Below, in pieces: positions 1 to 64,000 of a DNA stretch of 64,000 nucleotides. Origin of the DNA: Proteiniphilum acetatigenes DSM 18083 (GTDB taxonomy: Bacteria; Bacteroidota; Bacteroidia; Bacteroidales; Dysgonomonadaceae). The notes beneath the pieces were generated by a model that had not been told where the DNA came from, searched no databases, and saw only the letters and a program-made list of their open reading frames with translations. The translations under genes and the position numbers were made by a program. Position 1 is the stretch's first letter. Each line of letters begins with the position of its first letter. The DNA lies in the NCBI RefSeq assembly GCF_000380985.1, contig NZ_KB905692.1, positions 558,001-622,000 on the forward strand, given 5' to 3'.

Positions 1-36
1 ATGATTTCCGGACAGGATGGATCACGGGGTTTGAAT

Positions 37-60
37 AATCCCTAAATAATGGGATTTTTT
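37..60 (+). terminator. Probable rho-independent terminator at the window edge
   Basis: AATCCC and GGGATT form a 6-bp stem around an 8-base AT-rich loop, followed directly by a run of T. It would end transcription of a gene lying to the left of the window. The short open frame from base 1 stops at base 45 and shows nothing recognisable. Bases 61-196 hold only the AT-rich leader of the next gene. Confidence 0.5.
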
Positions 61-196
61 CTACTTCAAAATCATATGTTTTTGGGATTGCCTCCTTTTA
101 TCTTTTCCTATTTCTTTGTAGATTGAAGGAGGAGCAAGGCCGTTTATTACCGGTATGTCCCCCGTAATGTATACAAATTTTAAAAATCATACACAT

Positions 197-2286
197 ATGG
201 ATACGCAATTATTAATCGCTATAAAGACGTTATTTTTCTTTCTCAGTTTTCTCTTTATTGTTAATTTAAGTGCTTTTGCACAACAAAACAGCACTTTTAA
301 AGGCAAAGTTTATGATAATAACGACCGGATATTGGTTGGCGCTACTGTTTTTATCGAACAGCTAGGCATAGGTGATGATACCAACGGGGACGGGAACTTC
401 GAAATAGACCGTGTACCTGCCGGACAATATAAAGTGGTGGTGAGTTATGTGGGGTTCGAGCCGATTGAACGGGAAATAGAATTTCAGGAAGGAATGACGA
501 AAGAGATCAATTTCCGGTTACTGCCCGATAGAAATATATTATCGGAAATAGAAGTATTCGGAGCACGTCGCGAAAGACCTGAAAAAATGGATGCGCTTAC
601 CCGTATCCCGCTTCGGCTGGATGAACAGGTACAAAGTATTTCGGTAATCTCCCACAAAATGATTACCGAACAAGGTGCACTGACATTGAACGATGCGGTA
701 CGCAATGCGCCCGGCCTGACAACATTCGCGACCTATGGAAATACATCCGAAAGTCTGACATCAAGAGGTTACCGTGGTATTCCGGTGGTAAAGAACGGCG
801 TAAGAGTTCACTCCGATTTCAGGGGACAAGGCTTTCTAACCGACTGGAAATGGATTACCTGCACGACTCCCGCACACCCGACCAGGGAACCGTGAACCTG
901 AGCGCCGACAGCGTAAATAATATTTACGAAATGCCTCACGACAAATTCCTTGGGTTTTCTACCGATCGCCAGATAAGCAATGCCTTATCGTATATGGCAC
1001 ATGCCACCCGTGACCTCGGTGACGGATACAGCGTAAGAGTGGCTTATGCCGGCTCCGATCTGGATATAAAATCCGTCAGGGCGCATGTGTCCCAATTGGG
1101 AAATGCAACTTCCACCGGAGATTATAATTTGCGTTCAAGAAGGTATAGCGGCAGCCAGAGAAACGATAAGAACGGGGTTCTTCAGATTGATTTTATGGGA
1201 AAAGATATTCAGACTGGTTCGGTCAAACATACCTTCAATGTCGGATTTGATTATCGATGGTTTGATGCGAAAACCATTGGCACCAATTCCGTGGTGGTGG
1301 ATACAATTGATGTGCTGGCCGGGATCCCTAACACAGCTCCTTCGGTGACATTAACCGACGGGACACCGGCTACGACACGGGAATATGCTTACGGATTACT
1401 ATTCCAGGAAGTAATTACGTTCAACCAATATCTGAAAGCTTCGCTCGGATTGCGTTACAGCCAGGTAAGCGGGATCAGTGACAATACCATTTCCTCAACC
1501 GGCGGAGACGTATGGGACCCGCTTTTCGGCGTGATCATTACACCGTTTAAAGACTTTAATCTTTTCGCGTCTTATACGACGACCACTTCTTTGCGGGGAG
1601 CAGCGAATTTATTGCTGGAGGACAGACAAACACCGGTAGGTCCTGCACGCGAAAAGCAGTTCGAAGCCGGTTTTAAAAGCGAATGGTTCGATAATAGGCT
1701 ACGTTTCAATGCAACCTGGTTCCTGATCCGGAACAACAACCTTACATACGAGGCATTAGACGAAAGCGGTAACGGAACCGGGTATTATATCAAGGCCGGT
1801 AACCTTACAAGAGAGGGCATTGAATTGGACTTAACCGGGAGGTTACTTGAAAATATGGACGTTGTGTTCGGATACTCATATCTGGATGCTGCTTATCGTG
1901 ATAGTCCCTATTACCACGAAGGTTCTTCGCCAATGAATGCAACCAAGCATACCGCTAACGGTTGGCTGAACTATTCGATCCTCTCGGGAGGCTTACGGAA
2001 CCTGTCATTCGGGGTAGGTGTATATTATGTGGGTGAGCGTCCGCTCGCGGAATATACCTATACAGTCGTACCCGGACATGACGTACAACCCAATACCCCT
2101 CCGTTTATGGCCGATCCTTATACTACTGTCAATGCTCATGTAAGTTACCGGTATAAAAACTACCACATAAGAGCATTCTTTAACAATATCTTCGACTCGA
2201 CCGGTTATACGGCATATTATCGTGGTGGTTATTTGAATCCGACAGATCCGAGAAACTTTGCCGTCGCGTTAAATTATATATTTTAG
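197..2286 (+). pseudogene. TonB-dependent siderophore-type receptor, broken by internal deletion and frameshift
   Basis: Two overlapping frames make one gene. The first (from ATG 197; an ATG at 155 is also open) has a signal peptide ending near SAFAQ, a carboxypeptidase-regulatory-like domain and the first half of a TonB plug (VQSISVISHKM..., LTSRGYRG), and stops at 895. The second, open from about 840 to 2286, is a siderophore-receptor beta-barrel starting at the strand reading EMDYLHDSRTPDQG and ending with an aromatic residue (NYIF), as expected for an outer-membrane barrel. At about 840-848 the plug text FLTD meets the barrel text LEMDYLHD in another frame. The second half of the plug and the first barrel strands, roughly 80-95 residues by comparison with the family, are missing. 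An intact receptor would import ferric siderophores through the outer membrane with TonB energy; this copy should not work. A sequencing error alone cannot explain missing residues, though an assembly collapse could. Confidence 0.8.
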
Positions 2287-2320
2287 CTTCTTCCTCTATA
2301 CCTTTCGAAGTAACACCAAC

Positions 2321-2356
2321 AAAAGTTCTCTCTTCTTTTGGAAGAGAGAACTTTTT
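2321..2356. terminator. Bidirectional terminator hairpin between convergent genes
   Basis: GTTCTCTCTTC (2325-2335) and GAAGAGAGAAC (2341-2351) form a perfect 11-bp stem with a 5-base loop. A run of A precedes it and a run of T follows, so it can work on both strands. It lies between the receptor remnant ending at 2286 and the minus-strand gene ending at 2432. Confidence 0.85.
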
Positions 2357-2431
2357 CGTTATAACCAGATGGATATCTGCATGATAAGACACTTTTTCTT
2401 ATACAAAACAATATTGATATTCACCTTTACT

Positions 2432-3952
2432 CTATAATTTCACCCTGGTCTTTGCCGGTTTACTTTCATTATGAAAAGCATCCAATGCGGTTACTACATA
2501 AGTGTAGCGGCTTTCACCACCTTCATAAGGCAATACGAAGAAATTGTCGGGCGTGATTTTTACAATATTCTCTGCCCGGTTGATATCCACTTTTTCTCCC
2601 CGACGGAAGCGATAAACCACAAACCGTTGTGCCGATTCAGGGTTTGACGGCTCCTTTTTATATTCCCATGTGAGGAAATGCATATCTTCGGTATACACAT
2701 CCGTCAGTTTCTTCACGGCTGCGGGACGTCCTTTATGCAAATGCGTATAAGCCGGGATCAATGTCTTGGAACGATGAATATCGGTTCTCAGTGCATCCGC
2801 TACTCCGCCAAAGTTGTCGAGGATCTGGTAGCCGTACCAGTAACAATTACCATGTACGAAAGACATTTCGCGCGACTGCCGGATCTTCACATTCAGTTCA
2901 TTCCTGTCGATGCTTCGTTTCAGGTCTTGTCCTATATAAAGGTGCTGCTCAAAATTATTGGCATTCCACCAGTGTAAGAGAGTCGTGTAATCGGCTGCAC
3001 TATGGCCGATCTCCCAGTAGAGTTGCGGCAGGTTGTAATCGATCCATCCTTTTTCCACCCATAGTTTGATATCGGCGTACAGGTCGTCGTAATTCTGCAA
3101 ACCGTTGGTATCGCTACCATTCGGGTCGCTCCGCTTGTTCCGGTAAATCCCGAAGGGGCTGATACCAAAACGTACCCACGGCTTGGTATCGGCAATGGTT
3201 AGTTTTATCTGCTGAATAAGCAGATTTACGTTGTTACGGCGCCAGTCGCTACGCTGAGAAGGAGAAAAACCCTGAGAAGCGGCGTACATACTGAAGCTGT
3301 GATCGTCGGGGAAAGAGGAGCCCGCAATAGGATAAGGATAAAAATAATCGTCCATATGGATGGCATCCACCTCGTAGCGCGTAACGATATCGCGTACCAC
3401 TTCACATATAAATCCCCGGTTCTCGGGCAATCCCGGATCGAAAAATAACTGTGTACCGTACTGAACGAAACGTTCCGGATGTTTCCAATAAAGATGGTTT
3501 TTTGCAAGGGTATTGTTGATATTGGTCTTTACCCTGTAGGGATTCAGCCAGGCATGTAATTCCATGCCCCGTTTATGGCACTCTTCGATGATAAAAGCCA
3601 GCGGATCAAAGGAGGGGTCGTCGGGCGCTTTCCCCTGTTCACCGGTCAGAAACCTGCTCCAGGGCTCTAACTCCGACCGGTAGAAAGCGTCGGCCTCGGG
3701 ACGTATCTGGAAAATCACCGTATTGATACCCGCTTCATCGAATTTTCGCGCCATATCAGAGAGATAATGCTTCATGGCAGCGCTATTCATCTGGCTGTAA
3801 CGCGATTGACCCACGGTCTGTACCCATGCGCCGCGAAATTCACGTTTCGGAGCAGCGTCGGGAGTACGCGTCAGGGATTGTTTTGTAGTGCCGCAGGCAC
3901 TGATCAGCGTAACAATAAACAAAAAACAACTAAATCGAACAACCTCATTCAT
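2432..3952 (-). CDS. Family-10-like glycosidase lipoprotein (GHL10 / DUF187)
   Basis: The protein has about 506 residues and starts at the ATG at 3952; the open frame runs five codons further to a TTG, but the ATG gives a normal lipoprotein signal (LISAC, lipidated Cys 20). The body matches the GHL10/DUF187 family: FRGAWVQTVGQ at the start, then TIM-barrel segments such as NTVIFQIRPEADAFY, ELHAWLNPYR, VDAIHMDDYFYP and WIDYNLPQLYWE, with a fibronectin-like C-terminal stretch. These proteins are anchored in the envelope and are thought to act on peptidoglycan-linked or other glycans; the exact substrate is not clear. It is transcribed in the same direction as the antiporter gene upstream of it, separated by a short repeat spacer. 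Confidence 0.85.
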   Translation of the reverse strand: MNEVVRFSCFLFIVTLISACGTTKQSLTRTPDAAPKREFRGAWVQTVGQSRYSQMNSAAMKHYLSDMARKFDEAGINTVIFQIRPEADAFYRSELEPWSRFLTGEQGKAPDDPSFDPLAFIIEECHKRGMELHAWLNPYRVKTNINNTLAKNHLYWKHPERFVQYGTQLFFDPGLPENRGFICEVVRDIVTRYEVDAIHMDDYFYPYPIAGSSFPDDHSFSMYAASQGFSPSQRSDWRRNNVNLLIQQIKLTIADTKPWVRFGISPFGIYRNKRSDPNGSDTNGLQNYDDLYADIKLWVEKGWIDYNLPQLYWEIGHSAADYTTLLHWWNANNFEQHLYIGQDLKRSIDRNELNVKIRQSREMSFVHGNCYWYGYQILDNFGGVADALRTDIHRSKTLIPAYTHLHKGRPAAVKKLTDVYTEDMHFLTWEYKKEPSNPESAQRFVVYRFRRGEKVDINRAENIVKITPDNFFVLPYEGGESRYTYVVTALDAFHNESKPAKTRVKL

Positions 3953-3993
3953 ATTATTAATTACCAATGACTAATTACCAATTTATTTTGAAA

Positions 3994-4021
3994 TCTTAAA
4001 TCTTGAATCTTGAATCTTGAA
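3994..4021. repeat. Short tandem repeat, unit TCTTGAA
   Basis: Three exact copies of the heptamer TCTTGAA (4001-4021) follow one imperfect copy (TCTTAAA). They fill the spacer between the antiporter and the GHL10 gene. Comparable simple-sequence spacers occur at 19851-19897, 21815-21912, 32835-32920 and 43022-43110. Confidence 0.8.
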
Positions 4022-4023
4022 TC

Positions 4024-6093
4024 CTAAGGAATAAAAATATGGTCTTCCGTCTCCAGCAACTGATCCGCCAGGTGCTGTTTGGGATAGACAACAATGCGGT
4101 TATGATGCGGGAAACGATTCTCTAACCGGGTGGGCAGACTCTCCAAAACCGGGATATGAGATATATATCCGACATGGGCGGAAACCAGTATAATCAGGTC
4201 GTCTTTTCTGACCAGATCACCGCAGGACAGGGGATTGCTCCAATCCACAAACGGCTGGAAAGTAAAGTTTCCCGATTTCTTCTGTCCCGAGATAATCTCC
4301 TGCGTTTCAGGGTGTCCCAGATGCAACACGGGGATCGACAACTCGGAGGATAACTTCGCCACCTTACTTACCCACAATCCGAATCCATCTTCCTTTTCAG
4401 CCAGTGGCGGCGAGACAACTACAATCCGTTTGCTTAAAATAAGGTTTTGCTCCACATGACAGACAAACAGGTTCTTGTCCATATTCTTGATGATCAGGTC
4501 GACCTTCTCTCCCAGCAGTTTATCCCATAACCCGGCCCTGCCCGGCCATCCCAGGATAACAATGTCCGACATCGTTTCGCGTGCTGTCCGCACAATACCG
4601 TCCGCCGGATTATGGTCGATAGTAGTGATAATATCTATGTTCACCTCCGCTGCTGTAGCTCTCGAGACAAGTCCCTGTAACTGTTTCCTGAAGCTCACTA
4701 TATTCCTTTCGGCCTCCTGGTTGTTAGGTACTACCCCGAGCAGGGAGACGGGGTTCACCGATTTTTTATCTTTCAGGAGCAATGCCAGTTCCACATGCTG
4801 TCCGATATTGGTAGGATTGGCAATAGGTACCAGAATTTTCTCCTGGGCAAACTCACCCATGGAAGAGGGGGTAAGAGGCTCATTCTCTTCGCTGATCGCA
4901 ATCTTTTTAGCGGCTCGTTGCGTGAAAACCGAAGCTACAATACAAGTGAGCAGGATCAGTATAATAGTACCGTTTAAGATGTATTCATCCAGCAAGTCCG
5001 CCCTGTACCCCACAAGGATAATGGCCAGCGTAGCAGCTGCATGTGAACTGCTCAGCCCGAAAATAAGGTTTCTCTGGGTATTTGAGTAGCGGAATGTTTT
5101 CTGCGTCGCCCATGCTGCCAACCATTTTCCCAGCAGCGCCATCAGGATGAGGGTCAACGCCACGATGAGGGTACGCGGCCCGTCCAGCACCACGGAAATA
5201 TCGACCAGCATCCCGACCGAAATCAGGAAAAAGGGGATAAAAAGGGCGTTGCCGAAGAACTCAATCCGGTTCATCAACGCCGATGAATGAGGGATCAACC
5301 TGTTCAGCGCCAATCCCGCGGCAAATGCCCCGATAATGGGTTCAATTCCTCCCAGTTCCACCAGAAAACCGGCAGAAAACACCAAGAACAGGACAAAGAT
5401 AAAGGTAGAATATTTCTCGGGGGTGGCCCTTTTAAAAAACCATTTGGTAATACGGGGCACGATCAGGAAAATAATCAGAGAGAAGAGCAGTAGCGAGAGC
5501 AGCAACCTTATAAGAAAACCGGCATCTAATCCACCATTGCTGTTTGACAAGACCAGCGCAAGGATGATCAGTACGGCCGTATCGGTAAGGATGGTACCTC
5601 CCACTGTAATCGCGACCGCCTGGTTACGCGCAATTCCCATACGGCTCACGATGGGATAGGCCACTAAAGTATGGGTAGAAAACATGCTTGCTGTAAGAAA
5701 ACTGGCATCCGCACTGTAACCGAGCAGGTAATGACAAACAGGATAACCGACAAGCAGCGGGATAACAAAAGTATAAAACCCAAAAGCGAGACTTCTGTTC
5801 TTATGCAGTACAAACTCTCCCAAATCAAGTTCCAGCCCCACTATAAACATAATATACAACAGTCCTATGGTGGAGAACATCTCCACACCGGCATGGGTAT
5901 TGTCTATCCAGTTAAGCCCGTGCGGGCCGATAATCACACCTGCCACGATCAACCCGATGATGCTCGGCACATTGATCCGTTTCAGGAGGATAGGCGCCAG
6001 AAGCACAATCGACAGAAGCAGCGCGAATATCAATACCGGATTGGAAAACGGTAAAGTAAACTCATGTTGTAATTCTGACAGAAAAGCTTCCAT
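4024..6093 (-). CDS. Kef/NapA-like cation:proton antiporter (CPA2) with UspA-like C-terminal domain
   Basis: This 689-residue inner-membrane protein has about 12-13 hydrophobic segments in the first ~395 residues. Typical CPA2 text is present: NVPSIIGLIVAGVIIGPHG near the start, TILTDTAVLIILALV with the conserved Asp mid-way, and GGIEPIIGAFAAGLALNR. The last ~280 residues are soluble and contain USP-like folds (QEKILVPIANPTNIGQHVELAL, DIVILGWPGRAG), a common arrangement in Bacteroidota. It probably exchanges Na+ or K+ for protons in pH or ion homeostasis; the ion cannot be told from sequence. It is divergent from uvrA and lies upstream of the GHL10 gene on the same strand. Confidence 0.88.
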   Translation of the reverse strand: MEAFLSELQHEFTLPFSNPVLIFALLLSIVLLAPILLKRINVPSIIGLIVAGVIIGPHGLNWIDNTHAGVEMFSTIGLLYIMFIVGLELDLGEFVLHKNRSLAFGFYTFVIPLLVGYPVCHYLLGYSADASFLTASMFSTHTLVAYPIVSRMGIARNQAVAITVGGTILTDTAVLIILALVLSNSNGGLDAGFLIRLLLSLLLFSLIIFLIVPRITKWFFKRATPEKYSTFIFVLFLVFSAGFLVELGGIEPIIGAFAAGLALNRLIPHSSALMNRIEFFGNALFIPFFLISVGMLVDISVVLDGPRTLIVALTLILMALLGKWLAAWATQKTFRYSNTQRNLIFGLSSSHAAATLAIILVGYRADLLDEYILNGTIILILLTCIVASVFTQRAAKKIAISEENEPLTPSSMGEFAQEKILVPIANPTNIGQHVELALLLKDKKSVNPVSLLGVVPNNQEAERNIVSFRKQLQGLVSRATAAEVNIDIITTIDHNPADGIVRTARETMSDIVILGWPGRAGLWDKLLGEKVDLIIKNMDKNLFVCHVEQNLILSKRIVVVSPPLAEKEDGFGLWVSKVAKLSSELSIPVLHLGHPETQEIISGQKKSGNFTFQPFVDWSNPLSCGDLVRKDDLIILVSAHVGYISHIPVLESLPTRLENRFPHHNRIVVYPKQHLADQLLETEDHIFIP

Positions 6094-6250
6094 AGAGTGA
6101 TTCTTGAGAGTTTTGGGAAACAGATTCCGGAAGTGAGATTTCCATATTGATCGACAAAAATAATTATTTTCTTTGATTTATCGGGCGACTGGCCTCTTTT
6201 TATCACCCAGGACCTTTACCGGCAGATTTGGCGAATATGATGGATGCACA

Positions 6251-6281
6251 TTGTTTTTTGGAGATAAAATAGTTATCTTTG
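6251..6281 (+). promoter_or_regulatory. Bacteroides-type promoter for uvrA
   Basis: TTG (6251-6253), a 20-bp spacer and TATCTTTG (6274-6281) match the Bacteroides -33/-7 consensus. The start point would be about 10-15 nt upstream of the ATG at 6302, which supports that start. Confidence 0.65.
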
Positions 6282-6301
6282 TGGGTTATAGCAAAGGTTA
6301 T

Positions 6302-9097
6302 ATGAGTAATTCAAAACAGATCGAAATAAAAGGGGCACGCGTCAATAACCTCAAAAACATCGACGTAAACATTCCCCGCAACACTTTTACAGTTATCACG
6401 GGACTCTCCGGATCAGGAAAATCATCACTGGCATTCGACACGTTGTATGCCGAAGGACAACGCCGTTATGTAGAAAGCCTTTCGGCTTATGCACGGCAGT
6501 TCCTCGGGCGCATGAATAAGCCGGAGTGCGATTATATAAGGGGTATTCCACCCGCTATTGCCATCGAACAGAAGACCACCTCACGCAACCCACGTTCTAC
6601 GGTAGGCACTTCCACTGAAATTTATGAATATCTACGATTGCTTTATGCCCGCATTGGCAAAACCATCTCCCCTATTTCCGGTGTGGAGGTAAAACGCCAT
6701 TACGTGCACGATGTAGTGACAAAAATGGAGGAATACCGTGAAGGCACCCGTATGACGGTACTGTCGCATGTCCAGTTGCGGAACGGGCGCGACCTGCGAA
6801 GTCAATTGGAGATACTGCTGAAAGAGGGGTTTACCCGTGTGGATGTGGGAGAACAGTTTTACCGGATCGACGAACTATTGGAACAGAAAAAACTGCCGGC
6901 AGCAAATGAAGTCTTATTAGTGATCGACCGCCTCTCCTGCTCCTCCGACAAGGCAACAGTGAACCGGTTGTCCGACTCGGTGGAGACTGCTTTTCTGGAA
7001 GGTAACGGTGAATGTATTGTCCGTTTCTGGAGTGAGAACGGGATTGAGTCGTTTACCTTTTCCAATCGTTTTGAGGCGGACGGTATCACTTTCGAAGAAC
7101 CCACCGAAATGATGTTCAACTTCAACAGTCCTGCCGGTGCTTGTCCCAAGTGCGAAGGGTTTGGAAAGGTAGTAGGTATTGATGAGAATTTAGTAATCCC
7201 CGACAAGAGCCTTTCGGTAAAGGAGGAGTGCGTACAGTGCTGGAGAGGGGAAAAGATGAGCGAATGGCGGCAGGAATTCGTACACAATGCCTATAAAGTC
7301 GATTTCCCTATCCACCGCGCCTATTACGATCTGACAGATGCCGAAAAAGATATCCTCTGGAACGGTCGCCACGACCTCGGCATTTATGGCATCAATGATT
7401 TTTTCGGGATGCTTGAGAGAAACCTTTACAAGATACAGTACCGCGTCATGCTGGCACGCTACCGTGGTAAGACCGGTTGTCCTTTGTGCAAAGGTTCGCG
7501 ACTCAAGAAAGAAGCATCTTACGTAAAGGTAGGCGGAAAAGCGATCACAGAACTGGTGGTAATACCGGTCACAGAACTAAAGGAGTTTTTCGATCAACTC
7601 ACATTAAACGAAACCGATGCTGCCATCGCGGAACGGCTCCTCACAGAGATCAGGAACCGGGTACAGTTCCTTTTAGACGTCGGCCTCGGCTATCTTACGC
7701 TCAATAGGCTTTCAAATACTCTTTCGGGTGGTGAAAGCCAGCGTATCAACCTGGTATCGTCGCTGGGCAGCAGTTTAGTGGGATCACTCTATATCCTCGA
7801 TGAGCCGAGTATAGGACTCCATTCACGTGACACCTATCTGCTGATCGGCGTACTGCGTGAATTGCAACAGATGGGGAATACGGTTGTGGTAGTGGAACAC
7901 GATGAAGAAATCATCCGTGCAGCGGATTATATCATCGACATAGGTCCCAAGGCGGGTCGACTGGGAGGCGAGGTGATCTATCAGGGTAATGTGGCCGAAC
8001 TGCAGGAAAAAAGCGACAGCTACACTGTTAAATATCTTACGGGCGAAGAGCAGATCGAAATACCGAAGATTCGCCGTAAGTGGAATAACTATATAGAAGT
8101 GAAAGGGGCACGGCAGAACAACCTGAAAAATATCGACGTGAAATTCCCGCTGAACGTGATGACTGTAGTGACGGGCGTCAGCGGTTCAGGTAAATCATCA
8201 CTTGTGAACGATGTTCTTTTCAACGCACTGCAACATCATTATAAAGGTACTGCACTGGAACATGCCGAGTTCAACAGCATCGGAGGCGATCTCAACCTGA
8301 TGAAAGGAGTGGAATATGTAGACCAGAATCCCATCGGGAAGTCGTCACGTTCCAACCCGGTCACCTATCTCAAAGCATTCGACGAGATCCGGAAACTTTT
8401 TGCAGCACAACCATTAGCCAAACAGATGGGTTTCTCGCCAGCCTATTTTTCATTCAATGTGGAAGGAGGACGCTGTAGTGAATGTAAAGGCGAAGGGACC
8501 ATTACCGTTGAGATGCAGTTTATGGCTGATATCCGGCTGGAATGCGAGTCGTGCCACGGCAAACGGTTTTCACCCGAAGTGCTGGAGATAGAATATAAGG
8601 GAGCGACCATTCACGACATTCTGGAGATGACGGTCAACCAGGCGATCGACTTTTTCGGACAACAGAAAGGGTCGACAGAGAAAAAAATAATAAAGAAAAT
8701 GCAACCCCTTCAGGATGTGGGGTTGGGATATATCAAATTGGGACAGTCATCCTCTACCCTCTCCGGCGGTGAAAACCAGCGGGTAAAACTTGCCTACTAC
8801 CTGGGTGAAGAAAAGGCGCAGCCGACTGTTTTCATCTTCGACGAACCCACTACCGGTCTCCATTTCCACGATATCAAAACACTGCTTCAGGCATTCAACG
8901 CGTTGATAGAGCGCGGCCATACGGTAATCATTATCGAACACAATATGGAAATCATCAAATGTGCCGACCATATTATCGATATCGGACCGGAAGGAGGTAA
9001 AGCCGGAGGATACATAGTATTTGAAGGAACCCCGGAACAAATCGTGAAATGCAAGCAGTCTCATACAGGCCGTTTTTTGAAGGAAAAACTACATTAA
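6302..9097 (+). CDS. uvrA: Excinuclease ABC subunit A
   Basis: UvrA is the damage-recognition ATPase of nucleotide excision repair. The frame is open from 6173, but the family start is the ATG at 6302 ([16 protein letters not shown]), giving 931 residues. Both ABC modules are complete: Walker [10 protein letters not shown] near residue 35 and GVSGSGKSS in the second half, with signatures LSGGESQRI and LSGGENQRV. The C-terminal zinc module is present ([11 protein letters not shown] ... CESCHGKRF). The N-terminal zinc site seems half lost: the second pair CPKC in [13 protein letters not shown] is there, but the usual first CPxC pair upstream is replaced by [13 protein letters not shown]. This fits the Bacteroidota paralogue that often accompanies a canonical UvrA, so another copy may exist elsewhere. 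It is preceded by a good promoter and followed by a gene remnant. Confidence 0.93.
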
Positions 9098-9100
9098 TAA

Positions 9101-9298
9101 CGAGGTAATTATCTGGTTATTAAATCAAACCAATTTATATTTGTCGGATTATGCCGACCATTACGCGACAGGGAGTGTTTTAGGAATTTTAAAGTAACGG
9201 ACACTCTGGAGTGGAAAGATGGCACTATTGATATTGTGCCTGAAACCGTATATGAAATGGGTAAACCGTTAGAGTCTGATATTGTAGCTGAACCGTGA
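9101..9298 (+). pseudogene. 5'-truncated DUF2442 remnant
   Basis: The frame opened by the TAA at 9098-9100 and closed by the TGA at 9296 reads LCRPLRDRECFRNFKVTD, then TLEWKDGTIDIVPETVYEMG. This is the C-terminal two thirds of a DUF2442 protein, a small domain often found in toxin-antitoxin-like or mobile contexts. No ATG lies in the conserved part and the N-terminal beta strands are missing, so the gene is a relic. Its left edge coincides with the end of uvrA. Confidence 0.6.
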
Positions 9299-9379
9299 TC
9301 TTTTGAACGGGTAGAAAAAAGTTTTTCGATTTTTTGTAACGACATTCTTTTCCGTCGTGTCTAATCGGAAAAACGCTAT

Positions 9380-11683
9380 ATGAAGACAATAATTTTGATA
9401 TATTTAACTTTTTGCTCACTCTTATCTTTAAATGCTCAACTGAATGGAACCGTCAAGGACCAGAATGACGATCCCGTTGAATTCGCTAATATAGCGTTGT
9501 ACTCTCTACCCGATTCCTCATTGGTGTCCGGAACCACCACCAACAGCGAAGGCAAGTTTTCACTCATATCGGAAAATTCAGCCAATGAATTTCTGAAAAT
9601 ATCCTTTATAGGATATGAAACCAAAACCGTAGCTGCAATACCGGAACAGATAATCGTACTAAAAGCGGAAACCACCCAACTGGAAGAAGTGACGGTAACG
9701 GCAGTCCGTCCCTCTTTCAAAATGGATTCTGACGGACTTTCGGCAAATATTGAGAATACGCTTCTCAGCCGGTTGGGAACAGCCAACGAGGTACTGGCGC
9801 AACTCCCTTTTGTCAGCGGGGAAGACGGTACTTTTAGTATATTCGGACGTGGCGAACCCCTTATTTATATAAATAATCGTCTGGTACGTGATAAAAACGA
9901 ATTGCGTCGACTGAAGAGTTCCGACATTAAAGATGTAAAAGTGATACTAAATCCGGGAGCCCAGTTCGATGCTACGGTCGGCGCAGTGATCCGTATAACC
10001 ACTGTAAAGGCGGTTGGTGAAGGGCTGAGCGGGTCGCTATACTCTTTTATCCGTCAACGAAGTCGATTTGATCACAACGAAAGTATCCAACTCAATTACC
10101 GGAAAAGCGGACTGGATATTTTCGGCGGGCTCGAATTCAGCCAGTATAATTCTTATCAGAAACAGAAAAACACCATCCAACTACAAGCCGAACAGCTTCA
10201 TACCATCGCCCAGGAGCTTGAAATGAATACAAAAACCACGAAAGATTGGTCGATGAATGCAGGCTTTAATTACAATATCTCTCCGGAACATACATTTGGA
10301 ATACGTTACAACCACGATCGCTCTTTCGGCAATATATTTACAATGAGCGGAATATCCCAACATTTCACCGACGGAGTAAATGACCGGAATATGGATATGT
10401 ACACATGGAATGGGGGAGAAAATCACCGCCATTACCTGAATACATACTACAATGGTAAATTAAATGAAGAAACTGAACTCAGGTTCGAAGGGGATTGGCT
10501 GAACGGCGGCAATGAAACACCTATCTACACGACGAACACCGACAAGCAAAGCAATGAAACAACCCAGGTAGACAGTGAAAATTCAAATAATTATTTTCTG
10601 TATGCCGGCAAATTGATGCTCACAACCCCCTTGTTTTCAGGAAAGATAACCGTCGGCACGGAAACGTCATATACGGAAAACGATCAGGAATACCGTATGC
10701 TGAATGAAGAGGTTGCCGAAGACCTGCCGTCGAACGATAACAGATCCGAACAGACACTGGCCGCCGGATTCTTATTTTATGACCGCACATGGGAATTACT
10801 CTCTTTACAGGCAGGATTGCGGTATGAATACATCGACTTCAATTATTACTATATGGGGGAACGAAGCGACGAGCAAAGCCGTAAGTACAATAATGTGCTT
10901 CCTTCCGTCTCCCTTGGCTACAAAGGAGAAACGGTCAATATGTCGCTGAGCTACCGAAGTACTGTGCGCCGGCCTTCCTATGGGCAATTGCGCAGCAGTA
11001 TCATGTATATCGATCCCTATACTTACGAAGGAGGAAACCCGGCGCTCCGCCCCCTTTTCACCAGCCGCGTTTCCTATCTTTTCGGGTGGAAGAACCTGAA
11101 TGTCGATCTATCCTATAATTGGTATAAAGACAATATCATCATAACACTGGAACAATTCCAGGACAAAGCGATGTTATTGGCCCAACCAAAAAATATAGCA
11201 CATAGCGGTGCATTCCAGGGCAGTCTATCCTACTCACCCACCATAGCATGGTGGAAACCCAATGCAGAATTAGGGGTAATCATTCAGGATCTCACCTACA
11301 AAGGGGAGACATACAACAGACCTTATTGGCATTATAGGCTTAATAATACGTTCACTCTACCGCACAACTATATTTTGATGGTCAATCTTTTGGGAAACAG
11401 GCCGGGGAACACTGATTTAATATCAGCACACTCCAACTTTCGCACGGATATAAGGCTCAATAAAAAAATTTTCAATGATGCATTGAATATGACAGTCGCG
11501 TTTACGGATGTCTTTAATACGGAACGGGAACAGTGGGAACTTTTTCTGGACAATGTTTCTTTTTGGAAATGGAATAATCGGGATTCACGGGGAGTTTACC
11601 TGCAACTAACCTATACATTCAATCCCGCACGTAATGCATATAAAGGCCAGGGAGCGGCCGGCAGTGAACTGGACAGGTTATAA
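9380..11683 (+). CDS. Outer membrane beta-barrel protein with carboxypeptidase-regulatory-like domain
   Basis: This 767-residue protein has a signal peptide (cleavage after SLNAQ), a carboxypeptidase-regulatory-like domain (about 20-105; LNGTVKDQNDDPVEFANIAL), a plug-like region (EEVTVTAVRPSFKMDSDG ... IFGRGEPLIYINNR) and a long beta-barrel ending LTYTFNPARN. It fits the OMP_b-brl_3 family of TonB-receptor-like proteins, which lack a clear SusD partner. The ligand is unknown. Just upstream, TTTTCCG (9348-9354) and CGGAAAA (9366-9372) form a 7-bp inverted repeat ending 7 bases before the ATG, which could affect translation or bind a regulator. The gene stands alone and is convergent with the DUF2752 cluster. 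Confidence 0.85.
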   Translation: MKTIILIYLTFCSLLSLNAQLNGTVKDQNDDPVEFANIALYSLPDSSLVSGTTTNSEGKFSLISENSANEFLKISFIGYETKTVAAIPEQIIVLKAETTQLEEVTVTAVRPSFKMDSDGLSANIENTLLSRLGTANEVLAQLPFVSGEDGTFSIFGRGEPLIYINNRLVRDKNELRRLKSSDIKDVKVILNPGAQFDATVGAVIRITTVKAVGEGLSGSLYSFIRQRSRFDHNESIQLNYRKSGLDIFGGLEFSQYNSYQKQKNTIQLQAEQLHTIAQELEMNTKTTKDWSMNAGFNYNISPEHTFGIRYNHDRSFGNIFTMSGISQHFTDGVNDRNMDMYTWNGGENHRHYLNTYYNGKLNEETELRFEGDWLNGGNETPIYTTNTDKQSNETTQVDSENSNNYFLYAGKLMLTTPLFSGKITVGTETSYTENDQEYRMLNEEVAEDLPSNDNRSEQTLAAGFLFYDRTWELLSLQAGLRYEYIDFNYYYMGERSDEQSRKYNNVLPSVSLGYKGETVNMSLSYRSTVRRPSYGQLRSSIMYIDPYTYEGGNPALRPLFTSRVSYLFGWKNLNVDLSYNWYKDNIIITLEQFQDKAMLLAQPKNIAHSGAFQGSLSYSPTIAWWKPNAELGVIIQDLTYKGETYNRPYWHYRLNNTFTLPHNYILMVNLLGNRPGNTDLISAHSNFRTDIRLNKKIFNDALNMTVAFTDVFNTEREQWELFLDNVSFWKWNNRDSRGVYLQLTYTFNPARNAYKGQGAAGSELDRL

Positions 11684-11703
11684 AAGTATATATTAACTCT
11701 TTC

Positions 11704-12084
11704 CTATACATTCCGGGCTATCCAGAAAACAAGGATAAAAGCCAGTAAGGCAAGTGCTGCCCATCTTCCAAACAAAATTTTTTCGACTGAGGGGAATCGT
11801 TTTTTTCCTCCAAAATATTGAAGGTAAATGCCCAGAAAAATATAGGGAATCGCCAATACCATAAATGCATTGTACTTCAACGCAGTTCCTATATTAAAAT
11901 GCAGAAGACTATGGACCGCTCTCTGCGAGCCACATCCCGGACATTCATAACCGGTAGCGAGAAGAAAAGGGCATTTCGGAAAAAGAGGTTGTGTTTCCGG
12001 ATCAAAAGTGTAAAAAATATAAAGCGCTGCCGCAACTAATACAGTTACGACAGCGCCTATTCCTATTTTTAGCTCTTTACGCAC
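11704..12084 (-). CDS. DUF2752 membrane protein
   Basis: A 126-residue protein with three hydrophobic segments (about 8-27, 70-90, 105-123) and the family hallmark CPGCGSQRAVHSLLHFN between the first two. DUF2752 proteins are inner-membrane proteins of unknown function. The gene is last in a cluster, 8 bp after the CD225 gene, so the two are very likely co-transcribed. The paired Cys residues could bind a metal or form a disulfide, but nothing here shows which. Confidence 0.85.
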   Translation of the reverse strand: MRKELKIGIGAVVTVLVAAALYIFYTFDPETQPLFPKCPFLLATGYECPGCGSQRAVHSLLHFNIGTALKYNAFMVLAIPYIFLGIYLQYFGGKKRFPSVEKILFGRWAALALLAFILVFWIARNV

Positions 12085-12092
12085 AACAGCGC

Positions 12093-12497
12093 CTAAAAAT
12101 TATAACCGCTTGCATTGTTCTCAATAATATTCTCCATATATTCCGGCAAATTACCGGTAGCGAACATGATTATCCATAAGATCCAATACAGCAGTGCTGC
12201 TCCTACGGAAATCAGCGTCCACATTTTTGCTTTCCGGGCCATCCGCTCAGACTCTTCATATTTTCCGTTAAAGTAAAGTGAATCGACTTTTACGGCATAG
12301 ATAATCCCCGCAACTCCAAAAGGCATACAGCAAAAGAGAGTCGCCAAAATGGATTGCCACAGCCAGTTGCCGGGTTTCAACGGGGGTATGTCGTACTCTT
12401 GCTGCTCTTGAGGCGGCAGAGGAGGAGGAGGAGTGGTCGAAGAATAGTTTTCTTCATACCGGGAATCTTGTCCCTCCGGGTCATTTCGATATTCCAT
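12093..12497 (-). CDS. CD225/dispanin-family membrane protein
   Basis: This 134-residue protein has a Pro-rich, acidic N-terminus (TTPPPPLPPQEQQ), then a CD225 domain: a first hydrophobic segment with WLWQSILATLFCCMPFGVAGIIYA, a short polar loop with VDSLYFNGKYEESERMARKAK, and a second hydrophobic segment. The domain is shared with eukaryotic interferon-induced transmembrane proteins. Bacterial members are small inner-membrane proteins of unknown role. The Cys pair in the first segment corresponds to the area palmitoylated in the animal proteins, but bacteria are not known to do this. It sits between DUF2752 (8 bp) and the GYF-CD225 gene (18 bp). Confidence 0.88.
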   Translation of the reverse strand: MEYRNDPEGQDSRYEENYSSTTPPPPLPPQEQQEYDIPPLKPGNWLWQSILATLFCCMPFGVAGIIYAVKVDSLYFNGKYEESERMARKAKMWTLISVGAALLYWILWIIMFATGNLPEYMENIIENNASGYNF

Positions 12498-12515
12498 TAC
12501 AATATTTTTCTACGA

Positions 12516-13079
12516 TTAAGTATTCAACAGATCCTCCATACCGGCAAGGCCCGAAATCGAACCGATAAATACAGCAAACAGTATGATAGCAATGATGATA
12601 AGTGCGATCCATCCGATGGCAATCCACATGGCGATCTTAGTCCATTTTGCCGCAGAACGGGAAGATTCCAGCGAAGCAGCGTAATCACCCCTGTTATAAA
12701 AAGATTCTACTTGCGCAGCATACACGATACCGATAATTCCAAGGAGGCTTAGTATACTACTGCAAAGCATAAACGGGAGGATGGTGACCAGGATCGACTC
12801 CACCAACCATGTCCTGGGCATCGGCTGAATTTGCTGTGTTTCGGTAGATTCTCCGGGCCGGTCATACCGGACAGGGGGCTGGTCCTCACTTGCCAGAGGC
12901 TTCCTGTACGCGTCGGAAAACAGGAAGTTTAACTCTTCCGTCTCTTCAGCCCGTTTCCACTGTTCCATCCCTTGTGTCCACACAAGTGTATCGCGTTTTA
13001 TTCCTTCTTGTCTCAATTCTTCGGGCGAAAAGGTTCCTTTTTGCTTTCCTTCAGCGTCAATATAAAAATAACGATTCAT
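12516..13079 (-). CDS. GYF_2 (DUF4339) domain plus CD225 membrane protein
   Basis: The 187-residue product starts with a GYF_2/DUF4339 domain (about 1-50: RYFYIDAEGKQKGTFSPEEL ... LVWTQGMEQWKRAEE), a fold that tends to bind Pro-rich peptides. A linker and a CD225 domain follow (about 90-175: WLVESILVTILPFMLCSS ... VESFYNRGDYAASLESSRSAAKW). The adjacent CD225 protein has a Pro-rich N-terminus, so the two could interact through the GYF domain; this is inference. Gene spacing (18 bp) indicates an operon. Confidence 0.87.
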   Translation of the reverse strand: MNRYFYIDAEGKQKGTFSPEELRQEGIKRDTLVWTQGMEQWKRAEETEELNFLFSDAYRKPLASEDQPPVRYDRPGESTETQQIQPMPRTWLVESILVTILPFMLCSSILSLLGIIGIVYAAQVESFYNRGDYAASLESSRSAAKWTKIAMWIAIGWIALIIIAIILFAVFIGSISGLAGMEDLLNT

Positions 13080-13194
13080 ATATCCTTCTTTTACTGGTAA
13101 TCTTCAATTATATTAGCTATTTGAGTCACCTTCGCTCCTCGATTTTCAATTCTACGCTCAACATAGTCAAAACAAGTTTTGCCTCTGTATTCGC

Positions 13195-13596
13195 TTAACG
13201 AAATAGTTCCGGTGTAATTTGCAATGAACGGATAGTCCGCCCGTTTTCATCGTTGTAAACATATTCAATGGTCACATTGTTCTCCTTGAAAATACGGAGA
13301 TCGGGATTCGATGAAAATTCTTTTCCGATATTTTCCTTTAATGATTGCAATCCGTTTTCGACTAACGAATCGGGATTTGATGTATTCAATACCGTATACC
13401 GATAGCGAAATATATTCCCCTGTATCACCGAAGCCTCTTCAAACCGGGTGTACTGATCAAGCATCACCGGAGCCGACGTATTGAGGTTGACAGCCATCTC
13501 CTCGAGTTTCTTTGTAAGTGCTTTTTCATTCGAGTTACACTGCATAAAAGACAAAGAAAGGAAGACAATAGAAAGAATGAAAATTATTTTTCGCAT
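13195..13596 (-). CDS. Small lipoprotein of unknown function
   Basis: A 133-residue protein with a clear lipoprotein signal (SFMQC, lipidated Cys 20). The rest is a compact alpha/beta-looking domain without recognised motif (residues 25-133, ending ITPELFR). It lies 115 bp upstream of the GYF-CD225 gene on the same strand and may head that operon. A TATTTTTG -7-like box lies at 13614-13621 on the minus strand, with no matching -33 element. Confidence 0.65.
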   Translation of the reverse strand: MRKIIFILSIVFLSLSFMQCNSNEKALTKKLEEMAVNLNTSAPVMLDQYTRFEEASVIQGNIFRYRYTVLNTSNPDSLVENGLQSLKENIGKEFSSNPDLRIFKENNVTIEYVYNDENGRTIRSLQITPELFR

Positions 13597-13760
13597 ACTT
13601 TAATTTTATACTACAAAAATAAAAAAGTTTAGGAGAGATAAAAAATATAAAGCATTTTTTCTGCTTCGCCACTAAATTATCATAAGCTTCCGAATAAATT
13701 GTATAGAATCTCATAATTTTCAATGAAATATCACTCAATATAACAAAAAAGTTTATATTT

Positions 13761-14012
13761 GTGGTTACCCTAAGAAGTTGAATAATTACTTGGTGGTACA
13801 AATCTACTATGGGGCGGCAGTTGCCAACCATTAGCCGATGAAATAATGTCCCCCACGAGGGTAATGTGAATTAAGCCGAGTGAAAAGCCCTGACCTGAAG
13901 GGAACGAACGGGACCAAGGATATCCTGCCTTGATGATTTTGCGCAGTATACGAAGTCTAATAACTCTCCGATGTTAAGGATGTAAATATTGCTTTTACAT
14001 AGGATCGAAGTT
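13761..14012 (+). mobile_element. Probable 5' remnant (domain I) of a group II intron, or a structured leader RNA
   Basis: The stretch has no coding potential but strong RNA structure. It begins GTGGTTACC, like the GUGYG intron 5' end. GGGG (13811) can pair with CCCC (13850), enclosing GGCA-GT-TGCC (13816-13825) and CATTA/TAATG (13829-13848). Further stems are CCC/GGG (13888-13902) and CAAGG/CCTTG (13915-13932). The string GCCGAGTGAAAAGCCCTGAC followed by CTGAAGGGAACGAACG matches, from memory, domain I of chloroplast-like-class bacterial group II introns. No reverse transcriptase frame and no domain V hairpin are seen, so it would be a 5' fragment. A TATATTTG box at 13754-13761 just upstream could instead make it the leader of the next gene. 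Confidence 0.55.
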
Positions 14013-14039
14013 AAGTATGTCAATTATTGAATCGAAAAT

Positions 14040-15233
14040 ATGAAAAAAGGAGTTGTATTGTATTTGATCCTGTCAATCTTTGTGATAGGTTGTTCTTCAG
14101 ACAAACAATCACATGAAGAATTGCCGTTCATTGACGTCTCGAAAGAGTATCCTGAAAAAGGAATTGTTTTGACGGATATTGCTGATATTACTTATGTGCA
14201 TCTAACTTCGAAAAGTGATGACTATCTTTTTAAAGGAAGTATCGATTATGTAACACAAAACAGGATAGTTGTCATAGATCGCTCTTCTCATAGCTTGCTG
14301 TTCTTTTCAAAAGATGGAAATCCCAGGTCGCGTTTTAATCATAGGGGTCAAGGGCCGGAAGAGTATCGGGATGCGGCTTCTGTAATGTATGACGAAGCGA
14401 GGGATGATGTTTTTGTTTCCCCGGATTTTAGTGATCATATAATGGTTTATTCTTCTTCCGGTGAATACAAAAGAAAAATAACCTTGCCGCAAATAAATAT
14501 CAATGGACAAATGGCCTTGTTCGATGACCAATCCATATTGGTGTATGACAACACTAAATTATGGCAAACTATCGTCCAAAATAATTCTGCGGAGAAAATC
14601 ACTTTTACGGAACAAGGTGGCGATTCATCTTTCTTCCTTATTTCCCAAACAGATGGGACTGTGTCAGACTACATTCAATTGCCAAATAAGAACATAAATT
14701 TGAGTTATAGGGACTTAGGCGATACTTTCATTGGTCAGGTTAACTATGGACGTGTGAGAAAATGCCCGGATGGACTTCTTTTGTATAATCCGGAAGCTGA
14801 CACGGTCTTTCTTTATGGCAAAGACAAGTCCTTAACTCCATATATGCATAAAAAACCTTTATTGAGCGATTTTAATCCAATGACCGTCATGGATATTTGC
14901 ATGGATGCAGGTAGATTTCAATTCATGTCTGTTTATCCCTATTTGAAGACCGGAAGCTCTCCTTCTCCAAAATATTATATGCGTGACAAAAAAACGGGTG
15001 AAATATTCCGTCAGAAAATTACTCTACCTGACTATCAGGGAAAAGATTTCTATATTAATCCGCGTCTTTCGAATTATTATGAAAAAGAGTACCATTTTGA
15101 ATTGGACTTTACCGAACTCGAAGAAGCATATAATGCAAACCAGCTAAGTGGTAAGTTGAAGGAATTGGTTGCTTCACTAAGTAAAGAAGAAGATGCTAAT
15201 AACGTTTTTGTGTTTGTTGATTTTCACCCTTGA
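14040..15233 (+). CDS. 6-bladed beta-propeller lipoprotein
   Basis: A 397-residue protein with a lipoprotein signal (FVIGC, lipidated Cys 18), then propeller-type text: TDIADITYVHLTSKSDDYLF, RIVVIDRSSHSLLFFSKDG, FNHRGQGPEEYRDAASVMYD, VFVSPDFSDHIMVYSSSGEY. This matches the Bacteroidales 6-bladed beta-propeller family (BF3164-like), envelope lipoproteins of unknown function that are often near small leader-peptide genes. The start codon is 28 bp after the structured RNA region and no other gene is in the unit. Confidence 0.85.
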   Translation: MKKGVVLYLILSIFVIGCSSDKQSHEELPFIDVSKEYPEKGIVLTDIADITYVHLTSKSDDYLFKGSIDYVTQNRIVVIDRSSHSLLFFSKDGNPRSRFNHRGQGPEEYRDAASVMYDEARDDVFVSPDFSDHIMVYSSSGEYKRKITLPQININGQMALFDDQSILVYDNTKLWQTIVQNNSAEKITFTEQGGDSSFFLISQTDGTVSDYIQLPNKNINLSYRDLGDTFIGQVNYGRVRKCPDGLLLYNPEADTVFLYGKDKSLTPYMHKKPLLSDFNPMTVMDICMDAGRFQFMSVYPYLKTGSSPSPKYYMRDKKTGEIFRQKITLPDYQGKDFYINPRLSNYYEKEYHFELDFTELEEAYNANQLSGKLKELVASLSKEEDANNVFVFVDFHP

Positions 15234-15293
15234 CTAAATTTTAATTCAACATCCTATTCCTATAATCAAAATTTCAACTTGTTAAAAGCATTC

Positions 15294-15319
15294 GGCAGAA
15301 TGTCTCTCGACACTCTGCC
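15294..15319. other. Stem-loop in the gap after the beta-propeller gene, with a possible small frame
   Basis: GGCAGA-A-TGTC and GACA-C-TCTGCC form a stem of 10 pairs with one mismatch and a TCTC loop. There is no T-run on the plus strand, so it is at best a weak or processing structure. In the same gap a 31-codon frame (15350-15445, MKKPRCKYKKEIKS...) follows a spacer typical of Bacteroidales leader-peptide genes, but it lacks a signal peptide and may be chance. The gap 15234-15451 shows nothing else. Confidence 0.4.
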
Positions 15320-15451
15320 AAACATGTTAACCTTAAATCTAATACTATTATGAAAAAACCACGATGCAAATATAAAAAAGAAATTAAATCCACGCAAATA
15401 ATTTCAATAAAAAATAAAAAAATGTCTATTTTTATCAAATCGTAAGTAGAA

Positions 15452-16780
15452 TCAAACAACGGGCAAACCAATGCCTGTTATTTTGCGATATAAATCAAGC
15501 GCATAGACATCCGTCATACCTGAAATATAATCAATCACGGATTGAGTCTTTCCGTACAGGCTCCGGGAATTCGTTTCATACTGTTCCGGAATCCTGTCAA
15601 GAAGGAGTTTCGAATAGGCGTGTTTGGGATTCCGAATGGCATCTGTAAATACCTCCAGCAAATATCCTATTATCCGATAACCAGCCAATTCAATATCAAG
15701 CACATCTTTAGAGCGATATATATACTGCAGGGCAAATTCTGCACACCGACCATAAGCCTTTGCTACCACAGGGGAAACATTTCCGATAAGTGTGCCGGAG
15801 AATTCTCCTGCCAGGATATGTTCTTCATTTGCAAGGAACAGTACCGAACACTCACCGACTAACAGGCCGATGACAGCGGAACGTAAATAGGCGATCTGCT
15901 CGTTCACATCGGTTACATACGATAAAATTCTCATACATCGTTCCCGGCTCTCCCCTTCAAAAAAATCCAGTAACAGTTCTATGGCTTTTTCAGTGGTGAG
16001 TAGACGTAACTTGTGCGCATCTTCTATATCCATCACCTGATAACAGATATCGTCGGCGGCCTCCACCAGATAAACCAATGGATAGCGGACAAATTTCAAC
16101 GGAGACTCGTTTTGTTTGAGTATACCAAGGTCTTCCGCGATCTGACGGTAATCGTCCTCCTCTGAAGCGAAAAAACCGAATTTATTTTTCCCTCCGCTTA
16201 ATTCCGAAGAGTAGGGATATTTCACGATAGAAGCCAGCGTGGAATAGGTCATTGCAAAACCTCCCTCCCGCCTTCCCCTGAACTGGTGCATCAGCAAGCG
16301 TATGGCATTGGCATTCCCTTCAAAGCAGGTGAAATCGCTCCAGCGGCCCCCTTCCTGCTCCACCTCGCTCTTGAGAAAAGCACCCTTTCCCTCAGAAAAG
16401 AAAGTGGAAATGGCCTTTTCACCGGAATGTCCAAACGGTGGATTTCCCATGTCATGCGCCAGGCATGCAGCAGCAACAATTGAGCCGATCTCTTCGAAAT
16501 GAGCATCCGAGCCGGGATATTTTTTGCGTAATTCACGCCCTATGTTTTCTCCCATCGAACGTCCCACGCTGGCAACCTCCAGACTATGTGTCAACCGGTT
16601 ATGGACAAAAATACTTCCCGGCAATGGAAATACCTGCGTTTTGTTCTGCAACCGACGGAAAGGCGACGAAAAGATCAACCTGTCGTAATCGCGCTGATAC
16701 TCCGTTCGTTCATGCTTCTTCGCATTCTCATAATGCTCCATCCCAAACCTCTTTGCAGATAATAAGCGTTCCCAATCCAT
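15452..16780 (-). CDS. dgt: Deoxyguanosinetriphosphate triphosphohydrolase
   Basis: This cytoplasmic enzyme cleaves dGTP to deoxyguanosine and triphosphate. The 442-residue protein has the dGTPase start DYDRLIFSSPFRRLQNKTQVFP and the HD-domain metal ligands in order: His in NRLTHSLEVASVGR, His-Asp in AACLAHDMGNPPFGHSGE, and Asp in VEAADDICYQVMDIEDAH. Length and motifs suit the type 1 dGTPase group in Bacteroidales. It is divergent from the purF-like gene and has its own promoter at 16800-16830. Confidence 0.92.
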   Translation of the reverse strand: MDWERLLSAKRFGMEHYENAKKHERTEYQRDYDRLIFSSPFRRLQNKTQVFPLPGSIFVHNRLTHSLEVASVGRSMGENIGRELRKKYPGSDAHFEEIGSIVAAACLAHDMGNPPFGHSGEKAISTFFSEGKGAFLKSEVEQEGGRWSDFTCFEGNANAIRLLMHQFRGRREGGFAMTYSTLASIVKYPYSSELSGGKNKFGFFASEEDDYRQIAEDLGILKQNESPLKFVRYPLVYLVEAADDICYQVMDIEDAHKLRLLTTEKAIELLLDFFEGESRERCMRILSYVTDVNEQIAYLRSAVIGLLVGECSVLFLANEEHILAGEFSGTLIGNVSPVVAKAYGRCAEFALQYIYRSKDVLDIELAGYRIIGYLLEVFTDAIRNPKHAYSKLLLDRIPEQYETNSRSLYGKTQSVIDYISGMTDVYALDLYRKITGIGLPVV

Positions 16781-16799
16781 ACGTTTTTGTTTATATAGA

Positions 16800-16830
16800 C
16801 AAAGATAACACCAACGTTTTCGTTAAGCAA
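16800..16830 (-). promoter_or_regulatory. Bacteroides-type promoter for dgt
   Basis: On the minus strand TTG (16828-16830), a 20-bp spacer and TATCTTTG (16800-16807) match the Bacteroides consensus. The start point would fall within a few bases of the ATG at 16780, so the leader is short. On the plus strand a TAAATTTG box (16965-16972), without a clear -33, may serve the purF-like gene. Confidence 0.6.
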
Positions 16831-16998
16831 GAGCAAAACAAATAAATTTGTTTTGCCGAGCGCAGAAAACGCCTAAGTAATTAAACTATCCGAAAAACCG
16901 GTTCGTTGACATTTTTTTGATAAGATTATCGTGCTGATACCGGCAAAATTTCCACAAATAAGAGTAAATTTGTACCCTTAATACAGAAAGGTTTTTCA

Positions 16999-18927
16999 AT
17001 GACTGATATTATCAAGCACGAATGCGGGATTGCGATAATTCGCCTCCTCAAACCCCTCGATTATTATTACAATAAGTACGGAACGTGGCAATACGGACTG
17101 GACAAAATGTACCTGCTCATGGAGAAGCAGCACAACCGTGGACAGGAAGGAGCGGGACTGGGTGCTGTGAAGCTGGAGGCTTCCCCCGGCAACGAGTATA
17201 TTTTCAGGGAACGGGCGCTGGGATCGGGTGCCATATCGGAGATATTCTCCCATGTGCATGCATCATTTCAACAATTCTCAAAAGAACAACTGAGCGATAT
17301 TGAATTTGTCAAGACATCAGTTCCCTTTGCCGCGGAACTCTTTATCGGACACCTGCGGTACAGTACTACCGGGAAGAGCGGTCTCAGCTACGTGCATCCG
17401 CTCCTGCGCCGTAACAACTGGGCTTCAAGAAGCCTTGCTTTAGCGGGGAATTTCAATATGACCAATGTGGATGAAATGTTCCATCAACTCCTTCAGGAGG
17501 GACAGCATCCGCGCGATTATGCCGATACCTTTGTCATGCTGGAATCCCTCGGCCATTATCTTGACCGGGAGGTACAATACCAGTATGATCACCTGGGAAA
17601 AGAGCAGATGAACGGCCAGGAAGTGAGCCGTCAGATCGGGGAAAAACTAGACATCCCTTTTTTGCTGAAACGGGCATCCGGAATCTGGGACGGCGGCTAC
17701 GCCCTCTGCGGGCTGATCGGTTGTGGCGATGCTTTTGTACTGCGTGATCCATGGGGCATCCGCTCTGCATTTTATTACCACGACGATGAAGTGGCCGTAG
17801 TAGCGTCGGAACGCCCGGTCATCCAGACGGCATTCAACCTGAAGAAAGAAGATGTGCATGAACTCAATCCGGGCGAAGCCCTGATTGTAAAGCGCAACGG
17901 CTCTATCAACCTGCATCAGATACAGGAAAAGAAGAAAAAGATCACCCCTTGCTCTTTCGAACGGATCTACTTTTCACGCGGCTCCGACCATGACATCTAT
18001 CTGGAACGAAAAAAACTGGGAGAACTGCTGGTTCCCAAGATCATGGATGCCGTAAACGGGGATTTCGACAATACGGTATTTTCCTTTATCCCTAATACGG
18101 CGGAGGTAGCCTATTTCGGGATGCTCCAGGGGTTAGAGGATCATTTCAATCATAAAAAGGCACTCACTATCCTCGAAAAAGGAAGTTCGCTGAGTAAGGA
18201 TGAAATCGACACAATCCTTTCCAAACGGGTACGTTCTGAGAAGGTGGCGATCAAGGATATCAAACTACGTACCTTTATCGCGCAGGGAAATACAAGGAAC
18301 GACCTGGCCGCACATGTCTATGATGTGACCTACGGCTCGTTGAGGAGAGGTGTAGACAGTCTGGTGATTATCGACGACAGTATTGTCCGCGGGACTACAC
18401 TCAAACAGAGCATCATCAAAATACTGGACAGACTCAATCCGAAAAAGATCATCATCGTATCCTCTTCACCACAGATACGCTATCCCGATTGCTACGGTAT
18501 AGACATGTCGAGAATGAGCGAATTCATCGCTTTCAAAGCAGCCATAGAACTCCTAAAAGAACGCGGCATGCAGTCCGTGATCGACGAAACATATAAAAAA
18601 TCGATAGCACAGCGGCATATGAAGAAGGAGCATATTGTGAATTATGTAAAGAATATTTACGCTCCCTTCACCGATGAAGAGATTTCCGACAAGATAGCAC
18701 AGATGTTGACATCCAAAGATATAAAAGCTGAAGTGAAAATCGTTTTCCAAAGTATTGAAGACCTCCACAAGGCATGCCCCGGTCACGGTGGCGACTGGTA
18801 CTTTTCGGGCGACTATCCCACTCCCGGCGGGAATCGGCTTGTAAACAATGCGTTTATCAATTATATTGAAGGTCAGGAGAACAAATCGCACCAATATTCG
18901 TTAAACTTCTCAAAGAGCGGAGAATGA
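16999..18927 (+). CDS. purF: Amidophosphoribosyltransferase, long Bacteroidota form
   Basis: PurF makes phosphoribosylamine from PRPP and glutamine, the first step of purine synthesis. The N-terminal half is a class II glutamine amidotransferase: Cys 9 in HECGI is the nucleophile, so eight residues must be removed to expose it, and EKQHNRGQEGAGL and FIGHLRYSTTGKSG follow. The phosphoribosyltransferase half has the PRPP motif VIIDDSIVRGTT at residues 456-467. At 642 residues it is far longer than the usual ~470, with inserts and a C-terminal extension of about 100 residues (EDLHKACPGHGGDWYFSGDYP). A long form like this occurs in Bacteroidales beside a canonical PurF, so its exact role may differ. 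It overlaps phoH by 4 bp. Confidence 0.85.
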   Translation: MTDIIKHECGIAIIRLLKPLDYYYNKYGTWQYGLDKMYLLMEKQHNRGQEGAGLGAVKLEASPGNEYIFRERALGSGAISEIFSHVHASFQQFSKEQLSDIEFVKTSVPFAAELFIGHLRYSTTGKSGLSYVHPLLRRNNWASRSLALAGNFNMTNVDEMFHQLLQEGQHPRDYADTFVMLESLGHYLDREVQYQYDHLGKEQMNGQEVSRQIGEKLDIPFLLKRASGIWDGGYALCGLIGCGDAFVLRDPWGIRSAFYYHDDEVAVVASERPVIQTAFNLKKEDVHELNPGEALIVKRNGSINLHQIQEKKKKITPCSFERIYFSRGSDHDIYLERKKLGELLVPKIMDAVNGDFDNTVFSFIPNTAEVAYFGMLQGLEDHFNHKKALTILEKGSSLSKDEIDTILSKRVRSEKVAIKDIKLRTFIAQGNTRNDLAAHVYDVTYGSLRRGVDSLVIIDDSIVRGTTLKQSIIKILDRLNPKKIIIVSSSPQIRYPDCYGIDMSRMSEFIAFKAAIELLKERGMQSVIDETYKKSIAQRHMKKEHIVNYVKNIYAPFTDEEISDKIAQMLTSKDIKAEVKIVFQSIEDLHKACPGHGGDWYFSGDYPTPGGNRLVNNAFINYIEGQENKSHQYSLNFSKSGE

Positions 18928-19859
18928 TTGAACGCATCATTATCATAGAGAATGTAGATCCGGTCGTCTTTTTTGGCATCAACAACAGTAATATACAGTT
19001 GATAAAGACATTATACCCCAAACTACGCATTGTGGCAAGGGGTAATGTGATCAAGGTGATCGGCGAGGAGGAAGAACTGGCCGGCTTTGAAGAGAAGATC
19101 CACGAGTTGGAAAAGTTCAGCAACGAGATGAATGTGCTGAAAGAGGAGGATATCCTCGACATTGTGAAAGGCAAGGCACCTGCCATTGTGAATGTGGACA
19201 ATCTTATTATTCACGGACTGAACGGAAAACCTATCCTTGCCCGTACTGCCAATCAGAAGAAACTGGTAGAAGCTTTCGACGAAAACGATATGGTGTTTGC
19301 CATTGGTCCGGCCGGATCAGGAAAGACTTATACGGCCATCGCACTGGCAGTCAGAGCCCTCAAAACAAAGAAGATACGCAAGATTATCCTAAGCCGCCCC
19401 GCCGTGGAAGCAGGTGAAAAGCTGGGATTTCTGCCCGGGGACATGAAGGAGAAGATCGATCCTTACCTGCAGCCGCTCTATGATGCGCTGGAGGATATGA
19501 TCCCTCCCCTGAAACTGAAAGAGTATATCGAAAGCAAGATCATACAGATCGCCCCGCTTGCTTTTATGCGGGGACGTACATTGAACGATGCCGTCATCAT
19601 CCTTGACGAAGCGCAGAATACCACCAAGCCGCAGATAAAGATGTTCCTGACACGGTTGGGACTGAACGGCAAAATGATCATCACAGGTGATATCACGCAG
19701 ATCGACCTGCCACACTCGCAGCAGTCGGGATTGATCCACTCCATGCAAGTACTGAAGGGTATCAAAGGTATCGGTACGGTAGAGTTCAACAAGAAAGATA
19801 TTGTACGCCATAAACTTGTACAGAAAATAGTGGAGGCGTATGAAAAAAGTGAAGAGTGA
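18924..19859 (+). CDS. phoH: PhoH-family ATPase
   Basis: A 311-residue cytoplasmic ATPase of the PhoH/YbeZ type. Residues 1-100 form the KH-like N-terminal region, followed by Walker A GPAGSGKTYTAIALA near residue 130, the motif SRPAVEAGEKLGFLPGDMKEK and Walker B VIILDEAQNTT. Homologues work with YbeY in RNA processing and ribosome maturation. Its ATG overlaps the stop of the purF-like gene (ATGA), implying translational coupling. The end of the gene runs into a GAAGAGT tandem repeat that provides its last codons and stop. Confidence 0.93.
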   Translation: MIERIIIIENVDPVVFFGINNSNIQLIKTLYPKLRIVARGNVIKVIGEEEELAGFEEKIHELEKFSNEMNVLKEEDILDIVKGKAPAIVNVDNLIIHGLNGKPILARTANQKKLVEAFDENDMVFAIGPAGSGKTYTAIALAVRALKTKKIRKIILSRPAVEAGEKLGFLPGDMKEKIDPYLQPLYDALEDMIPPLKLKEYIESKIIQIAPLAFMRGRTLNDAVIILDEAQNTTKPQIKMFLTRLGLNGKMIITGDITQIDLPHSQQSGLIHSMQVLKGIKGIGTVEFNKKDIVRHKLVQKIVEAYEKSEE

Positions 19860-19897
19860 AAAATGAAGAATGAAGAGTGAAGAGTGAAGAGTGAAAA
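19851..19897. repeat. GAAGAGT-type tandem repeat overlapping the phoH stop
   Basis: Heptamer-like copies of GAAGAGT and variants (GAAAAAT, GAAGAAT) run from the last phoH codons into the spacer. Further on (19992-20055) a complementary-looking CTTCTTGACTTCT-type low-complexity stretch fills the gap before purC. No gene is seen in 19860-20086. Confidence 0.75.
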
Positions 19898-20086
19898 GGA
19901 ATATCAGAACCAATATTCAAGCACCAAGACTGTTTAGAATAAAGAACAAAGAATAAAAACAATTTGAAATATAGGATTTCAGAATTCAAAATTCTCTACT
20001 TCTTGAACTTCTCAATTTCTCCACTTCTTGGACTTCTTCACTTCTTGACTTCTAAGTTCAATTAAATCATCAAATCAGACAATAAT

Positions 20087-21031
20087 ATGGATGCATTGAC
20101 AAGAACAGATTACAATTTTCCCGGACAGACGGGTGTGTATCACGGAAAAGTACGCGATGTATATAGCATCGGTAATGAGACACTGGTAATGATTGCCACC
20201 GACCGTATTTCGGCATTCGATGTAGTATTGCCAAAAGGCATTCCATATAAGGGACAGGTGCTGAACCAAATCGCAGCTAAATTCCTCGATGCTACCGCCG
20301 ATATTGTGCCCAACTGGAAAACAGCTTCCCCCGACCCGATGGTGACTGTAGGACACCAGTGCGAACCCTACAAGGTGGAGATGGTAATCCGCGGTTATAT
20401 TACCGGCAGTGCATGGCGAGAGTATAAAAAGGGAGTACGTACGTTATGTGGTCTCCCGCTACCGGAAGGACTGCGTGAAAACCAGAAGTTCGAAACACCT
20501 CTGATCACCCCTACTACCAAAGCTGATGAAGGACATGACGAGAATATCTCAAAAGAGGAGATTATCGCGCAGGGATTGGTAAGCAGGGAAGAGTACGAAC
20601 AACTGGAAAAATATACTTATGCATTGTTCAAACGTGGTACCGAAATGGCAGCCGAGAAAGGGCTGATCCTGGTCGATACTAAATATGAATTTGGCAAGAA
20701 AGATGGCAGGATCTACCTGATTGACGAGATCCATACCCCCGATTCATCACGCTATTTCTACAGCGAAGGCTACCAGGAACGTTTCGAGAAAGGCGAAGAA
20801 CAAAGACAGCTCTCTAAAGAATTCGTACGCAAATGGCTAATGGATAACGGATTTCAGGGACAACCCGGACAACAGGTGCCCGAGATGACCGATGAATACT
20901 GCCGGAGCGTATCGGAACGGTATATAGAATTGTACGAGAAAATTGTAGGCGAAAAGTTTGTGAAAGCCGATACCGACAATCTGGAATCGCGCATTGAAAA
21001 AAATATTACCGAGTATTTGCAAACTCACTAA
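20087..21031 (+). CDS. purC: Phosphoribosylaminoimidazole-succinocarboxamide synthase
   Basis: SAICAR synthetase joins CAIR and aspartate with ATP, step eight of purine synthesis. The 314-residue protein has the family text [71 protein letters not shown] and [20 protein letters not shown] (ATP and substrate binding). Length fits the longer bacterial form. It is followed after a short gap by ubiE, as in many Bacteroidales. Confidence 0.96.
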
Positions 21032-21067
21032 TGGTTGTATGTTCAATCAGCAACAAAGACTACAAGA

Positions 21068-21814
21068 ATGGCTTACAAAGTAGAAAAGGTAAACCCTTAT
21101 AATCCCGATCAGCCGAAGAAGGAGCAGGTAAAACGGATGTTCGATAGTATCGCCCCGAAATACGACAAACTGAACGGAACACTGTCACTGGGGATTGATG
21201 ATTATTGGCGGAACGATGCGCTGAAAGAACTAAGAAAATACCCCCACAAACAGTTATTGGATATTGCCACCGGCACGGGAGACTTCGCGATCCTGGCACA
21301 GAAGATACTACAGCCGGAGAAGATCACGGCGGTGGACATATCCGAAGGGATGATGAATGTCGGCAAAGAAAAAGTTAAGGCAAAAGGATTGCAGGATATC
21401 ATCACCTTCGAAGTGCAGGATTGTGCAAACCTCACTTTTGCTGATAATAGTTTCGATGCAGTTACTATCGCTTTTGGGGTACGTAACTTTGAAGATATCG
21501 ACAAAAGTTTTCAGGAAATACTCCGCGTGCTGAAGGCGGGTGGCCTGTTTCTTTTTATCGAACTTACCACGCCGCAGGAAACACCAATGAAACAGTTGTA
21601 TGCCACATATACCAAATATGTGATGCCGGTCTTATCGGGTATATTCTCGACCGAACAGCGTGCATACAACTATCTGCCCGAATCTATCGCTGCTTTTCCA
21701 CAGGGAAGAGAGATGATGTTGATCCTGAAGAAGAATGGCTTTACGAATATCCGGTTAAGAAGGTATACGCTCGGGATTGTCACCCTCTATATTGCAGAAA
21801 AACCTATTGACTAA
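21068..21814 (+). CDS. ubiE: Demethylmenaquinone methyltransferase
   Basis: This S-adenosylmethionine-dependent enzyme makes menaquinone from demethylmenaquinone (MenG activity in an organism using menaquinone). The ATG at 21068 (MAYKVEKVNPYNPD) is preferred over the one at 21035, whose extra eleven residues are not family-like. Motifs are MFDSIAPKYDKLNGTLSLGID, the SAM loop LLDIATGTGDFAI, and VTIAFGVRNFEDIDKSFQEI. The protein has 248 residues. It lies between purC and aroE, all on the plus strand. Confidence 0.93.
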   Translation: MAYKVEKVNPYNPDQPKKEQVKRMFDSIAPKYDKLNGTLSLGIDDYWRNDALKELRKYPHKQLLDIATGTGDFAILAQKILQPEKITAVDISEGMMNVGKEKVKAKGLQDIITFEVQDCANLTFADNSFDAVTIAFGVRNFEDIDKSFQEILRVLKAGGLFLFIELTTPQETPMKQLYATYTKYVMPVLSGIFSTEQRAYNYLPESIAAFPQGREMMLILKKNGFTNIRLRRYTLGIVTLYIAEKPID

Positions 21815-21912
21815 TGTGCCAATGTGCCAATAAGAATAATTAAAAAGAAATCGGAAGTAAAGAAGTCTTGGTTCTGTCATTTTCAATTTTCAATTTTCAA
21901 CTTTCAATTTAC
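21815..21912. repeat. Simple-sequence spacer (AATGTGCC and TTTTCAA repeats)
   Basis: Right after ubiE the sequence CTAATGTGCCAATGTGCCAA contains a repeated AATGTGCC unit. Before aroE, TTTTCAA is repeated three times with variants. The unit CTAATGTGCCAAT recurs, inverted, at 32887-32920, which marks these as members of one spacer family. Confidence 0.65.
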
Positions 21913-21914
21913 GA

Positions 21915-22667
21915 ATGGATACATATGGCTTAATCGGTTTTCCCCTGAAACACTCTTTCTCGGCAAAATTTTTCACGGAGAAATTCTGCCGTGAAGGGAT
22001 CGACGCTGAATACCTTAACTTCGAAATCGAAGATATCCAGGAGGTTTGCCAAATTATCCTATTCAACCAAAAACTGAAAGGTCTGAATGTAACCATTCCC
22101 TACAAGGAACAGGTAATCCCTTTTCTGGATGAAATCTCACCTGAAGCACAAAAAATTGGTGCCGTGAACGTAATCAAAGTGGAGAGGAGACCAGGGGATA
22201 TGTATTATTACAAGCTTGCCGGTTACAACACGGATCATATAGGATTCAAACGATCAATTGCGCCGCTGATAGATCCGGCATCCCACAGAAAAGCACTGAT
22301 ATTGGGTACCGGTGGAGCATCGAAAGCAGTTGCCCAGGCGCTTACAGACATGCAAATCGAATGGAAACAGGTATCGCGTACTCCCGGGAATGACAGACTT
22401 ACCTATAACGATCTTTTGCAAGCAGTCATTTCAGAGTATACTCTTATTATAAATGCGTCTCCGGTAGGCACCTTCCCTGAAATAGATCATTGTCCCGATA
22501 TACCCTATGATCTTCTCTCGTCCCGTCATTTATTGTATGATCTGATCTACAATCCCGAAGAGACACTTTTTCTGCAAAAAGGAAAAGCACAGGGTGCCAC
22601 GACCAAAAACGGCAGGGAGATGCTGGAGCTTCAGGCACTGGCTGCCTGGGAGATATGGCAAAAATAA
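21915..22667 (+). CDS. aroE: Shikimate dehydrogenase
   Basis: AroE reduces 3-dehydroshikimate with NADPH in chorismate synthesis. The 250-residue protein shows the substrate site GLIGFPLKHSFSAKFF, the catalytic Lys in GLNVTIPYKEQVIPFLDE, the Asn-Asp pair (AVNVIKV ... GYNTDHIGF), the nucleotide loop ILGTGGASKAVAQAL and NASPVGTFPE. It is slightly shorter than the E. coli enzyme, as common in Bacteroidota. A GC-rich hairpin begins one base after its stop. Confidence 0.94.
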   Translation: MDTYGLIGFPLKHSFSAKFFTEKFCREGIDAEYLNFEIEDIQEVCQIILFNQKLKGLNVTIPYKEQVIPFLDEISPEAQKIGAVNVIKVERRPGDMYYYKLAGYNTDHIGFKRSIAPLIDPASHRKALILGTGGASKAVAQALTDMQIEWKQVSRTPGNDRLTYNDLLQAVISEYTLIINASPVGTFPEIDHCPDIPYDLLSSRHLLYDLIYNPEETLFLQKGKAQGATTKNGREMLELQALAAWEIWQK

Positions 22668-22668
22668 C

Positions 22669-22698
22669 CGCCCCCTTACTTCTTTCAGTAAAGGGGCG
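22669..22698 (+). terminator. Hairpin after aroE, likely a terminator without a clear U-tract
   Basis: CGCCCCCTTAC and GTAAAGGGGCG form an 11-bp stem with one mismatch around an 8-base loop, directly after aroE. No T-run follows, so termination efficiency is uncertain. The rest of the gap to 22776 has no recognised element. Confidence 0.5.
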
Positions 22699-22776
22699 AT
22701 CGAATCCTTAGTCATTGTATTAAGAAGAATATGTTAACTAAGAAATATATAGAGGTGCGATAGTGTAGTTTGTTTT

Positions 22777-23421
22777 TTACAATGACATCGGAACTTCTTC
22801 TGTTTCTTCCTGTTGTTGTTGCTCCTGAGAAGCAGGCGGTGCCACTTCTTCCCCTTCTCCATTCAGGTAGAATACTTTCTCAGACTGATCCGTCTTACTG
22901 GTACCCTTCACCTCAGTGATACCTTGCTCTGTGTTGTATCTCAACGAGGTTACATCATAGGTCTCGGTAATAGTACGGATAGCATTCTGTACTTTTTCGT
23001 TCAGTTCTTCGAACTTAACATTCACGAATCCGTTGTCTTGCATCACTTCCGACAATTCTGCCGACGGAGTCTCCTGTTCTATTGTTCCTGACTCTTCGGT
23101 CCTTGCCGGAGCTTCTACTTCTTTTCCTTCAGCATCAAGATAAACTACTCTTTCAGACTGATCATCTTTTTTCGTCAGTTTCACTTTTGTGAGTTGCTTT
23201 TCAGCATTATACTTAAGCGCTTTAATATCATATTCCTGGGTAAAGGCGCTTATCGCTGCCTGAACGGCTTCACTGAGATCCTGCAACTGTACATCCACAA
23301 AACCATCATCATCTAAAACTATTGCCACAGTGGGTTGTTCCTGAATAGCATGTGCTTGTTGAACGTTTGTCGTAATAAGCATACCTGCGATAATTGCGAC
23401 TGATAAAATTACTTTTTTCAT
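22777..23421 (-). CDS. Secreted two-repeat protein, PepSY-like
   Basis: A 214-residue protein with a signal peptide (MKKVILSVAIIAGMLITTN, cleavage near AHA). The mature part is an internal duplication. Repeat 1 (about 40-95) has DDDGFVDVQLQDLSEAVQAA, then EYDIKALKYNAEKQLTKVKL and ERVVYLDAEGKEVEAP. Repeat 2 (about 125-195) has QDNGFVNVKFEELNEKVQNA, then TYDVTSLRYNTEQGITEVKG and EKVFYLNGEGEEVAPP. The pattern resembles the PepSY-like (DUF2874) domains of Bacteroidota periplasmic proteins. The tail is Gln/Glu rich. Function is unknown. The gene is monocistronic and convergent with aroE. Confidence 0.75.
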   Translation of the reverse strand: MKKVILSVAIIAGMLITTNVQQAHAIQEQPTVAIVLDDDGFVDVQLQDLSEAVQAAISAFTQEYDIKALKYNAEKQLTKVKLTKKDDQSERVVYLDAEGKEVEAPARTEESGTIEQETPSAELSEVMQDNGFVNVKFEELNEKVQNAIRTITETYDVTSLRYNTEQGITEVKGTSKTDQSEKVFYLNGEGEEVAPPASQEQQQQEETEEVPMSL

Positions 23422-23616
23422 AACGATAAATTTTTAGAAAAATAAAAACTGCATTATTGAATTTTTATTCCGTTTGTTTTTTGTGGCGACTTATCGCCGT
23501 TATGTATATATCAAATCGAATACCAAACCAGATCGGCGAAGTGAACTTCCGCTAAAAGACATTGATTATAAACAAATTAATCTGGAATTGTAATAAACAT
23601 GCCAAACATCATCATT

Positions 23617-23683
23617 GGGGAAAAATTGTGGAAATTGTGGAATTTTTCCCCAATCAGAGTGTGTAATTCCACAATTTCCACAA
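23617..23683. other. Two overlapping, mutually exclusive inverted repeats
   Basis: GGGGAAAAATT (23617-23627) pairs perfectly with AATTTTTCCCC (23641-23651). TTGTGGAAATTGTGGAATT (23626-23644) pairs perfectly, all 19 bases, with AATTCCACAATTTCCACAA (23665-23683). The two stems share bases 23626-23627 and 23641-23644, so a transcript could form only one at a time, as in an attenuator. The region is in the 477-bp gap 23422-23898 between divergent genes, upstream of the promoter repeats of the kinase gene. The 19-base arms also hold a repeated TTGTGGAA unit that could be a protein-binding site. Confidence 0.75.
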
Positions 23684-23729
23684 CCACCAGTCTGTATAGA
23701 AAGCTGCGATAATTAAATGATATTTCCTA

Positions 23730-23882
23730 ATATGAGATGCGCTTCGAAAAAATTCACGAGTGAGACTATTTGAGTCGCAAGCTTGGTTTTTCTCTCGGCT
23801 TTCATTATATTTGTATAATATAAAATGCGCCTCGGAATAGCCTAAGCAAGCTTAGCTCTTCTCTCGGCTTTCATTATATTTG
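23730..23882 (+). repeat. Two tandem copies of a dispersed promoter-bearing repeat
   Basis: The copies end at 23813 and 23882 with the shared block CTCTCGGCTTTCATTATATT then TG, preceded by AAGCTTGG or AAGCTTAG. The second copy also has GCGCCTCGGAATAGCC at its left end. A third copy lies inverted at 63928-64000 and a fragment at 29279-29312. Sequence identity is visible by eye over about 70 bp. Confidence 0.8.
23783..23813 (+). promoter_or_regulatory. Promoter P1 of the hybrid kinase gene, inside the repeat
   Basis: TTG (23783-23785), 20 bp, TATATTTG (23806-23813) is a full Bacteroides-type promoter. The duplicate at 23852-23882 has the same -7 box (23875-23882) but TTA instead of TTG at -33. 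If the downstream copy is used, the start point would lie only about 5-12 nt before the ATG at 23899, giving an almost leaderless mRNA. Confidence 0.65.
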
Positions 23883-23898
23883 GGGTAAATTTGGAGGA

Positions 23899-26508
23899 AT
23901 GGAGCAAAAAAAATCACCGGAACAAAGGGTCAGGATAAAAATAGGTTTGATCTTCCTTGTAGTCATTCTCTATTTTACCGGATTGTTTATCTATTCCTAT
24001 TCCCTTAAAAAGAATATGGATATCCAGAAAGCGGAGATGGACAATTCATATAAAGTGCTGTCCAGAAGTAATCAGTTGATTATCTCCATACAGCAGGCGC
24101 AGGAGGTATTGAACATGTACCTGGTATCTCCCCGGCGAAGACTGCAACAGCAATACGACTCCATCTCTTCCGACATATCCCTCCAAATACTCAACATACA
24201 GGGCATGAAACCCGAGAAGGAGCAGAATATGCTACTGGAAGATATCGACTCTTTGCTCCAGGAAAAAAACAGGATGGTGCGCAGGTTGACAGGACTGTTC
24301 AGGTCTCAAAATCCTCTGATAGAACTCGACAAGAAAATCAACCAATATGATGAGATCATCCAGGATTCGGTAGTGGTGATCACCAGTATCGACACCACGC
24401 GTATGGAAAAACAAAAAAAGGGATTCTGGGATCGGCTCAGAAATCTTATTGACCCGGCAGCCGTACCGGATTCTACCATCAGCATTGCACGCACCGAACA
24501 AGAGTCAAGATCAACATCGAGAGTAGATACCACGATGTATGCCGACCTCAAGAATATCACGGAGGAGGCGTCCAAGTCCTACTCCTCCCAGATTGAAGGG
24601 ATTGAGAGGGAGGTACGTGAACTGCTGTTTGCCGAACAGAATATCTCCCTTCATATCTCCCAGCTTACCACTGAACTTTACAATGAAACCACCCAGTTGG
24701 CCTGGAAAGGGACTGAAAACAGCGAAGAACTCACCCAAAGGATTTTCAGATTCGCCCTCGTTGTCGGCGCACTCTCCATCCTCGTGATCCTTATCACTAT
24801 TCTCTTCATTATCGACGACCTCAATAAAGGACAAAAAGCACGATCTGATCTGGTAAAGGAGAAACAACTCACCGAAGAACTGATCGAGAGCCGTCATAAA
24901 TTGCTGTTATCCGTATCGCATGATGTGAAGACACCCCTCAGCTCCATGATGGGATATATGGAGATGTGGGATTCGGAAGAAGCGGATGAAGGCAAAAAGC
25001 GGCAGCTGCAGTCTGCCCGCAATTCAGGAAAACACATCCTGAATATGCTGACCAACCTGCTTGAATTCTCACGGCTGCAACAAAAGTCAGCCAAACTCCA
25101 TTACAGCAGGTTCAACCTTATCGAATTGATGGAAGACATCATCCGCATGTTCCAACCTTTTACGGAAGAAAAAGCGTTGAGTCTGAAGTTTGAGAACTTA
25201 GCCTCCTCTCCGCTCTATATAGAGACGGATCATACGCTCCTGAAACAAATACTCACCAATGTAGTTTCCAACGCAGTAAAGTATACCCTCCGGGGCGGTG
25301 TCACCATACGGCTGAAAAATGAAGGTCAACTGATCTTCACTGTAACCGATAGTGGTATAGGCATGGATGCCAATGAACTGCCGGAAATATTTAAGCCTTT
25401 CTCCCGCATGCAGAACCCGTTGAAAGCAGAAGGAAGCGGCTTCGGAATGTATGTCACAAAGGGGCTGGTAGATCTGTTAAGAGGAACGATACAGGTAACT
25501 TCGGAGAAAGGAAAAGGAACCTGCGTCACTATTACTCTTCCTGTCCGGCAGGTATCGGGTAAAGCTGCTACGGAAGGCGACGGCAATTTGGTCCTGTCCG
25601 GAAGTAATAGCACTGCACAAAATGATACACATTTCCGAAAAATATTGCTTTTTGAAGATGATCTTTCATTGGGAAATATGATCAGAGAGTATCTGGTACG
25701 CAATGGTTACAAAGTAAAGCTATGTAATGACCCCCGGGATGTCAACGGATTTCTGAGGGTCATTTCCTTGTTCGATATTGTCTTCACCGACATGCAAATG
25801 ACGAAAATAACGGGAACGGACATCCTGCATAAAATCAGGGAAAAAGACACCCAAATACCGGTCTGGTTAATGACGGCACACGACGACTATACTTCAGAGA
25901 GAGCTCTTTCGGAGGGATTCTCCGGTTTAATCAGAAAGCCTATCCAAATGAGCGAATTTGCAGATATTCTGATGGGCAAAAAGGCTCCTGAGAAGAATGT
26001 AAAAGGAGAAAAAAAGGTCCTGGAAGGGAGAGAACGGAGCGTGGAGGAAGGAGAGAAAACCCCGGAAGAGACGATAAAAAATCTGGAAGTGGGAGAATTG
26101 AACTTGAAAGGAGTAAGAAAATCTGAGCAAGAAGAACAACCTGCTCAGGAACAAAGAAAAAACAATTTCAGAAAGGAATTTCCCCAACTTTCTGCTCTTT
26201 TTCAGGAAGATGAACAATCTATCAAAGATATCCTGGCCGGTTTTGTAGAGTCGGCCAATAGGGATATGGACACTCTGGCAACCTACATTGAAGAAGGCGA
26301 CTTTGAGAAAGCACAACAACTAAGTCACAGGATACATCCCTTTTTCAGCCAGCTCGATGCCGATCATCTTTGTACTGCTTTACGCAAAATAGACATGCTG
26401 AGAGGAGAGGATGAATCGGCCTATCCCGAGTGGAAGGAAGAGTTATTAAAAACAGTTGATGAAATAAGAAAATTTACTGTCGATATCAGTAAAAACTACT
26501 TGTCATAA
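23899..26508 (+). CDS. Hybrid sensor histidine kinase with receiver and HPt domains
   Basis: An 869-residue inner-membrane phosphorelay kinase. Transmembrane segments lie at about 14-35 and 284-306, flanking a ~250-residue helical, probably coiled-coil, periplasmic sensor. The HisKA domain has phospho-His 341 (SVSHDVKTPLSSMMGYMEMW). The HATPase part has NVVSNAVKYT near 454 and TDSGIGMD near 485. A receiver follows with acidic pocket FEDD near 585 and phospho-Asp 631 (FTDMQM). A ~90-residue Lys/Glu-rich linker leads to a C-terminal HPt domain with His 810 (LSHRIHPFFSQL). The final partner is probably the convergent NtrC-type regulator 27 bp downstream. GGAGGA touches the ATG, too close for a normal ribosome site, in keeping with Bacteroidota initiation. 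Confidence 0.93.
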   Translation: MEQKKSPEQRVRIKIGLIFLVVILYFTGLFIYSYSLKKNMDIQKAEMDNSYKVLSRSNQLIISIQQAQEVLNMYLVSPRRRLQQQYDSISSDISLQILNIQGMKPEKEQNMLLEDIDSLLQEKNRMVRRLTGLFRSQNPLIELDKKINQYDEIIQDSVVVITSIDTTRMEKQKKGFWDRLRNLIDPAAVPDSTISIARTEQESRSTSRVDTTMYADLKNITEEASKSYSSQIEGIEREVRELLFAEQNISLHISQLTTELYNETTQLAWKGTENSEELTQRIFRFALVVGALSILVILITILFIIDDLNKGQKARSDLVKEKQLTEELIESRHKLLLSVSHDVKTPLSSMMGYMEMWDSEEADEGKKRQLQSARNSGKHILNMLTNLLEFSRLQQKSAKLHYSRFNLIELMEDIIRMFQPFTEEKALSLKFENLASSPLYIETDHTLLKQILTNVVSNAVKYTLRGGVTIRLKNEGQLIFTVTDSGIGMDANELPEIFKPFSRMQNPLKAEGSGFGMYVTKGLVDLLRGTIQVTSEKGKGTCVTITLPVRQVSGKAATEGDGNLVLSGSNSTAQNDTHFRKILLFEDDLSLGNMIREYLVRNGYKVKLCNDPRDVNGFLRVISLFDIVFTDMQMTKITGTDILHKIREKDTQIPVWLMTAHDDYTSERALSEGFSGLIRKPIQMSEFADILMGKKAPEKNVKGEKKVLEGRERSVEEGEKTPEETIKNLEVGELNLKGVRKSEQEEQPAQEQRKNNFRKEFPQLSALFQEDEQSIKDILAGFVESANRDMDTLATYIEEGDFEKAQQLSHRIHPFFSQLDADHLCTALRKIDMLRGEDESAYPEWKEELLKTVDEIRKFTVDISKNYLS

Positions 26509-26534
26509 GAACTGTCATAGTGGAGTCAGGTACC

Positions 26535-27905
26535 CTATAAGCCGATATTATACTGATGCATCTTATTGTAGAGTGTTTTCCTGTCGATCTGAAGCAGGAT
26601 AGCCGCTTTGGTCTTGTTTCCCTTCACCTGTTCAAGTGCTCTCAAAATCTTTTCTCTCTCCTCTTCGGGTTCTATAGAGAGGGAAATTGCTGCTTTTGGC
26701 AATGATTCCTCTTTTTTTGTAGTAAGTACGGGTAAACTGTCGACTGTGATACTATCACCTCTTGTAAAAAGAACCGCCCTACGGATCACATTTCGCAATT
26801 CTCTCAGATTTCCAGGCCAGTTGTAATTCTTCAGCACCACCAACGCATCGGGGGAAATGTCAGCCACTTCTCTGCCGAGTTCCTTGTTGGCCTCTTCTCT
26901 GAAATGATCTGCATAGGATGGAATATCTTCGGCGCACTCCCGGAGTGATGGCACCCTGATCATGAATTCATTCAAACGGTGATAAAGATCTTCCCTGAAA
27001 TTTCCTTTGTCGATCGCTTTTTCAAGGTTTTCATTGGTAGCAGTGATTATCCGGACGTCCACATTCAGATCTGTTGAAATACCTACCGGTCTTACTTTTT
27101 TCTCCTGCAGGGTACGCAGCAGTTGCATCTGCACACCATAAGGCAGGTTTCCCACCTCGTCGAGAAACAGGGTCCCTCCGTGAGCTTCCCTGAAAAATCC
27201 GGTCTTATCTTCTATTGCAGAGGTAAACGATCCTTTCTTATGTCCAAACAATTCACTCGGCGCCAACTCGATGGACAAACTTCCACAGTCCACAGCAATG
27301 AAAGGCCCATTGGCCCGGTTGCTCCGGGTATGGATCAGACGGGCAACATGTTCCTTTCCTGTTCCACTTTCACCTATGATCATCACTGCCATCTGGGTGG
27401 GTGCCACTAAGTCGATATGAGTATACATCTGTGTAGATAGTGGACTTCTCCCCTCCACAAATTCTTTATTCTCTTTATAGGATCTTTTTTCCGTTTGTTG
27501 TTTCAGAGGAGGAGAACTTTCTTCCTGTCCCGCATCAAAAGCCGTTTCAATCTTCTTCGTCAGGATATCGGGATTGATGGGTTTCTCCAGAAAATCGAAT
27601 GCTCCCAGCTTGATGGCCGATACCGCCGTCTGGATTTCCCCATACCCTGTCATGATAATTACCGGTATCGACATCCGCATTTCGTTCAGCCAATTCAGCA
27701 GCATAATACCGTCACCATCGGGTAGACGCAAATCCGACAAGACAACCTGATAAGGTTCCGTTTGGGAAAGCGCTTCCTGCGCCGCCACCATACCGGAACA
27801 TAAAGTTGCCGAAAACCCGTTTCTTTCGAACCATTTCTGAAGCATGGCTCCAAAAGAACGGTCATCCTCTACTATAAGTATTCGTCTGTTATTCACTTCT
27901 CCCAC
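26535..27905 (-). CDS. Sigma-54-dependent NtrC-family response regulator
   Basis: A 456-residue cytoplasmic activator: receiver domain (1-125, phospho-Asp 58 in VLSDLRLPDGDG), AAA+ domain (about 150-385; Walker A GESGTGKE at 178-185, Walker B FLDE near 247-250, arginine-finger region) and a Fis-type helix-turn-helix (about 412-456; NKTKAAILLQIDRKTLYNKM). The sigma-54 contact loop reads GSFTSA (225-230) instead of GAFTGA. The essential Thr is kept but Ala and Gly are replaced by Ser, so contact with sigma-54 may be altered. It is tail-to-tail with the hybrid kinase, and a phosphorelay from that kinase's HPt is the simplest idea, not proven. Confidence 0.93.
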   Translation of the reverse strand: MGEVNNRRILIVEDDRSFGAMLQKWFERNGFSATLCSGMVAAQEALSQTEPYQVVLSDLRLPDGDGIMLLNWLNEMRMSIPVIIMTGYGEIQTAVSAIKLGAFDFLEKPINPDILTKKIETAFDAGQEESSPPLKQQTEKRSYKENKEFVEGRSPLSTQMYTHIDLVAPTQMAVMIIGESGTGKEHVARLIHTRSNRANGPFIAVDCGSLSIELAPSELFGHKKGSFTSAIEDKTGFFREAHGGTLFLDEVGNLPYGVQMQLLRTLQEKKVRPVGISTDLNVDVRIITATNENLEKAIDKGNFREDLYHRLNEFMIRVPSLRECAEDIPSYADHFREEANKELGREVADISPDALVVLKNYNWPGNLRELRNVIRRAVLFTRGDSITVDSLPVLTTKKEESLPKAAISLSIEPEEEREKILRALEQVKGNKTKAAILLQIDRKTLYNKMHQYNIGL

Positions 27906-27924
27906 CAGTTATGGTGTAAAGATA

Positions 27925-27968
27925 GTGGTTTTTCAAAAAAATCACCTAATTTTGATGTCAAAAACCAC
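27925..27968. promoter_or_regulatory. Inverted repeat in the divergent promoter region
   Basis: GTGGTTTTT (27925-27933) and AAAAACCAC (27960-27968) form a 9-bp inverted repeat that brackets a TAATTTTG -7-like box (27947-27954) for the M24 peptidase gene. It may be an operator for the divergent regulator and peptidase genes. No -33 element is clear. Confidence 0.35.
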
Positions 27969-27974
27969 ATTTAT

Positions 27975-29147
27975 ATGAACAAATTACCGCTACATGAAGC
28001 CGACTCAAGGCTGAAAAAGATACAACAAACTATCACAGAGATGCAGGCAGACGCTTGTATCATCACCTCGTCCGTCAACCAATACTGGCTCTGCGGATTT
28101 ATTTTCGACGGATTTCTCTTCCTGTTTCCCGAAGGAGACCCTATACTGTTTGTAAAACGTCCTTCCAATATTACGGATGAACGGGTGAGATTGATTCGTA
28201 AACCGGAACAGATCCCCGATATGCTGCGAGAAGTCGGAATATCTTTACCCAAACGGATTCTGATTGAAGCAGACCAACTCACTTTCAATGCAGCCACCCG
28301 CTTACAGGCAGCGTTGGATATGGCCGAAATCAAAAACATTTCAGGAGAATTACGGAAGATACGGGCGGTAAAATCGGAATACGAACTGGAGCAGATGCGC
28401 GAAAGTGCCCGGATCCATGCCTATGTATATGCACTAATCCCCTCTTTGTATCATGAGGGAATGACCGATCTGGAGTTACAGATAGAAATAGAACGGCAGA
28501 TGCGTCTGCATGGGTCGGTAGGTATTTTCCGTTCCTTTGGAGAAAACATGGATATCTTTATGGGAAGTATGTTGGCAGGCGACAATGCCCAAACGGCATC
28601 GCCTTATGATTACGCCCTGGGAGGTGAAGGTATCTCGCCTCTGTTACCGCTGGGAGCCAACGGCACTCTTCTTTTACCCGGTACAACGCTGATGGTGGAT
28701 ATGGCCGGAAATTACCGCCCCTGGATGGATGATATGACCCGTTCTTTTGCAATCGAATATGCTCCCGATATCGCCTATAAAGCTCACCAGGTCTCTATTG
28801 ATATCCACAATGCCATTATGAAAAGTTTCCGGGCAGGGGCCCTGTGTTCGGAACTCTATCTCCTGGCAGAGGAGATGGTCGAAGAAAACGGGTTAACACC
28901 CTATTTTATGGGAACCGTACAACAGGCCAAGTTTATCGGGCACGGCGTAGGGCTGGAAATCAACGAGCCGCCGGTGCTTACCTCCCGTTCGAAAGAGATA
29001 CTGGAACCGGGAATGGCATTTGCTCTGGAACCTAAATTCGTGCTTCCGGGCATTGGCGCCGTAGGGATAGAGAATACCTATGTGGTACACGAATCGGGCT
29101 TTGAAAAGATCACTCTCTGTGAAGAAGCGATGATTGTATTGTCATAA
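27975..29147 (+). CDS. M24-family metallopeptidase (Xaa-Pro aminopeptidase-like)
   Basis: A 390-residue cytoplasmic enzyme. Residues 1-135 form the creatinase-like N-terminal domain. The C-terminal pita-bread fold keeps all five metal ligands of the M24 family: two Asp in VDMAGNYRPWMDDMTRSF (near 242 and 253), His in FIGHGVGLEINEPP (near 321), Glu in FALEPKF (near 354) and Glu in VGIENTYVV (near 368). It probably removes N-terminal residues next to proline from peptides; substrate choice is not visible. It is divergent from the NtrC-type regulator with a 69-bp gap. Confidence 0.88.
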   Translation: MNKLPLHEADSRLKKIQQTITEMQADACIITSSVNQYWLCGFIFDGFLFLFPEGDPILFVKRPSNITDERVRLIRKPEQIPDMLREVGISLPKRILIEADQLTFNAATRLQAALDMAEIKNISGELRKIRAVKSEYELEQMRESARIHAYVYALIPSLYHEGMTDLELQIEIERQMRLHGSVGIFRSFGENMDIFMGSMLAGDNAQTASPYDYALGGEGISPLLPLGANGTLLLPGTTLMVDMAGNYRPWMDDMTRSFAIEYAPDIAYKAHQVSIDIHNAIMKSFRAGALCSELYLLAEEMVEENGLTPYFMGTVQQAKFIGHGVGLEINEPPVLTSRSKEILEPGMAFALEPKFVLPGIGAVGIENTYVVHESGFEKITLCEEAMIVLS

Positions 29148-29278
29148 ATCCAACTTTAGCATGTATATCCGACTATATGTATACAACTTGCAAAAAATTA
29201 ATTATTAAAGTGTAACTGTTGCTCACTGAAAGCCAAAGAGATATATTAGCAAATATTAGCAATTTTATATTATTGTTA

Positions 29279-29312
29279 TTATATTTGAATAATATAGGAT
29301 GTGTCTCGGCAA
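29279..29312 (+). repeat. Fragment of the dispersed promoter repeat
   Basis: TTATATTTGAATAATATAGG followed by ATGTGTCTCGGCAAA aligns with 23805-23838 (TTATATTTG, ATAATATA, ATG, CTCGG conserved). It holds a TATATTTG box (29280-29287) but no -33 partner. It abuts the heparinase remnant, so repeat-mediated rearrangement may have made the left edge of that relic. Confidence 0.6.
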
Positions 29313-29668
29313 AGACGGTGGCAACGGTCCGTTGATTTATCGTTACGGAAAGGCAGTGGGAAGCGAGGAGATGATGCAACAAGTCTCTCCGGCATATGAA
29401 ATACCTTCTTACACATGGTATCCCGAAACGGAATTTTTATACATGTCGAACAAAAACGGTTTCTTCGTGGCAACAAAAGGGGGGATAGAACAACGAAAGC
29501 CATAACCGGTGGACACGCACATATACATTAGGTAAAAACGAACTCAAGATAGAAGACCGATTTTCCCTGGATAGAGCGGAAACTACTAATCAGATCAATT
29601 TTCTTACCTGGGGGACTGTCGATATTAGTCGACCGGGTGAAGTAATCGTTACGGTAGAAAAAACGTAA
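29299..29668 (+). pseudogene. Heparinase II/III-family gene remnant, deleted and frameshifted
   Basis: One frame from 29299 reads GNGPLIYRYGKAVGSEEMM and TWYPETEFLYMSNKNGFFVA then TKGG, the central text of Bacteroidota heparinase II/III polysaccharide lyases. The family would continue GGYNNESHNHNDVG. Here a one-base change in the G-run (about 29469-29474) shifts the frame: AACAACGAAAGCCATAAC still spells NNESHN in the other frame. It then joins directly to RWTRTYTLGKNELKIEDRFS and NQINFLTWGTVDISRPGEV, the C-terminal beta-sheet, stopping at 29668. The catalytic and metal region between SHN and RWTR is deleted, as is the whole N-terminal alpha domain. The gene would have cleaved uronic-acid glycans. 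Confidence 0.75.
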
Positions 29669-29674
29669 CAGTGA

Positions 29675-29731
29675 GACTATCATCTGAATTACGCCGATTA
29701 CTATTTCCTTGAAGCATTGAAACGGATATAG
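29675..29731 (+). pseudogene. C-terminal scrap of a GH88-like unsaturated glucuronyl hydrolase
   Basis: Directly after the heparinase remnant the frame reads DYHLNYADYYFLEALKRI and stops at 29731. This is how many Bacteroidota GH88/GH105 unsaturated uronyl hydrolases end. Such an enzyme commonly neighbours heparinase-type lyases and processes their products. Only about 18 codons remain, so the assignment is tentative. Confidence 0.4.
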
Positions 29732-29760
29732 AAGGGTAATCATAGATCGGGCAACTCAAT

Positions 29761-29804
29761 AAAATCCATCCACCTGTCAGTATAGCAGATGGATGGATTT
29801 TTAT
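29761..29804 (+). terminator. Strong rho-independent terminator
   Basis: AATCCATCCACCTG (29763-29776) pairs with CAGATGGATGGATT (29786-29799) with a single mismatch and a 9-base loop, followed by TTTTTATT. It would have terminated the now degraded polysaccharide genes. A TACCTTTG -7-like box for the next gene lies at 29805-29812. Confidence 0.85.
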
Positions 29805-29884
29805 TACCTTTGCCATTAAGAAGAGGGCAAAGAGTTCTTATGGCCCGCTTAAAAAAGAGTGATAACCAGATTTATTGTTAGAAG

Positions 29885-30466
29885 ATGAAAAAACATGCCA
29901 CTAATTTTATGTTATTAACGGTCATGTCCCTGTTTTGCACGGTGGTTTCTTTGTCGGCCCAGAATCGTACTTCTTCAGAATATTTGAAAGGAGCTGTTCC
30001 GATGGAAGATGGAGAAATCGTTTTCCGTAAATCTTTCAGTGCGCCAAACATGAGCCGCGATTCACTTATGAGCCTTACCCGGGATTGGATCGACGGAAGA
30101 GACAATCAAGAAGAAAACCGTTCCCGCAGGGTATTGATTTTCGATGAAGAAAAAGGATCCATCGTCGCTGGTTGCAATGAAAAACTCATTTTCAGATCAG
30201 CGCTGTTGCTGCTGGATCAGGCGGATATCAATTATAACATCCATGCGGTCTGTAGCCCTGGCTCCGTGGATATGGCAATTATTAGGATCAGGTATAAATA
30301 TGAGGATCAACGGTATACCGCCGAAGAGACGATCGCAGACGATGTAAGTCTCAACAAGGATCAGACGGATATTTTGAAATCTTCAGAAAAATGGAGGATA
30401 AAAACGATTGACTTCGTGAAAGATCTGTTCACCGATTACCACAATTACCTTTCCGATAACTTATAA
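29885..30466 (+). CDS. DUF4468 secreted protein (TBP-like fold)
   Basis: The 193-residue protein has a signal peptide (cleavage after SLSAQ) and one DUF4468 domain (about 40-135: DGEIVFRKSFSAPNMSRDSL, SLTRDWIDGRD). The C-terminal part is helical and charged (EKWRIKTIDFVKDLFTDYHN). DUF4468 proteins are exported Bacteroidota proteins of unknown function. The gene has its own upstream terminator and -7 box and is convergent with the GH92 gene, 18 bp away, so it is probably not part of the mannan locus. Confidence 0.8.
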   Translation: MKKHATNFMLLTVMSLFCTVVSLSAQNRTSSEYLKGAVPMEDGEIVFRKSFSAPNMSRDSLMSLTRDWIDGRDNQEENRSRRVLIFDEEKGSIVAGCNEKLIFRSALLLLDQADINYNIHAVCSPGSVDMAIIRIRYKYEDQRYTAEETIADDVSLNKDQTDILKSSEKWRIKTIDFVKDLFTDYHNYLSDNL

Positions 30467-30484
30467 GAAGACCTATTGTCTATC

Positions 30485-32764
30485 TTATCTGTTATTCGAA
30501 AAGGAGTAAGGAAAATCCTCACGCTGAATTCCTCTCTCCTTATTGGGCTGGGAACTCATCCTGAATGTGATCTCACCCCCGTTCATCAGGTCGCCATGGG
30601 TAAGGAAATTCTTTGTATATTGTTTGCCGTTCAGTTCCATCTCTTCGATATAGCGATTCCCCCTTGCATTATCCGTTGATTGGATCTGCAGAGTTTTGCC
30701 ATTCTCCAGGTCAATCTCTACCGATTTAAATAGTGGTGAACCGAGTATATACTCATCACTGCCGGGACAAACAGGATAGAATCCCAATGCGGAAAAGACG
30801 TACCAAGCGGAGGTCTGACCATTATCCTCATCGCCGCAATAACCGTCAGGGGCAGCGGAATAGAGCTTATCCATGATCTCCCTGGCCCAGTATTGGGCTT
30901 TCCACGGTTCACCGGCGTAATTATAGAGATATACCATATGCTGGATGGGTTGGTTTCCATGTGCGTACTGCCCCATATCCATCACCTGCATCTCACGCAT
31001 CTCATGGATCATGGAGCGGCTCTGCATCCCCTCCAATCCGGGAATGACAAAGACGGAATCGAGCATATTGACGAATTCCCTGCGTCCTCCCATCAAGTCA
31101 ATCAACCCCTGTGGATCGTGGAAGACCGACCATGAATAGTGCCAGCTGTTCCCTTCCGTAAAATCACGGCTCCAGTCGGTCGGGTTGAACGAGTCGGAAA
31201 ATGAGCCGTCGTCCGCACGACCCGCCATCAGTTTATGTTTAGGATTGTAAAGATTCCTGTAGTTCATCGCCCGTTCGCCGTAGATGGCAATTTCCGGCTC
31301 CGGCTTACCTAAAGCTTTGCCGAGGCTATAGATGGTCCAGTCGTTATAGGCGTACTCCAGCGTACGTGCCACATTCTGGCTGATCTTCACATTATTGGGG
31401 ATATATCCGTACTTGTTATACTCCGCGTAACCGGTACGACCCGAAGCCGGCACTGTGGGATGCACGTTGTTAGCACCGTGCTTGAGCGCTTCCCAGAGCG
31501 TTTCGATATCGTATCCCCTCAATCCCTTTATATATGCATCGGCTACCACCGAGGCGGAGTTATTACCCACCATGATATTACGATGTCCCGGGCTGGCCCA
31601 CTCGGGAAGAAAACCACTCTCCTTATAGGCATTCACCAGCCCTTCCTGCATCTTCACATTTTCGGAGGGATAGACAAAATTAAGGAAAGGGAAAAGACTC
31701 CTGAAAGTATCCCAGAAACCGGTATCGGTGAACATATAGCCCGGAAGCACTTCCCCGTTGTAAGGGCTGTAATGGTATATATTGCCATCGGCATCAATCT
31801 CGGAGAGATTTCTCGGGAAAAGCAGCGTACGATAGAGGTTGGAATAGAATGTCCTCAGGTTATCGATATTGTCATCCTCTACCCTGATTCGTCCCAGCAC
31901 CTCATTCCAGCGGGCTTCACCCTTTTCCCTGATGGCTTCGAATGAATCGTTTCCCAACTCCTGCAGATTAAGCATTGCCTGCTCTTCACTGATAAAGGAA
32001 GAAGCTACCCTGGCATGCACCTGCTCTTTTCTGGCCGTCTTAAAACCGATCACCGCACCGGCATGGTTTCCGGTAAATTCCTTCTCATTTTCGGCAATCT
32101 CACCATCTTTTACGGCAGCAATATAAGTGAAAGATTTATCAAAAATAATCACAAAGTAGTTCCTGAAATTATCAGGTACCCCACCGCTGTTGCGGGTAGT
32201 ATAACCCACAATCTTTTGCTCTTCAGGGATGATACGGATAGAGGAACCCTTATCGAAAGCATCGGTAATGATGTAGGCGCTATCGTTCTCCGGAAAGGTA
32301 AAACGGAACATGGCAGCGCGTTCCGTAGGAGTGATCTCAGTGGTTATATCGTAATCGGCCAGGTAAACCCGGTAATAGTGCGGTTTGGCAATCTCCGCCT
32401 TATGGGAGAACCAGCTTGCCCGCTCTTCTTCGTCAAAAACCGGCTTCCCGGTAAGAGGCATCAGCGAGAACTGACCATAATCGTTCATCCAGGGGCTGGG
32501 TTGATGGGTCTGCTTGAATCCCCTGATCTTATCGGAATGATAAGTGTACATCCATCCGCTACCCATCTTACCGGTCTGGGGCGACCAGAAGTTCATCCCC
32601 CATGGCAGGGCAATCGCAGGATAGGTATTCCCGGTAGAGAGTTCATACTTGGAATCGGTTCCTACCAACGTACTCACATAATCAACCGGATTAAAAGGTT
32701 GTGCACTCACCTTCAGGAATATCCCCAGGAAAAAAACAACACTCAATAACAGGACTTTCTTCAT
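30485..32764 (-). CDS. GH92 exo-alpha-mannosidase
   Basis: GH92 enzymes are calcium-dependent inverting alpha-mannosidases that trim side chains and ends of alpha-mannans and high-mannose N-glycans. This 759-residue protein has a signal peptide (cleavage after VSAQ) and standard family text: YVSTLVGTDSKYELSTGNTY, GWMYTYHSDKIRGFKQTHQP, FWDTFRSLFPFLNFVYP, MVGNNSASVVADAYIKGLRG and PDGYCGDEDNGQTSAWYVFS. The motif near the end of the catalytic domain reads HGNQP where, from memory, many members have HGNEP, which may bear on linkage preference. It is the last gene of the mannan locus and is probably periplasmic. Confidence 0.94.
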   Translation of the reverse strand: MKKVLLLSVVFFLGIFLKVSAQPFNPVDYVSTLVGTDSKYELSTGNTYPAIALPWGMNFWSPQTGKMGSGWMYTYHSDKIRGFKQTHQPSPWMNDYGQFSLMPLTGKPVFDEEERASWFSHKAEIAKPHYYRVYLADYDITTEITPTERAAMFRFTFPENDSAYIITDAFDKGSSIRIIPEEQKIVGYTTRNSGGVPDNFRNYFVIIFDKSFTYIAAVKDGEIAENEKEFTGNHAGAVIGFKTARKEQVHARVASSFISEEQAMLNLQELGNDSFEAIREKGEARWNEVLGRIRVEDDNIDNLRTFYSNLYRTLLFPRNLSEIDADGNIYHYSPYNGEVLPGYMFTDTGFWDTFRSLFPFLNFVYPSENVKMQEGLVNAYKESGFLPEWASPGHRNIMVGNNSASVVADAYIKGLRGYDIETLWEALKHGANNVHPTVPASGRTGYAEYNKYGYIPNNVKISQNVARTLEYAYNDWTIYSLGKALGKPEPEIAIYGERAMNYRNLYNPKHKLMAGRADDGSFSDSFNPTDWSRDFTEGNSWHYSWSVFHDPQGLIDLMGGRREFVNMLDSVFVIPGLEGMQSRSMIHEMREMQVMDMGQYAHGNQPIQHMVYLYNYAGEPWKAQYWAREIMDKLYSAAPDGYCGDEDNGQTSAWYVFSALGFYPVCPGSDEYILGSPLFKSVEIDLENGKTLQIQSTDNARGNRYIEEMELNGKQYTKNFLTHGDLMNGGEITFRMSSQPNKERGIQREDFPYSFSNNR

Positions 32765-32870
32765 ATAATTTTTTTTAGAGTAAAGAACAAAGACGATTTA
32801 CCGATTTGTAAATTTACTGATTAGCAGATTAATCATTAAATCATCACATCAACACATTATTCACTACTTG

Positions 32871-32901
32871 TCCCGACTTGTCGGGATTGGCACATTAGTC
32901 T
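32871..32901. other. Hairpin plus direct repeats between the GH42-like gene and GH92
   Basis: TCCCGA-CTTG-TCGGGA forms a 6-bp stem (32871-32886) and is followed by two copies of TTGGCACATTAGTC running to about 32920. The same core TGTCCCGA/TCGGGACA is in the larger hairpin at 43054-43089. Bases 32785-32870 are AT-rich ATCATTAAATCATCACATC-type spacer. Confidence 0.6.
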
Positions 32902-32915
32902 CATTGGCACATTAG

Positions 32916-35102
32916 TCATTTCCATTCCAACTGCACAGCGATACCGTCGGGATCGTTCTCAAACTTCAGGAAAGCGGTTCCGCTCTCATTATCCCAGGAG
33001 AAATCGTGATCGACAGGTTCGCTGGCGCTGTTCATCACCTTGCAGGTCGTTGCTTCTTCCGGCAAGAGAATGCGCATCACATTTGTAGTGTGGATCGGAC
33101 TTTTCGCGATAAAGCTGTAGCTACTATCTTCTCTCTTCTCGTCGCTCACGCGTGCTGCCGTCGCCAGTACACAGGGGTGCTCCCTGTTTTCTATCGCATC
33201 GATATCATACAGCAACGCTTGCTGATCCGGATTCACCACTTTTTTCCGCAGGACCGGAATTTGCGGATCAAAAAGATCGATAAAGCGACCCTCTGCAATA
33301 AAAGGCGAGATACCGACCGACTCATCCAGTACGGAAATCATCAGGTAAGGGCCTCTTTTCAGGCTGAAATAATTTTTCAAAAGGAGTGGTTCACCTGATA
33401 CCTTGCCATAGGTTTTCTTCAATAAGTCCAGAAACAGGGCATCTCCATTTTCGGCCAGGACGAACTCTTTGGGATCGTTCCGCAGGATATGGACCTTTCC
33501 GCTCCCTACAGTATATTCACCTGCTGCATATGGCTTCGGCAATCCCAATTCTTCAAAAAGGTGTGCGGAAGCAGTAGCATAATTATTTCCACCGCTGTTC
33601 CACCACTCTGTCACCTGCTGAAAGGGATCGTCGTCCCTCCCGCAGTAGAGTAATACACCTCCATCTCTCACCCATTCGGCCAGTAAGCGGTGTGACTGCC
33701 ACTCCATAGGTTTCATGCCGGAGTAGGAAGCGATCAGGATTTTAATATCTTTCAAAGTTTCAGGATAGGCCAGATTCTCCATATGCACGGTCTGTACCGG
33801 CACTCCTCTTTTCAATAGCGGAAGCGTCTGCCCGTAGAAGTTAGCCAGTTGGGGGTCTTCATACCCGTCATGTTCGGGAAAACGCTGAAACATCAATGAG
33901 TTCGACATAAGTACCCCTATACCGTGCGATCCGTCCACCCGATTCTCACTCTGCGGCATCAGATTCAATGTATTGACCATCACCTGCATCTGGGTGGAGT
34001 AATGGCGGGGGATCCTTTCTCTCTTATCACTATCGGGACTGGTACGGTATAGCCCCTCATAGATCCGTTCCGGCCAGGGCATCACCTCATACTTATCGAT
34101 ACGCGGATAGAGTAACTTAGCCGTAAAGGTAGCTTCATAATTTTTCTTGTAATCCACCCAATCGCGTGGCCAGTCCTCAATCGGATCTGTAAGGAAGAAC
34201 ATCTCCCTGCCCGTAGGGGCAGTCATCGATTCCATAGAGCCGTATTCAAGAAATGCCGTTTCAAAAACCCGTTCTTTCATTTTGCCATTGAAATAGTTCG
34301 GCTCACGGGAAGTGCCGGTCCATATCTGGGCGATATAACCGTCGACCGAGGGAAGCGAGGCCAGGCTTGCTTCCGGACTGACAATCATCCATTGGGCGTA
34401 ATTGACCAGGGAGTGGGTGGGGACATAGCATTTCACATCCATCCCCTTGCTCTTCCCGTATTCCTTGGCAAAAGAAAAGACCTCGTCGAGAGCATTATAA
34501 TAGAGATGATATTTCAGTTTATTGGACAGATAGGTATTTTCGGGGGACAGATGTTGAGGTCTCCAGTCAAAACCATAATATTTTTTCCATTCCCGCTTGA
34601 AGGCTTCGCTATATCCGGCCCTCGCCCAGAATTCAGGTTCTTCCATGAAGATAACATCAATACCGGCATCGATCACTCTCTTCACATGCATCTCCTTGAG
34701 ATAGCGCAGGAAATTCTCCGACGGGACAATATAAGGCACCATATGTCCATGCCAGATGGTATCGCCGCTCTGCTGCACCTGTCCTTCGTCGAGATGCATC
34801 TTGCCATCCCATTTCCCGGTAAAATAATCCTGGTATTCACCCCATGCTATCCCGGTCATAAAATGGGTTATATAACCTCTGTCACGCCAGGATTGTACCC
34901 GGTCTTCAAAAGGTATTCTTCTTGATTTATCGGAAGGATTTCCTCCTACTCCATACACCATCACGGCATCTGATCTCACATCAATAGTGGGCCTCCACTC
35001 CCGGGATGTCTGGAGTGTAGTTTTCACTTTCTTCTCCTGTTGGGCGCTCAATGGTATCAAAAGACACAATCCGATAAACAGGGTGATCATTGATCTCTTC
35101 AT
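32916..35102 (-). CDS. Uncharacterised GH42-like glycoside hydrolase candidate
   Basis: The 728-residue secreted protein (signal peptide ending PLSAQ) matches no family I can name with certainty. Residues ~40-390 look like a TIM barrel. DVIFMEEPEFWARAGYSEAF (150-169), with Glu 154/155/157 before an FKREWKKYYGFDW segment, resembles the acid/base region of GH42-type enzymes (NEYG ... FRxWLxxKYG). Residues ~390-560 look like the glutamine-amidotransferase-like trimerisation domain of that clan (DIKILIASYSGMKPMEWQSH, WVRDGGVLLYCGRDD), and the tail is a beta-sandwich. GH164 beta-mannosidases of Bacteroides share this architecture, so a related mannose-active enzyme is possible. It lies between SusC/D-type genes and GH92. 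Confidence 0.7.
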   Translation of the reverse strand: MKRSMITLFIGLCLLIPLSAQQEKKVKTTLQTSREWRPTIDVRSDAVMVYGVGGNPSDKSRRIPFEDRVQSWRDRGYITHFMTGIAWGEYQDYFTGKWDGKMHLDEGQVQQSGDTIWHGHMVPYIVPSENFLRYLKEMHVKRVIDAGIDVIFMEEPEFWARAGYSEAFKREWKKYYGFDWRPQHLSPENTYLSNKLKYHLYYNALDEVFSFAKEYGKSKGMDVKCYVPTHSLVNYAQWMIVSPEASLASLPSVDGYIAQIWTGTSREPNYFNGKMKERVFETAFLEYGSMESMTAPTGREMFFLTDPIEDWPRDWVDYKKNYEATFTAKLLYPRIDKYEVMPWPERIYEGLYRTSPDSDKRERIPRHYSTQMQVMVNTLNLMPQSENRVDGSHGIGVLMSNSLMFQRFPEHDGYEDPQLANFYGQTLPLLKRGVPVQTVHMENLAYPETLKDIKILIASYSGMKPMEWQSHRLLAEWVRDGGVLLYCGRDDDPFQQVTEWWNSGGNNYATASAHLFEELGLPKPYAAGEYTVGSGKVHILRNDPKEFVLAENGDALFLDLLKKTYGKVSGEPLLLKNYFSLKRGPYLMISVLDESVGISPFIAEGRFIDLFDPQIPVLRKKVVNPDQQALLYDIDAIENREHPCVLATAARVSDEKREDSSYSFIAKSPIHTTNVMRILLPEEATTCKVMNSASEPVDHDFSWDNESGTAFLKFENDPDGIAVQLEWK

Positions 35103-35117
35103 AGGTTATATTTTATT

Positions 35118-35165
35118 AAAAAGAAGTTTAAAGTCTTTCCTTCGATCAGAAAGACTTTAAACTTC
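35118..35165 (-). terminator. Intra-locus terminator-like hairpin
   Basis: GAAGTTTAAAGTCTTTC (35123-35139) pairs perfectly over 17 bp with GAAAGACTTTAAACTTC (35149-35165), loop 9 bases. On the minus strand the stem is followed by TTTTT (35118-35122), a full intrinsic terminator, only about 15 bases before the ATG of the GH42-like gene. It may partly stop transcription from the SusCD genes into the enzyme genes or stabilise the upstream mRNA. Confidence 0.8.
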
Positions 35166-35179
35166 AAATATAGCATATT

Positions 35180-35995
35180 TTACGGTACCAACACCTCCAA
35201 TGGTGCATTATAATTCCACCGGCGGGTACCACTACCTTTGGGCGTATCGTAGTTTATCCGGGCTGCGGCACGGATAAAGACAACCCGCCCGGATGGGATC
35301 GTTCCGTTGGATTCTATAGTAACTGTTTCTCCCAGCAGGTTGTTAAAAGAGGTGCCGGAATATTCGATGGAACTCGACCACCGCTCGTCGCGGGCACGGT
35401 ATCCCACTGTGGGAGAATAGCTCACGAAAAGCTGAATATCCGTCACATTCAGGAAGCTGTTACTATAACCGCCCATCGGTTCAATTTTCTCACGGAATTC
35501 ACTTTCCGATACTCCACGGGTCACTTTCACCTTTGCCCGTACCTTACCGTTAATTACCTGAGGTTCATCCACCCACTCCACTTTCAGGAATGGTTGCACT
35601 TCAAACTTAACCTCGGTCACACCCTCAATATCCACATCCTGCGTTTCGTCGGCAAGAGGAACACCACGGTCGTCTTCTCTTAACAGGGGAATGAACGGGC
35701 CGTCAATCCGGACATTGTAGTGTCCTTTGAACAGTTTCGTGTGCCGGAAAGTACCGTCGGGCATGCAGAAAAAATCGGGATTATGCGTCACATTATCTCC
35801 CCAGCTGAGTTCTGTAAGCCGTACTCTGATCCCTTCGCTCCCCTGGTCGGTCAGTACCGGCTCTCCGGTAGCTGCATCCACCACTACTCCCTGTAACGTC
35901 TCTTTGGGAGCTTCATAGTTATCCAGCTCAAACATACTGCAGGAAGATACAGAGAGCAGGGCAACCAATATTATAAAATATGCGATCTTCTTCAT
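35180..35995 (-). CDS. DUF3823 surface lipoprotein of the mannan locus
   Basis: The ATG at 35995 (MKKIAYFIILVALLSVSSC) gives a 271-residue lipoprotein with lipidated Cys 19. The frame extends 33 codons further but those residues are not signal-like. The body has a carboxypeptidase-regulatory-like first domain (LQGVVVDAATGEPVLTDQGS) and a second beta domain (VEVQPFLKVEW-type text), matching DUF3823. Such genes usually follow susD and their products are thought to bind glycan at the cell surface. It follows the SusD gene at 126 bp. Confidence 0.82.
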   Translation of the reverse strand: MKKIAYFIILVALLSVSSCSMFELDNYEAPKETLQGVVVDAATGEPVLTDQGSEGIRVRLTELSWGDNVTHNPDFFCMPDGTFRHTKLFKGHYNVRIDGPFIPLLREDDRGVPLADETQDVDIEGVTEVKFEVQPFLKVEWVDEPQVINGKVRAKVKVTRGVSESEFREKIEPMGGYSNSFLNVTDIQLFVSYSPTVGYRARDERWSSSIEYSGTSFNNLLGETVTIESNGTIPSGRVVFIRAAARINYDTPKGSGTRRWNYNAPLEVLVP

Positions 35996-36121
35996 TTGAT
36001 TAATTTTATTAGAGTAAAGCGTAAAGATTTGGGATGTTTGATTTGGGATATGGGAATTAAAAATGAATCGCCACATCGTTACATACATCATCACATCACC
36101 GAATCATTACATTGTGAAATA

Positions 36122-38179
36122 TTATCTGTTGGGTTGCTGATCGATAACCGGACTCTTGGTCACTTCTCCGCCTGGAATACCAAAGTAGTAATCTATAATA
36201 TTATACTCAAAGGTTTTCAGGCTGACCCACTGGAAGCGGGCATCGAAGAAATATTTTCCACTCCCGGTAGAGAAGAAAGGATAGAGGCCGCGGAAGCGGT
36301 AACGGGTATTGCTGCTGAAGGAATCTTTATTCCTCACTTCACCCCAGAAACCATCCCGGTTTTCGTAATGCTGTACTCTCCAGCGACGCAGGTCCCACTT
36401 TGTCTTATGTTCCAGCGCCAACTCCTTACGTCTCTCTTTTCGCACGATATTACGCCCACTCACATCGGGAGTGACGGAACCGGTAAGCAAAGTTGCACCT
36501 GCCCTTTCCCGGATATTATTCACAGCATCAGTGGCTACCTGCATCAGATCTGCACCGTCGGGAGAGGGTTCACCGAACAGAGCAAGTTCAACGGCAGCCT
36601 CTGCGGCATTCAATAATACATCGGCATAACGCATCAGTACAAAATGTTGATCCGATTTTCCTTCACCTGCTTCGAAAGAGGGATCGGGATTCAGCCATTT
36701 CCTTCCATAGAGGCCGGTCAGGCATCCTTCCCCATTGTCATAGAAAGGGCCGTTCGCGCCGGCTGCTGTCATCTGTGTGCCGTTATATTCAACCAATTCC
36801 TGACTATTGCCCTCTCTCGGACTAAGATAAAGGGTTTTGGGATTCGTTCTGTAAGCATCCAGATGCTGATATCTGGTTTCAGCTGTCTGATAAGAATAAT
36901 CATTAAAGAGCGGACTAACAGGTTCGTTTCCGGTATAGATACCGGCACGTATTTCGATATCTCTTCCTTTGAATCGATCGCCCGGAAAAATCACATAGGC
37001 CCGCAGCCGCGGTTCAGCTTCGGCAAAGAAGTCGAGAGGAGAGTCATACATAAGGTATTCGCCCTGGGTGTTGGAATTGCCGGTAGTTACTTTCACCGTA
37101 CCGTCAGGATACCTGTCAAATCCTTCGAACAGTTCCAGAAAATCGAGCGTCGGACAGGTGCCGGAAGCAAGTGGTGCTTTAAAGATAAAGGGGGCACTAT
37201 AAGCATCATATCCGTGAGTCATAGTGGGATAGGAATATTGTTTCACATAAATGTTCTCAGGACTTTCGGGATCACTGAACATATCCACCATATTCTGATA
37301 TTGTGCTTCGGAATTATTGGCAGCCCATCTTTTCTTGTAAAGAGCATAGTTTCCGCTTTCGATCACTTCCCGGGCAGCGAGGTAGGCTTCCTTGAAATAT
37401 CTTCTGGAAGCTGCTTCCCATGCGTTTTCAGCAAAACCAATCACACGTACTCCGGTCTTTTCACCGAAGCCGGTAAGACGGCCGGATACCGTTTCATTGT
37501 ATTTAGCCACACTTCCGGCATATAACATCGCTTCCGATTTAAAAGCCAGTGCAACATATTTGTTGGCATAACCTTTTTTGGGACTTGCCGGCTGTAACAG
37601 TTCAACCGCCCGGTCGAAATCGGCAAGCACCTGGTCCCAGGTCTCCTCTTCGCTTGCACGGGGTACCTCCAGGGCATCCTGTTCTGCAGGATACTGAATG
37701 ACCTTTGTAACCAGCGGCACGCCGCCAAAACGCCTTGCCATGGCATTGAATACAAATGCCCTTACAAAATAAGCTTCACCCAAATAGTGGTTATACATGT
37801 TTTCAGGGAAAGAACCTTCATAGAGAGGCAGATTCTCAATCAGGTAGTTTGCATCCCTCAAAAGAGTAAAAGCTTTACCCCAGTAAGGAGTTCTCTCACC
37901 TCTAAAAGCAGTACTGATACCGTCACGATTCAGTGCTTCACCCGTACCCTCAATACCCAGTGCTCCGAGCCAGGAATTGAATTCTACACCCCATTCTGCC
38001 ATGTATTTGAAATCTTCAAACGGCATATTACTATACATACGTGCCAGATAGATATTCATACCCGACTCGCTGGTCAGCAGATCTTCATCACTGATAATAT
38101 TCTTCGGCGGGATATCGAGATCCGCACATGAGGTAATGAAGAGAAGCAGTACCAATATTAATTGATATATTTTGTTCAT
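36122..38179 (-). CDS. susD: SusD/RagB-family glycan-binding lipoprotein
   Basis: The 685-residue lipoprotein (lipobox FITSC, lipidated Cys 18) caps the SusC channel and binds oligosaccharide at the cell surface. It has the family N-terminus DLDIPPKNIISDEDLLTSES and the TPR-like middle (YLGEAYFVRAFVFNAMARRFGG at about 130-155, VALAFKSEAMLYAG). The C-terminal part shows LMRYADVLLNAAEAAVELA and NNIRERAGATLLTG ... IVRKERRKELALEHKTKWDL, the RagB/SusD signature. It is directly downstream of the SusC gene. Gene symbol is by family only; the substrate is inferred as alpha-mannan from the neighbouring GH76 and GH92. Confidence 0.93.
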   Translation of the reverse strand: MNKIYQLILVLLLFITSCADLDIPPKNIISDEDLLTSESGMNIYLARMYSNMPFEDFKYMAEWGVEFNSWLGALGIEGTGEALNRDGISTAFRGERTPYWGKAFTLLRDANYLIENLPLYEGSFPENMYNHYLGEAYFVRAFVFNAMARRFGGVPLVTKVIQYPAEQDALEVPRASEEETWDQVLADFDRAVELLQPASPKKGYANKYVALAFKSEAMLYAGSVAKYNETVSGRLTGFGEKTGVRVIGFAENAWEAASRRYFKEAYLAAREVIESGNYALYKKRWAANNSEAQYQNMVDMFSDPESPENIYVKQYSYPTMTHGYDAYSAPFIFKAPLASGTCPTLDFLELFEGFDRYPDGTVKVTTGNSNTQGEYLMYDSPLDFFAEAEPRLRAYVIFPGDRFKGRDIEIRAGIYTGNEPVSPLFNDYSYQTAETRYQHLDAYRTNPKTLYLSPREGNSQELVEYNGTQMTAAGANGPFYDNGEGCLTGLYGRKWLNPDPSFEAGEGKSDQHFVLMRYADVLLNAAEAAVELALFGEPSPDGADLMQVATDAVNNIRERAGATLLTGSVTPDVSGRNIVRKERRKELALEHKTKWDLRRWRVQHYENRDGFWGEVRNKDSFSSNTRYRFRGLYPFFSTGSGKYFFDARFQWVSLKTFEYNIIDYYFGIPGGEVTKSPVIDQQPNR

Positions 38180-38309
38180 ACGATTATTAATTTAGACGTA
38201 AGACACAAGAATCAAGACACAAGACATTTAATTCTTATCTTATATGTGTTATTGGTTTATACTCTTGTTTCATACGGTTTTCATTTAATATATTACTCAA
38301 AAAGCAGCA

Positions 38310-41300
38310 TTAAAATTTAAGAGAGAGTCCCACGGTAAATGTCTTATTCAATGGGTAGAGTCTTCCCAGTTCATCATCCGGATGTTCCGGATCCACAAAT
38401 TTCACTCCGGTAAATGTCAGCAGGTTATATGCGTTGGCAAATAGTCTCAGGTCCATTGACGAGAAAGATCTCAGTTTAGGTAATGTATACCCTATTTCAA
38501 TACTTTTAAGACGGAGATAGGCGGTACTTACACGGTTAAAGCCAGAGTTTGCACGGGGATAGTTCCCGGTAAATCCATAGTAACCGCTGATCCATTCAAT
38601 GGACGGATCCCAGGGATCAGCCAACGGATCGACGGGACGCCACCTGTCAAGGTATTGCGTCAGTGTGCCACCGCCGTTACTTCCCCATATTCCGTAGAGC
38701 GCTTCCTTATATTCCATGGAACCAAGCGCCGATCCTTGCAGGAGAAGGCTAAGATCCACATTCTTATAGGTCGCGTCGAACGTGAAACTGTAGTTGAACC
38801 ACGGAGTCTGGTCAAAGGCAATAGGGTGTTGGTCCTGATCGTTGATCTCTCCATCGCCGTTCCAGTCGAGGTATTTATAATCGCCTGGCAAAGTACCCCG
38901 CTCTTTATAGATAGGGTAACTCCATATATCCTCCCAACTCAGGTATCGTCCGTCCGTAGCAAAACCGAACTGCATCCCCTGGTAACGATTGGTAAGGTTA
39001 TCATTACGCCATCTGTCGTATGAATTTCCCCAAGGTCCTTTCTCAGAAGCGGTCAGATATTTCTGGCGGGTGATTGTCCCCATTGCTTTCATCCTGTAAT
39101 AGAGATTACCAACCCTGTTTCTGTGAGACAATTCCAGATCCATTCCGAAATGGCGGTCGCTGTCGAGATTTTCCCGTGGGGCCTCCGCTCCCACCACTGT
39201 AGGCAGGTCACCCACACGGCGGGCAAAACGTCCATGCCTTTCCCTGTTAAAGAAGTCGAATGAAAAGCCGAAGAGTCCGTTCCAGCCGTCAAAATCGATC
39301 CCTGCGTTGAACGTATGCGCGGTAAACCAGGTAATCATCCTGTTGGGCAACGCCAGGGTCGAAACCCCGTATACAAATTCATCTCCAAAAATATAACCGG
39401 GAGCATACTGGTTGTAATACCCATTCTCGGCATTTCCGGATGTGGCCGGATAGGTGTAACCGGTTGCCCAGTCGTACCTCAACTCACCGTCATCACCCAG
39501 CACCCCGTAACTTGCCCGCAGCTTCAACTGGTCTACAAATGATGCTTGTTCCCACTCTTTGAAGAACGACTCCTCAGAGATACGCCATCCGACGGATGCC
39601 GAAGGGAAGAATCCCCATTGATAACCTTCGGCAAATTTTGAAGAGCCGTCATAACGAAATTGTGCCTCAGCGATATACCGGTCTCCGTAGGTATAATTAA
39701 GCCTACCGATCAGTGCCGAATTGGCCAGTTCATAGATATCGTCTTGTCCGGATCTCATTCCTCCGATCTGGTTCTCGTCCACACCGGCGAAAAGGTATTC
39801 CATCCTGAATGCGAGATCGCGCTGGGCATAGAAATTATCACCGACACGTTTCTGTGTTTCCCACCCTAACAAACCGCTTACAGAGTGTCTGTCGTCGAAC
39901 GTACGGTTATAGTTCAGGATAAACTGACCCAGGAGTTGGCTCTTACTATACATCTCCCTTCTGATCTGGTTGGGAGAACTCCTGTTATACAGTTTCGCAT
40001 CGTAGGAGCCGGTTACTGTATTATAAGCATACTGATAATACTCTCTCCTATTGATATTATTATCATCCATCCGGTAGTCATAGCTGACCAGTGCTTTGGC
40101 CGACAAGCCTTGCAGGCTGCCGGAAATCTTACTGAAGTCATAGTTCAGGGCAGCAGAGGACTGAAAGTACTTCTGGGCGTATTTCCGGTAACCCGACACA
40201 TCGGAATAGATCATCGCCACCGTATTCTCTTCAAGATCAAGCCCTTCATGATTGAGCATCGTATTTTCGGGATCTGCATAGGCCGGGAAGAGTACTCCCT
40301 GACGCCAGTAATTCCGGATAATATCTACCGAACTGGCATAGGGGGTATTGCGTTGATCGGCAATACCACTCAGGTTAAGATCAAAAGTAAGGCCGTCGAT
40401 GATCTCAGTTGTGATATTCGACCGGAGGTTGATCTTATTATAGTTGAGATCGCCCGACTTGAAAAATCCTTCCTGATAAAGATGCCCTAATCCGATATAA
40501 TACTGGGTTTTCTCAGTCCCACCGGTAATACTCAGATCCGACTGGGTTTGCGGAGAATAGTTGGAGAAGAGCAGTGAAGTCCAGTCAGTGGTACGGCGCG
40601 TACCATTGCGAAACGCTTCAAAATCTGCTTCCGTATAAATGATATTTCCCCCGCTGATATTATTCATAGCCCGTTCGTTATAGATCGTCATCGTCTCATA
40701 GGGATCGGCCAGCACCGGCATGCCCGATGGCCGCTGGAAAGTATACGAGGTATTGAGTTCTATACTGGTCTTTCCTTCCCTGGAACCTTTCTTGGTTGTC
40801 ACCAGCACTACCCCATTGGCTGCACGTACTCCGTAAATGGCAGCCGACGCATCTTTCAACACTGATATGTCTTCGATATCGTTGGGATTGAGCCGCTGAA
40901 ATTCTCCGGTACTCCGGGGTATCCCGTCAATCACTACCAACGGGCTACCCAGTCCCCGGATATCAAAATTATTGTTGAATGTACCGGGTTCCGCACTTTT
41001 TTGCCATACCCTTACACCGGGTATACGCCCGGTAAGCATATTCTGAGGGTTTTCATTCTTGGTCTGTATCATTTCTGAACCTTTCACTCCCGATACCGCA
41101 CCTGTCAGCGTAACTTTTCTCTGTGTGGCATAACCTACTACAACCACCTCATCGAGGCTCTGCTGTTCATATTCCAGAATCATATCGATCACGGAACGAC
41201 CGTTCACCGGTTCTTCCTTTGTAATGAATCCCAGGAACATAAATTCCAGGACCCCGTCTTCCGGGGCATTGATCGAATAACGCCCGTCGATATCGGTAAC

Positions 41301-41480
41301 AGTTCCCACAGTACTGTTCTTTACCATTACCGTTGCTCCGGGCAGTGGCTCATTATCGGTATCCCTGACCACCCCCGTTACATTGATATTCTGCGCCAAT
41401 GATGTGGCCGGAACCAGAAGAAGCACCAGCAATGCCAGTTGCAGAAAAGCGCTCACTCCGGTAAAAAATCTTTTTATCAT
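38310..41480 (-). CDS. susC: SusC/RagA-family TonB-linked outer membrane transporter
   Basis: The 1056-residue transporter has a signal peptide (cleavage near SLAQ), a carboxypeptidase-regulatory-like domain (INVTGVVRDTDNEPLPGATV, about 33-110), a TonB box-like stretch (LDEVVVVGYATQRKVTLTGA), a plug domain with DVSVLKDASAAIYGVRAANG-type text and a 22-strand-type barrel ending TVGLSLKF. It imports oligosaccharides across the outer membrane with its SusD partner. In the gap to SusD, GACACAAGA is directly repeated. The GH76 gene lies 22 bp upstream, so the two are co-transcribed. Confidence 0.95.
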   Translation of the reverse strand: MIKRFFTGVSAFLQLALLVLLLVPATSLAQNINVTGVVRDTDNEPLPGATVMVKNSTVGTVTDIDGRYSINAPEDGVLEFMFLGFITKEEPVNGRSVIDMILEYEQQSLDEVVVVGYATQRKVTLTGAVSGVKGSEMIQTKNENPQNMLTGRIPGVRVWQKSAEPGTFNNNFDIRGLGSPLVVIDGIPRSTGEFQRLNPNDIEDISVLKDASAAIYGVRAANGVVLVTTKKGSREGKTSIELNTSYTFQRPSGMPVLADPYETMTIYNERAMNNISGGNIIYTEADFEAFRNGTRRTTDWTSLLFSNYSPQTQSDLSITGGTEKTQYYIGLGHLYQEGFFKSGDLNYNKINLRSNITTEIIDGLTFDLNLSGIADQRNTPYASSVDIIRNYWRQGVLFPAYADPENTMLNHEGLDLEENTVAMIYSDVSGYRKYAQKYFQSSAALNYDFSKISGSLQGLSAKALVSYDYRMDDNNINRREYYQYAYNTVTGSYDAKLYNRSSPNQIRREMYSKSQLLGQFILNYNRTFDDRHSVSGLLGWETQKRVGDNFYAQRDLAFRMEYLFAGVDENQIGGMRSGQDDIYELANSALIGRLNYTYGDRYIAEAQFRYDGSSKFAEGYQWGFFPSASVGWRISEESFFKEWEQASFVDQLKLRASYGVLGDDGELRYDWATGYTYPATSGNAENGYYNQYAPGYIFGDEFVYGVSTLALPNRMITWFTAHTFNAGIDFDGWNGLFGFSFDFFNRERHGRFARRVGDLPTVVGAEAPRENLDSDRHFGMDLELSHRNRVGNLYYRMKAMGTITRQKYLTASEKGPWGNSYDRWRNDNLTNRYQGMQFGFATDGRYLSWEDIWSYPIYKERGTLPGDYKYLDWNGDGEINDQDQHPIAFDQTPWFNYSFTFDATYKNVDLSLLLQGSALGSMEYKEALYGIWGSNGGGTLTQYLDRWRPVDPLADPWDPSIEWISGYYGFTGNYPRANSGFNRVSTAYLRLKSIEIGYTLPKLRSFSSMDLRLFANAYNLLTFTGVKFVDPEHPDDELGRLYPLNKTFTVGLSLKF

Positions 41481-41502
41481 ACCCTTAAAATTTTTATTGG
41501 TT

Positions 41503-42951
41503 TTATTTTGTCAGCTCATACCGTGACAGCACTGCATATTCAGCCGCAAAAGCAAAATTGAACATCCCTTCCGTATTGTTGTTACTGTTGGCCCGGCTCC
41601 ATCCGACCAGCAGGTTGGTGGGTAGAAACCCATTATAGAGGAACTGGTCGTAACCATAATCCAGATTCTTCTGAAAAGAGTCGATGTAAGTACCAGCTTT
41701 CGAATAGGAGGGGTAAAAATCCACATATCCTCTCATCAGTACTCCGTTAAACCAATTTCTGAAGCCACTGATATCATAGGTATAATATCCTTCCACATTC
41801 ATGTCTTTCCTGGCGAAATAGGTGAAACTCGCATCTGACAGCCCCGACCCGTCGGATAAATACTTCCCATTGCCCGTCGCCCTGTAAAGATCGGCAGCAC
41901 CCGACAGCATGGTACCGCTGTTATAGGTGATTGCGGGTCCTACCCTGTCGCGGCAGGTGATCCCCTTGCGGTATGTAACTCCGTCGATTGTTTCCAATTC
42001 AGGATTTCCCGGGGTACATCCACCCATCATATCGTCATACACACCATCGGCCCGGAGCAGGTATTGCTTTTGCCAGTCATATACCTTTTCGGCAAACATG
42101 AGATAGTATTCGCTTTTCTTCATCTGTTGCGTCTTCCTTGTTCTCCTGTCTTCCGGATCGATATAGCGATGGGTCACCTCATCATCTTTTCCTTTATAGA
42201 GTTCATGGAGCCAGACTAAAGGACTCACCACCGGTCCGTTGCTGCAAGAGTGTTTGGTGACATATCCCGGCCCCCATGGGATACCTCCGATCTCGTTTCC
42301 ATCCGCATCAAAAGTACAGTCCCAACCATCGAGTACATATTCAGTAAGGTATTCTGCTTTTTCAAGATATTGCTCTTCGCCCGTCAGTTTATAAGATTCC
42401 AGCAATTCCCGTATCAACCACATCTGGTCATCATACACATTTTCAATCCCATCTACCCGGGCCCCTCCTTTGGATGCTCCCCGGTTGACACCGTAGACCG
42501 TCCATTCCTTCGTCTGGGTATATGAGGTTAGCGTGAATGTTCCCAGATAGTAATCAGCATTGTCATAAAGGTTACTGAGTTGCTCCGAGTAGCGGTCGAA
42601 GTGCTCATTGTAGCGCGAATCGTTTCCCTGCTCTTTTTCTGCCTGAAGTGCGTGAAGGATCGCATTGACTGCTTCTATAGCACTGGTATACATCCATATA
42701 CTCCCCACCTCATCTGAACGGGTATCGGTATAAGGATTGTAATACCGGGCCATAGTCATCGCACTTCCCGTAAAATGAGCGGCAATCGCGTTATCGGCGA
42801 GTTCCATGGCTCGCGTCAGATTCCTTTCCGCAAGACTCTCCTCCTGCGAAGGAGGAGGTTCCTGGTTACCATTTTCCGGCGTAGTCTCTCCGCAAGCACA
42901 GGTCATGAGCAGGAAAAGAGTGCCTATTACAATAATCACATTTTTCTTCAT
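41503..42951 (-). CDS. GH76 endo-alpha-1,6-mannanase lipoprotein
   Basis: The ATG at 42951 (MKKNVIIVIGTLFLLMTCAC) starts a 482-residue lipoprotein with Cys 18 or 20 as lipid site; the open frame extends 17 codons upstream. The GH76 (alpha/alpha)6 barrel contains the catalytic Asp-Asp pair in IENVYDDQMWLIRELL (residues 174-175 from this start), with YGVNRGASKGGARVDG before it and GIPWGPGYVTKHSCSNGPVV and TYNSGTMLSGAADLYRATG after. GH76 enzymes cut the alpha-1,6-mannan backbone of yeast mannan or mycobacterial-type mannans. Being lipidated and next to SusC, it probably makes the first cut at the cell surface. Confidence 0.92.
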   Translation of the reverse strand: MKKNVIIVIGTLFLLMTCACGETTPENGNQEPPPSQEESLAERNLTRAMELADNAIAAHFTGSAMTMARYYNPYTDTRSDEVGSIWMYTSAIEAVNAILHALQAEKEQGNDSRYNEHFDRYSEQLSNLYDNADYYLGTFTLTSYTQTKEWTVYGVNRGASKGGARVDGIENVYDDQMWLIRELLESYKLTGEEQYLEKAEYLTEYVLDGWDCTFDADGNEIGGIPWGPGYVTKHSCSNGPVVSPLVWLHELYKGKDDEVTHRYIDPEDRRTRKTQQMKKSEYYLMFAEKVYDWQKQYLLRADGVYDDMMGGCTPGNPELETIDGVTYRKGITCRDRVGPAITYNSGTMLSGAADLYRATGNGKYLSDGSGLSDASFTYFARKDMNVEGYYTYDISGFRNWFNGVLMRGYVDFYPSYSKAGTYIDSFQKNLDYGYDQFLYNGFLPTNLLVGWSRANSNNNTEGMFNFAFAAEYAVLSRYELTK

Positions 42952-43053
42952 ACTATTTATTTTATTTTCTATATTAATAAGATTAAATTGGATTAACGAC
43001 ACTTATTTTATTCCGTTTGACACGTCATTACATCGTTAAATCATCACTACTTT

Positions 43054-43089
43054 CCGATAAATCGGGACAAGGTTGTCCCGATTTATCGG
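43054..43089. other. Perfect 16-bp stem-loop between the surface lipoprotein and GH76 genes
   Basis: CCGATAAATCGGGACA and TGTCCCGATTTATCGG pair perfectly around the loop AGGT. There is no T-run on either side, so it is more likely an RNA-processing or stability element or a repeat sequence than a terminator. Flanking bases 43022-43050 are the CATTACATCGTTAAATCATC spacer type. Confidence 0.75.
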
Positions 43090-43110
43090 GTTCATCACAT
43101 CAATCAATTT

Positions 43111-44910
43111 TTATTTCAGTTCGATATTATGCAGTACCAGTTTATTTTCATCCCTGTTGGTTTCTCCCTTATAGATACCAAGTGCCAGGGTAACATTGGA
43201 GCCATTGAACTGTGAGAGGTCGTAATTAAACAGAGCATATCCTTCGGGATTATCTTTACCACCATCCCCGTGTTTGAATCTCCAGCATCCGTTTTCCGCG
43301 GCTTCCGCCTCGTCTGCTGTATTGGATACCGGTGCAAGATGAGTTACCGTACCGTCATCTTCAATCGCGGTTAATTTAAAATAGGTATAGTTGCTCCCGA
43401 AATTGCGGGTACTAAGAGTCAGTCGGTTGTTTCCGGAGGCTATGGGGAATTTCGCGTAGAGGTATGCTTCCGGCACAGTGGTATTCACCTCAGCATCACC
43501 ACGTGTTTTGATCAGATATCCTTCTGACGGGAACACTTCCGGATCTTTTTTCAGAGGCATAAACATCCACTCCGCTGCTACATGAGCTACCCCTCTCCAT
43601 GCACGGTACGCGGTAACATATTCGTCACGGTTTCCGCCAACAGGACTGATTCCGGTAAACTTCTTCTTGGTATGCGGCATGGTAGAAAGTACAGTTTCAC
43701 GACTGAGTTTCCATCCGTCAATGACTTCGGTTCCGGGCAACCAACCCCATCCCTCTACTTTTCTATCGGCAAAGCGGATAGCACGAAGTACAAGCTGTTT
43801 CCAGTAGTCACCGGTGGTTTGCCGGTAGATCCCGATGGCGATGATCACTTCCTTTCCGACATAAGCGCTCAGGTCGAAATCGAAATCGGTATAGTCTCCC
43901 GAACCATACGTACGGGTTTCACCCACTTTTTCAGCTTTGGGCTGTTCAGCAGAAAGATCCACTACCTGCACGCCAAAGTAGGCAGGAGCCGATTCATCTG
44001 CATTATGGGTACGCAGTCTTAATGAAAGAATTCTGTTCTCATTGGTGATCAACTTGCTACCGAACACGAAAGAGTCGAATACATCCAGATCAGCAGGGTT
44101 TTTCTGTTCATCTCCGTTGTTACGGATCTGGAGCGTGGTACCTTCATTCTGTTCCTGCCATGCACCCCTGAAATCGAGCGTACTCATATAGTTACATGCC
44201 CAGTCCCAGTGCGGATAATCATCGGCATTCCTACCTCCCCGGTATTCATTATAGTACCATTTCTCCGCTTTTTGCAAATCTGCGGCAGTCAGGCCCCGGA
44301 GTAACTCTTCTCCGCCCATCTGCACATTCACTGTTACCACCTCGTCCACAAAATCGGAACTTGACACCTGCTGTACTACCGTTACATAATTATCCTTGGT
44401 AAATGTTACGGTATAATCATCCTCAACCAGGTTACGTATCTCATAGGTTCCGTCTTCACCTGTTGTTACAGTCCCTGCGACACCAATAGTGACCTTCACT
44501 CCTGAAAGCGGTGCACCGTCATTCTTGGCATCTGTAACCTTCCCGATAATTCTGGCAGAAGCCTTGATCATCTCCATATCGGCATTCGCCATACCACTCT
44601 CATCAAATTTATCGGCAGTAACCGTAAGGCTAACCGTAAGCCATCCATCTTTAGAGAAAGTGAGAGCATGCGTTTTGTAGGTTACATTTTCAAAAATGTA
44701 CCTACCATCATCCCCACTCGTTGTGGACATATCCTCTTCTTTGATACCCGAAAGAGTGATCTGTATTCCGGGAATAGGGTCACCATTGGCGTCTGTAACA
44801 ATACCGGCAATTTTACCGAGTCGATTATCTACAGTTCCTTCATCTTTTTCACAGGAAACCTGGCACAATAGCATTAATCCGATTAATGCAACATAGAATA
44901 AGTTTTTCAT
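43111..44910 (-). CDS. Surface glycan-binding-type lipoprotein with two regulatory-like domains
   Basis: From the ATG at 44910 (MKNLFYVALIGLMLLCQVSC) this is a 599-residue lipoprotein with Cys 20. Two carboxypeptidase-regulatory-like beta domains follow (GKIAGIVTDANGDPIPGIQI near 30-110; RIIGKVTDAKNDGAPLSGVK near 115-200). Two further beta-sandwich modules come next, similar to each other (VVDLSAEQPKAEKVG ... KEVIIAIGIYRQT and HLAPVSNTADEAE ... NVTLALGIYKGET). No catalytic motif is seen. As first gene of the mannan locus it probably holds glycan at the surface. It is divergent from the Kelch-SARP regulator. Confidence 0.8.
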   Translation of the reverse strand: MKNLFYVALIGLMLLCQVSCEKDEGTVDNRLGKIAGIVTDANGDPIPGIQITLSGIKEEDMSTTSGDDGRYIFENVTYKTHALTFSKDGWLTVSLTVTADKFDESGMANADMEMIKASARIIGKVTDAKNDGAPLSGVKVTIGVAGTVTTGEDGTYEIRNLVEDDYTVTFTKDNYVTVVQQVSSSDFVDEVVTVNVQMGGEELLRGLTAADLQKAEKWYYNEYRGGRNADDYPHWDWACNYMSTLDFRGAWQEQNEGTTLQIRNNGDEQKNPADLDVFDSFVFGSKLITNENRILSLRLRTHNADESAPAYFGVQVVDLSAEQPKAEKVGETRTYGSGDYTDFDFDLSAYVGKEVIIAIGIYRQTTGDYWKQLVLRAIRFADRKVEGWGWLPGTEVIDGWKLSRETVLSTMPHTKKKFTGISPVGGNRDEYVTAYRAWRGVAHVAAEWMFMPLKKDPEVFPSEGYLIKTRGDAEVNTTVPEAYLYAKFPIASGNNRLTLSTRNFGSNYTYFKLTAIEDDGTVTHLAPVSNTADEAEAAENGCWRFKHGDGGKDNPEGYALFNYDLSQFNGSNVTLALGIYKGETNRDENKLVLHNIELK

Positions 44911-44979
44911 CTGATTTATAAATTTATTTACATTTCTCTGTTTTTCACATAATACATTCAGCCTCACTGACATTTTTCA

Positions 44980-45020
44980 CATATTTAAAAATATGCACCT
45001 CGTCGTTGGCTTCAAATATA
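44980..45020 (-). promoter_or_regulatory. Probable activated promoter and palindrome for the mannan locus
   Basis: On the minus strand TATATTTG (45013-45020) is a -7 box for the first locus gene; no TTG lies 20 bp before it, as expected for an activator-dependent promoter. Just downstream CATATTT-AA-AAATATG (44980-44995) is a perfect 16-bp palindrome that may be an operator. Direct ATCCGT repeats (45118-45123, 45133-45138) lie in the same 333-bp gap. Confidence 0.45.
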
Positions 45021-45137
45021 GAGGCGGCGTGGTTAATCAGCGGGTTAAATAAGGGTTACATTTTTTAAATTAACAGTAATCCATCAAACTATTAACTATT
45101 CTTCTATCTGTTTTATCATCCGTACGAAAGTGATCCG

Positions 45138-45169
45138 TTTGTATTATGTGAGTGGTTATATTATCTTTG
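45138..45169 (+). promoter_or_regulatory. Bacteroides-type promoter of the Kelch-SARP regulator
   Basis: TTTG (45138-45141), 20 bp, TATCTTTG (45162-45169) is a full consensus match, which suggests steady basal expression of the regulator. The leader to the ATG at 45244 is about 65-70 nt. Confidence 0.7.
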
Positions 45170-45243
45170 TAGAAAGAGTTTTTTATAACGGTATTCTTAA
45201 ATATCGGGGATTATGATATGACTCAGGAATAGGAATTCATCGT

Positions 45244-47754
45244 ATGTATGTAGTCACTAAGAAACTATTATATATTTTTTTTATATTTTACTCATTGAAT
45301 TTACAGGGAATTTTTGCGGAAGGACTCCGTTTTTTCGGTAACGGTTATCCGATAGACAAAAGAACCTCCTATAATGTTTTCAGTGAGCATCCTGTCACAT
45401 TTTCAGATAATTACGAAATCAGCTTTGATCTTTCTTTATACTTAACATCCGACATAGGCAATATTGTCCGGATTAAAGACAGTGACAATCGTATATTCAA
45501 TCTGTTTTACGACGGGCATGAGAAAGATCATCTTTTCCTGTTGAATGAAGAAGGGCGAAGCAATCTGATCAGCGTCGCTCTGGATAAGTCGGTCTATCCT
45601 CCACGTGAATGGTTTTCTATACATATCGGATTCGATCTTAAACGTAATATAATTACTCTTACTGTTGCAGATCAGATCTATCAGTCGGATAATATCTCTC
45701 TTCCTGATAATTTCGCTCCGACTATTGTATTCGGAAGAAGCGACCACATCATAGATGTACCCCCTTTTGCCATTAAGGATCTCTCTGTCGGTAACAACAG
45801 AAAGTTCAGATTTCTCCTCGATGAATATCAGGGTAATATAGTGCATGATATCCGGGGAAAGAAAATGGGAAGTGTTGCCAATCCCGATTGGCTGATCAAC
45901 GACTCCTATCACTGGAAATTAGAATCCCAATTCAGTTCTTCTACTGTTTCAGGTACAAATTATCATGACGGACGAAAAGAACTCTATTATTTTAATCGTG
46001 ATTCAATCCTGATATTCAATTTAAGAACGCGGAATTCTGAAACCGTCATATTCAATGCACCTTGTCCCGTTGATCTTCAATTAGGTACAAACTTCATGGA
46101 CCAGGAGAACGACCGGCTATATTGCTACGAAGTATACTATGACAGCACCTATCAAGGTCCGACCGTTGCAAGTCTTGATCTGCACACTTTCGAATGGCGG
46201 ATCGAGAGCTACGATAGGCTACCCACTCAGCTTCATCATCATGCTTCATGGTTCGACGCATCGTCACGGCAATACATGATATTCGGCGGATTCGGCAATA
46301 TGCGCTTCAGCGACCAGTTTTACCGATATAGTCTCGATGCACAGGAATGGAATTCCTTCCCTATAGATAATCAAGGGGGTATCACTCCCAGATACTTTAC
46401 ATCATTGGGACATCATGAAGAAAGTCACCGACTTTATCTTTTCGGGGGTACGGGAAACTTGTCGGGAGACCAGTTACTGGGGAGGGAGTATTTTTATGAT
46501 CTTTACAGGTTGAATTTACAAACCAATGTGCTCAAAAAAGTATGGGAAATCCCATGGAATCAGGAAAATGCAGTACCGGTGAGGGGAATGGTTATCAATG
46601 ACAAATCGTTTTTCTATACATTGTGTTACCCGGAGCACTTCACCGAGTCGTTCCTGAAACTTTATCGATTCTCCCTGCAGGATGGAGACTATACCATATT
46701 GGGTGACTCCATCCCGATCTACTCAGACAAAATCAATACCAACGCCAATCTCTACTATGACGAGGATTTGAACACCCTTTATGCTGTTGTTCATGAATTT
46801 GAAGATGATATTAAATCCGATTTGCATATCTATTCTCTCGCTTTTCCTCCGATTACGGAAAAGGAGCTTGCCAACCATCCGCCAACAGGAAAGAAAAGTG
46901 ACACATGGATTATTTACCTGATAATAGTAGCGATCTTAACCGGCACAGGAATTGTTTTATACAGGTCGGGCAGGGGTAAAAGAAAAGATGTACAGATATT
47001 TGATATCAGTAACACTTTTAATAAACTCAATCACAAAAACAAAGTACAACCTAAGACCAATTCTATTTATCTGTTCGGTGAATTTACAGTGTGTAACCGC
47101 GATAATCGCAATATCACCTATATGTTCAGTAAAAAGCTGAAAGAAACATTTTGTTTGCTATTACAATACAGCCAGGAAAAGGAAGGTATCACCTCACAGC
47201 ATCTGAGCAGGCTGTTATGGCCTGAAAAACCGCTTCAGGAAGTAAAAAACATAAGGAATGTAACTTTAAACCGTCTCCGCAAGATATTGGAAGAGCTGGA
47301 TGGGATAGAACTTCTTTATGAGAAAGGTATGTTCACTATCACGCTAAAAAGTCCGATTTACTGTGATTATACAAGGTGTATGGAGATTCTTTCTTCAAAT
47401 CAGTGGGAAGCTGAATACAAAGAGCTGATCGAGATTGTAATCCGCGGCAAATTTATGGAAAATGAAGATAAACCGTTTTACGATTCGTTGAAGGAGAAGA
47501 CGGAAAAACGGATTGAACCGCTCATCATCCGTGCTATGGAAGAGAGTTATGATAAGGAGCAGTGGCAGACGACTATTGATCTTGCACAAGCCGCTTTTCA
47601 TATCGACCCTATGAATGAAACGGCACTCAATTGTATGATCAAGGCGATGCAGAAACTGGGGATGCATGAAGGCGCCAAGATCAAGTATCTTTCTTTCCTG
47701 ATAGAATACAAAAAAATAATGGGAAAGGAGTATCCCAATCCCTTGAAATTATAA
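45244..47754 (+). CDS. Membrane-spanning Kelch sensor with SARP/BTAD-like transcription activator
   Basis: The 836-residue protein begins with a signal peptide (about 1-26, ending GIFAEG). A concanavalin/LamG-like domain (about 30-190; YEISFDLSLYLTSDIGNIVR) leads to a Kelch-type propeller (about 210-540; MIFGGFGNMRFSDQFYRYSL, RLYLFGGTGNLSGDQL). One transmembrane segment lies at about 555-577 (WIIYLIIVAILTGTGIVLY). The cytoplasmic part has a winged helix (606-700; IYLFGEFTVCNRDNRNITYM, HLSRLLWPEKPLQEVKNIRN, TLNRLRKILEEL) and a BTAD-like helical domain (700-836), the SARP layout. It is divergent from the mannan locus and probably senses mannan pieces in the periplasm and activates that locus directly, replacing an ECF-sigma or hybrid two-component regulator. 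Confidence 0.85.
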   Translation: MYVVTKKLLYIFFIFYSLNLQGIFAEGLRFFGNGYPIDKRTSYNVFSEHPVTFSDNYEISFDLSLYLTSDIGNIVRIKDSDNRIFNLFYDGHEKDHLFLLNEEGRSNLISVALDKSVYPPREWFSIHIGFDLKRNIITLTVADQIYQSDNISLPDNFAPTIVFGRSDHIIDVPPFAIKDLSVGNNRKFRFLLDEYQGNIVHDIRGKKMGSVANPDWLINDSYHWKLESQFSSSTVSGTNYHDGRKELYYFNRDSILIFNLRTRNSETVIFNAPCPVDLQLGTNFMDQENDRLYCYEVYYDSTYQGPTVASLDLHTFEWRIESYDRLPTQLHHHASWFDASSRQYMIFGGFGNMRFSDQFYRYSLDAQEWNSFPIDNQGGITPRYFTSLGHHEESHRLYLFGGTGNLSGDQLLGREYFYDLYRLNLQTNVLKKVWEIPWNQENAVPVRGMVINDKSFFYTLCYPEHFTESFLKLYRFSLQDGDYTILGDSIPIYSDKINTNANLYYDEDLNTLYAVVHEFEDDIKSDLHIYSLAFPPITEKELANHPPTGKKSDTWIIYLIIVAILTGTGIVLYRSGRGKRKDVQIFDISNTFNKLNHKNKVQPKTNSIYLFGEFTVCNRDNRNITYMFSKKLKETFCLLLQYSQEKEGITSQHLSRLLWPEKPLQEVKNIRNVTLNRLRKILEELDGIELLYEKGMFTITLKSPIYCDYTRCMEILSSNQWEAEYKELIEIVIRGKFMENEDKPFYDSLKEKTEKRIEPLIIRAMEESYDKEQWQTTIDLAQAAFHIDPMNETALNCMIKAMQKLGMHEGAKIKYLSFLIEYKKIMGKEYPNPLKL

Positions 47755-47758
47755 ATTC

Positions 47759-47789
47759 AACTTTCGGGTGTTGTATGATTACGAAAGTT
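47759..47789. terminator. Hairpin between convergent transcription units
   Basis: AACTTTCG (47759-47766) and CGAAAGTT (47782-47789) form an 8-bp perfect stem with a 15-base loop between the regulator gene and the end of the export operon. No T-run is present, so it is a weak candidate. Confidence 0.4.
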
Positions 47790-47800
47790 AAACTATAAAT

Positions 47801-48517
47801 TTACACAAATTTCTCACGTTTTTGCAGGTTAAGAAAGCCGACCATCAGCCACACTATACCGCCGATTATCAGAAAAAGACGGCTTTTAAGGATAGTGTTT
47901 TGCCAGATCATAGGGTGGATGTTTTCAGGTATGGAAAAAGGGTTCAGGAAAACATTCCAAAAGGAATTAGCAATCTGGCGATTGGCATTCATGAAGATAA
48001 ATAACAGAAGCCCTAAAATAATCATGATCACAGCCGTACCGTTACCGCTCCTGGTGATGGTCGAAAACATAAAAGCCAGATTGCCGAAAAACAGCATCGG
48101 GAAAATAAGCTGTGCAGCCATTTCAAACACATTGACCGGATAAAGTAAAATACGGGCAACATAAGCAAAAACAACCAGGATAAAATAATTTGCCACATAC
48201 ATCATCAGCATACGCACACCCCATACCTTATAACGGTAATTGGGTATACCGAAAATAATCTCCAGAATCCGGTTGTCTTCATCATTCTGAATACCGAAAA
48301 CAACCGGATAGAAAATGAGCAGTAAACAGGGAAACAGTAATAAACTATAGATCGAGCCTTCATTGATCTCCGCCCGGTTCCATGCCTGTTGAAACATGAA
48401 AAAGGAAAAAAAGCCAAAAGCCGCCAAAAGAAACCAGAAAAATTTACCGGCAAATATTATTTTTAAGTTATACCGTACGGTTCTGGTTGTTAAAACTATA
48501 TATTCTTTTAAGCTCAT
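47801..48517 (-). CDS. ABC-2-type permease, last gene of the hybrid export operon
   Basis: A 238-residue inner-membrane protein with six hydrophobic segments (about 22-42, 56-76, 98-120, 133-152, 160-178, 213-232). The cytoplasmic text NDEDNRILEIIFGIPNYRYKVWGVRMLMMY after segment two is typical of ABC-2 permeases. It starts 4 bp after the stop of the RND-ABC fusion gene. Since that fusion ends in an ABC ATPase and no separate ATPase adjoins, this permease probably pairs with the fused ATPase domain. The substrate is unknown. Confidence 0.85.
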   Translation of the reverse strand: MSLKEYIVLTTRTVRYNLKIIFAGKFFWFLLAAFGFFSFFMFQQAWNRAEINEGSIYSLLLFPCLLLIFYPVVFGIQNDEDNRILEIIFGIPNYRYKVWGVRMLMMYVANYFILVVFAYVARILLYPVNVFEMAAQLIFPMLFFGNLAFMFSTITRSGNGTAVIMIILGLLLFIFMNANRQIANSFWNVFLNPFSIPENIHPMIWQNTILKSRLFLIIGGIVWLMVGFLNLQKREKFV

Positions 48518-48521
48518 AGCA

Positions 48522-51500
48522 TCATATATTTTTCAACAAACATAAGTAAGCATCTTCAAGGTTGGCTTCTACCTGTACTGCATCCGGATAAGGCTCCGTC
48601 ACAGAGATATAGCGTACCTGTATCCGGTCTCCCACCTGGATATTATTTACTACCAACGATTTATCTAATTTTTCCTCAAACGACTCCTTATCGATCAGGA
48701 ACTGCCATACTTTACCCACAGCCATATCCACCATCTTCTCCGGTACTCCGAAGTATTTCAGCTCCCCTTTGTCGACCACCACGACCTGGTTACAAGAGCT
48801 GGAAATATCTTCAATGATATGTGTGGAAAAGATGACTATGCGATCTTTACTCAACTCTACCAATAGGTTACGAAAGCGGATCCTCTCACGCGGGTCGAGC
48901 CCTGCCGTAGGTTCATCTACAACAAGAATACGCGGCAAATGCAAAAGTATCAGGGCAATACCTATCCGCTGCTTCATTCCGCCCGAGAAAGAACCGATCT
49001 TATCATCCTTGCGTTCGTACATGTGTACCGCTTTCAATACATACTCGATCCGTTCACTGCGCACTTTGGTGTCGGTCAATCCTTTAAGTATAGCCTGATA
49101 ATCCAGAAACTCCCGGGAAGTCATGTTTTCATACGTACCGAACTCCTGCGGAAGGAAGCCGATCAGACTTTGCAGTTCTTCCCGGTATACACGGGTATCC
49201 AACCCGTTGATCCAGATGCTTCCATAGCTTTGTTCCAGGATACCCGTAACAATACGCATCAAGGTGGATTTTCCCGCTCCGTTCGGTCCAAGCAATCCGA
49301 ACATACCTGTTTTTATTTCGAACGATACACTACGCAGTGCCTTAAACGGACGACGACGCTTTCCGATTACAGGAATATTCATGACCAGACGGAAATAGGA
49401 ACGTTTCAACCCTGCAAACCGGCCTTTTACGCGTTCGATATTGATATTCTTTGCATACAGGTATTGAGACGTGACATAAATAGCAATACCTGCTCCCCAC
49501 AAAACTCCAATAATCAAGATCATCGGGAGATTATCCAGTTTCGTGTAGAGACCAAACAAGATCAAAGGCGGTATACTCCAGAAAATGAGTCGGTTCACAT
49601 ATCTCACCACCCTGCTTCCTTCAAACCGATAAAAAAGGTATGCCCTTATCTTGCGCCACAAATAAAGTGTGGCAGCATACATAACAAAAGAGAGCAGGAA
49701 ACTCCATAACTTGCTTTCGATATAAAAGTAAGTGAAATAGAAGCCAAATCCCCAAAGGATAAATTGCCAGCTGACATTGACAAAATCTTTCAGCGAATGG
49801 TACTCACCACTCAGTCCCAAACGTCGTCGTATTGCCAATCCGCTGCTCCATTCACGGACAAAACGTCCGGAGCGGTCATATATCTTCACTAGGCTACGCA
49901 CCACGATATGTATTTCCTGATCCGGATCAACCACATCCGCTTTGGCACGCCGCAGGCTGGTCTGCATGAAATAGGTAACCCCCGGGATAAGTGCTGTCAG
50001 CGCCGTCAGGTATAACACCTGATACAACACTCCGTCTCCATACAGATAGATGCATGCCACACCCATCACAAAAAGCACGAGATGGATTATTTTTGTTTTT
50101 ACCGGCAGCGTACGATACCATTCCAACGCATTTTCCAGTCCCATATTCACTGTTGGGATGATCACCAGTGTCAACAAAGTTGAAAACGCAAGACCTCCGA
50201 TCACGGTGATGGCAAATGGGGCGCCGATAGCTCCCGCATATTCCGTATCGCCCATAGCTAACGGAAGCATGGCTATAATCGTCGTGATAGCCGTGATCAG
50301 GATCGGACGGATACGCGACAGTCCGGCTGTCATCAACGCCCGTTCACGGCGGAATCCGCGCTTTCGAAGGATATTCGCGTAGTCGATCAGAATGATACCG
50401 TTATTTACCACCACACCCAGCAAGATGAGGAATCCCATTAATGTATTCGCATTCAGCAGGCTGTTTCCGGTGATGATCAATGCAAGCAACGAACCGATGG
50501 CAGCCAGCGGGATGGAAAAGAGCATGACCAAAGGGGTAGTGACAGACTCAAACACAACCGCCAGGATCATGAATATAAATAAAAAAGCAGCAAGGATAAG
50601 AAATCTAAACTCCCCGAACTGATCTTCTTCATGGATCACCTCGACAGCTACACCTGCCGGCAGATTATAGTTGGCAATCAACTCATCAATATTGTTGCGA
50701 TAACTATCAAGCAACGTTTTGGATTGCTCGGCGCTCCGTAAGAATGAGTAGCGTACCTCAAGTTGTTTATCCTGATTGACACGCGTGATACGGGCTCGTC
50801 CGAATCCTTTGTTGATAGTCGAAATATCTTGCAGGTTATGCAAACCTCCGCTTGTATTCATGATCTGTACCGCTTCAAGATCATCTATCGTTTTTTGTTT
50901 TCTACGTTGCTCCTCCTCTTCTTCGGGTGTTTGATCCCGGATAATAATATCATACGATTCATCGCCTACCCTGAACGTGGTTCCCGACGAAAACTCCGTA
51001 TTCAATTCGGATAACCCGGTCAATATATTAGCACGTGTAATATCATAGGAAGTGAGTAATATCTGATCGAAATCGAGCAGGATCTCCGGCTGACGACGCA
51101 TAAAAGAGACCCGGGAATTTTGTATATAATCCTGCTGGTCGATTTGATATTGAATATCTTCGCCCACCAGTTGCATCATTTCATAATCCGACCCTTTGAT
51201 AACAATCCGCTCCTGATTATCTCCAATACCCAACATGCTCATGAAACCGACCATTCCGCTCAATCCTCCGGCATCACTCTGTCGACCTCCCGTAGCGTCA
51301 GCCACATATATCTCTGCTCCCCCGACATTGGGAATTCGGGCCTGTACATCCGCTTTGATATCGGATATTTTACGTTTCCCGATCTTTTGGAAGTTCTCCT
51401 GCAAAACAAGCGTCAATACAGCCTCTTCCTCATTGACACGGCTGATAAGGTCTTGTTTTTCGGGGATCTCCTCAAGGCGTTCTTCCAACACTACAACTAT

Positions 51501-53216
51501 ATTATCGGTATTTTCCAATGTGCTTCCGGCGGGCATCGTAACATAAATATTAAAACGGTCCGAATCCACCTCCCTGTTTTGTCGCGTAGCTGTCGAAAGC
51601 GATAAGATCAGGGCAAGAAAAAGCAGGATGATGGCGCCGAAGATGGTCACACCGGGGTTGCGCATACATGTCTTTAACAGCACGAGGTATACCTGAGTCG
51701 GGCGTTGCGACAAGGATACTTTTTCATAAAAAACACTTTCGTCTTTCTTACTGCGCAAAACAAAATAGGTGGTCATCGGCACGAACAAAAGCGCCACGGC
51801 CAGAGAGACCAAAAGGGTAGAGATGATCGATACACCGATATGGCTTCCCATGAGTTTGAGCAAAAAATTATCCGAAAAAATAAAAGGAAGAAAAACAATT
51901 ACCGTGGTAAACGTTGCCGCCACAATCGAACGCCACACCTCTTTAGTTCCCTGCTTAACCGACTCGCCGGGCGGCATACCCGTGCCAGACAACCGGTAGA
52001 TATTTTCCAGGACTACTATACTGTTATCCAGCAACATACCTACAGCCAAAGCCATCCCGACAAGCGTAAGGCTATTGACAGAGATCCCTGCATAATAGAA
52101 GAAGTTGAAAGCGGTAAAGACTGATATCGGGATAGAAAGAACAATAAAAAATACCAACCGGACATTTTTCAGGAAGAACCAAAGCACCAGGACAGCCAGC
52201 AATCCCCCCATCAAGGCAAGATTGATGATCTGGTTGATATTATTCTCCATCGTTTCGGCCGTATTGGAGTCGACAACGATCTCCACATCCAGAATTGCCA
52301 GGCGTTCATTCAGTTCGTCAATGGTTTCTAACGTACGATGCGACAGGTCAATCAGATTTGTCTGTGCATCATTGACAAGTGAAACAGATATCGCCTCCAT
52401 GCCATTGACACGGCTAAAAGAGGTTTCTTCCTTCAAATCGAAGAATATAGTTGCCACATCTTTTAATAGAATGGGCCCAGGGGCAATCACAAGATTTTCC
52501 AGATCCGACACTTTGGTATACGATGAGTTTATGTGCACGAAATACTGGCTTTCGGTTTCTTTAACAGTACCGACAAAGACTTTTTCACGCGCGTTACTGT
52601 TCAGCAAATTGCTTATCTGGGAGGGAGTGATATTCAATGCCCTGCCCGCCTCTTTATTCAATTGTATCTCGATGGCCCGCTCACGTCCACCGAAAACCTG
52701 AACCGCGGCGATCCCGTCGATATTCTCCAGTTCGGATACCACTTCCTCGTCCACAATATTACGTACCCGATCGACTCCCCCGTACCCACGCACCTGCAGT
52801 GACATGAAAGCATTACTCATCATCGACACGTCCATTTTCTGCACACGTACGGTGAAACCATCGGGAAGTGAAGCCGATACTTCCTTCATCTTCTCTTCCA
52901 GCCTCAACGAAGTGGTCTTGAAATTCACATTGCTCTTAAAATCAATGCGTATGGATGATTGCCGGCTGCTGATCTCCGATTGTATCTTGTCAACTCCACC
53001 CACGGAGCTGATGGCTCCTTCAAGCGGGATGATTACTTCCGATTCCACATAGGCAGGATCCATATCCTGTTGTGAACTGACAGATACGAACAGCATCGGC
53101 AACTCCGCATTGGGAAGCAGCTCTACCGGTAATTGTTTATAAGACACATACCCCAACAGGGTAAATGCAATAAACAACATACTGATTGTTATTCTTCTAT
53201 TTAAAAGAAAGTCCAT
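48522..53216 (-). CDS. RND efflux pump fused in frame to a membrane linker and an ABC ATPase domain
   Basis: One uninterrupted frame of 1564 residues. Residues 1 to about 1040 are a complete RND permease: RRITISMLFIAFTLLGYVSY, ELLPNAELPMLFVSVS, TM4 text GMALAVGMLLDNSIVVLENI, and the second half with LMGFLILLGVVVNNGIILID and SRIRPILITAITTIIAMLPL. About 1040-1288 is an unusual linker with some six or seven hydrophobic segments and basic loops. About 1289-1564 is a full ABC ATPase: Walker A GPNGAGKST (1310-1318), signature FSGGMKQ (1410-1416), Walker B RILVVDEP (1429-1436) and switch His near 1466. RND pumps use proton motive force and ABC ATPases use ATP, so this joins two energy sources in one polypeptide. 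Its ATPase resembles the stand-alone one at 62921-63814. Confidence 0.93.
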   Translation of the reverse strand: MDFLLNRRITISMLFIAFTLLGYVSYKQLPVELLPNAELPMLFVSVSSQQDMDPAYVESEVIIPLEGAISSVGGVDKIQSEISSRQSSIRIDFKSNVNFKTTSLRLEEKMKEVSASLPDGFTVRVQKMDVSMMSNAFMSLQVRGYGGVDRVRNIVDEEVVSELENIDGIAAVQVFGGRERAIEIQLNKEAGRALNITPSQISNLLNSNAREKVFVGTVKETESQYFVHINSSYTKVSDLENLVIAPGPILLKDVATIFFDLKEETSFSRVNGMEAISVSLVNDAQTNLIDLSHRTLETIDELNERLAILDVEIVVDSNTAETMENNINQIINLALMGGLLAVLVLWFFLKNVRLVFFIVLSIPISVFTAFNFFYYAGISVNSLTLVGMALAVGMLLDNSIVVLENIYRLSGTGMPPGESVKQGTKEVWRSIVAATFTTVIVFLPFIFSDNFLLKLMGSHIGVSIISTLLVSLAVALLFVPMTTYFVLRSKKDESVFYEKVSLSQRPTQVYLVLLKTCMRNPGVTIFGAIILLFLALILSLSTATRQNREVDSDRFNIYVTMPAGSTLENTDNIVVVLEERLEEIPEKQDLISRVNEEEAVLTLVLQENFQKIGKRKISDIKADVQARIPNVGGAEIYVADATGGRQSDAGGLSGMVGFMSMLGIGDNQERIVIKGSDYEMMQLVGEDIQYQIDQQDYIQNSRVSFMRRQPEILLDFDQILLTSYDITRANILTGLSELNTEFSSGTTFRVGDESYDIIIRDQTPEEEEEQRRKQKTIDDLEAVQIMNTSGGLHNLQDISTINKGFGRARITRVNQDKQLEVRYSFLRSAEQSKTLLDSYRNNIDELIANYNLPAGVAVEVIHEEDQFGEFRFLILAAFLFIFMILAVVFESVTTPLVMLFSIPLAAIGSLLALIITGNSLLNANTLMGFLILLGVVVNNGIILIDYANILRKRGFRRERALMTAGLSRIRPILITAITTIIAMLPLAMGDTEYAGAIGAPFAITVIGGLAFSTLLTLVIIPTVNMGLENALEWYRTLPVKTKIIHLVLFVMGVACIYLYGDGVLYQVLYLTALTALIPGVTYFMQTSLRRAKADVVDPDQEIHIVVRSLVKIYDRSGRFVREWSSGLAIRRRLGLSGEYHSLKDFVNVSWQFILWGFGFYFTYFYIESKLWSFLLSFVMYAATLYLWRKIRAYLFYRFEGSRVVRYVNRLIFWSIPPLILFGLYTKLDNLPMILIIGVLWGAGIAIYVTSQYLYAKNINIERVKGRFAGLKRSYFRLVMNIPVIGKRRRPFKALRSVSFEIKTGMFGLLGPNGAGKSTLMRIVTGILEQSYGSIWINGLDTRVYREELQSLIGFLPQEFGTYENMTSREFLDYQAILKGLTDTKVRSERIEYVLKAVHMYERKDDKIGSFSGGMKQRIGIALILLHLPRILVVDEPTAGLDPRERIRFRNLLVELSKDRIVIFSTHIIEDISSSCNQVVVVDKGELKYFGVPEKMVDMAVGKVWQFLIDKESFEEKLDKSLVVNNIQVGDRIQVRYISVTEPYPDAVQVEANLEDAYLCLLKNI

Positions 53217-53256
53217 CCTTTTCGTTTCAATCTTATTCAGCTTCCATCAATCTCAT

Positions 53257-56200
53257 TCAAACCCTGTCTCCTCGTCTCCCCAAACTCCGCTTCATTTGTT
53301 CAAAGACGTAATATACACAGGGGATAACAACCAGACTCATCAACGTTGAAGTAACCAGTCCGCCAATCACGGCCACCGCCATTGACGAACGCATTGATGC
53401 CCCTTCCCCGAAACCAAATGTCATCGGCAACAGCACCAGTATGGTCGTAAGCGTTGTCATGATGATCGGCCGTATACGCTGTTGTCCCGCTTGCACGATC
53501 GCCTCTGTCAGTTCCATCGTTGTCTTCAACTGGTTGATGCGCGCGACCAACAGGATTGAATTGTTGATAGCTATCCCGGCCAACATGATGATACCTATCA
53601 CACCCATGATATTAAGAGGTATCCCCGTTATCAGAAAGATCATGACGGCACCCACCAGGCCAAACGGTATGGTTAATAATATCACGAACGGATAGAGTAA
53701 TGATTCGTACTGGGAAGACAAAACCATGTATACCAAAACCACGGAAAGCAATAATGCAAACAAAAGACTCTCCATCGACTCCTTACGTTTCTCCTCTTCT
53801 CCTGTTACTGTGATGGAATAATTGGAGGGAAGCTCTATATCCCGGACAGCAACGCGAATATCCTGGGCTACCCTGTCAAGTGACCTGCCTGTTTCCATAT
53901 CGGAAACTATCTTGTTGATGCGGCTTTGGTTACGACGGAATATCTCTTTCGGCGCTTGTGAGCCGGTGATGGTAGCTATTTCATTTAACCGGAATTCCTG
54001 ACTTCCGCTTCTTATCACCAGATTTCCCAATTCGCTCCTGGTGATATCCGGCACTTTGATGAGGATATCACGCATCTCCCCCCTATAATCCATTTTCCCG
54101 ACTTCCCGTCCCTGCAGTTGTTGCCCTATCTGCTGGACTACAGTGGCAACCGTAATGTTATTGATTCCCGCAATTGTACGGTTAATAGAGACGTTCAATT
54201 CAGGTGCCCCGTCTGCCATCGACGACTTAATATTATAAATACCGTCCACAGATGCCATTTCCGATAAAACTTCATCAGTGAGAAAAGCGATCTCATCCAG
54301 ATCTTCCCCTTTGACTTCCACAACAATGGGCGCTTCATCACTTCCCAGAAATTCACCCAATGAATGGTCATCCTGCTTAAACGAAAGTTCCAGACCTTCT
54401 ATGTTATCTGTCGCTTCCAGAAAACGGGAGATCACCTCTTCAGGTGATAAACGGCTCTGTTCGGATAAAATAACTTTCATCATGGCCGTATGTTCACCTT
54501 CGAATATCTCATTTGAAGACCCCTTACCGATATGGCTATATATCGTGGCCAGACTATCCTCACTTATTGTATGAAGCAGGTATTCCAGATTATTCACTAC
54601 TGCATCGGTCCGTTCCAGGCGGGTGCCTTCCGGCAGTTTGACCGATACCGTAAAATCTTTTCCTTCGGTACGGGGCAGAAACTCGGTACCGATAAATGGA
54701 AGAAGAAACAGGGAAATAACCAATATAGCTGTCGAAACACCAATCACCAACCAGCGATGTTTGAGCAAAGCCCGAAGTTGATTACTATACCCTTTGAATT
54801 GTACGGCCTTTGTCTCGGTTTTCACATTCTTCCGTCCCGAAAACCTGTCATATAACATGGGGATCACCAATAAGGCGACAAATAGTGATGACAGCAACGA
54901 AAAGGTCACGGTCCATGCCTGATCCCTGAAAAGTTCTCCCGAAGCGCCATGCAAATAGACAATCGGAATAAATACAACGATGGTTGTCAAGGTAGAGGCA
55001 ATGACAGCACCAGATATTTCAGTTGTCCCTTTGACAATCGATTCTTCACGATCCAGGCCTTGTTCCCGGTTTCGGAATATACTTTCTATCACCACGATAG
55101 CATTGTCGATAAGCATCCCTGCTCCCAAAGCCAGACCGCTCAACGTCATAATATTAAGTGTCAAACCATTGAAATACATCATATTAAACGTAGCGATGAT
55201 GGATATTGGTATGGATATGCTTACAATAAGCGTTGTACCTATCCGGCGAAGAAAGAAAAACAAGACCAATACGGCCAGTAACATACCGAAGAGAGCACTG
55301 TCTCTTACCTCCCCAATCGCTTGTTTAATAAAGGTTCCCTGATTGCTGATGACCTGGAACTCATATCCCGGCAGCGCCTGCTCAATAATACGCAACTGAT
55401 TTTCTATTAAATTGACAGCCCTGACCGTATTAAATTGTGTCTCTTTGTAGACGGAGAGGCCGATACAACGCTCCCCGTTGATCCGCACAATATTATCGGG
55501 ACGTGCATTTTCAAACTTTACGGTTGCCACTTCACCTAAAAACAAAGGCGCCCTTTCTGTATAGCCATCTGTATTTTGCGAAGCGGCTCCTGTAGTGCTT
55601 GTCTCGATAGGCTTATAACTAATGATCAGATTCTTGAAATCCGATTCGGAAGTAAACATCGATGAACTTTTCACTAAATACTGCAATCCCAATTCACTCA
55701 CTCTTCCTCCGGAGATACTCTGATTATTTGTTTCGATTTTCGAGGCAATCTCTTCCATGGTGATACCGAAAGCACTCAGTTTATAGGGATCGGTCTCTAT
55801 GGTTAACACAGGTACTTCCTGACCCGACAAAGCCACTTCGGCTACCCCTTCGAGACGAATGAGCTCGTTACGTATATAGCTATCCGCCATTTTCCGCAAC
55901 TCTGCCATATCCGTTATTGAATGGTGAGACATGGCGATCAGCATAACCGGCGCCATATTCGGATCGTGCTGCGTGATATTGACCGATTCAATATCCTGGT
56001 TCTGTGAAAACGGGGTCATGGCTTTCTGAAGATCGAGGAAAGCCTCATCCATATCTTTATTTTGCACGTATTCCACCGTTACACGGGCAGATCCTGCCCT
56101 GATAATGGAAGATACCTGCGTGACATCGCTTTGCCGGATAGCCATCGACTCCATACTTTCGATAAACATTTTCTCGATCTCTTCCGGCGGGCGCTCCCCG

Positions 56201-56355
56201 GCTTCAATCTCTACAAAGAGGCGTGGAGTATTCATATCAGGCAATAGATCCACACTTAGCCGGTCGTACGAGATCTTCCCTAACAGCAAGATCGCAAATA
56301 CGATCATACTGATGGTAACGGGATTTTTTAATGCGAATCTGACTATATTCCTCAT
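53257..56355 (-). CDS. RND-family efflux permease (AcrB-like)
   Basis: A 1032-residue inner-membrane pump of normal RND length with the duplicated layout TM1, periplasmic loop, TM2-6, TM7, loop, TM8-12. Family text: NPVTISMIVFAILLLGKISY, SVDLLPDMNTPRLFVEIEAG, TM4 LSGLALGAGMLIDNAIVVIE with the relay Asp (the neighbour is Asn, as in many non-AcrB members), VIASTLTTIVVFIPIVYLHG, and IIMLAGIAINNSILLVARIN plus RIRPIIMTTLTTILVLLPMT. It is upstream of the RND-ABC fusion by 40 bp. Two different RND pumps with one adaptor suggests a heteromeric pump like MdtBC; this is inference. Confidence 0.93.
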   Translation of the reverse strand: MRNIVRFALKNPVTISMIVFAILLLGKISYDRLSVDLLPDMNTPRLFVEIEAGERPPEEIEKMFIESMESMAIRQSDVTQVSSIIRAGSARVTVEYVQNKDMDEAFLDLQKAMTPFSQNQDIESVNITQHDPNMAPVMLIAMSHHSITDMAELRKMADSYIRNELIRLEGVAEVALSGQEVPVLTIETDPYKLSAFGITMEEIASKIETNNQSISGGRVSELGLQYLVKSSSMFTSESDFKNLIISYKPIETSTTGAASQNTDGYTERAPLFLGEVATVKFENARPDNIVRINGERCIGLSVYKETQFNTVRAVNLIENQLRIIEQALPGYEFQVISNQGTFIKQAIGEVRDSALFGMLLAVLVLFFFLRRIGTTLIVSISIPISIIATFNMMYFNGLTLNIMTLSGLALGAGMLIDNAIVVIESIFRNREQGLDREESIVKGTTEISGAVIASTLTTIVVFIPIVYLHGASGELFRDQAWTVTFSLLSSLFVALLVIPMLYDRFSGRKNVKTETKAVQFKGYSNQLRALLKHRWLVIGVSTAILVISLFLLPFIGTEFLPRTEGKDFTVSVKLPEGTRLERTDAVVNNLEYLLHTISEDSLATIYSHIGKGSSNEIFEGEHTAMMKVILSEQSRLSPEEVISRFLEATDNIEGLELSFKQDDHSLGEFLGSDEAPIVVEVKGEDLDEIAFLTDEVLSEMASVDGIYNIKSSMADGAPELNVSINRTIAGINNITVATVVQQIGQQLQGREVGKMDYRGEMRDILIKVPDITRSELGNLVIRSGSQEFRLNEIATITGSQAPKEIFRRNQSRINKIVSDMETGRSLDRVAQDIRVAVRDIELPSNYSITVTGEEEKRKESMESLLFALLLSVVLVYMVLSSQYESLLYPFVILLTIPFGLVGAVMIFLITGIPLNIMGVIGIIMLAGIAINNSILLVARINQLKTTMELTEAIVQAGQQRIRPIIMTTLTTILVLLPMTFGFGEGASMRSSMAVAVIGGLVTSTLMSLVVIPCVYYVFEQMKRSLGRRGDRV

Positions 56356-56397
56356 TTATTTTGTCATGTTAAAAATATATTTATTCTACCGGACAGG

Positions 56398-57450
56398 CTA
56401 TTTCAATACTTTGACACGGCTATTTTCACGCAGCGTCTCGTATCCCCTGATGATCAGATTATCATTTTCTTTCAGCCCCTCGATAACCTCTACGTTATCT
56501 TCATCTTCAAGCCCGGTTTGAATATCCCGTAAAATGGCCGTGTTTCTTTCCACGATATAGACATATTTTCTGTTCCTTCTTGAAAGGACAACGTCTTTCG
56601 GAATAATAATTGCGCTATCCGCCTGATCTACCACGATATCGGCTTTTACAAACATACCGGGACGCAGTTTCAACCGGTCGTTATCAATCAATATTTTCCC
56701 TTTGAATGTACGTGTTTCCGTACTGATAGCCGGTGACAATTCGCTTATCTCTCCCCGAAGCGTATCATCAGGTAAAGTATAATGGGTAATGTGTACCGGT
56801 TGATTTGATTTTACATATCCAATCGCACTTTCCGGGAGATTGATATCCATATACATACGCGTATAGGCCATCAATCCAACCATCAGACTTCCTTGCGTGA
56901 CCTGACCCTGTTGCGTGTAATGCGGCAGGGATACGATGATTCCGTCAAAGGGAGCCCTTACATTCATTTTCTCAAGATTTATGGTTGCATTTTCAAGGTC
57001 GTAACGGGCATTGGTGACTCTCACCTCGGTATTGCGCATTTCACTTAAGGTAACGCCCCCTTTTTCATGCAGCGCTTTTTGTTTGTTTTGTTCTTGTTCA
57101 GCAATTTCAAGACTCAGTTTTTTAGATTCGAGCGCGATCCCGTTTTCATACTCCTTGTTTTCAAGTCGTATGATCAGCTGCCCTTTTCTAACCGCGTCAC
57201 CCAGCTTATAAGGCCTGCCGGTGGAGGGATTCGTCTGAAGGTTGTAAAATCCGTTCATCTCGGCATTGAGTTCTACGCTATAAGTTGCCTGCGCCGTTCC
57301 CGTCGTATTGATCAACCTACTGATCGAACCTTTTTTAAGTTCCTGCACCGAGACAGGAGTTTCAATATCGCTTTGACTGCTTTGGGTCTGATTTCCACAT
57401 GCCGTAAGTAAAGCAATAACTATCACGGATAATAAGATCCTGTACTTCAT
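56398..57450 (-). CDS. RND periplasmic adaptor (membrane fusion protein) lipoprotein
   Basis: The ATG at 57450 (MKYRILLSVIVIALLTAC) gives a 350-residue lipoprotein with Cys 18; the open frame runs 13 codons further. The adaptor layout is visible: beta-barrel/lipoyl half (SISRLINTTGTAQATYSVEL, GDAVRKGQLIIRLENKEYEN), helical hairpin (LEIAEQEQNKQKALHEKGGV, NARYDLENATINLEKMNV), second lipoyl half (RAPFDGIIVSLPHYTQQGQV), beta-barrel and membrane-proximal domain (LRPGMFVKADIVVDQADSAI). It should bridge the RND pumps and the TolC-type channel and is located between them in the operon. Confidence 0.92.
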   Translation of the reverse strand: MKYRILLSVIVIALLTACGNQTQSSQSDIETPVSVQELKKGSISRLINTTGTAQATYSVELNAEMNGFYNLQTNPSTGRPYKLGDAVRKGQLIIRLENKEYENGIALESKKLSLEIAEQEQNKQKALHEKGGVTLSEMRNTEVRVTNARYDLENATINLEKMNVRAPFDGIIVSLPHYTQQGQVTQGSLMVGLMAYTRMYMDINLPESAIGYVKSNQPVHITHYTLPDDTLRGEISELSPAISTETRTFKGKILIDNDRLKLRPGMFVKADIVVDQADSAIIIPKDVVLSRRNRKYVYIVERNTAILRDIQTGLEDEDNVEVIEGLKENDNLIIRGYETLRENSRVKVLK

Positions 57451-57485
57451 ATGATTAAAATATTTATTTCCTCTTGTTAGTAAAT

Positions 57486-58988
57486 TCAATAATTAACTTC
57501 TACCAATTCCCTGACCGGTACAATGGGTTCATCCTTTTCAAAGTCATACAAAGAGAGGATCTTAAGGTTGAGCAGTTCAATTTTATAGTTGATAAGCGCC
57601 TGTGCATAAGCCATTTTCCTATTAGACAACTGGGTCTGGAACTGACTGATCTCCATCCCTGTAAGATCGCCTTCATGATACCTCGTCAAGTTAATATCGT
57701 ACGTAAGTTCTGCATTGCGTACACTTTTTTCTGCAATATCAATTTGGGTACGGAGATTTTCAAGTCTTCTCCATACTTGCCTCACATCCAGTTCGATATC
57801 GACTCGCAGATTTTCCTGCTCCAGCTTTGCTATGGTTTGCGCTATTTTTTGTGCTCTTACCCGTGCTCTTTTTTCACCCCAATCAAAGATAGGAACGGCA
57901 AGACTTACTGCTATACGCGGATTTTGGGTAGGATTCTCGTAAATATTGCCAAACCTTTCGTTGTCACCAATGATTCCTACCGATAGTGAAATATCTCCCC
58001 TGAACTCGTTCAGGCTTTTGGTCTGGATCATCTGAAGTTCTCCCAGTTCAATATCAATTTCACGCTGCCGAATTTCCATTCTTGAACTCAGGCCGCTCTG
58101 AACAGCGTGGTTCAAATCAACGGCTATAGGACTCACCTCTATTTCAGCAGTCACTGCAATGTCTTCATTCAACGGCATTCCTAAACTTTGTTTCAGCTGA
58201 TCCTTCGCGTTTTCAAGTGAAACGACACGTTCCTCAACAGCCGATTGTGCATTGGCGAGATTCAGTTCCGCCTGGTATAGCTCTTCTCTTGCCGATAAGT
58301 CGGCCTCTACCTTATTTTTGATGATCTCAAAACTCTGTTGCGTATTTTCAAGTTCTTCCTTACTGATGGCCAGGTTATTCTGAGCCATATATACGGCATA
58401 GAACTGATTGGTAATGCTTCTTTCCGTGTTTAACCGTTGCAGGGCATATCGTATGCCCGCGTTTTCATAGTCAAACTCAATCTGTTGCAATTCCATCTTT
58501 CGACGATTGTAAGTAAAAATCGGCTGTGTCAGTCGCAAATAAAGATCGTTGCTAAATGCCCTGTTACTATTATCCACACCTTCCACTGTCGATTTATTGT
58601 CCTGCCAGCCAAACGTATTGATAAGTGAAATTTCACCGTCGGTCAATAAGATTGGTTGTGATATCATGAAGGTTCCGCTTGTGTTAAGGGTTTCATTGGT
58701 ATACCACTGAGACAACCTGTTGTCAAATCTCCTTGACCTGCTGTAATTAAGAGGATTAAGATCCAATGAAAATCTGGATTTTAGTGATGCACGCTGCGCG
58801 ACAAGATTCTGTTGATACCTTTCAAGGTTGAGCTTCGATGCTTTCAGATCCGGATTATGCTCTTCCGCGATATCCAACGCCTGTTCAATGGTTAACGGTA
58901 CTTGCGCATAGGTGACTGATAACAATGATATCACCACAAAAAAGACCAGTAAGCAGGAAAGTTTTATCCTTAACCGTTTCATATCCAT
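57486..58988 (-). CDS. TolC-family outer membrane factor
   Basis: A 500-residue outer-membrane channel with a signal peptide (cleavage after VTYAQ). The two OEP repeats are clear: PLTIEQALDIAEEHNPDLKA near the start, ITNQFYAVYMAQNNLAISKE, AELNLANAQSAVEERVVSLE, then AVSLAVPIFDWGEKRARVRA and LDVRQVWRRLENLRTQIDIA. These are the long helices of TolC-type tunnels. The start lies 17 bp after the stop of the upstream ABC-permease fusion gene, so translation may be coupled. It completes the tripartite export path. Confidence 0.92.
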   Translation of the reverse strand: MDMKRLRIKLSCLLVFFVVISLLSVTYAQVPLTIEQALDIAEEHNPDLKASKLNLERYQQNLVAQRASLKSRFSLDLNPLNYSRSRRFDNRLSQWYTNETLNTSGTFMISQPILLTDGEISLINTFGWQDNKSTVEGVDNSNRAFSNDLYLRLTQPIFTYNRRKMELQQIEFDYENAGIRYALQRLNTERSITNQFYAVYMAQNNLAISKEELENTQQSFEIIKNKVEADLSAREELYQAELNLANAQSAVEERVVSLENAKDQLKQSLGMPLNEDIAVTAEIEVSPIAVDLNHAVQSGLSSRMEIRQREIDIELGELQMIQTKSLNEFRGDISLSVGIIGDNERFGNIYENPTQNPRIAVSLAVPIFDWGEKRARVRAQKIAQTIAKLEQENLRVDIELDVRQVWRRLENLRTQIDIAEKSVRNAELTYDINLTRYHEGDLTGMEISQFQTQLSNRKMAYAQALINYKIELLNLKILSLYDFEKDEPIVPVRELVEVNY

Positions 58989-59005
58989 AATTATTTATTT
59001 TTAAA

Positions 59006-62000
59006 CTATCTCCTTACAATCCTCACGGCATCGGCCGTTACGGTAGATAGCCTGGAATCATTACTCAAAACAACTTGCACCGTATCATTACTAAAAAAGT
59101 AAGTACCTAATATACTCCAGCCCTCTTCCGAGCGCTGCAAATTAATGTATGCATTTTCTTCGTCACCGTCATATCGTACTTTAAAGTGATATTCGGGATC
59201 TCCGCCGGTCCGGCCACGGCCGCGTCTGCCTCGACCTCTGCGAAGTTCATCCGGCTTGTAGATATAATAATATAAGTCGTACTGGCCGGACTCGGGAACA
59301 GGAATTTTCCATGTCGCGATCTGGCTTCCGCTCCCGCTTTTGATCACATAAGCAGAGCGGACATGCTTGCCATAATATTTATCATTCGTAGTCAATGTCC
59401 ACTGCAACGGTGGACGCCATCCCGATACACCCGAATAGCGGAACGAGTTGTCATCCACCTGATCAAGCCATTGCGGCAAAAGCCCCACGACATCTGGTAC
59501 TGACAACACGAACAGTGTCGAGTCTTCATTGTCGACAATTACCTCTCCGGGTATGTCGTGGGAAGCGTTTTCCACGACAAAATCACCTTCTTCATCTACC
59601 GGTTTATTCCGTTCACGAATGATATTGTTTACCGGAAGATCGATCACGCTGGGTAGGTTTGCCGATATCAGCGTGTTGACATTGATATTACGCGGCGGTT
59701 CGTCCCATACCGACACTAAGTTTTTCGTTTCACGCGCCTTGAGAGGTACTTTCCGCTTTGCACGCGGGTCATATATTGCACCGCCTTGTCCCCCTCCCAT
59801 ATTTATTTCCACGTTGATCACCCCATCATGATCTGAATCATTTGTAATCTGTAGCTTCACAACAAATACTTCCCTGTCACGATTCGTAATCTGGACAACT
59901 TCCGGTGTTCCGATGAGATAGACAGGAAGAGGAGTAGGATGATACCATGCCCCAAGAGAAGCACGCAGGTCCACATCAGCAATCATCCCCATGGTATCCA
60001 ACAGGCTCTCGAATCTCAGGTTGGTAAATATATTACGCTGCAAAACAGCACGTAACGAATCCCTGTATTCCTTATACCCTACATTCCGCTCTGCGTGAGC
60101 AAATAAATAATTGGCTTTCAGAGAAGTGACATTATCGAGTAAATCCCGCTGTTCTACATCGGCAAGAAGTTCTTTGAATGGTGATTTCTCCATCAGCAAG
60201 TTTGCTTTTTCATTATTGCTGATCCCGTTCATTTGCCTGATCCAATTGTTATTATCCGCTTTATCCTGCAGGTATAGTTCAATTAAGCGGTTGGCAATCG
60301 GCCACTCGGAAGAAAAAATATTGTACCTGAAATTATACAATTGCGGGAAAACAAAATAAGGATTCGGTTTCACGGAAACATTCACCGTCCCCCGGTCCTG
60401 CGACCAGTCAACATTGCTTTCCGTCCGCTCAAACAATCGTGTAAACCGGTTCAAGACACGCATAGCCGCTTCTTCATCGCTGATCTCCTGTCCGTTTCGT
60501 CTTGCCCGGTTTTTTTCATCCTGAATTCCTTTCACCACATCCGCATCATTGATCAGACTGCCTTTTTCAGGGAATAACACCATCTCGGGTTGCATCACTT
60601 CCTGTGCCTGTGTCCATGTACGCGCATAACTGTAAAACTGCACAGGAACCTCGACAAGAGAAAAGCGACTAAAGGAATAATCAAGTGAATAGGCGATTTC
60701 AATCGAGCGTCTGCGCTCTCTGATCTGTGCCGGGATCGTATCGGCGATCTGATCGAACACAGTTGAAAAATAATCATGCCCTTTCAAATACCATATACTA
60801 AAAAGTGTCTCATCCACATCAATACTTTTCTGTTCATAATCGCCGATAATAAGCGAGATGGATGGGGTCAGAAAATCAGTTTCATAAATAAAAATACTAT
60901 CGTAGGAAACTTCCGTGATCACTTTCGGCCTTTTTTCCACCAACTCCTTACCTTTGACCGCAACTGAATCCTGCCCAGCACCTCTATCCGTAATCCTTTC
61001 CCGGCCTCGATTATTTCCTACATCGCCCCCTCTGTCTGGTCTCCTTCGATTCTCTCCTCTTTCCGGTCTTCCTTCACGACTTCTACCTCCTTCACCCCAT
61101 TCACGATTTTCTCCCCGATCTGTACCTCTTTCCCTGCCCGTTCTTCCTTCTCGCCCTTCACCCCGAACCACTCCTTCTTCCTGGCTTCTTCCCGCATCGA
61201 TTCTCCCCTCCCGATTTCCTCGTTGTCTACGAAGCGAATCCCGGGCGAAGGCTCGGGTTGTATCTCTATCCCGACCAGAGATTCGGATTGAATCTCTTCG
61301 AGAGAACCTATCCCTGACAGTACGATCATCTTCTCCCGAAGCTGTCAACTCGCTGTCAGACTCTTCTGTTTTATCGGGATCGACCTCGATCCTTTTCACG
61401 ACCGGCCATTTCATGGTACCCTGAGACAACGCTTTCAAATTATCTATCGTCTTCACTTTCAAACGGAAATGACTAAAATAAGCCTGTTGCCAATCCGGGT
61501 TTTCACTACTATAAGACGTGCCGGGACGTGGATACCAATAAGTTTCAGGTGTGAAAAGCAAATAGTTTTTATCCTGAAAACTGTATTTCTTATCTATCTT
61601 GAACATTTCTCTTGCATATTCCTCCTGTAATAACCCGGCAGGAATATCCAGATAACAAAAGTCTTCATAAATAGATCCGGTATATTTCACTTTAAACCGA
61701 ACCGAATCTCCCTGCGCAATTTCACGTCCAAAATCAATCAACAGGATTTGATGATCCCGCGTAAATGACAACGCTTTATCATTTTCCGTCACTTCGCTCA
61801 CGGTCAATCCGGGATTCAGGCAAAACGTGAAAACAGCCGCTCCGTCCAATGCTACCGCACGCATCTCCACTTCCGATGAGATCGTTTGAGGGTGCTGATC
61901 CAGGCTGATATCATAATGGTCGATCACCATTTTCGGCCTGTTCACATATTGATTGTTCACTTCGGTATATAATTGACGCATTTTTGCCGCTTGGGTGATG

Positions 62001-62836
62001 GACACCACATGATTATATGCAGCCCATATCCCGGCGGCAACGAAAAGCAACGACAGGAAAATCCAACGATAACTTCCCTGTTTTGTATTGGGAAGTCGCC
62101 TGAACAGGAAGATGGACAAACAAATAAATCCCAATCCAAGCAAAAGGTAAATCATACGGTGATTGATCAACGCTCCCCAATTTGAAAATCCAATGATCGT
62201 AGATTTTACCAGAGGCAGATTATACACCATATAATCAAACAGGTAATAGAACTTATCACCAATATAGAACAGTGTAAGTGCAATATATCCCAATAAAACA
62301 ACAAAAGTAATGGCCTGGCTTTTAAGGACAAGCATAAGTCCGATGGAGAGGCCGAAAATATAAACCAAAGTGGGGATACAGATCAACAGAAAATAAACAA
62401 GATAAGCCATCCAGTCGATGGATACGCCTGAAATAAGATTGAAAGCAACAACCAACACAATGATAAAAAGGTCTAACCGGATAAAAACCCCCATATTTCC
62501 CAAAATCTTACCGATCACATATTCCGCATTGCTAAGGGGATGCACATAGAAAACTTCGGAAGTATCGAGCTTTTTATCTGATTTCAAAAATTCGGATGAC
62601 AGAAATACGGCTATGATAGCCTGTCCGGTATTCAGAAACATCAGGTTAACATAGGGGATGTTGGCCGGCAATGCCTTCATCATCCAGAATCCGCCACCAT
62701 CAGCGACCAATGTTGCAAAATTAAATATGCACAAAAACAAGATTGCCAGCACGAGAAAGATACGGTAAAACCAGCTTCGCATCAGAAGCTTACTCTCGTA
62801 CTTAGCAACAGACTGTATATTGTGCAGTTTGGACAT
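59006..62836 (-). CDS. ABC permease fused to a degenerate M1-peptidase-like domain and a golvesin-like domain
   Basis: The 1276-residue protein starts with an ABC-2 permease (1-290, about seven hydrophobic segments; YESKLLMRSWFYRIFLVLAI, YVHPLSNAEYVIGKILGNMG). Residues ~295-1010 resemble the M1-aminopeptidase half of Bacteroidota ABC/M1 fusions (IDHYDISLDQHPQTISSEVE, LLFTPETYWYPRPGTSY, RFSLVEVPVQFYSYARTW, EMVLFPEKG), but no HEXXH zinc motif is found, so it should not cut peptides. A low-complexity Arg/Gly/Glu/Asp tract (about 492-635) interrupts it. The C-terminal ~125 residues (HVRSAYVIKSGSGSQIATWK ... RLSTVTADAVRIVRR) match golvesin/xanthan-lyase-type C-terminal domains. The ATPase partner is probably the upstream gene. 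Confidence 0.85.
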   Translation of the reverse strand: MSKLHNIQSVAKYESKLLMRSWFYRIFLVLAILFLCIFNFATLVADGGGFWMMKALPANIPYVNLMFLNTGQAIIAVFLSSEFLKSDKKLDTSEVFYVHPLSNAEYVIGKILGNMGVFIRLDLFIIVLVVAFNLISGVSIDWMAYLVYFLLICIPTLVYIFGLSIGLMLVLKSQAITFVVLLGYIALTLFYIGDKFYYLFDYMVYNLPLVKSTIIGFSNWGALINHRMIYLLLGLGFICLSIFLFRRLPNTKQGSYRWIFLSLLFVAAGIWAAYNHVVSITQAAKMRQLYTEVNNQYVNRPKMVIDHYDISLDQHPQTISSEVEMRAVALDGAAVFTFCLNPGLTVSEVTENDKALSFTRDHQILLIDFGREIAQGDSVRFKVKYTGSIYEDFCYLDIPAGLLQEEYAREMFKIDKKYSFQDKNYLLFTPETYWYPRPGTSYSSENPDWQQAYFSHFRLKVKTIDNLKALSQGTMKWPVVKRIEVDPDKTEESDSELTASGEDDRTVRDRFSRRDSIRISGRDRDTTRAFARDSLRRQRGNREGRIDAGRSQEEGVVRGEGREGRTGRERGTDRGENREWGEGGRSREGRPERGENRRRPDRGGDVGNNRGRERITDRGAGQDSVAVKGKELVEKRPKVITEVSYDSIFIYETDFLTPSISLIIGDYEQKSIDVDETLFSIWYLKGHDYFSTVFDQIADTIPAQIRERRRSIEIAYSLDYSFSRFSLVEVPVQFYSYARTWTQAQEVMQPEMVLFPEKGSLINDADVVKGIQDEKNRARRNGQEISDEEAAMRVLNRFTRLFERTESNVDWSQDRGTVNVSVKPNPYFVFPQLYNFRYNIFSSEWPIANRLIELYLQDKADNNNWIRQMNGISNNEKANLLMEKSPFKELLADVEQRDLLDNVTSLKANYLFAHAERNVGYKEYRDSLRAVLQRNIFTNLRFESLLDTMGMIADVDLRASLGAWYHPTPLPVYLIGTPEVVQITNRDREVFVVKLQITNDSDHDGVINVEINMGGGQGGAIYDPRAKRKVPLKARETKNLVSVWDEPPRNINVNTLISANLPSVIDLPVNNIIRERNKPVDEEGDFVVENASHDIPGEVIVDNEDSTLFVLSVPDVVGLLPQWLDQVDDNSFRYSGVSGWRPPLQWTLTTNDKYYGKHVRSAYVIKSGSGSQIATWKIPVPESGQYDLYYYIYKPDELRRGRGRRGRGRTGGDPEYHFKVRYDGDEENAYINLQRSEEGWSILGTYFFSNDTVQVVLSNDSRLSTVTADAVRIVRR

Positions 62837-62920
62837 GCTTTATCTCTTTGTTTCAAAAAATATTCCCATTCAACCCTTGTTTCAATTCTTTTCTTCGTAC
62901 GTCATTCAGCTTCAACCTTA

Positions 62921-63814
62921 CTAACCATCAATCCACCGGTTCAGCTTTTTCTCCATATAATATACATACGCATGTTCGAGATTGGGCGGATAGGGTTCCG
63001 CATCGTAGCCCTTTATCTCGTCGGCAACGACCTGAATTTCCCATCCTGTGCCGGATGGTATGGTAGTAATAACCGGATATTTTTTATCTATCAGGGGCAA
63101 GTCGTCGCCACTGATTTGCATACGCCAGACTTTCCCTTCCGCTGTCTTTCGCATATCTTCCGGCGAACCGAAGAAAGCAATTTCGCCTTTGTTCATCAAA
63201 GCCATGCAATTACAGGTACTTGATATATCACCCACGATATGCGTCGATAAAATGATCGTTACATCCTGTTCACTGATCTTTGCAAGCAGGTTACGAAAAC
63301 GGATACGTTCTTCCGGATCTAATCCTGTGGTGGGTTCATCCACGATAATCAATTTCGGATTGTGAATCAACGCCTGCGCGATGCCCAAACGACGTTTCAT
63401 CCCACCCGACAATCTTCCGGCATACCGTTCCCGCACATCAAACAATCCGACACTTTCCAACATCTCATCAACCGCCTGGCGACGTTTCTTTTTGTTGTTC
63501 ATACCGGACAATCGTGCAGCATAGTCTAAAAATTCATGTGTTTTATATTTGGCAAAAAAACGAAAATCCTGGGGTAAATAGCCAAGGATAGCACGCACCT
63601 CTTTACGCTCTTTCAGCAGGTTATATCCAAATACATCGACTTCTCCGGACGACGGCTCCATAAGGGCCACAAGGATTCGCATAAGCGTGGATTTTCCCGC
63701 TCCGTTAGGTCCCAACAGTCCAAACATACCAGTCGGGATCTCCATACTGATATTTTTTAATGCATGGTTACCATTTGGGTAAACCTTATTCAGCGAACGT
63801 ATTGATATGCTCAT
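62921..63814 (-). CDS. ABC transporter ATP-binding protein, first gene of the hybrid export operon
   Basis: A 297-residue cytoplasmic ATPase with Walker A GPNGAGKST near 37-45, Q-loop GYLPQDFRF, signature RLSGGMKRRLG, Walker B KLIIVDEPTTGLDPEERIRF and switch His in LSTHIVGDISSTCN. The C-terminal tail (GKVWRMQISG ... DAEPYPPNLEHAYVYYM) aligns with that of the fused ATPase in the RND-ABC protein (GKVWQFLIDK ... EPYPDAVQVEANLEDAYLCL), so the two are paralogues by duplication. It precedes the ABC-permease fusion by 84 bp and is preceded by a full promoter in the dispersed repeat. Confidence 0.93.
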   Translation of the reverse strand: MSISIRSLNKVYPNGNHALKNISMEIPTGMFGLLGPNGAGKSTLMRILVALMEPSSGEVDVFGYNLLKERKEVRAILGYLPQDFRFFAKYKTHEFLDYAARLSGMNNKKKRRQAVDEMLESVGLFDVRERYAGRLSGGMKRRLGIAQALIHNPKLIIVDEPTTGLDPEERIRFRNLLAKISEQDVTIILSTHIVGDISSTCNCMALMNKGEIAFFGSPEDMRKTAEGKVWRMQISGDDLPLIDKKYPVITTIPSGTGWEIQVVADEIKGYDAEPYPPNLEHAYVYYMEKKLNRWIDG

Positions 63815-63927
63815 GGTTTATTTTTCCGAAATACTACACTTTGACGCATTTTTTCACTAAGGTTTAAAAAAATAATTCTATTTTTATTTTTTTAAGACGA
63901 TTGCCAATTGTTTTGTCTTAATCGCTA

Positions 63928-63958
63928 CAAATATAACATAAGTCGAGAGAAAAGCCAA
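63928..63958 (-). promoter_or_regulatory. Promoter of the hybrid export operon
   Basis: On the minus strand TTG (63956-63958), 20 bp, TATATTTG (63928-63935) forms a full Bacteroides-type promoter in the dispersed repeat. The leader to the ATG at 63814 is about 105 nt and AT-rich. Confidence 0.7.
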
Positions 63959-64000
63959 GCTTGTTTGGGCTTTTCCGAGGCGCCTCTTGTATTCTCGAAA
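63928..64000 (-). repeat. Dispersed promoter repeat, inverted copy at the window edge
   Basis: Read on the minus strand it has GGCGCCTCGGAAAAGCCC, AACAAGCTTGGCTTTTCTCT and CGACTTATGTTATATTTG, which aligns over about 73 bp with 23810-23882. AAAAGCC and GGCTTTT around AAGCTTG give a potential hairpin. The copy may continue beyond base 64000. Confidence 0.8.

Follow-up and report, generated by a model that had tools for sequence, protein, structure and literature searches.

A single gene in the window, the 64,000-nucleotide stretch of DNA analysed here, encodes an RND permease and, on the same chain, an ABC ATPase in which every key motif is present. The fusion is real and conserved, and it combines two known kinds of transporter and adds a split ATPase. 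RND pumps and ABC pumps are regarded as two distinct superfamilies, each with its own source of energy. The fusion is apparently undescribed: in the literature searched, we found no description of an RND–ABC fusion protein or of this export system, in agreement with the preliminary description, which had been made from the sequence alone; domain databases may list the architecture. The fusion belongs to an operon of seven genes, whose features are as follows.

47720–47737, minus strand: hairpin resembling a terminator, beyond the last gene (consensus match only; 0.2 such matches expected)
47801–48517, minus strand: 238-aa transmembrane half of the ABC-2-like (type V) kind with six hydrophobic segments (ABC fold by structure)
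48522–53216, minus strand: RND–ABC fusion protein, 1,564 aa (open frame and Pfam)
48525–49355, minus strand: remaining ABC ATPase and C-terminal part of the fusion, residues 1288–1564 (Pfam ABC_tran)
49356–49877, minus strand: predicted membrane insert within the ATPase, residues 1114–1287 (helix, four transmembrane helices, helix)
49878–49916, minus strand: predicted first ABC ATPase strand with the A-loop tyrosine, residues 1101–1113
49944–50102, minus strand: predicted extra transmembrane helices 13–14, residues ~1039–1091 (AlphaFold2 and hydropathy)
50148–53216, minus strand: RND permease part, residues 1–1023, with two large periplasmic loops (Pfam ACR_tran)
53257–56355, minus strand: second RND permease, 1,032 aa (Pfam)
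56398–57489, minus strand: periplasmic adaptor (membrane fusion protein; NCBIfam TIGR01730, 186 bits, cut-off 94.9)
57486–58988, minus strand: TolC-family outer-membrane factor (Pfam OEP)
59006–62836, minus strand: 1,276-aa protein with an N-terminal ABC-2-type membrane half followed by a large, presumed periplasmic part (Pfam)
62921–63814, minus strand: stand-alone ABC ATPase (Pfam and tree)

The fusion is encoded in a single open frame running from ATG to TGA, in which a full RND permease (residues 1–1023) is followed by two extra membrane helices and then by the ABC ATPase. Both Pfam matches were full length, with ACR_tran spanning residues 2–1023 (E 3.8e-153, profile positions 3–1016 of 1021) and ABC_tran residues 1294–1438 (E 6.9e-26, profile positions 1–137 of 137). 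Hydropathy of the RND part gave 13 segments, one of which (241–259) lies within the first loop region, and placed the loops at ~21–330 and 540–872, corresponding to the RND layout of 12 helices and two large loops. Residues 1288–1564 carry Walker A, the Q-loop, an SGGMKQR signature, Walker B, and the H-loop; together with the A-loop, the fusion thus contains every named motif of an ABC ATPase (A-loop, Walker A, Q-loop, signature, Walker B, and H-loop). The preliminary description had proposed an RND permease and a complete ABC domain in one unbroken frame, and both the frame and the motifs were confirmed, whereas the contiguity of the domain was not: the first strand lies at ~1101–1113, before most of what had been called a linker, and the contiguous catalytic fold typical of ABC ATPases is absent.

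By alignment and structural modelling, the membrane segment is placed inside the fused ATPase, between its first strand, which ends in the A-loop tyrosine Tyr1113, and the remainder of the domain. V1110, K1111, and Y1113 were invariant in all 79 aligned fusions, and a 12-mer of the first strand matched the operon's own stand-alone ATPase with a score reached by 5 of 2000 shuffles. An AlphaFold2 model of residues 985–1564 (m8b95d89f2a46; pLDDT 77.1, pTM 0.52, with pLDDT 54–75 in blocks around the first strand) predicted a strand at residues 1104–1110, and this region aligned with the N-terminus of solved ATPases (VIA-align). The same model contained six extra helices, two before the first strand (helices 13–14, at model positions 55–75 and 79–107) and four inside the ATPase. 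Helices 13–14 were also supported by hydropathy, which in its simple form detected three of the four helices of the insert. The alignment of residues 985–1564 omits three loci that were too short (L021, L041, and L064) and six near copies. We know of no precedent for an ABC ATPase fold interrupted by membrane helices.

A profile of the linker (A1), built from 10 sequences out of the 19 loci spanning it, was used to scan genome contigs, yielding 218 stretches and 162 relatives, of which the best 80 were analysed. Among these 80 loci, the fused frame was full length in 69, including those of the isolates Bacteroides faecis MAJ27, Parabacteroides gordonii DSM 23371, P. goldsteinii, and Tannerella forsythia ATCC 43037. 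At nine further loci, the junction was crossed in one frame and the fusion was partial; seven of them reach a contig end, while the frame stops near residue 1487 in L041 and breaks inside the RND part in L087. L041, which is the same locus as L013 and comes from a metagenome-assembled genome (MAG), encodes a fusion ~77 residues shorter than that of the window. In one locus (L082), the contig ends before the junction is reached. In another (L064, a Parabacteroides MAG), the fusion is spread over three frames, one of the breaks falling at the junction, and the outer-membrane factor gene is also disrupted. A break at the junction, which the preliminary description had named as a refuting result, was seen once in 80 loci, and the relatives kept the fusion, in place of the two parts always lying in separate genes.

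In the genome scan, Proteiniphilum and related Bacteroidales were the nearest named records, and the carriers include genera of the human gut and mouth. Whole genomes of ≥90% completeness were searched within the phylum. Of 392 sampled from the order, the window's own included, 50 carried the linker (34 of 205 genera), which is a lower bound because fusions carrying a different linker escape the profile. Forty-four of the 50 had a frame of 1,515–1,640 aa, and the shorter frames of the other six reach a contig end by contig-coordinate arithmetic. In 392 genomes drawn from the phylum, six had the linker; four of these come from beyond the order, with two still in its class and two in another, so the RND–ABC architecture recurs in another order and another class. 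In a first comparison of 101 relatives, the fusions shared at least 49% identity, and the other RND proteins among the matches listed at most 29%. Two genomes of the same order (G181 and G262) encode fusions at 28–29% identity with an unchanged layout. Since the frame was full length in 69 of the 80 loci and the architecture recurs elsewhere in the phylum, the fusion is not an assembly join; an assembly or frameshift artefact, in whose favour the broken L064 speaks, is practically out of the question given the independent assemblies, isolates among them, that carry the fused frame and the distant relatives that retain the join.

The neighbourhood of the fusion was largely conserved. The seven genes encode the fusion, the 238-aa protein, the second RND, the adaptor, the outer-membrane factor, the 1,276-aa protein, and the stand-alone ATPase. 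At testable loci, the 238-aa gene lay downstream of the fusion in 68 of 70, the adaptor and the outer-membrane factor upstream in 63 of 66 each, and the second RND directly upstream in 61 of 69, leaving eight exceptions. An inner-membrane pump, an adaptor, and an outer-membrane factor are thus encoded together, as in a tripartite efflux system. At two loci (L071 and L077), the fusion is paired with the 238-aa gene apart from the second RND and the remaining genes; the second RND is found elsewhere in these genomes at 67 and 66%, respectively, with one in-frame stop in that of L071. Given these two loci, the seven genes need not be one unit, and the pairs suggest that the nearest partner of the fusion is the 238-aa membrane half. 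In one MAG (L080), neither neighbour accompanied the fusion, the best RND match in the genome was at 30%, and the 238-aa gene was on another contig. Several observations concern the surrounding sequence. A Tannerella MAG has an extra 432-aa ORF between the second RND and the fusion (L054:5168–6463). By eye, no gene common to all eight upstream flanks was found, and an EamA-like transporter seems present in three of them (L189, L190, and L191). Upstream of the operon's first gene, L101:5000–9320 has no long protein frame, and its short overlapping frames resemble an rRNA region. In the window, a plus-strand gene convergent with the operon end (45244–47754) has Kelch/beta-propeller matches; on visual inspection, it also shows a membrane segment and, at the C-terminus, a part resembling a DNA-binding regulator.

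The 238-aa family is hard to place at the sequence level: 10 of 59 members matched Acyl_transf_3 (best E 4.5e-6), only 4 of 59 matched ABC2_membrane_3 (best E 0.0017), and the window's protein had no NCBIfam match at E 0.001. By structure comparison, it has the membrane fold of ABC transporters of the NosDFY, ABCG, and ABCA types. Its alignment (A3) comprised 58 of 74 loci and the window protein. An identity as GldF was rejected: the profile match between the two families, with 21 of 25 loci in the GldF comparison set, was colinear but weak (probability 3.5%, E 0.012), and a TIGR03518 search of the genome gave a single match, elsewhere and below the cut-off. Similarly, GldA (TIGR03522) was the best-scoring ATPase model among the matches listed, at 184.1 bits, below the GldA cut-off of 402.6 bits. 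The 1,276-aa protein matched ABC2_membrane_2 at residues 71–191 (Pfam, 28.8 bits, cut-off 27.2) and Golvesin_C, and its hydrophobic segments lie within residues 26–277. A long Arg/Glu/Gly-rich stretch occurs in the middle of its presumed periplasmic part. A peptidase-like appearance by eye was discarded, as there was no Pfam M1 match and HExxH was missing in three of four members, the member of L124 having one HETKH. The stand-alone ATPase is the closest relative of the fused ATPase in the genome (43%), and the two likely arose, judging from sequence, by duplication within the operon. In the ATPase tree, from which L187 and the stand-alone ATPase of G262 (L160) were left out, the outside ATPases L181 and L182 grouped with the fused ones at 92/81, with long branches among the outside ATPases.

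Parts of the operon resemble known systems. MdtABC–TolC, a heteromeric RND tripartite pump, consists of two RND permeases, one adaptor, and one outer-membrane factor, a set found in the operon too, and MdtB is the best solved relative of the RND part. MdtABC–TolC differs in being without ABC parts, and MdtB retains the second Asp and the Lys of the proton relay, both of which are Asn in the operon's RND proteins. NosDFY, ABCG, and ABCA type transporters have the membrane fold of the 238-aa protein, and ABCA ATPases are the nearest sequences of the fused ATPase in the PDB. There, the ATPase either stands alone or is joined to an ABC membrane half, whereas the fused ATPase of the operon is joined to an RND pump. 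MacAB–TolC and other ABC tripartite exporters have in common with the operon ABC-driven export, an adaptor, a TolC-type channel, and an ATPase fused to a membrane protein, as described for MacAB-type exporters (PMC8277102, PMC10094684). MacB differs in that its ATPase is joined to the ABC permease domain of the same protein, whereas the operon's fused ATPase is attached to an RND permease and interrupted by the insert.

We consider it moderately probable, from gene content and structural prediction, that the seven genes encode one trans-envelope exporter, in which a four-part ABC exporter would be covalently yoked to a two-subunit RND tripartite pump. The ABC set would comprise two ATPases (62921–63814 and the fused domain) and two ABC-2-type membrane halves, 47801–48517 by its fold and the N-terminus of 59006–62836 by its Pfam match only; the RND set comprises the two RND subunits, the adaptor, and the outer-membrane factor. 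The fused ATPase forms the covalent link between the sets; 4 to 6 extra helices hold it, the majority of which are predicted between its first strand and Walker A. The fused and stand-alone ATPases may heterodimerise on the two membrane halves, and the ABC unit would carry substrate from the cytoplasm or the inner-membrane leaflet to the periplasmic side, where the tethered RND trimer would pick it up and pass it through the adaptor to the TolC-like channel. The fusion would thereby set two pumps side by side in a fixed ratio, allowing direct handover.

A second reading is that the ABC motor drives the RND part, with ATP hydrolysis relayed through the insert and helices 13–14 into the RND membrane domain, where it would replace or assist the proton relay. 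In AcrB, this relay consists of Asp407, Asp408, Lys940, and Arg971, and these residues are needed for proton coupling. We aligned to MdtB 71 fusions and 64 partner RNDs, together with 22 further RNDs from the order (18 hand-picked from the first relatives list and four near copies from Bacteroides flanks). The D408 place was Asn in 70 of the 71 fusions (Cys in one) and in all partner RNDs, and the K940 place was Asn in every fusion and every partner, while 21 of the 22 other RNDs keep the Asp and 21 the Lys. The AcrB-type relay is therefore incomplete, with two of its four residues replaced in both RND subunits, and it is possible that the RND part does not work as a proton pump. These replacements, and the covalent link through extra helices in the compared fusions, favour ATP drive. 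Against it, the first relay Asp (70/71 fusions, 64/64 partners) and the Arg (70/71 with one gap, 64/64) are retained, so that some proton coupling is possible, and the operon offers the ATPase ABC membrane halves of its own to drive. Furthermore, the sole control that has Asn at the D408 and K940 places (L207) belongs to an ordinary RND operon (L207, L218), whose listed ORFs of at least 250 aa include no ABC gene. The pattern VDNAIVV matched 26 places in 60 genomes of the phylum versus 75 for VDDAIVV, at presumed RND sites; as both patterns require Val before Asp, they miss both RNDs of the window's operon. The Asp–Asn form, which is half of the altered pattern, thus appears to be common in the phylum, and because of this and because an ordinary pump (L207) has both replacements, we take the altered relay as a hint only; the argument that it shows ATP drive was weakened to that extent. 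We regard ATP drive as rather unlikely, and give similarly little credence to a hybrid primary–secondary transporter, in which the membrane-threaded ATPase of a single chain would couple an RND pump, its proton relay reduced, to ATP hydrolysis, so that the ABC and RND cycles interlock in one trans-envelope machine.

Alternatively, the fused ATPase might serve not as a motor but mainly as a scaffold or as an ATP-sensing regulator, recruiting the RND pump and timing its action. This agrees with the fact that only one of the set's two ATPases is fused. The idea is nevertheless doubtful, as the catalytic motif columns were invariant in all 70 rows of alignment A2 (a count that additionally omits L068), which a pure scaffold would not need, and an ABC membrane half adjoins the fusion in the operon.

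The preliminary description had further suggested that the linker itself is an ABC permease half, making the chain a self-contained two-engine exporter. An ABC-2 membrane half has six helices, equal to the number of extra helices in the model. This suggestion is very improbable on several grounds: the helices are divided 2+4 by the predicted first strand of the ATPase, comparing the linker profile with the ABC half of the operon revealed no similarity (E 0.25, probability 0.2), and the operon encodes ABC membrane halves separately, one of them being the 238-aa protein with its ABC fold. In addition, the insert is ~66 residues shorter in L113 and L114, from one genus, which leaves room for two helices, not four, and this genus seems to keep only two of the insert's four helices. 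The notion of two engines is plausible for the whole operon, but not for the fusion chain alone.

Overall, a conserved gene ties the RND and ABC pump superfamilies together. It provides an example, on the evidence of alignment and model, of an ABC ATPase fold interrupted by membrane helices, and through it the possibility that ATP feeds or drives an RND pump becomes testable.
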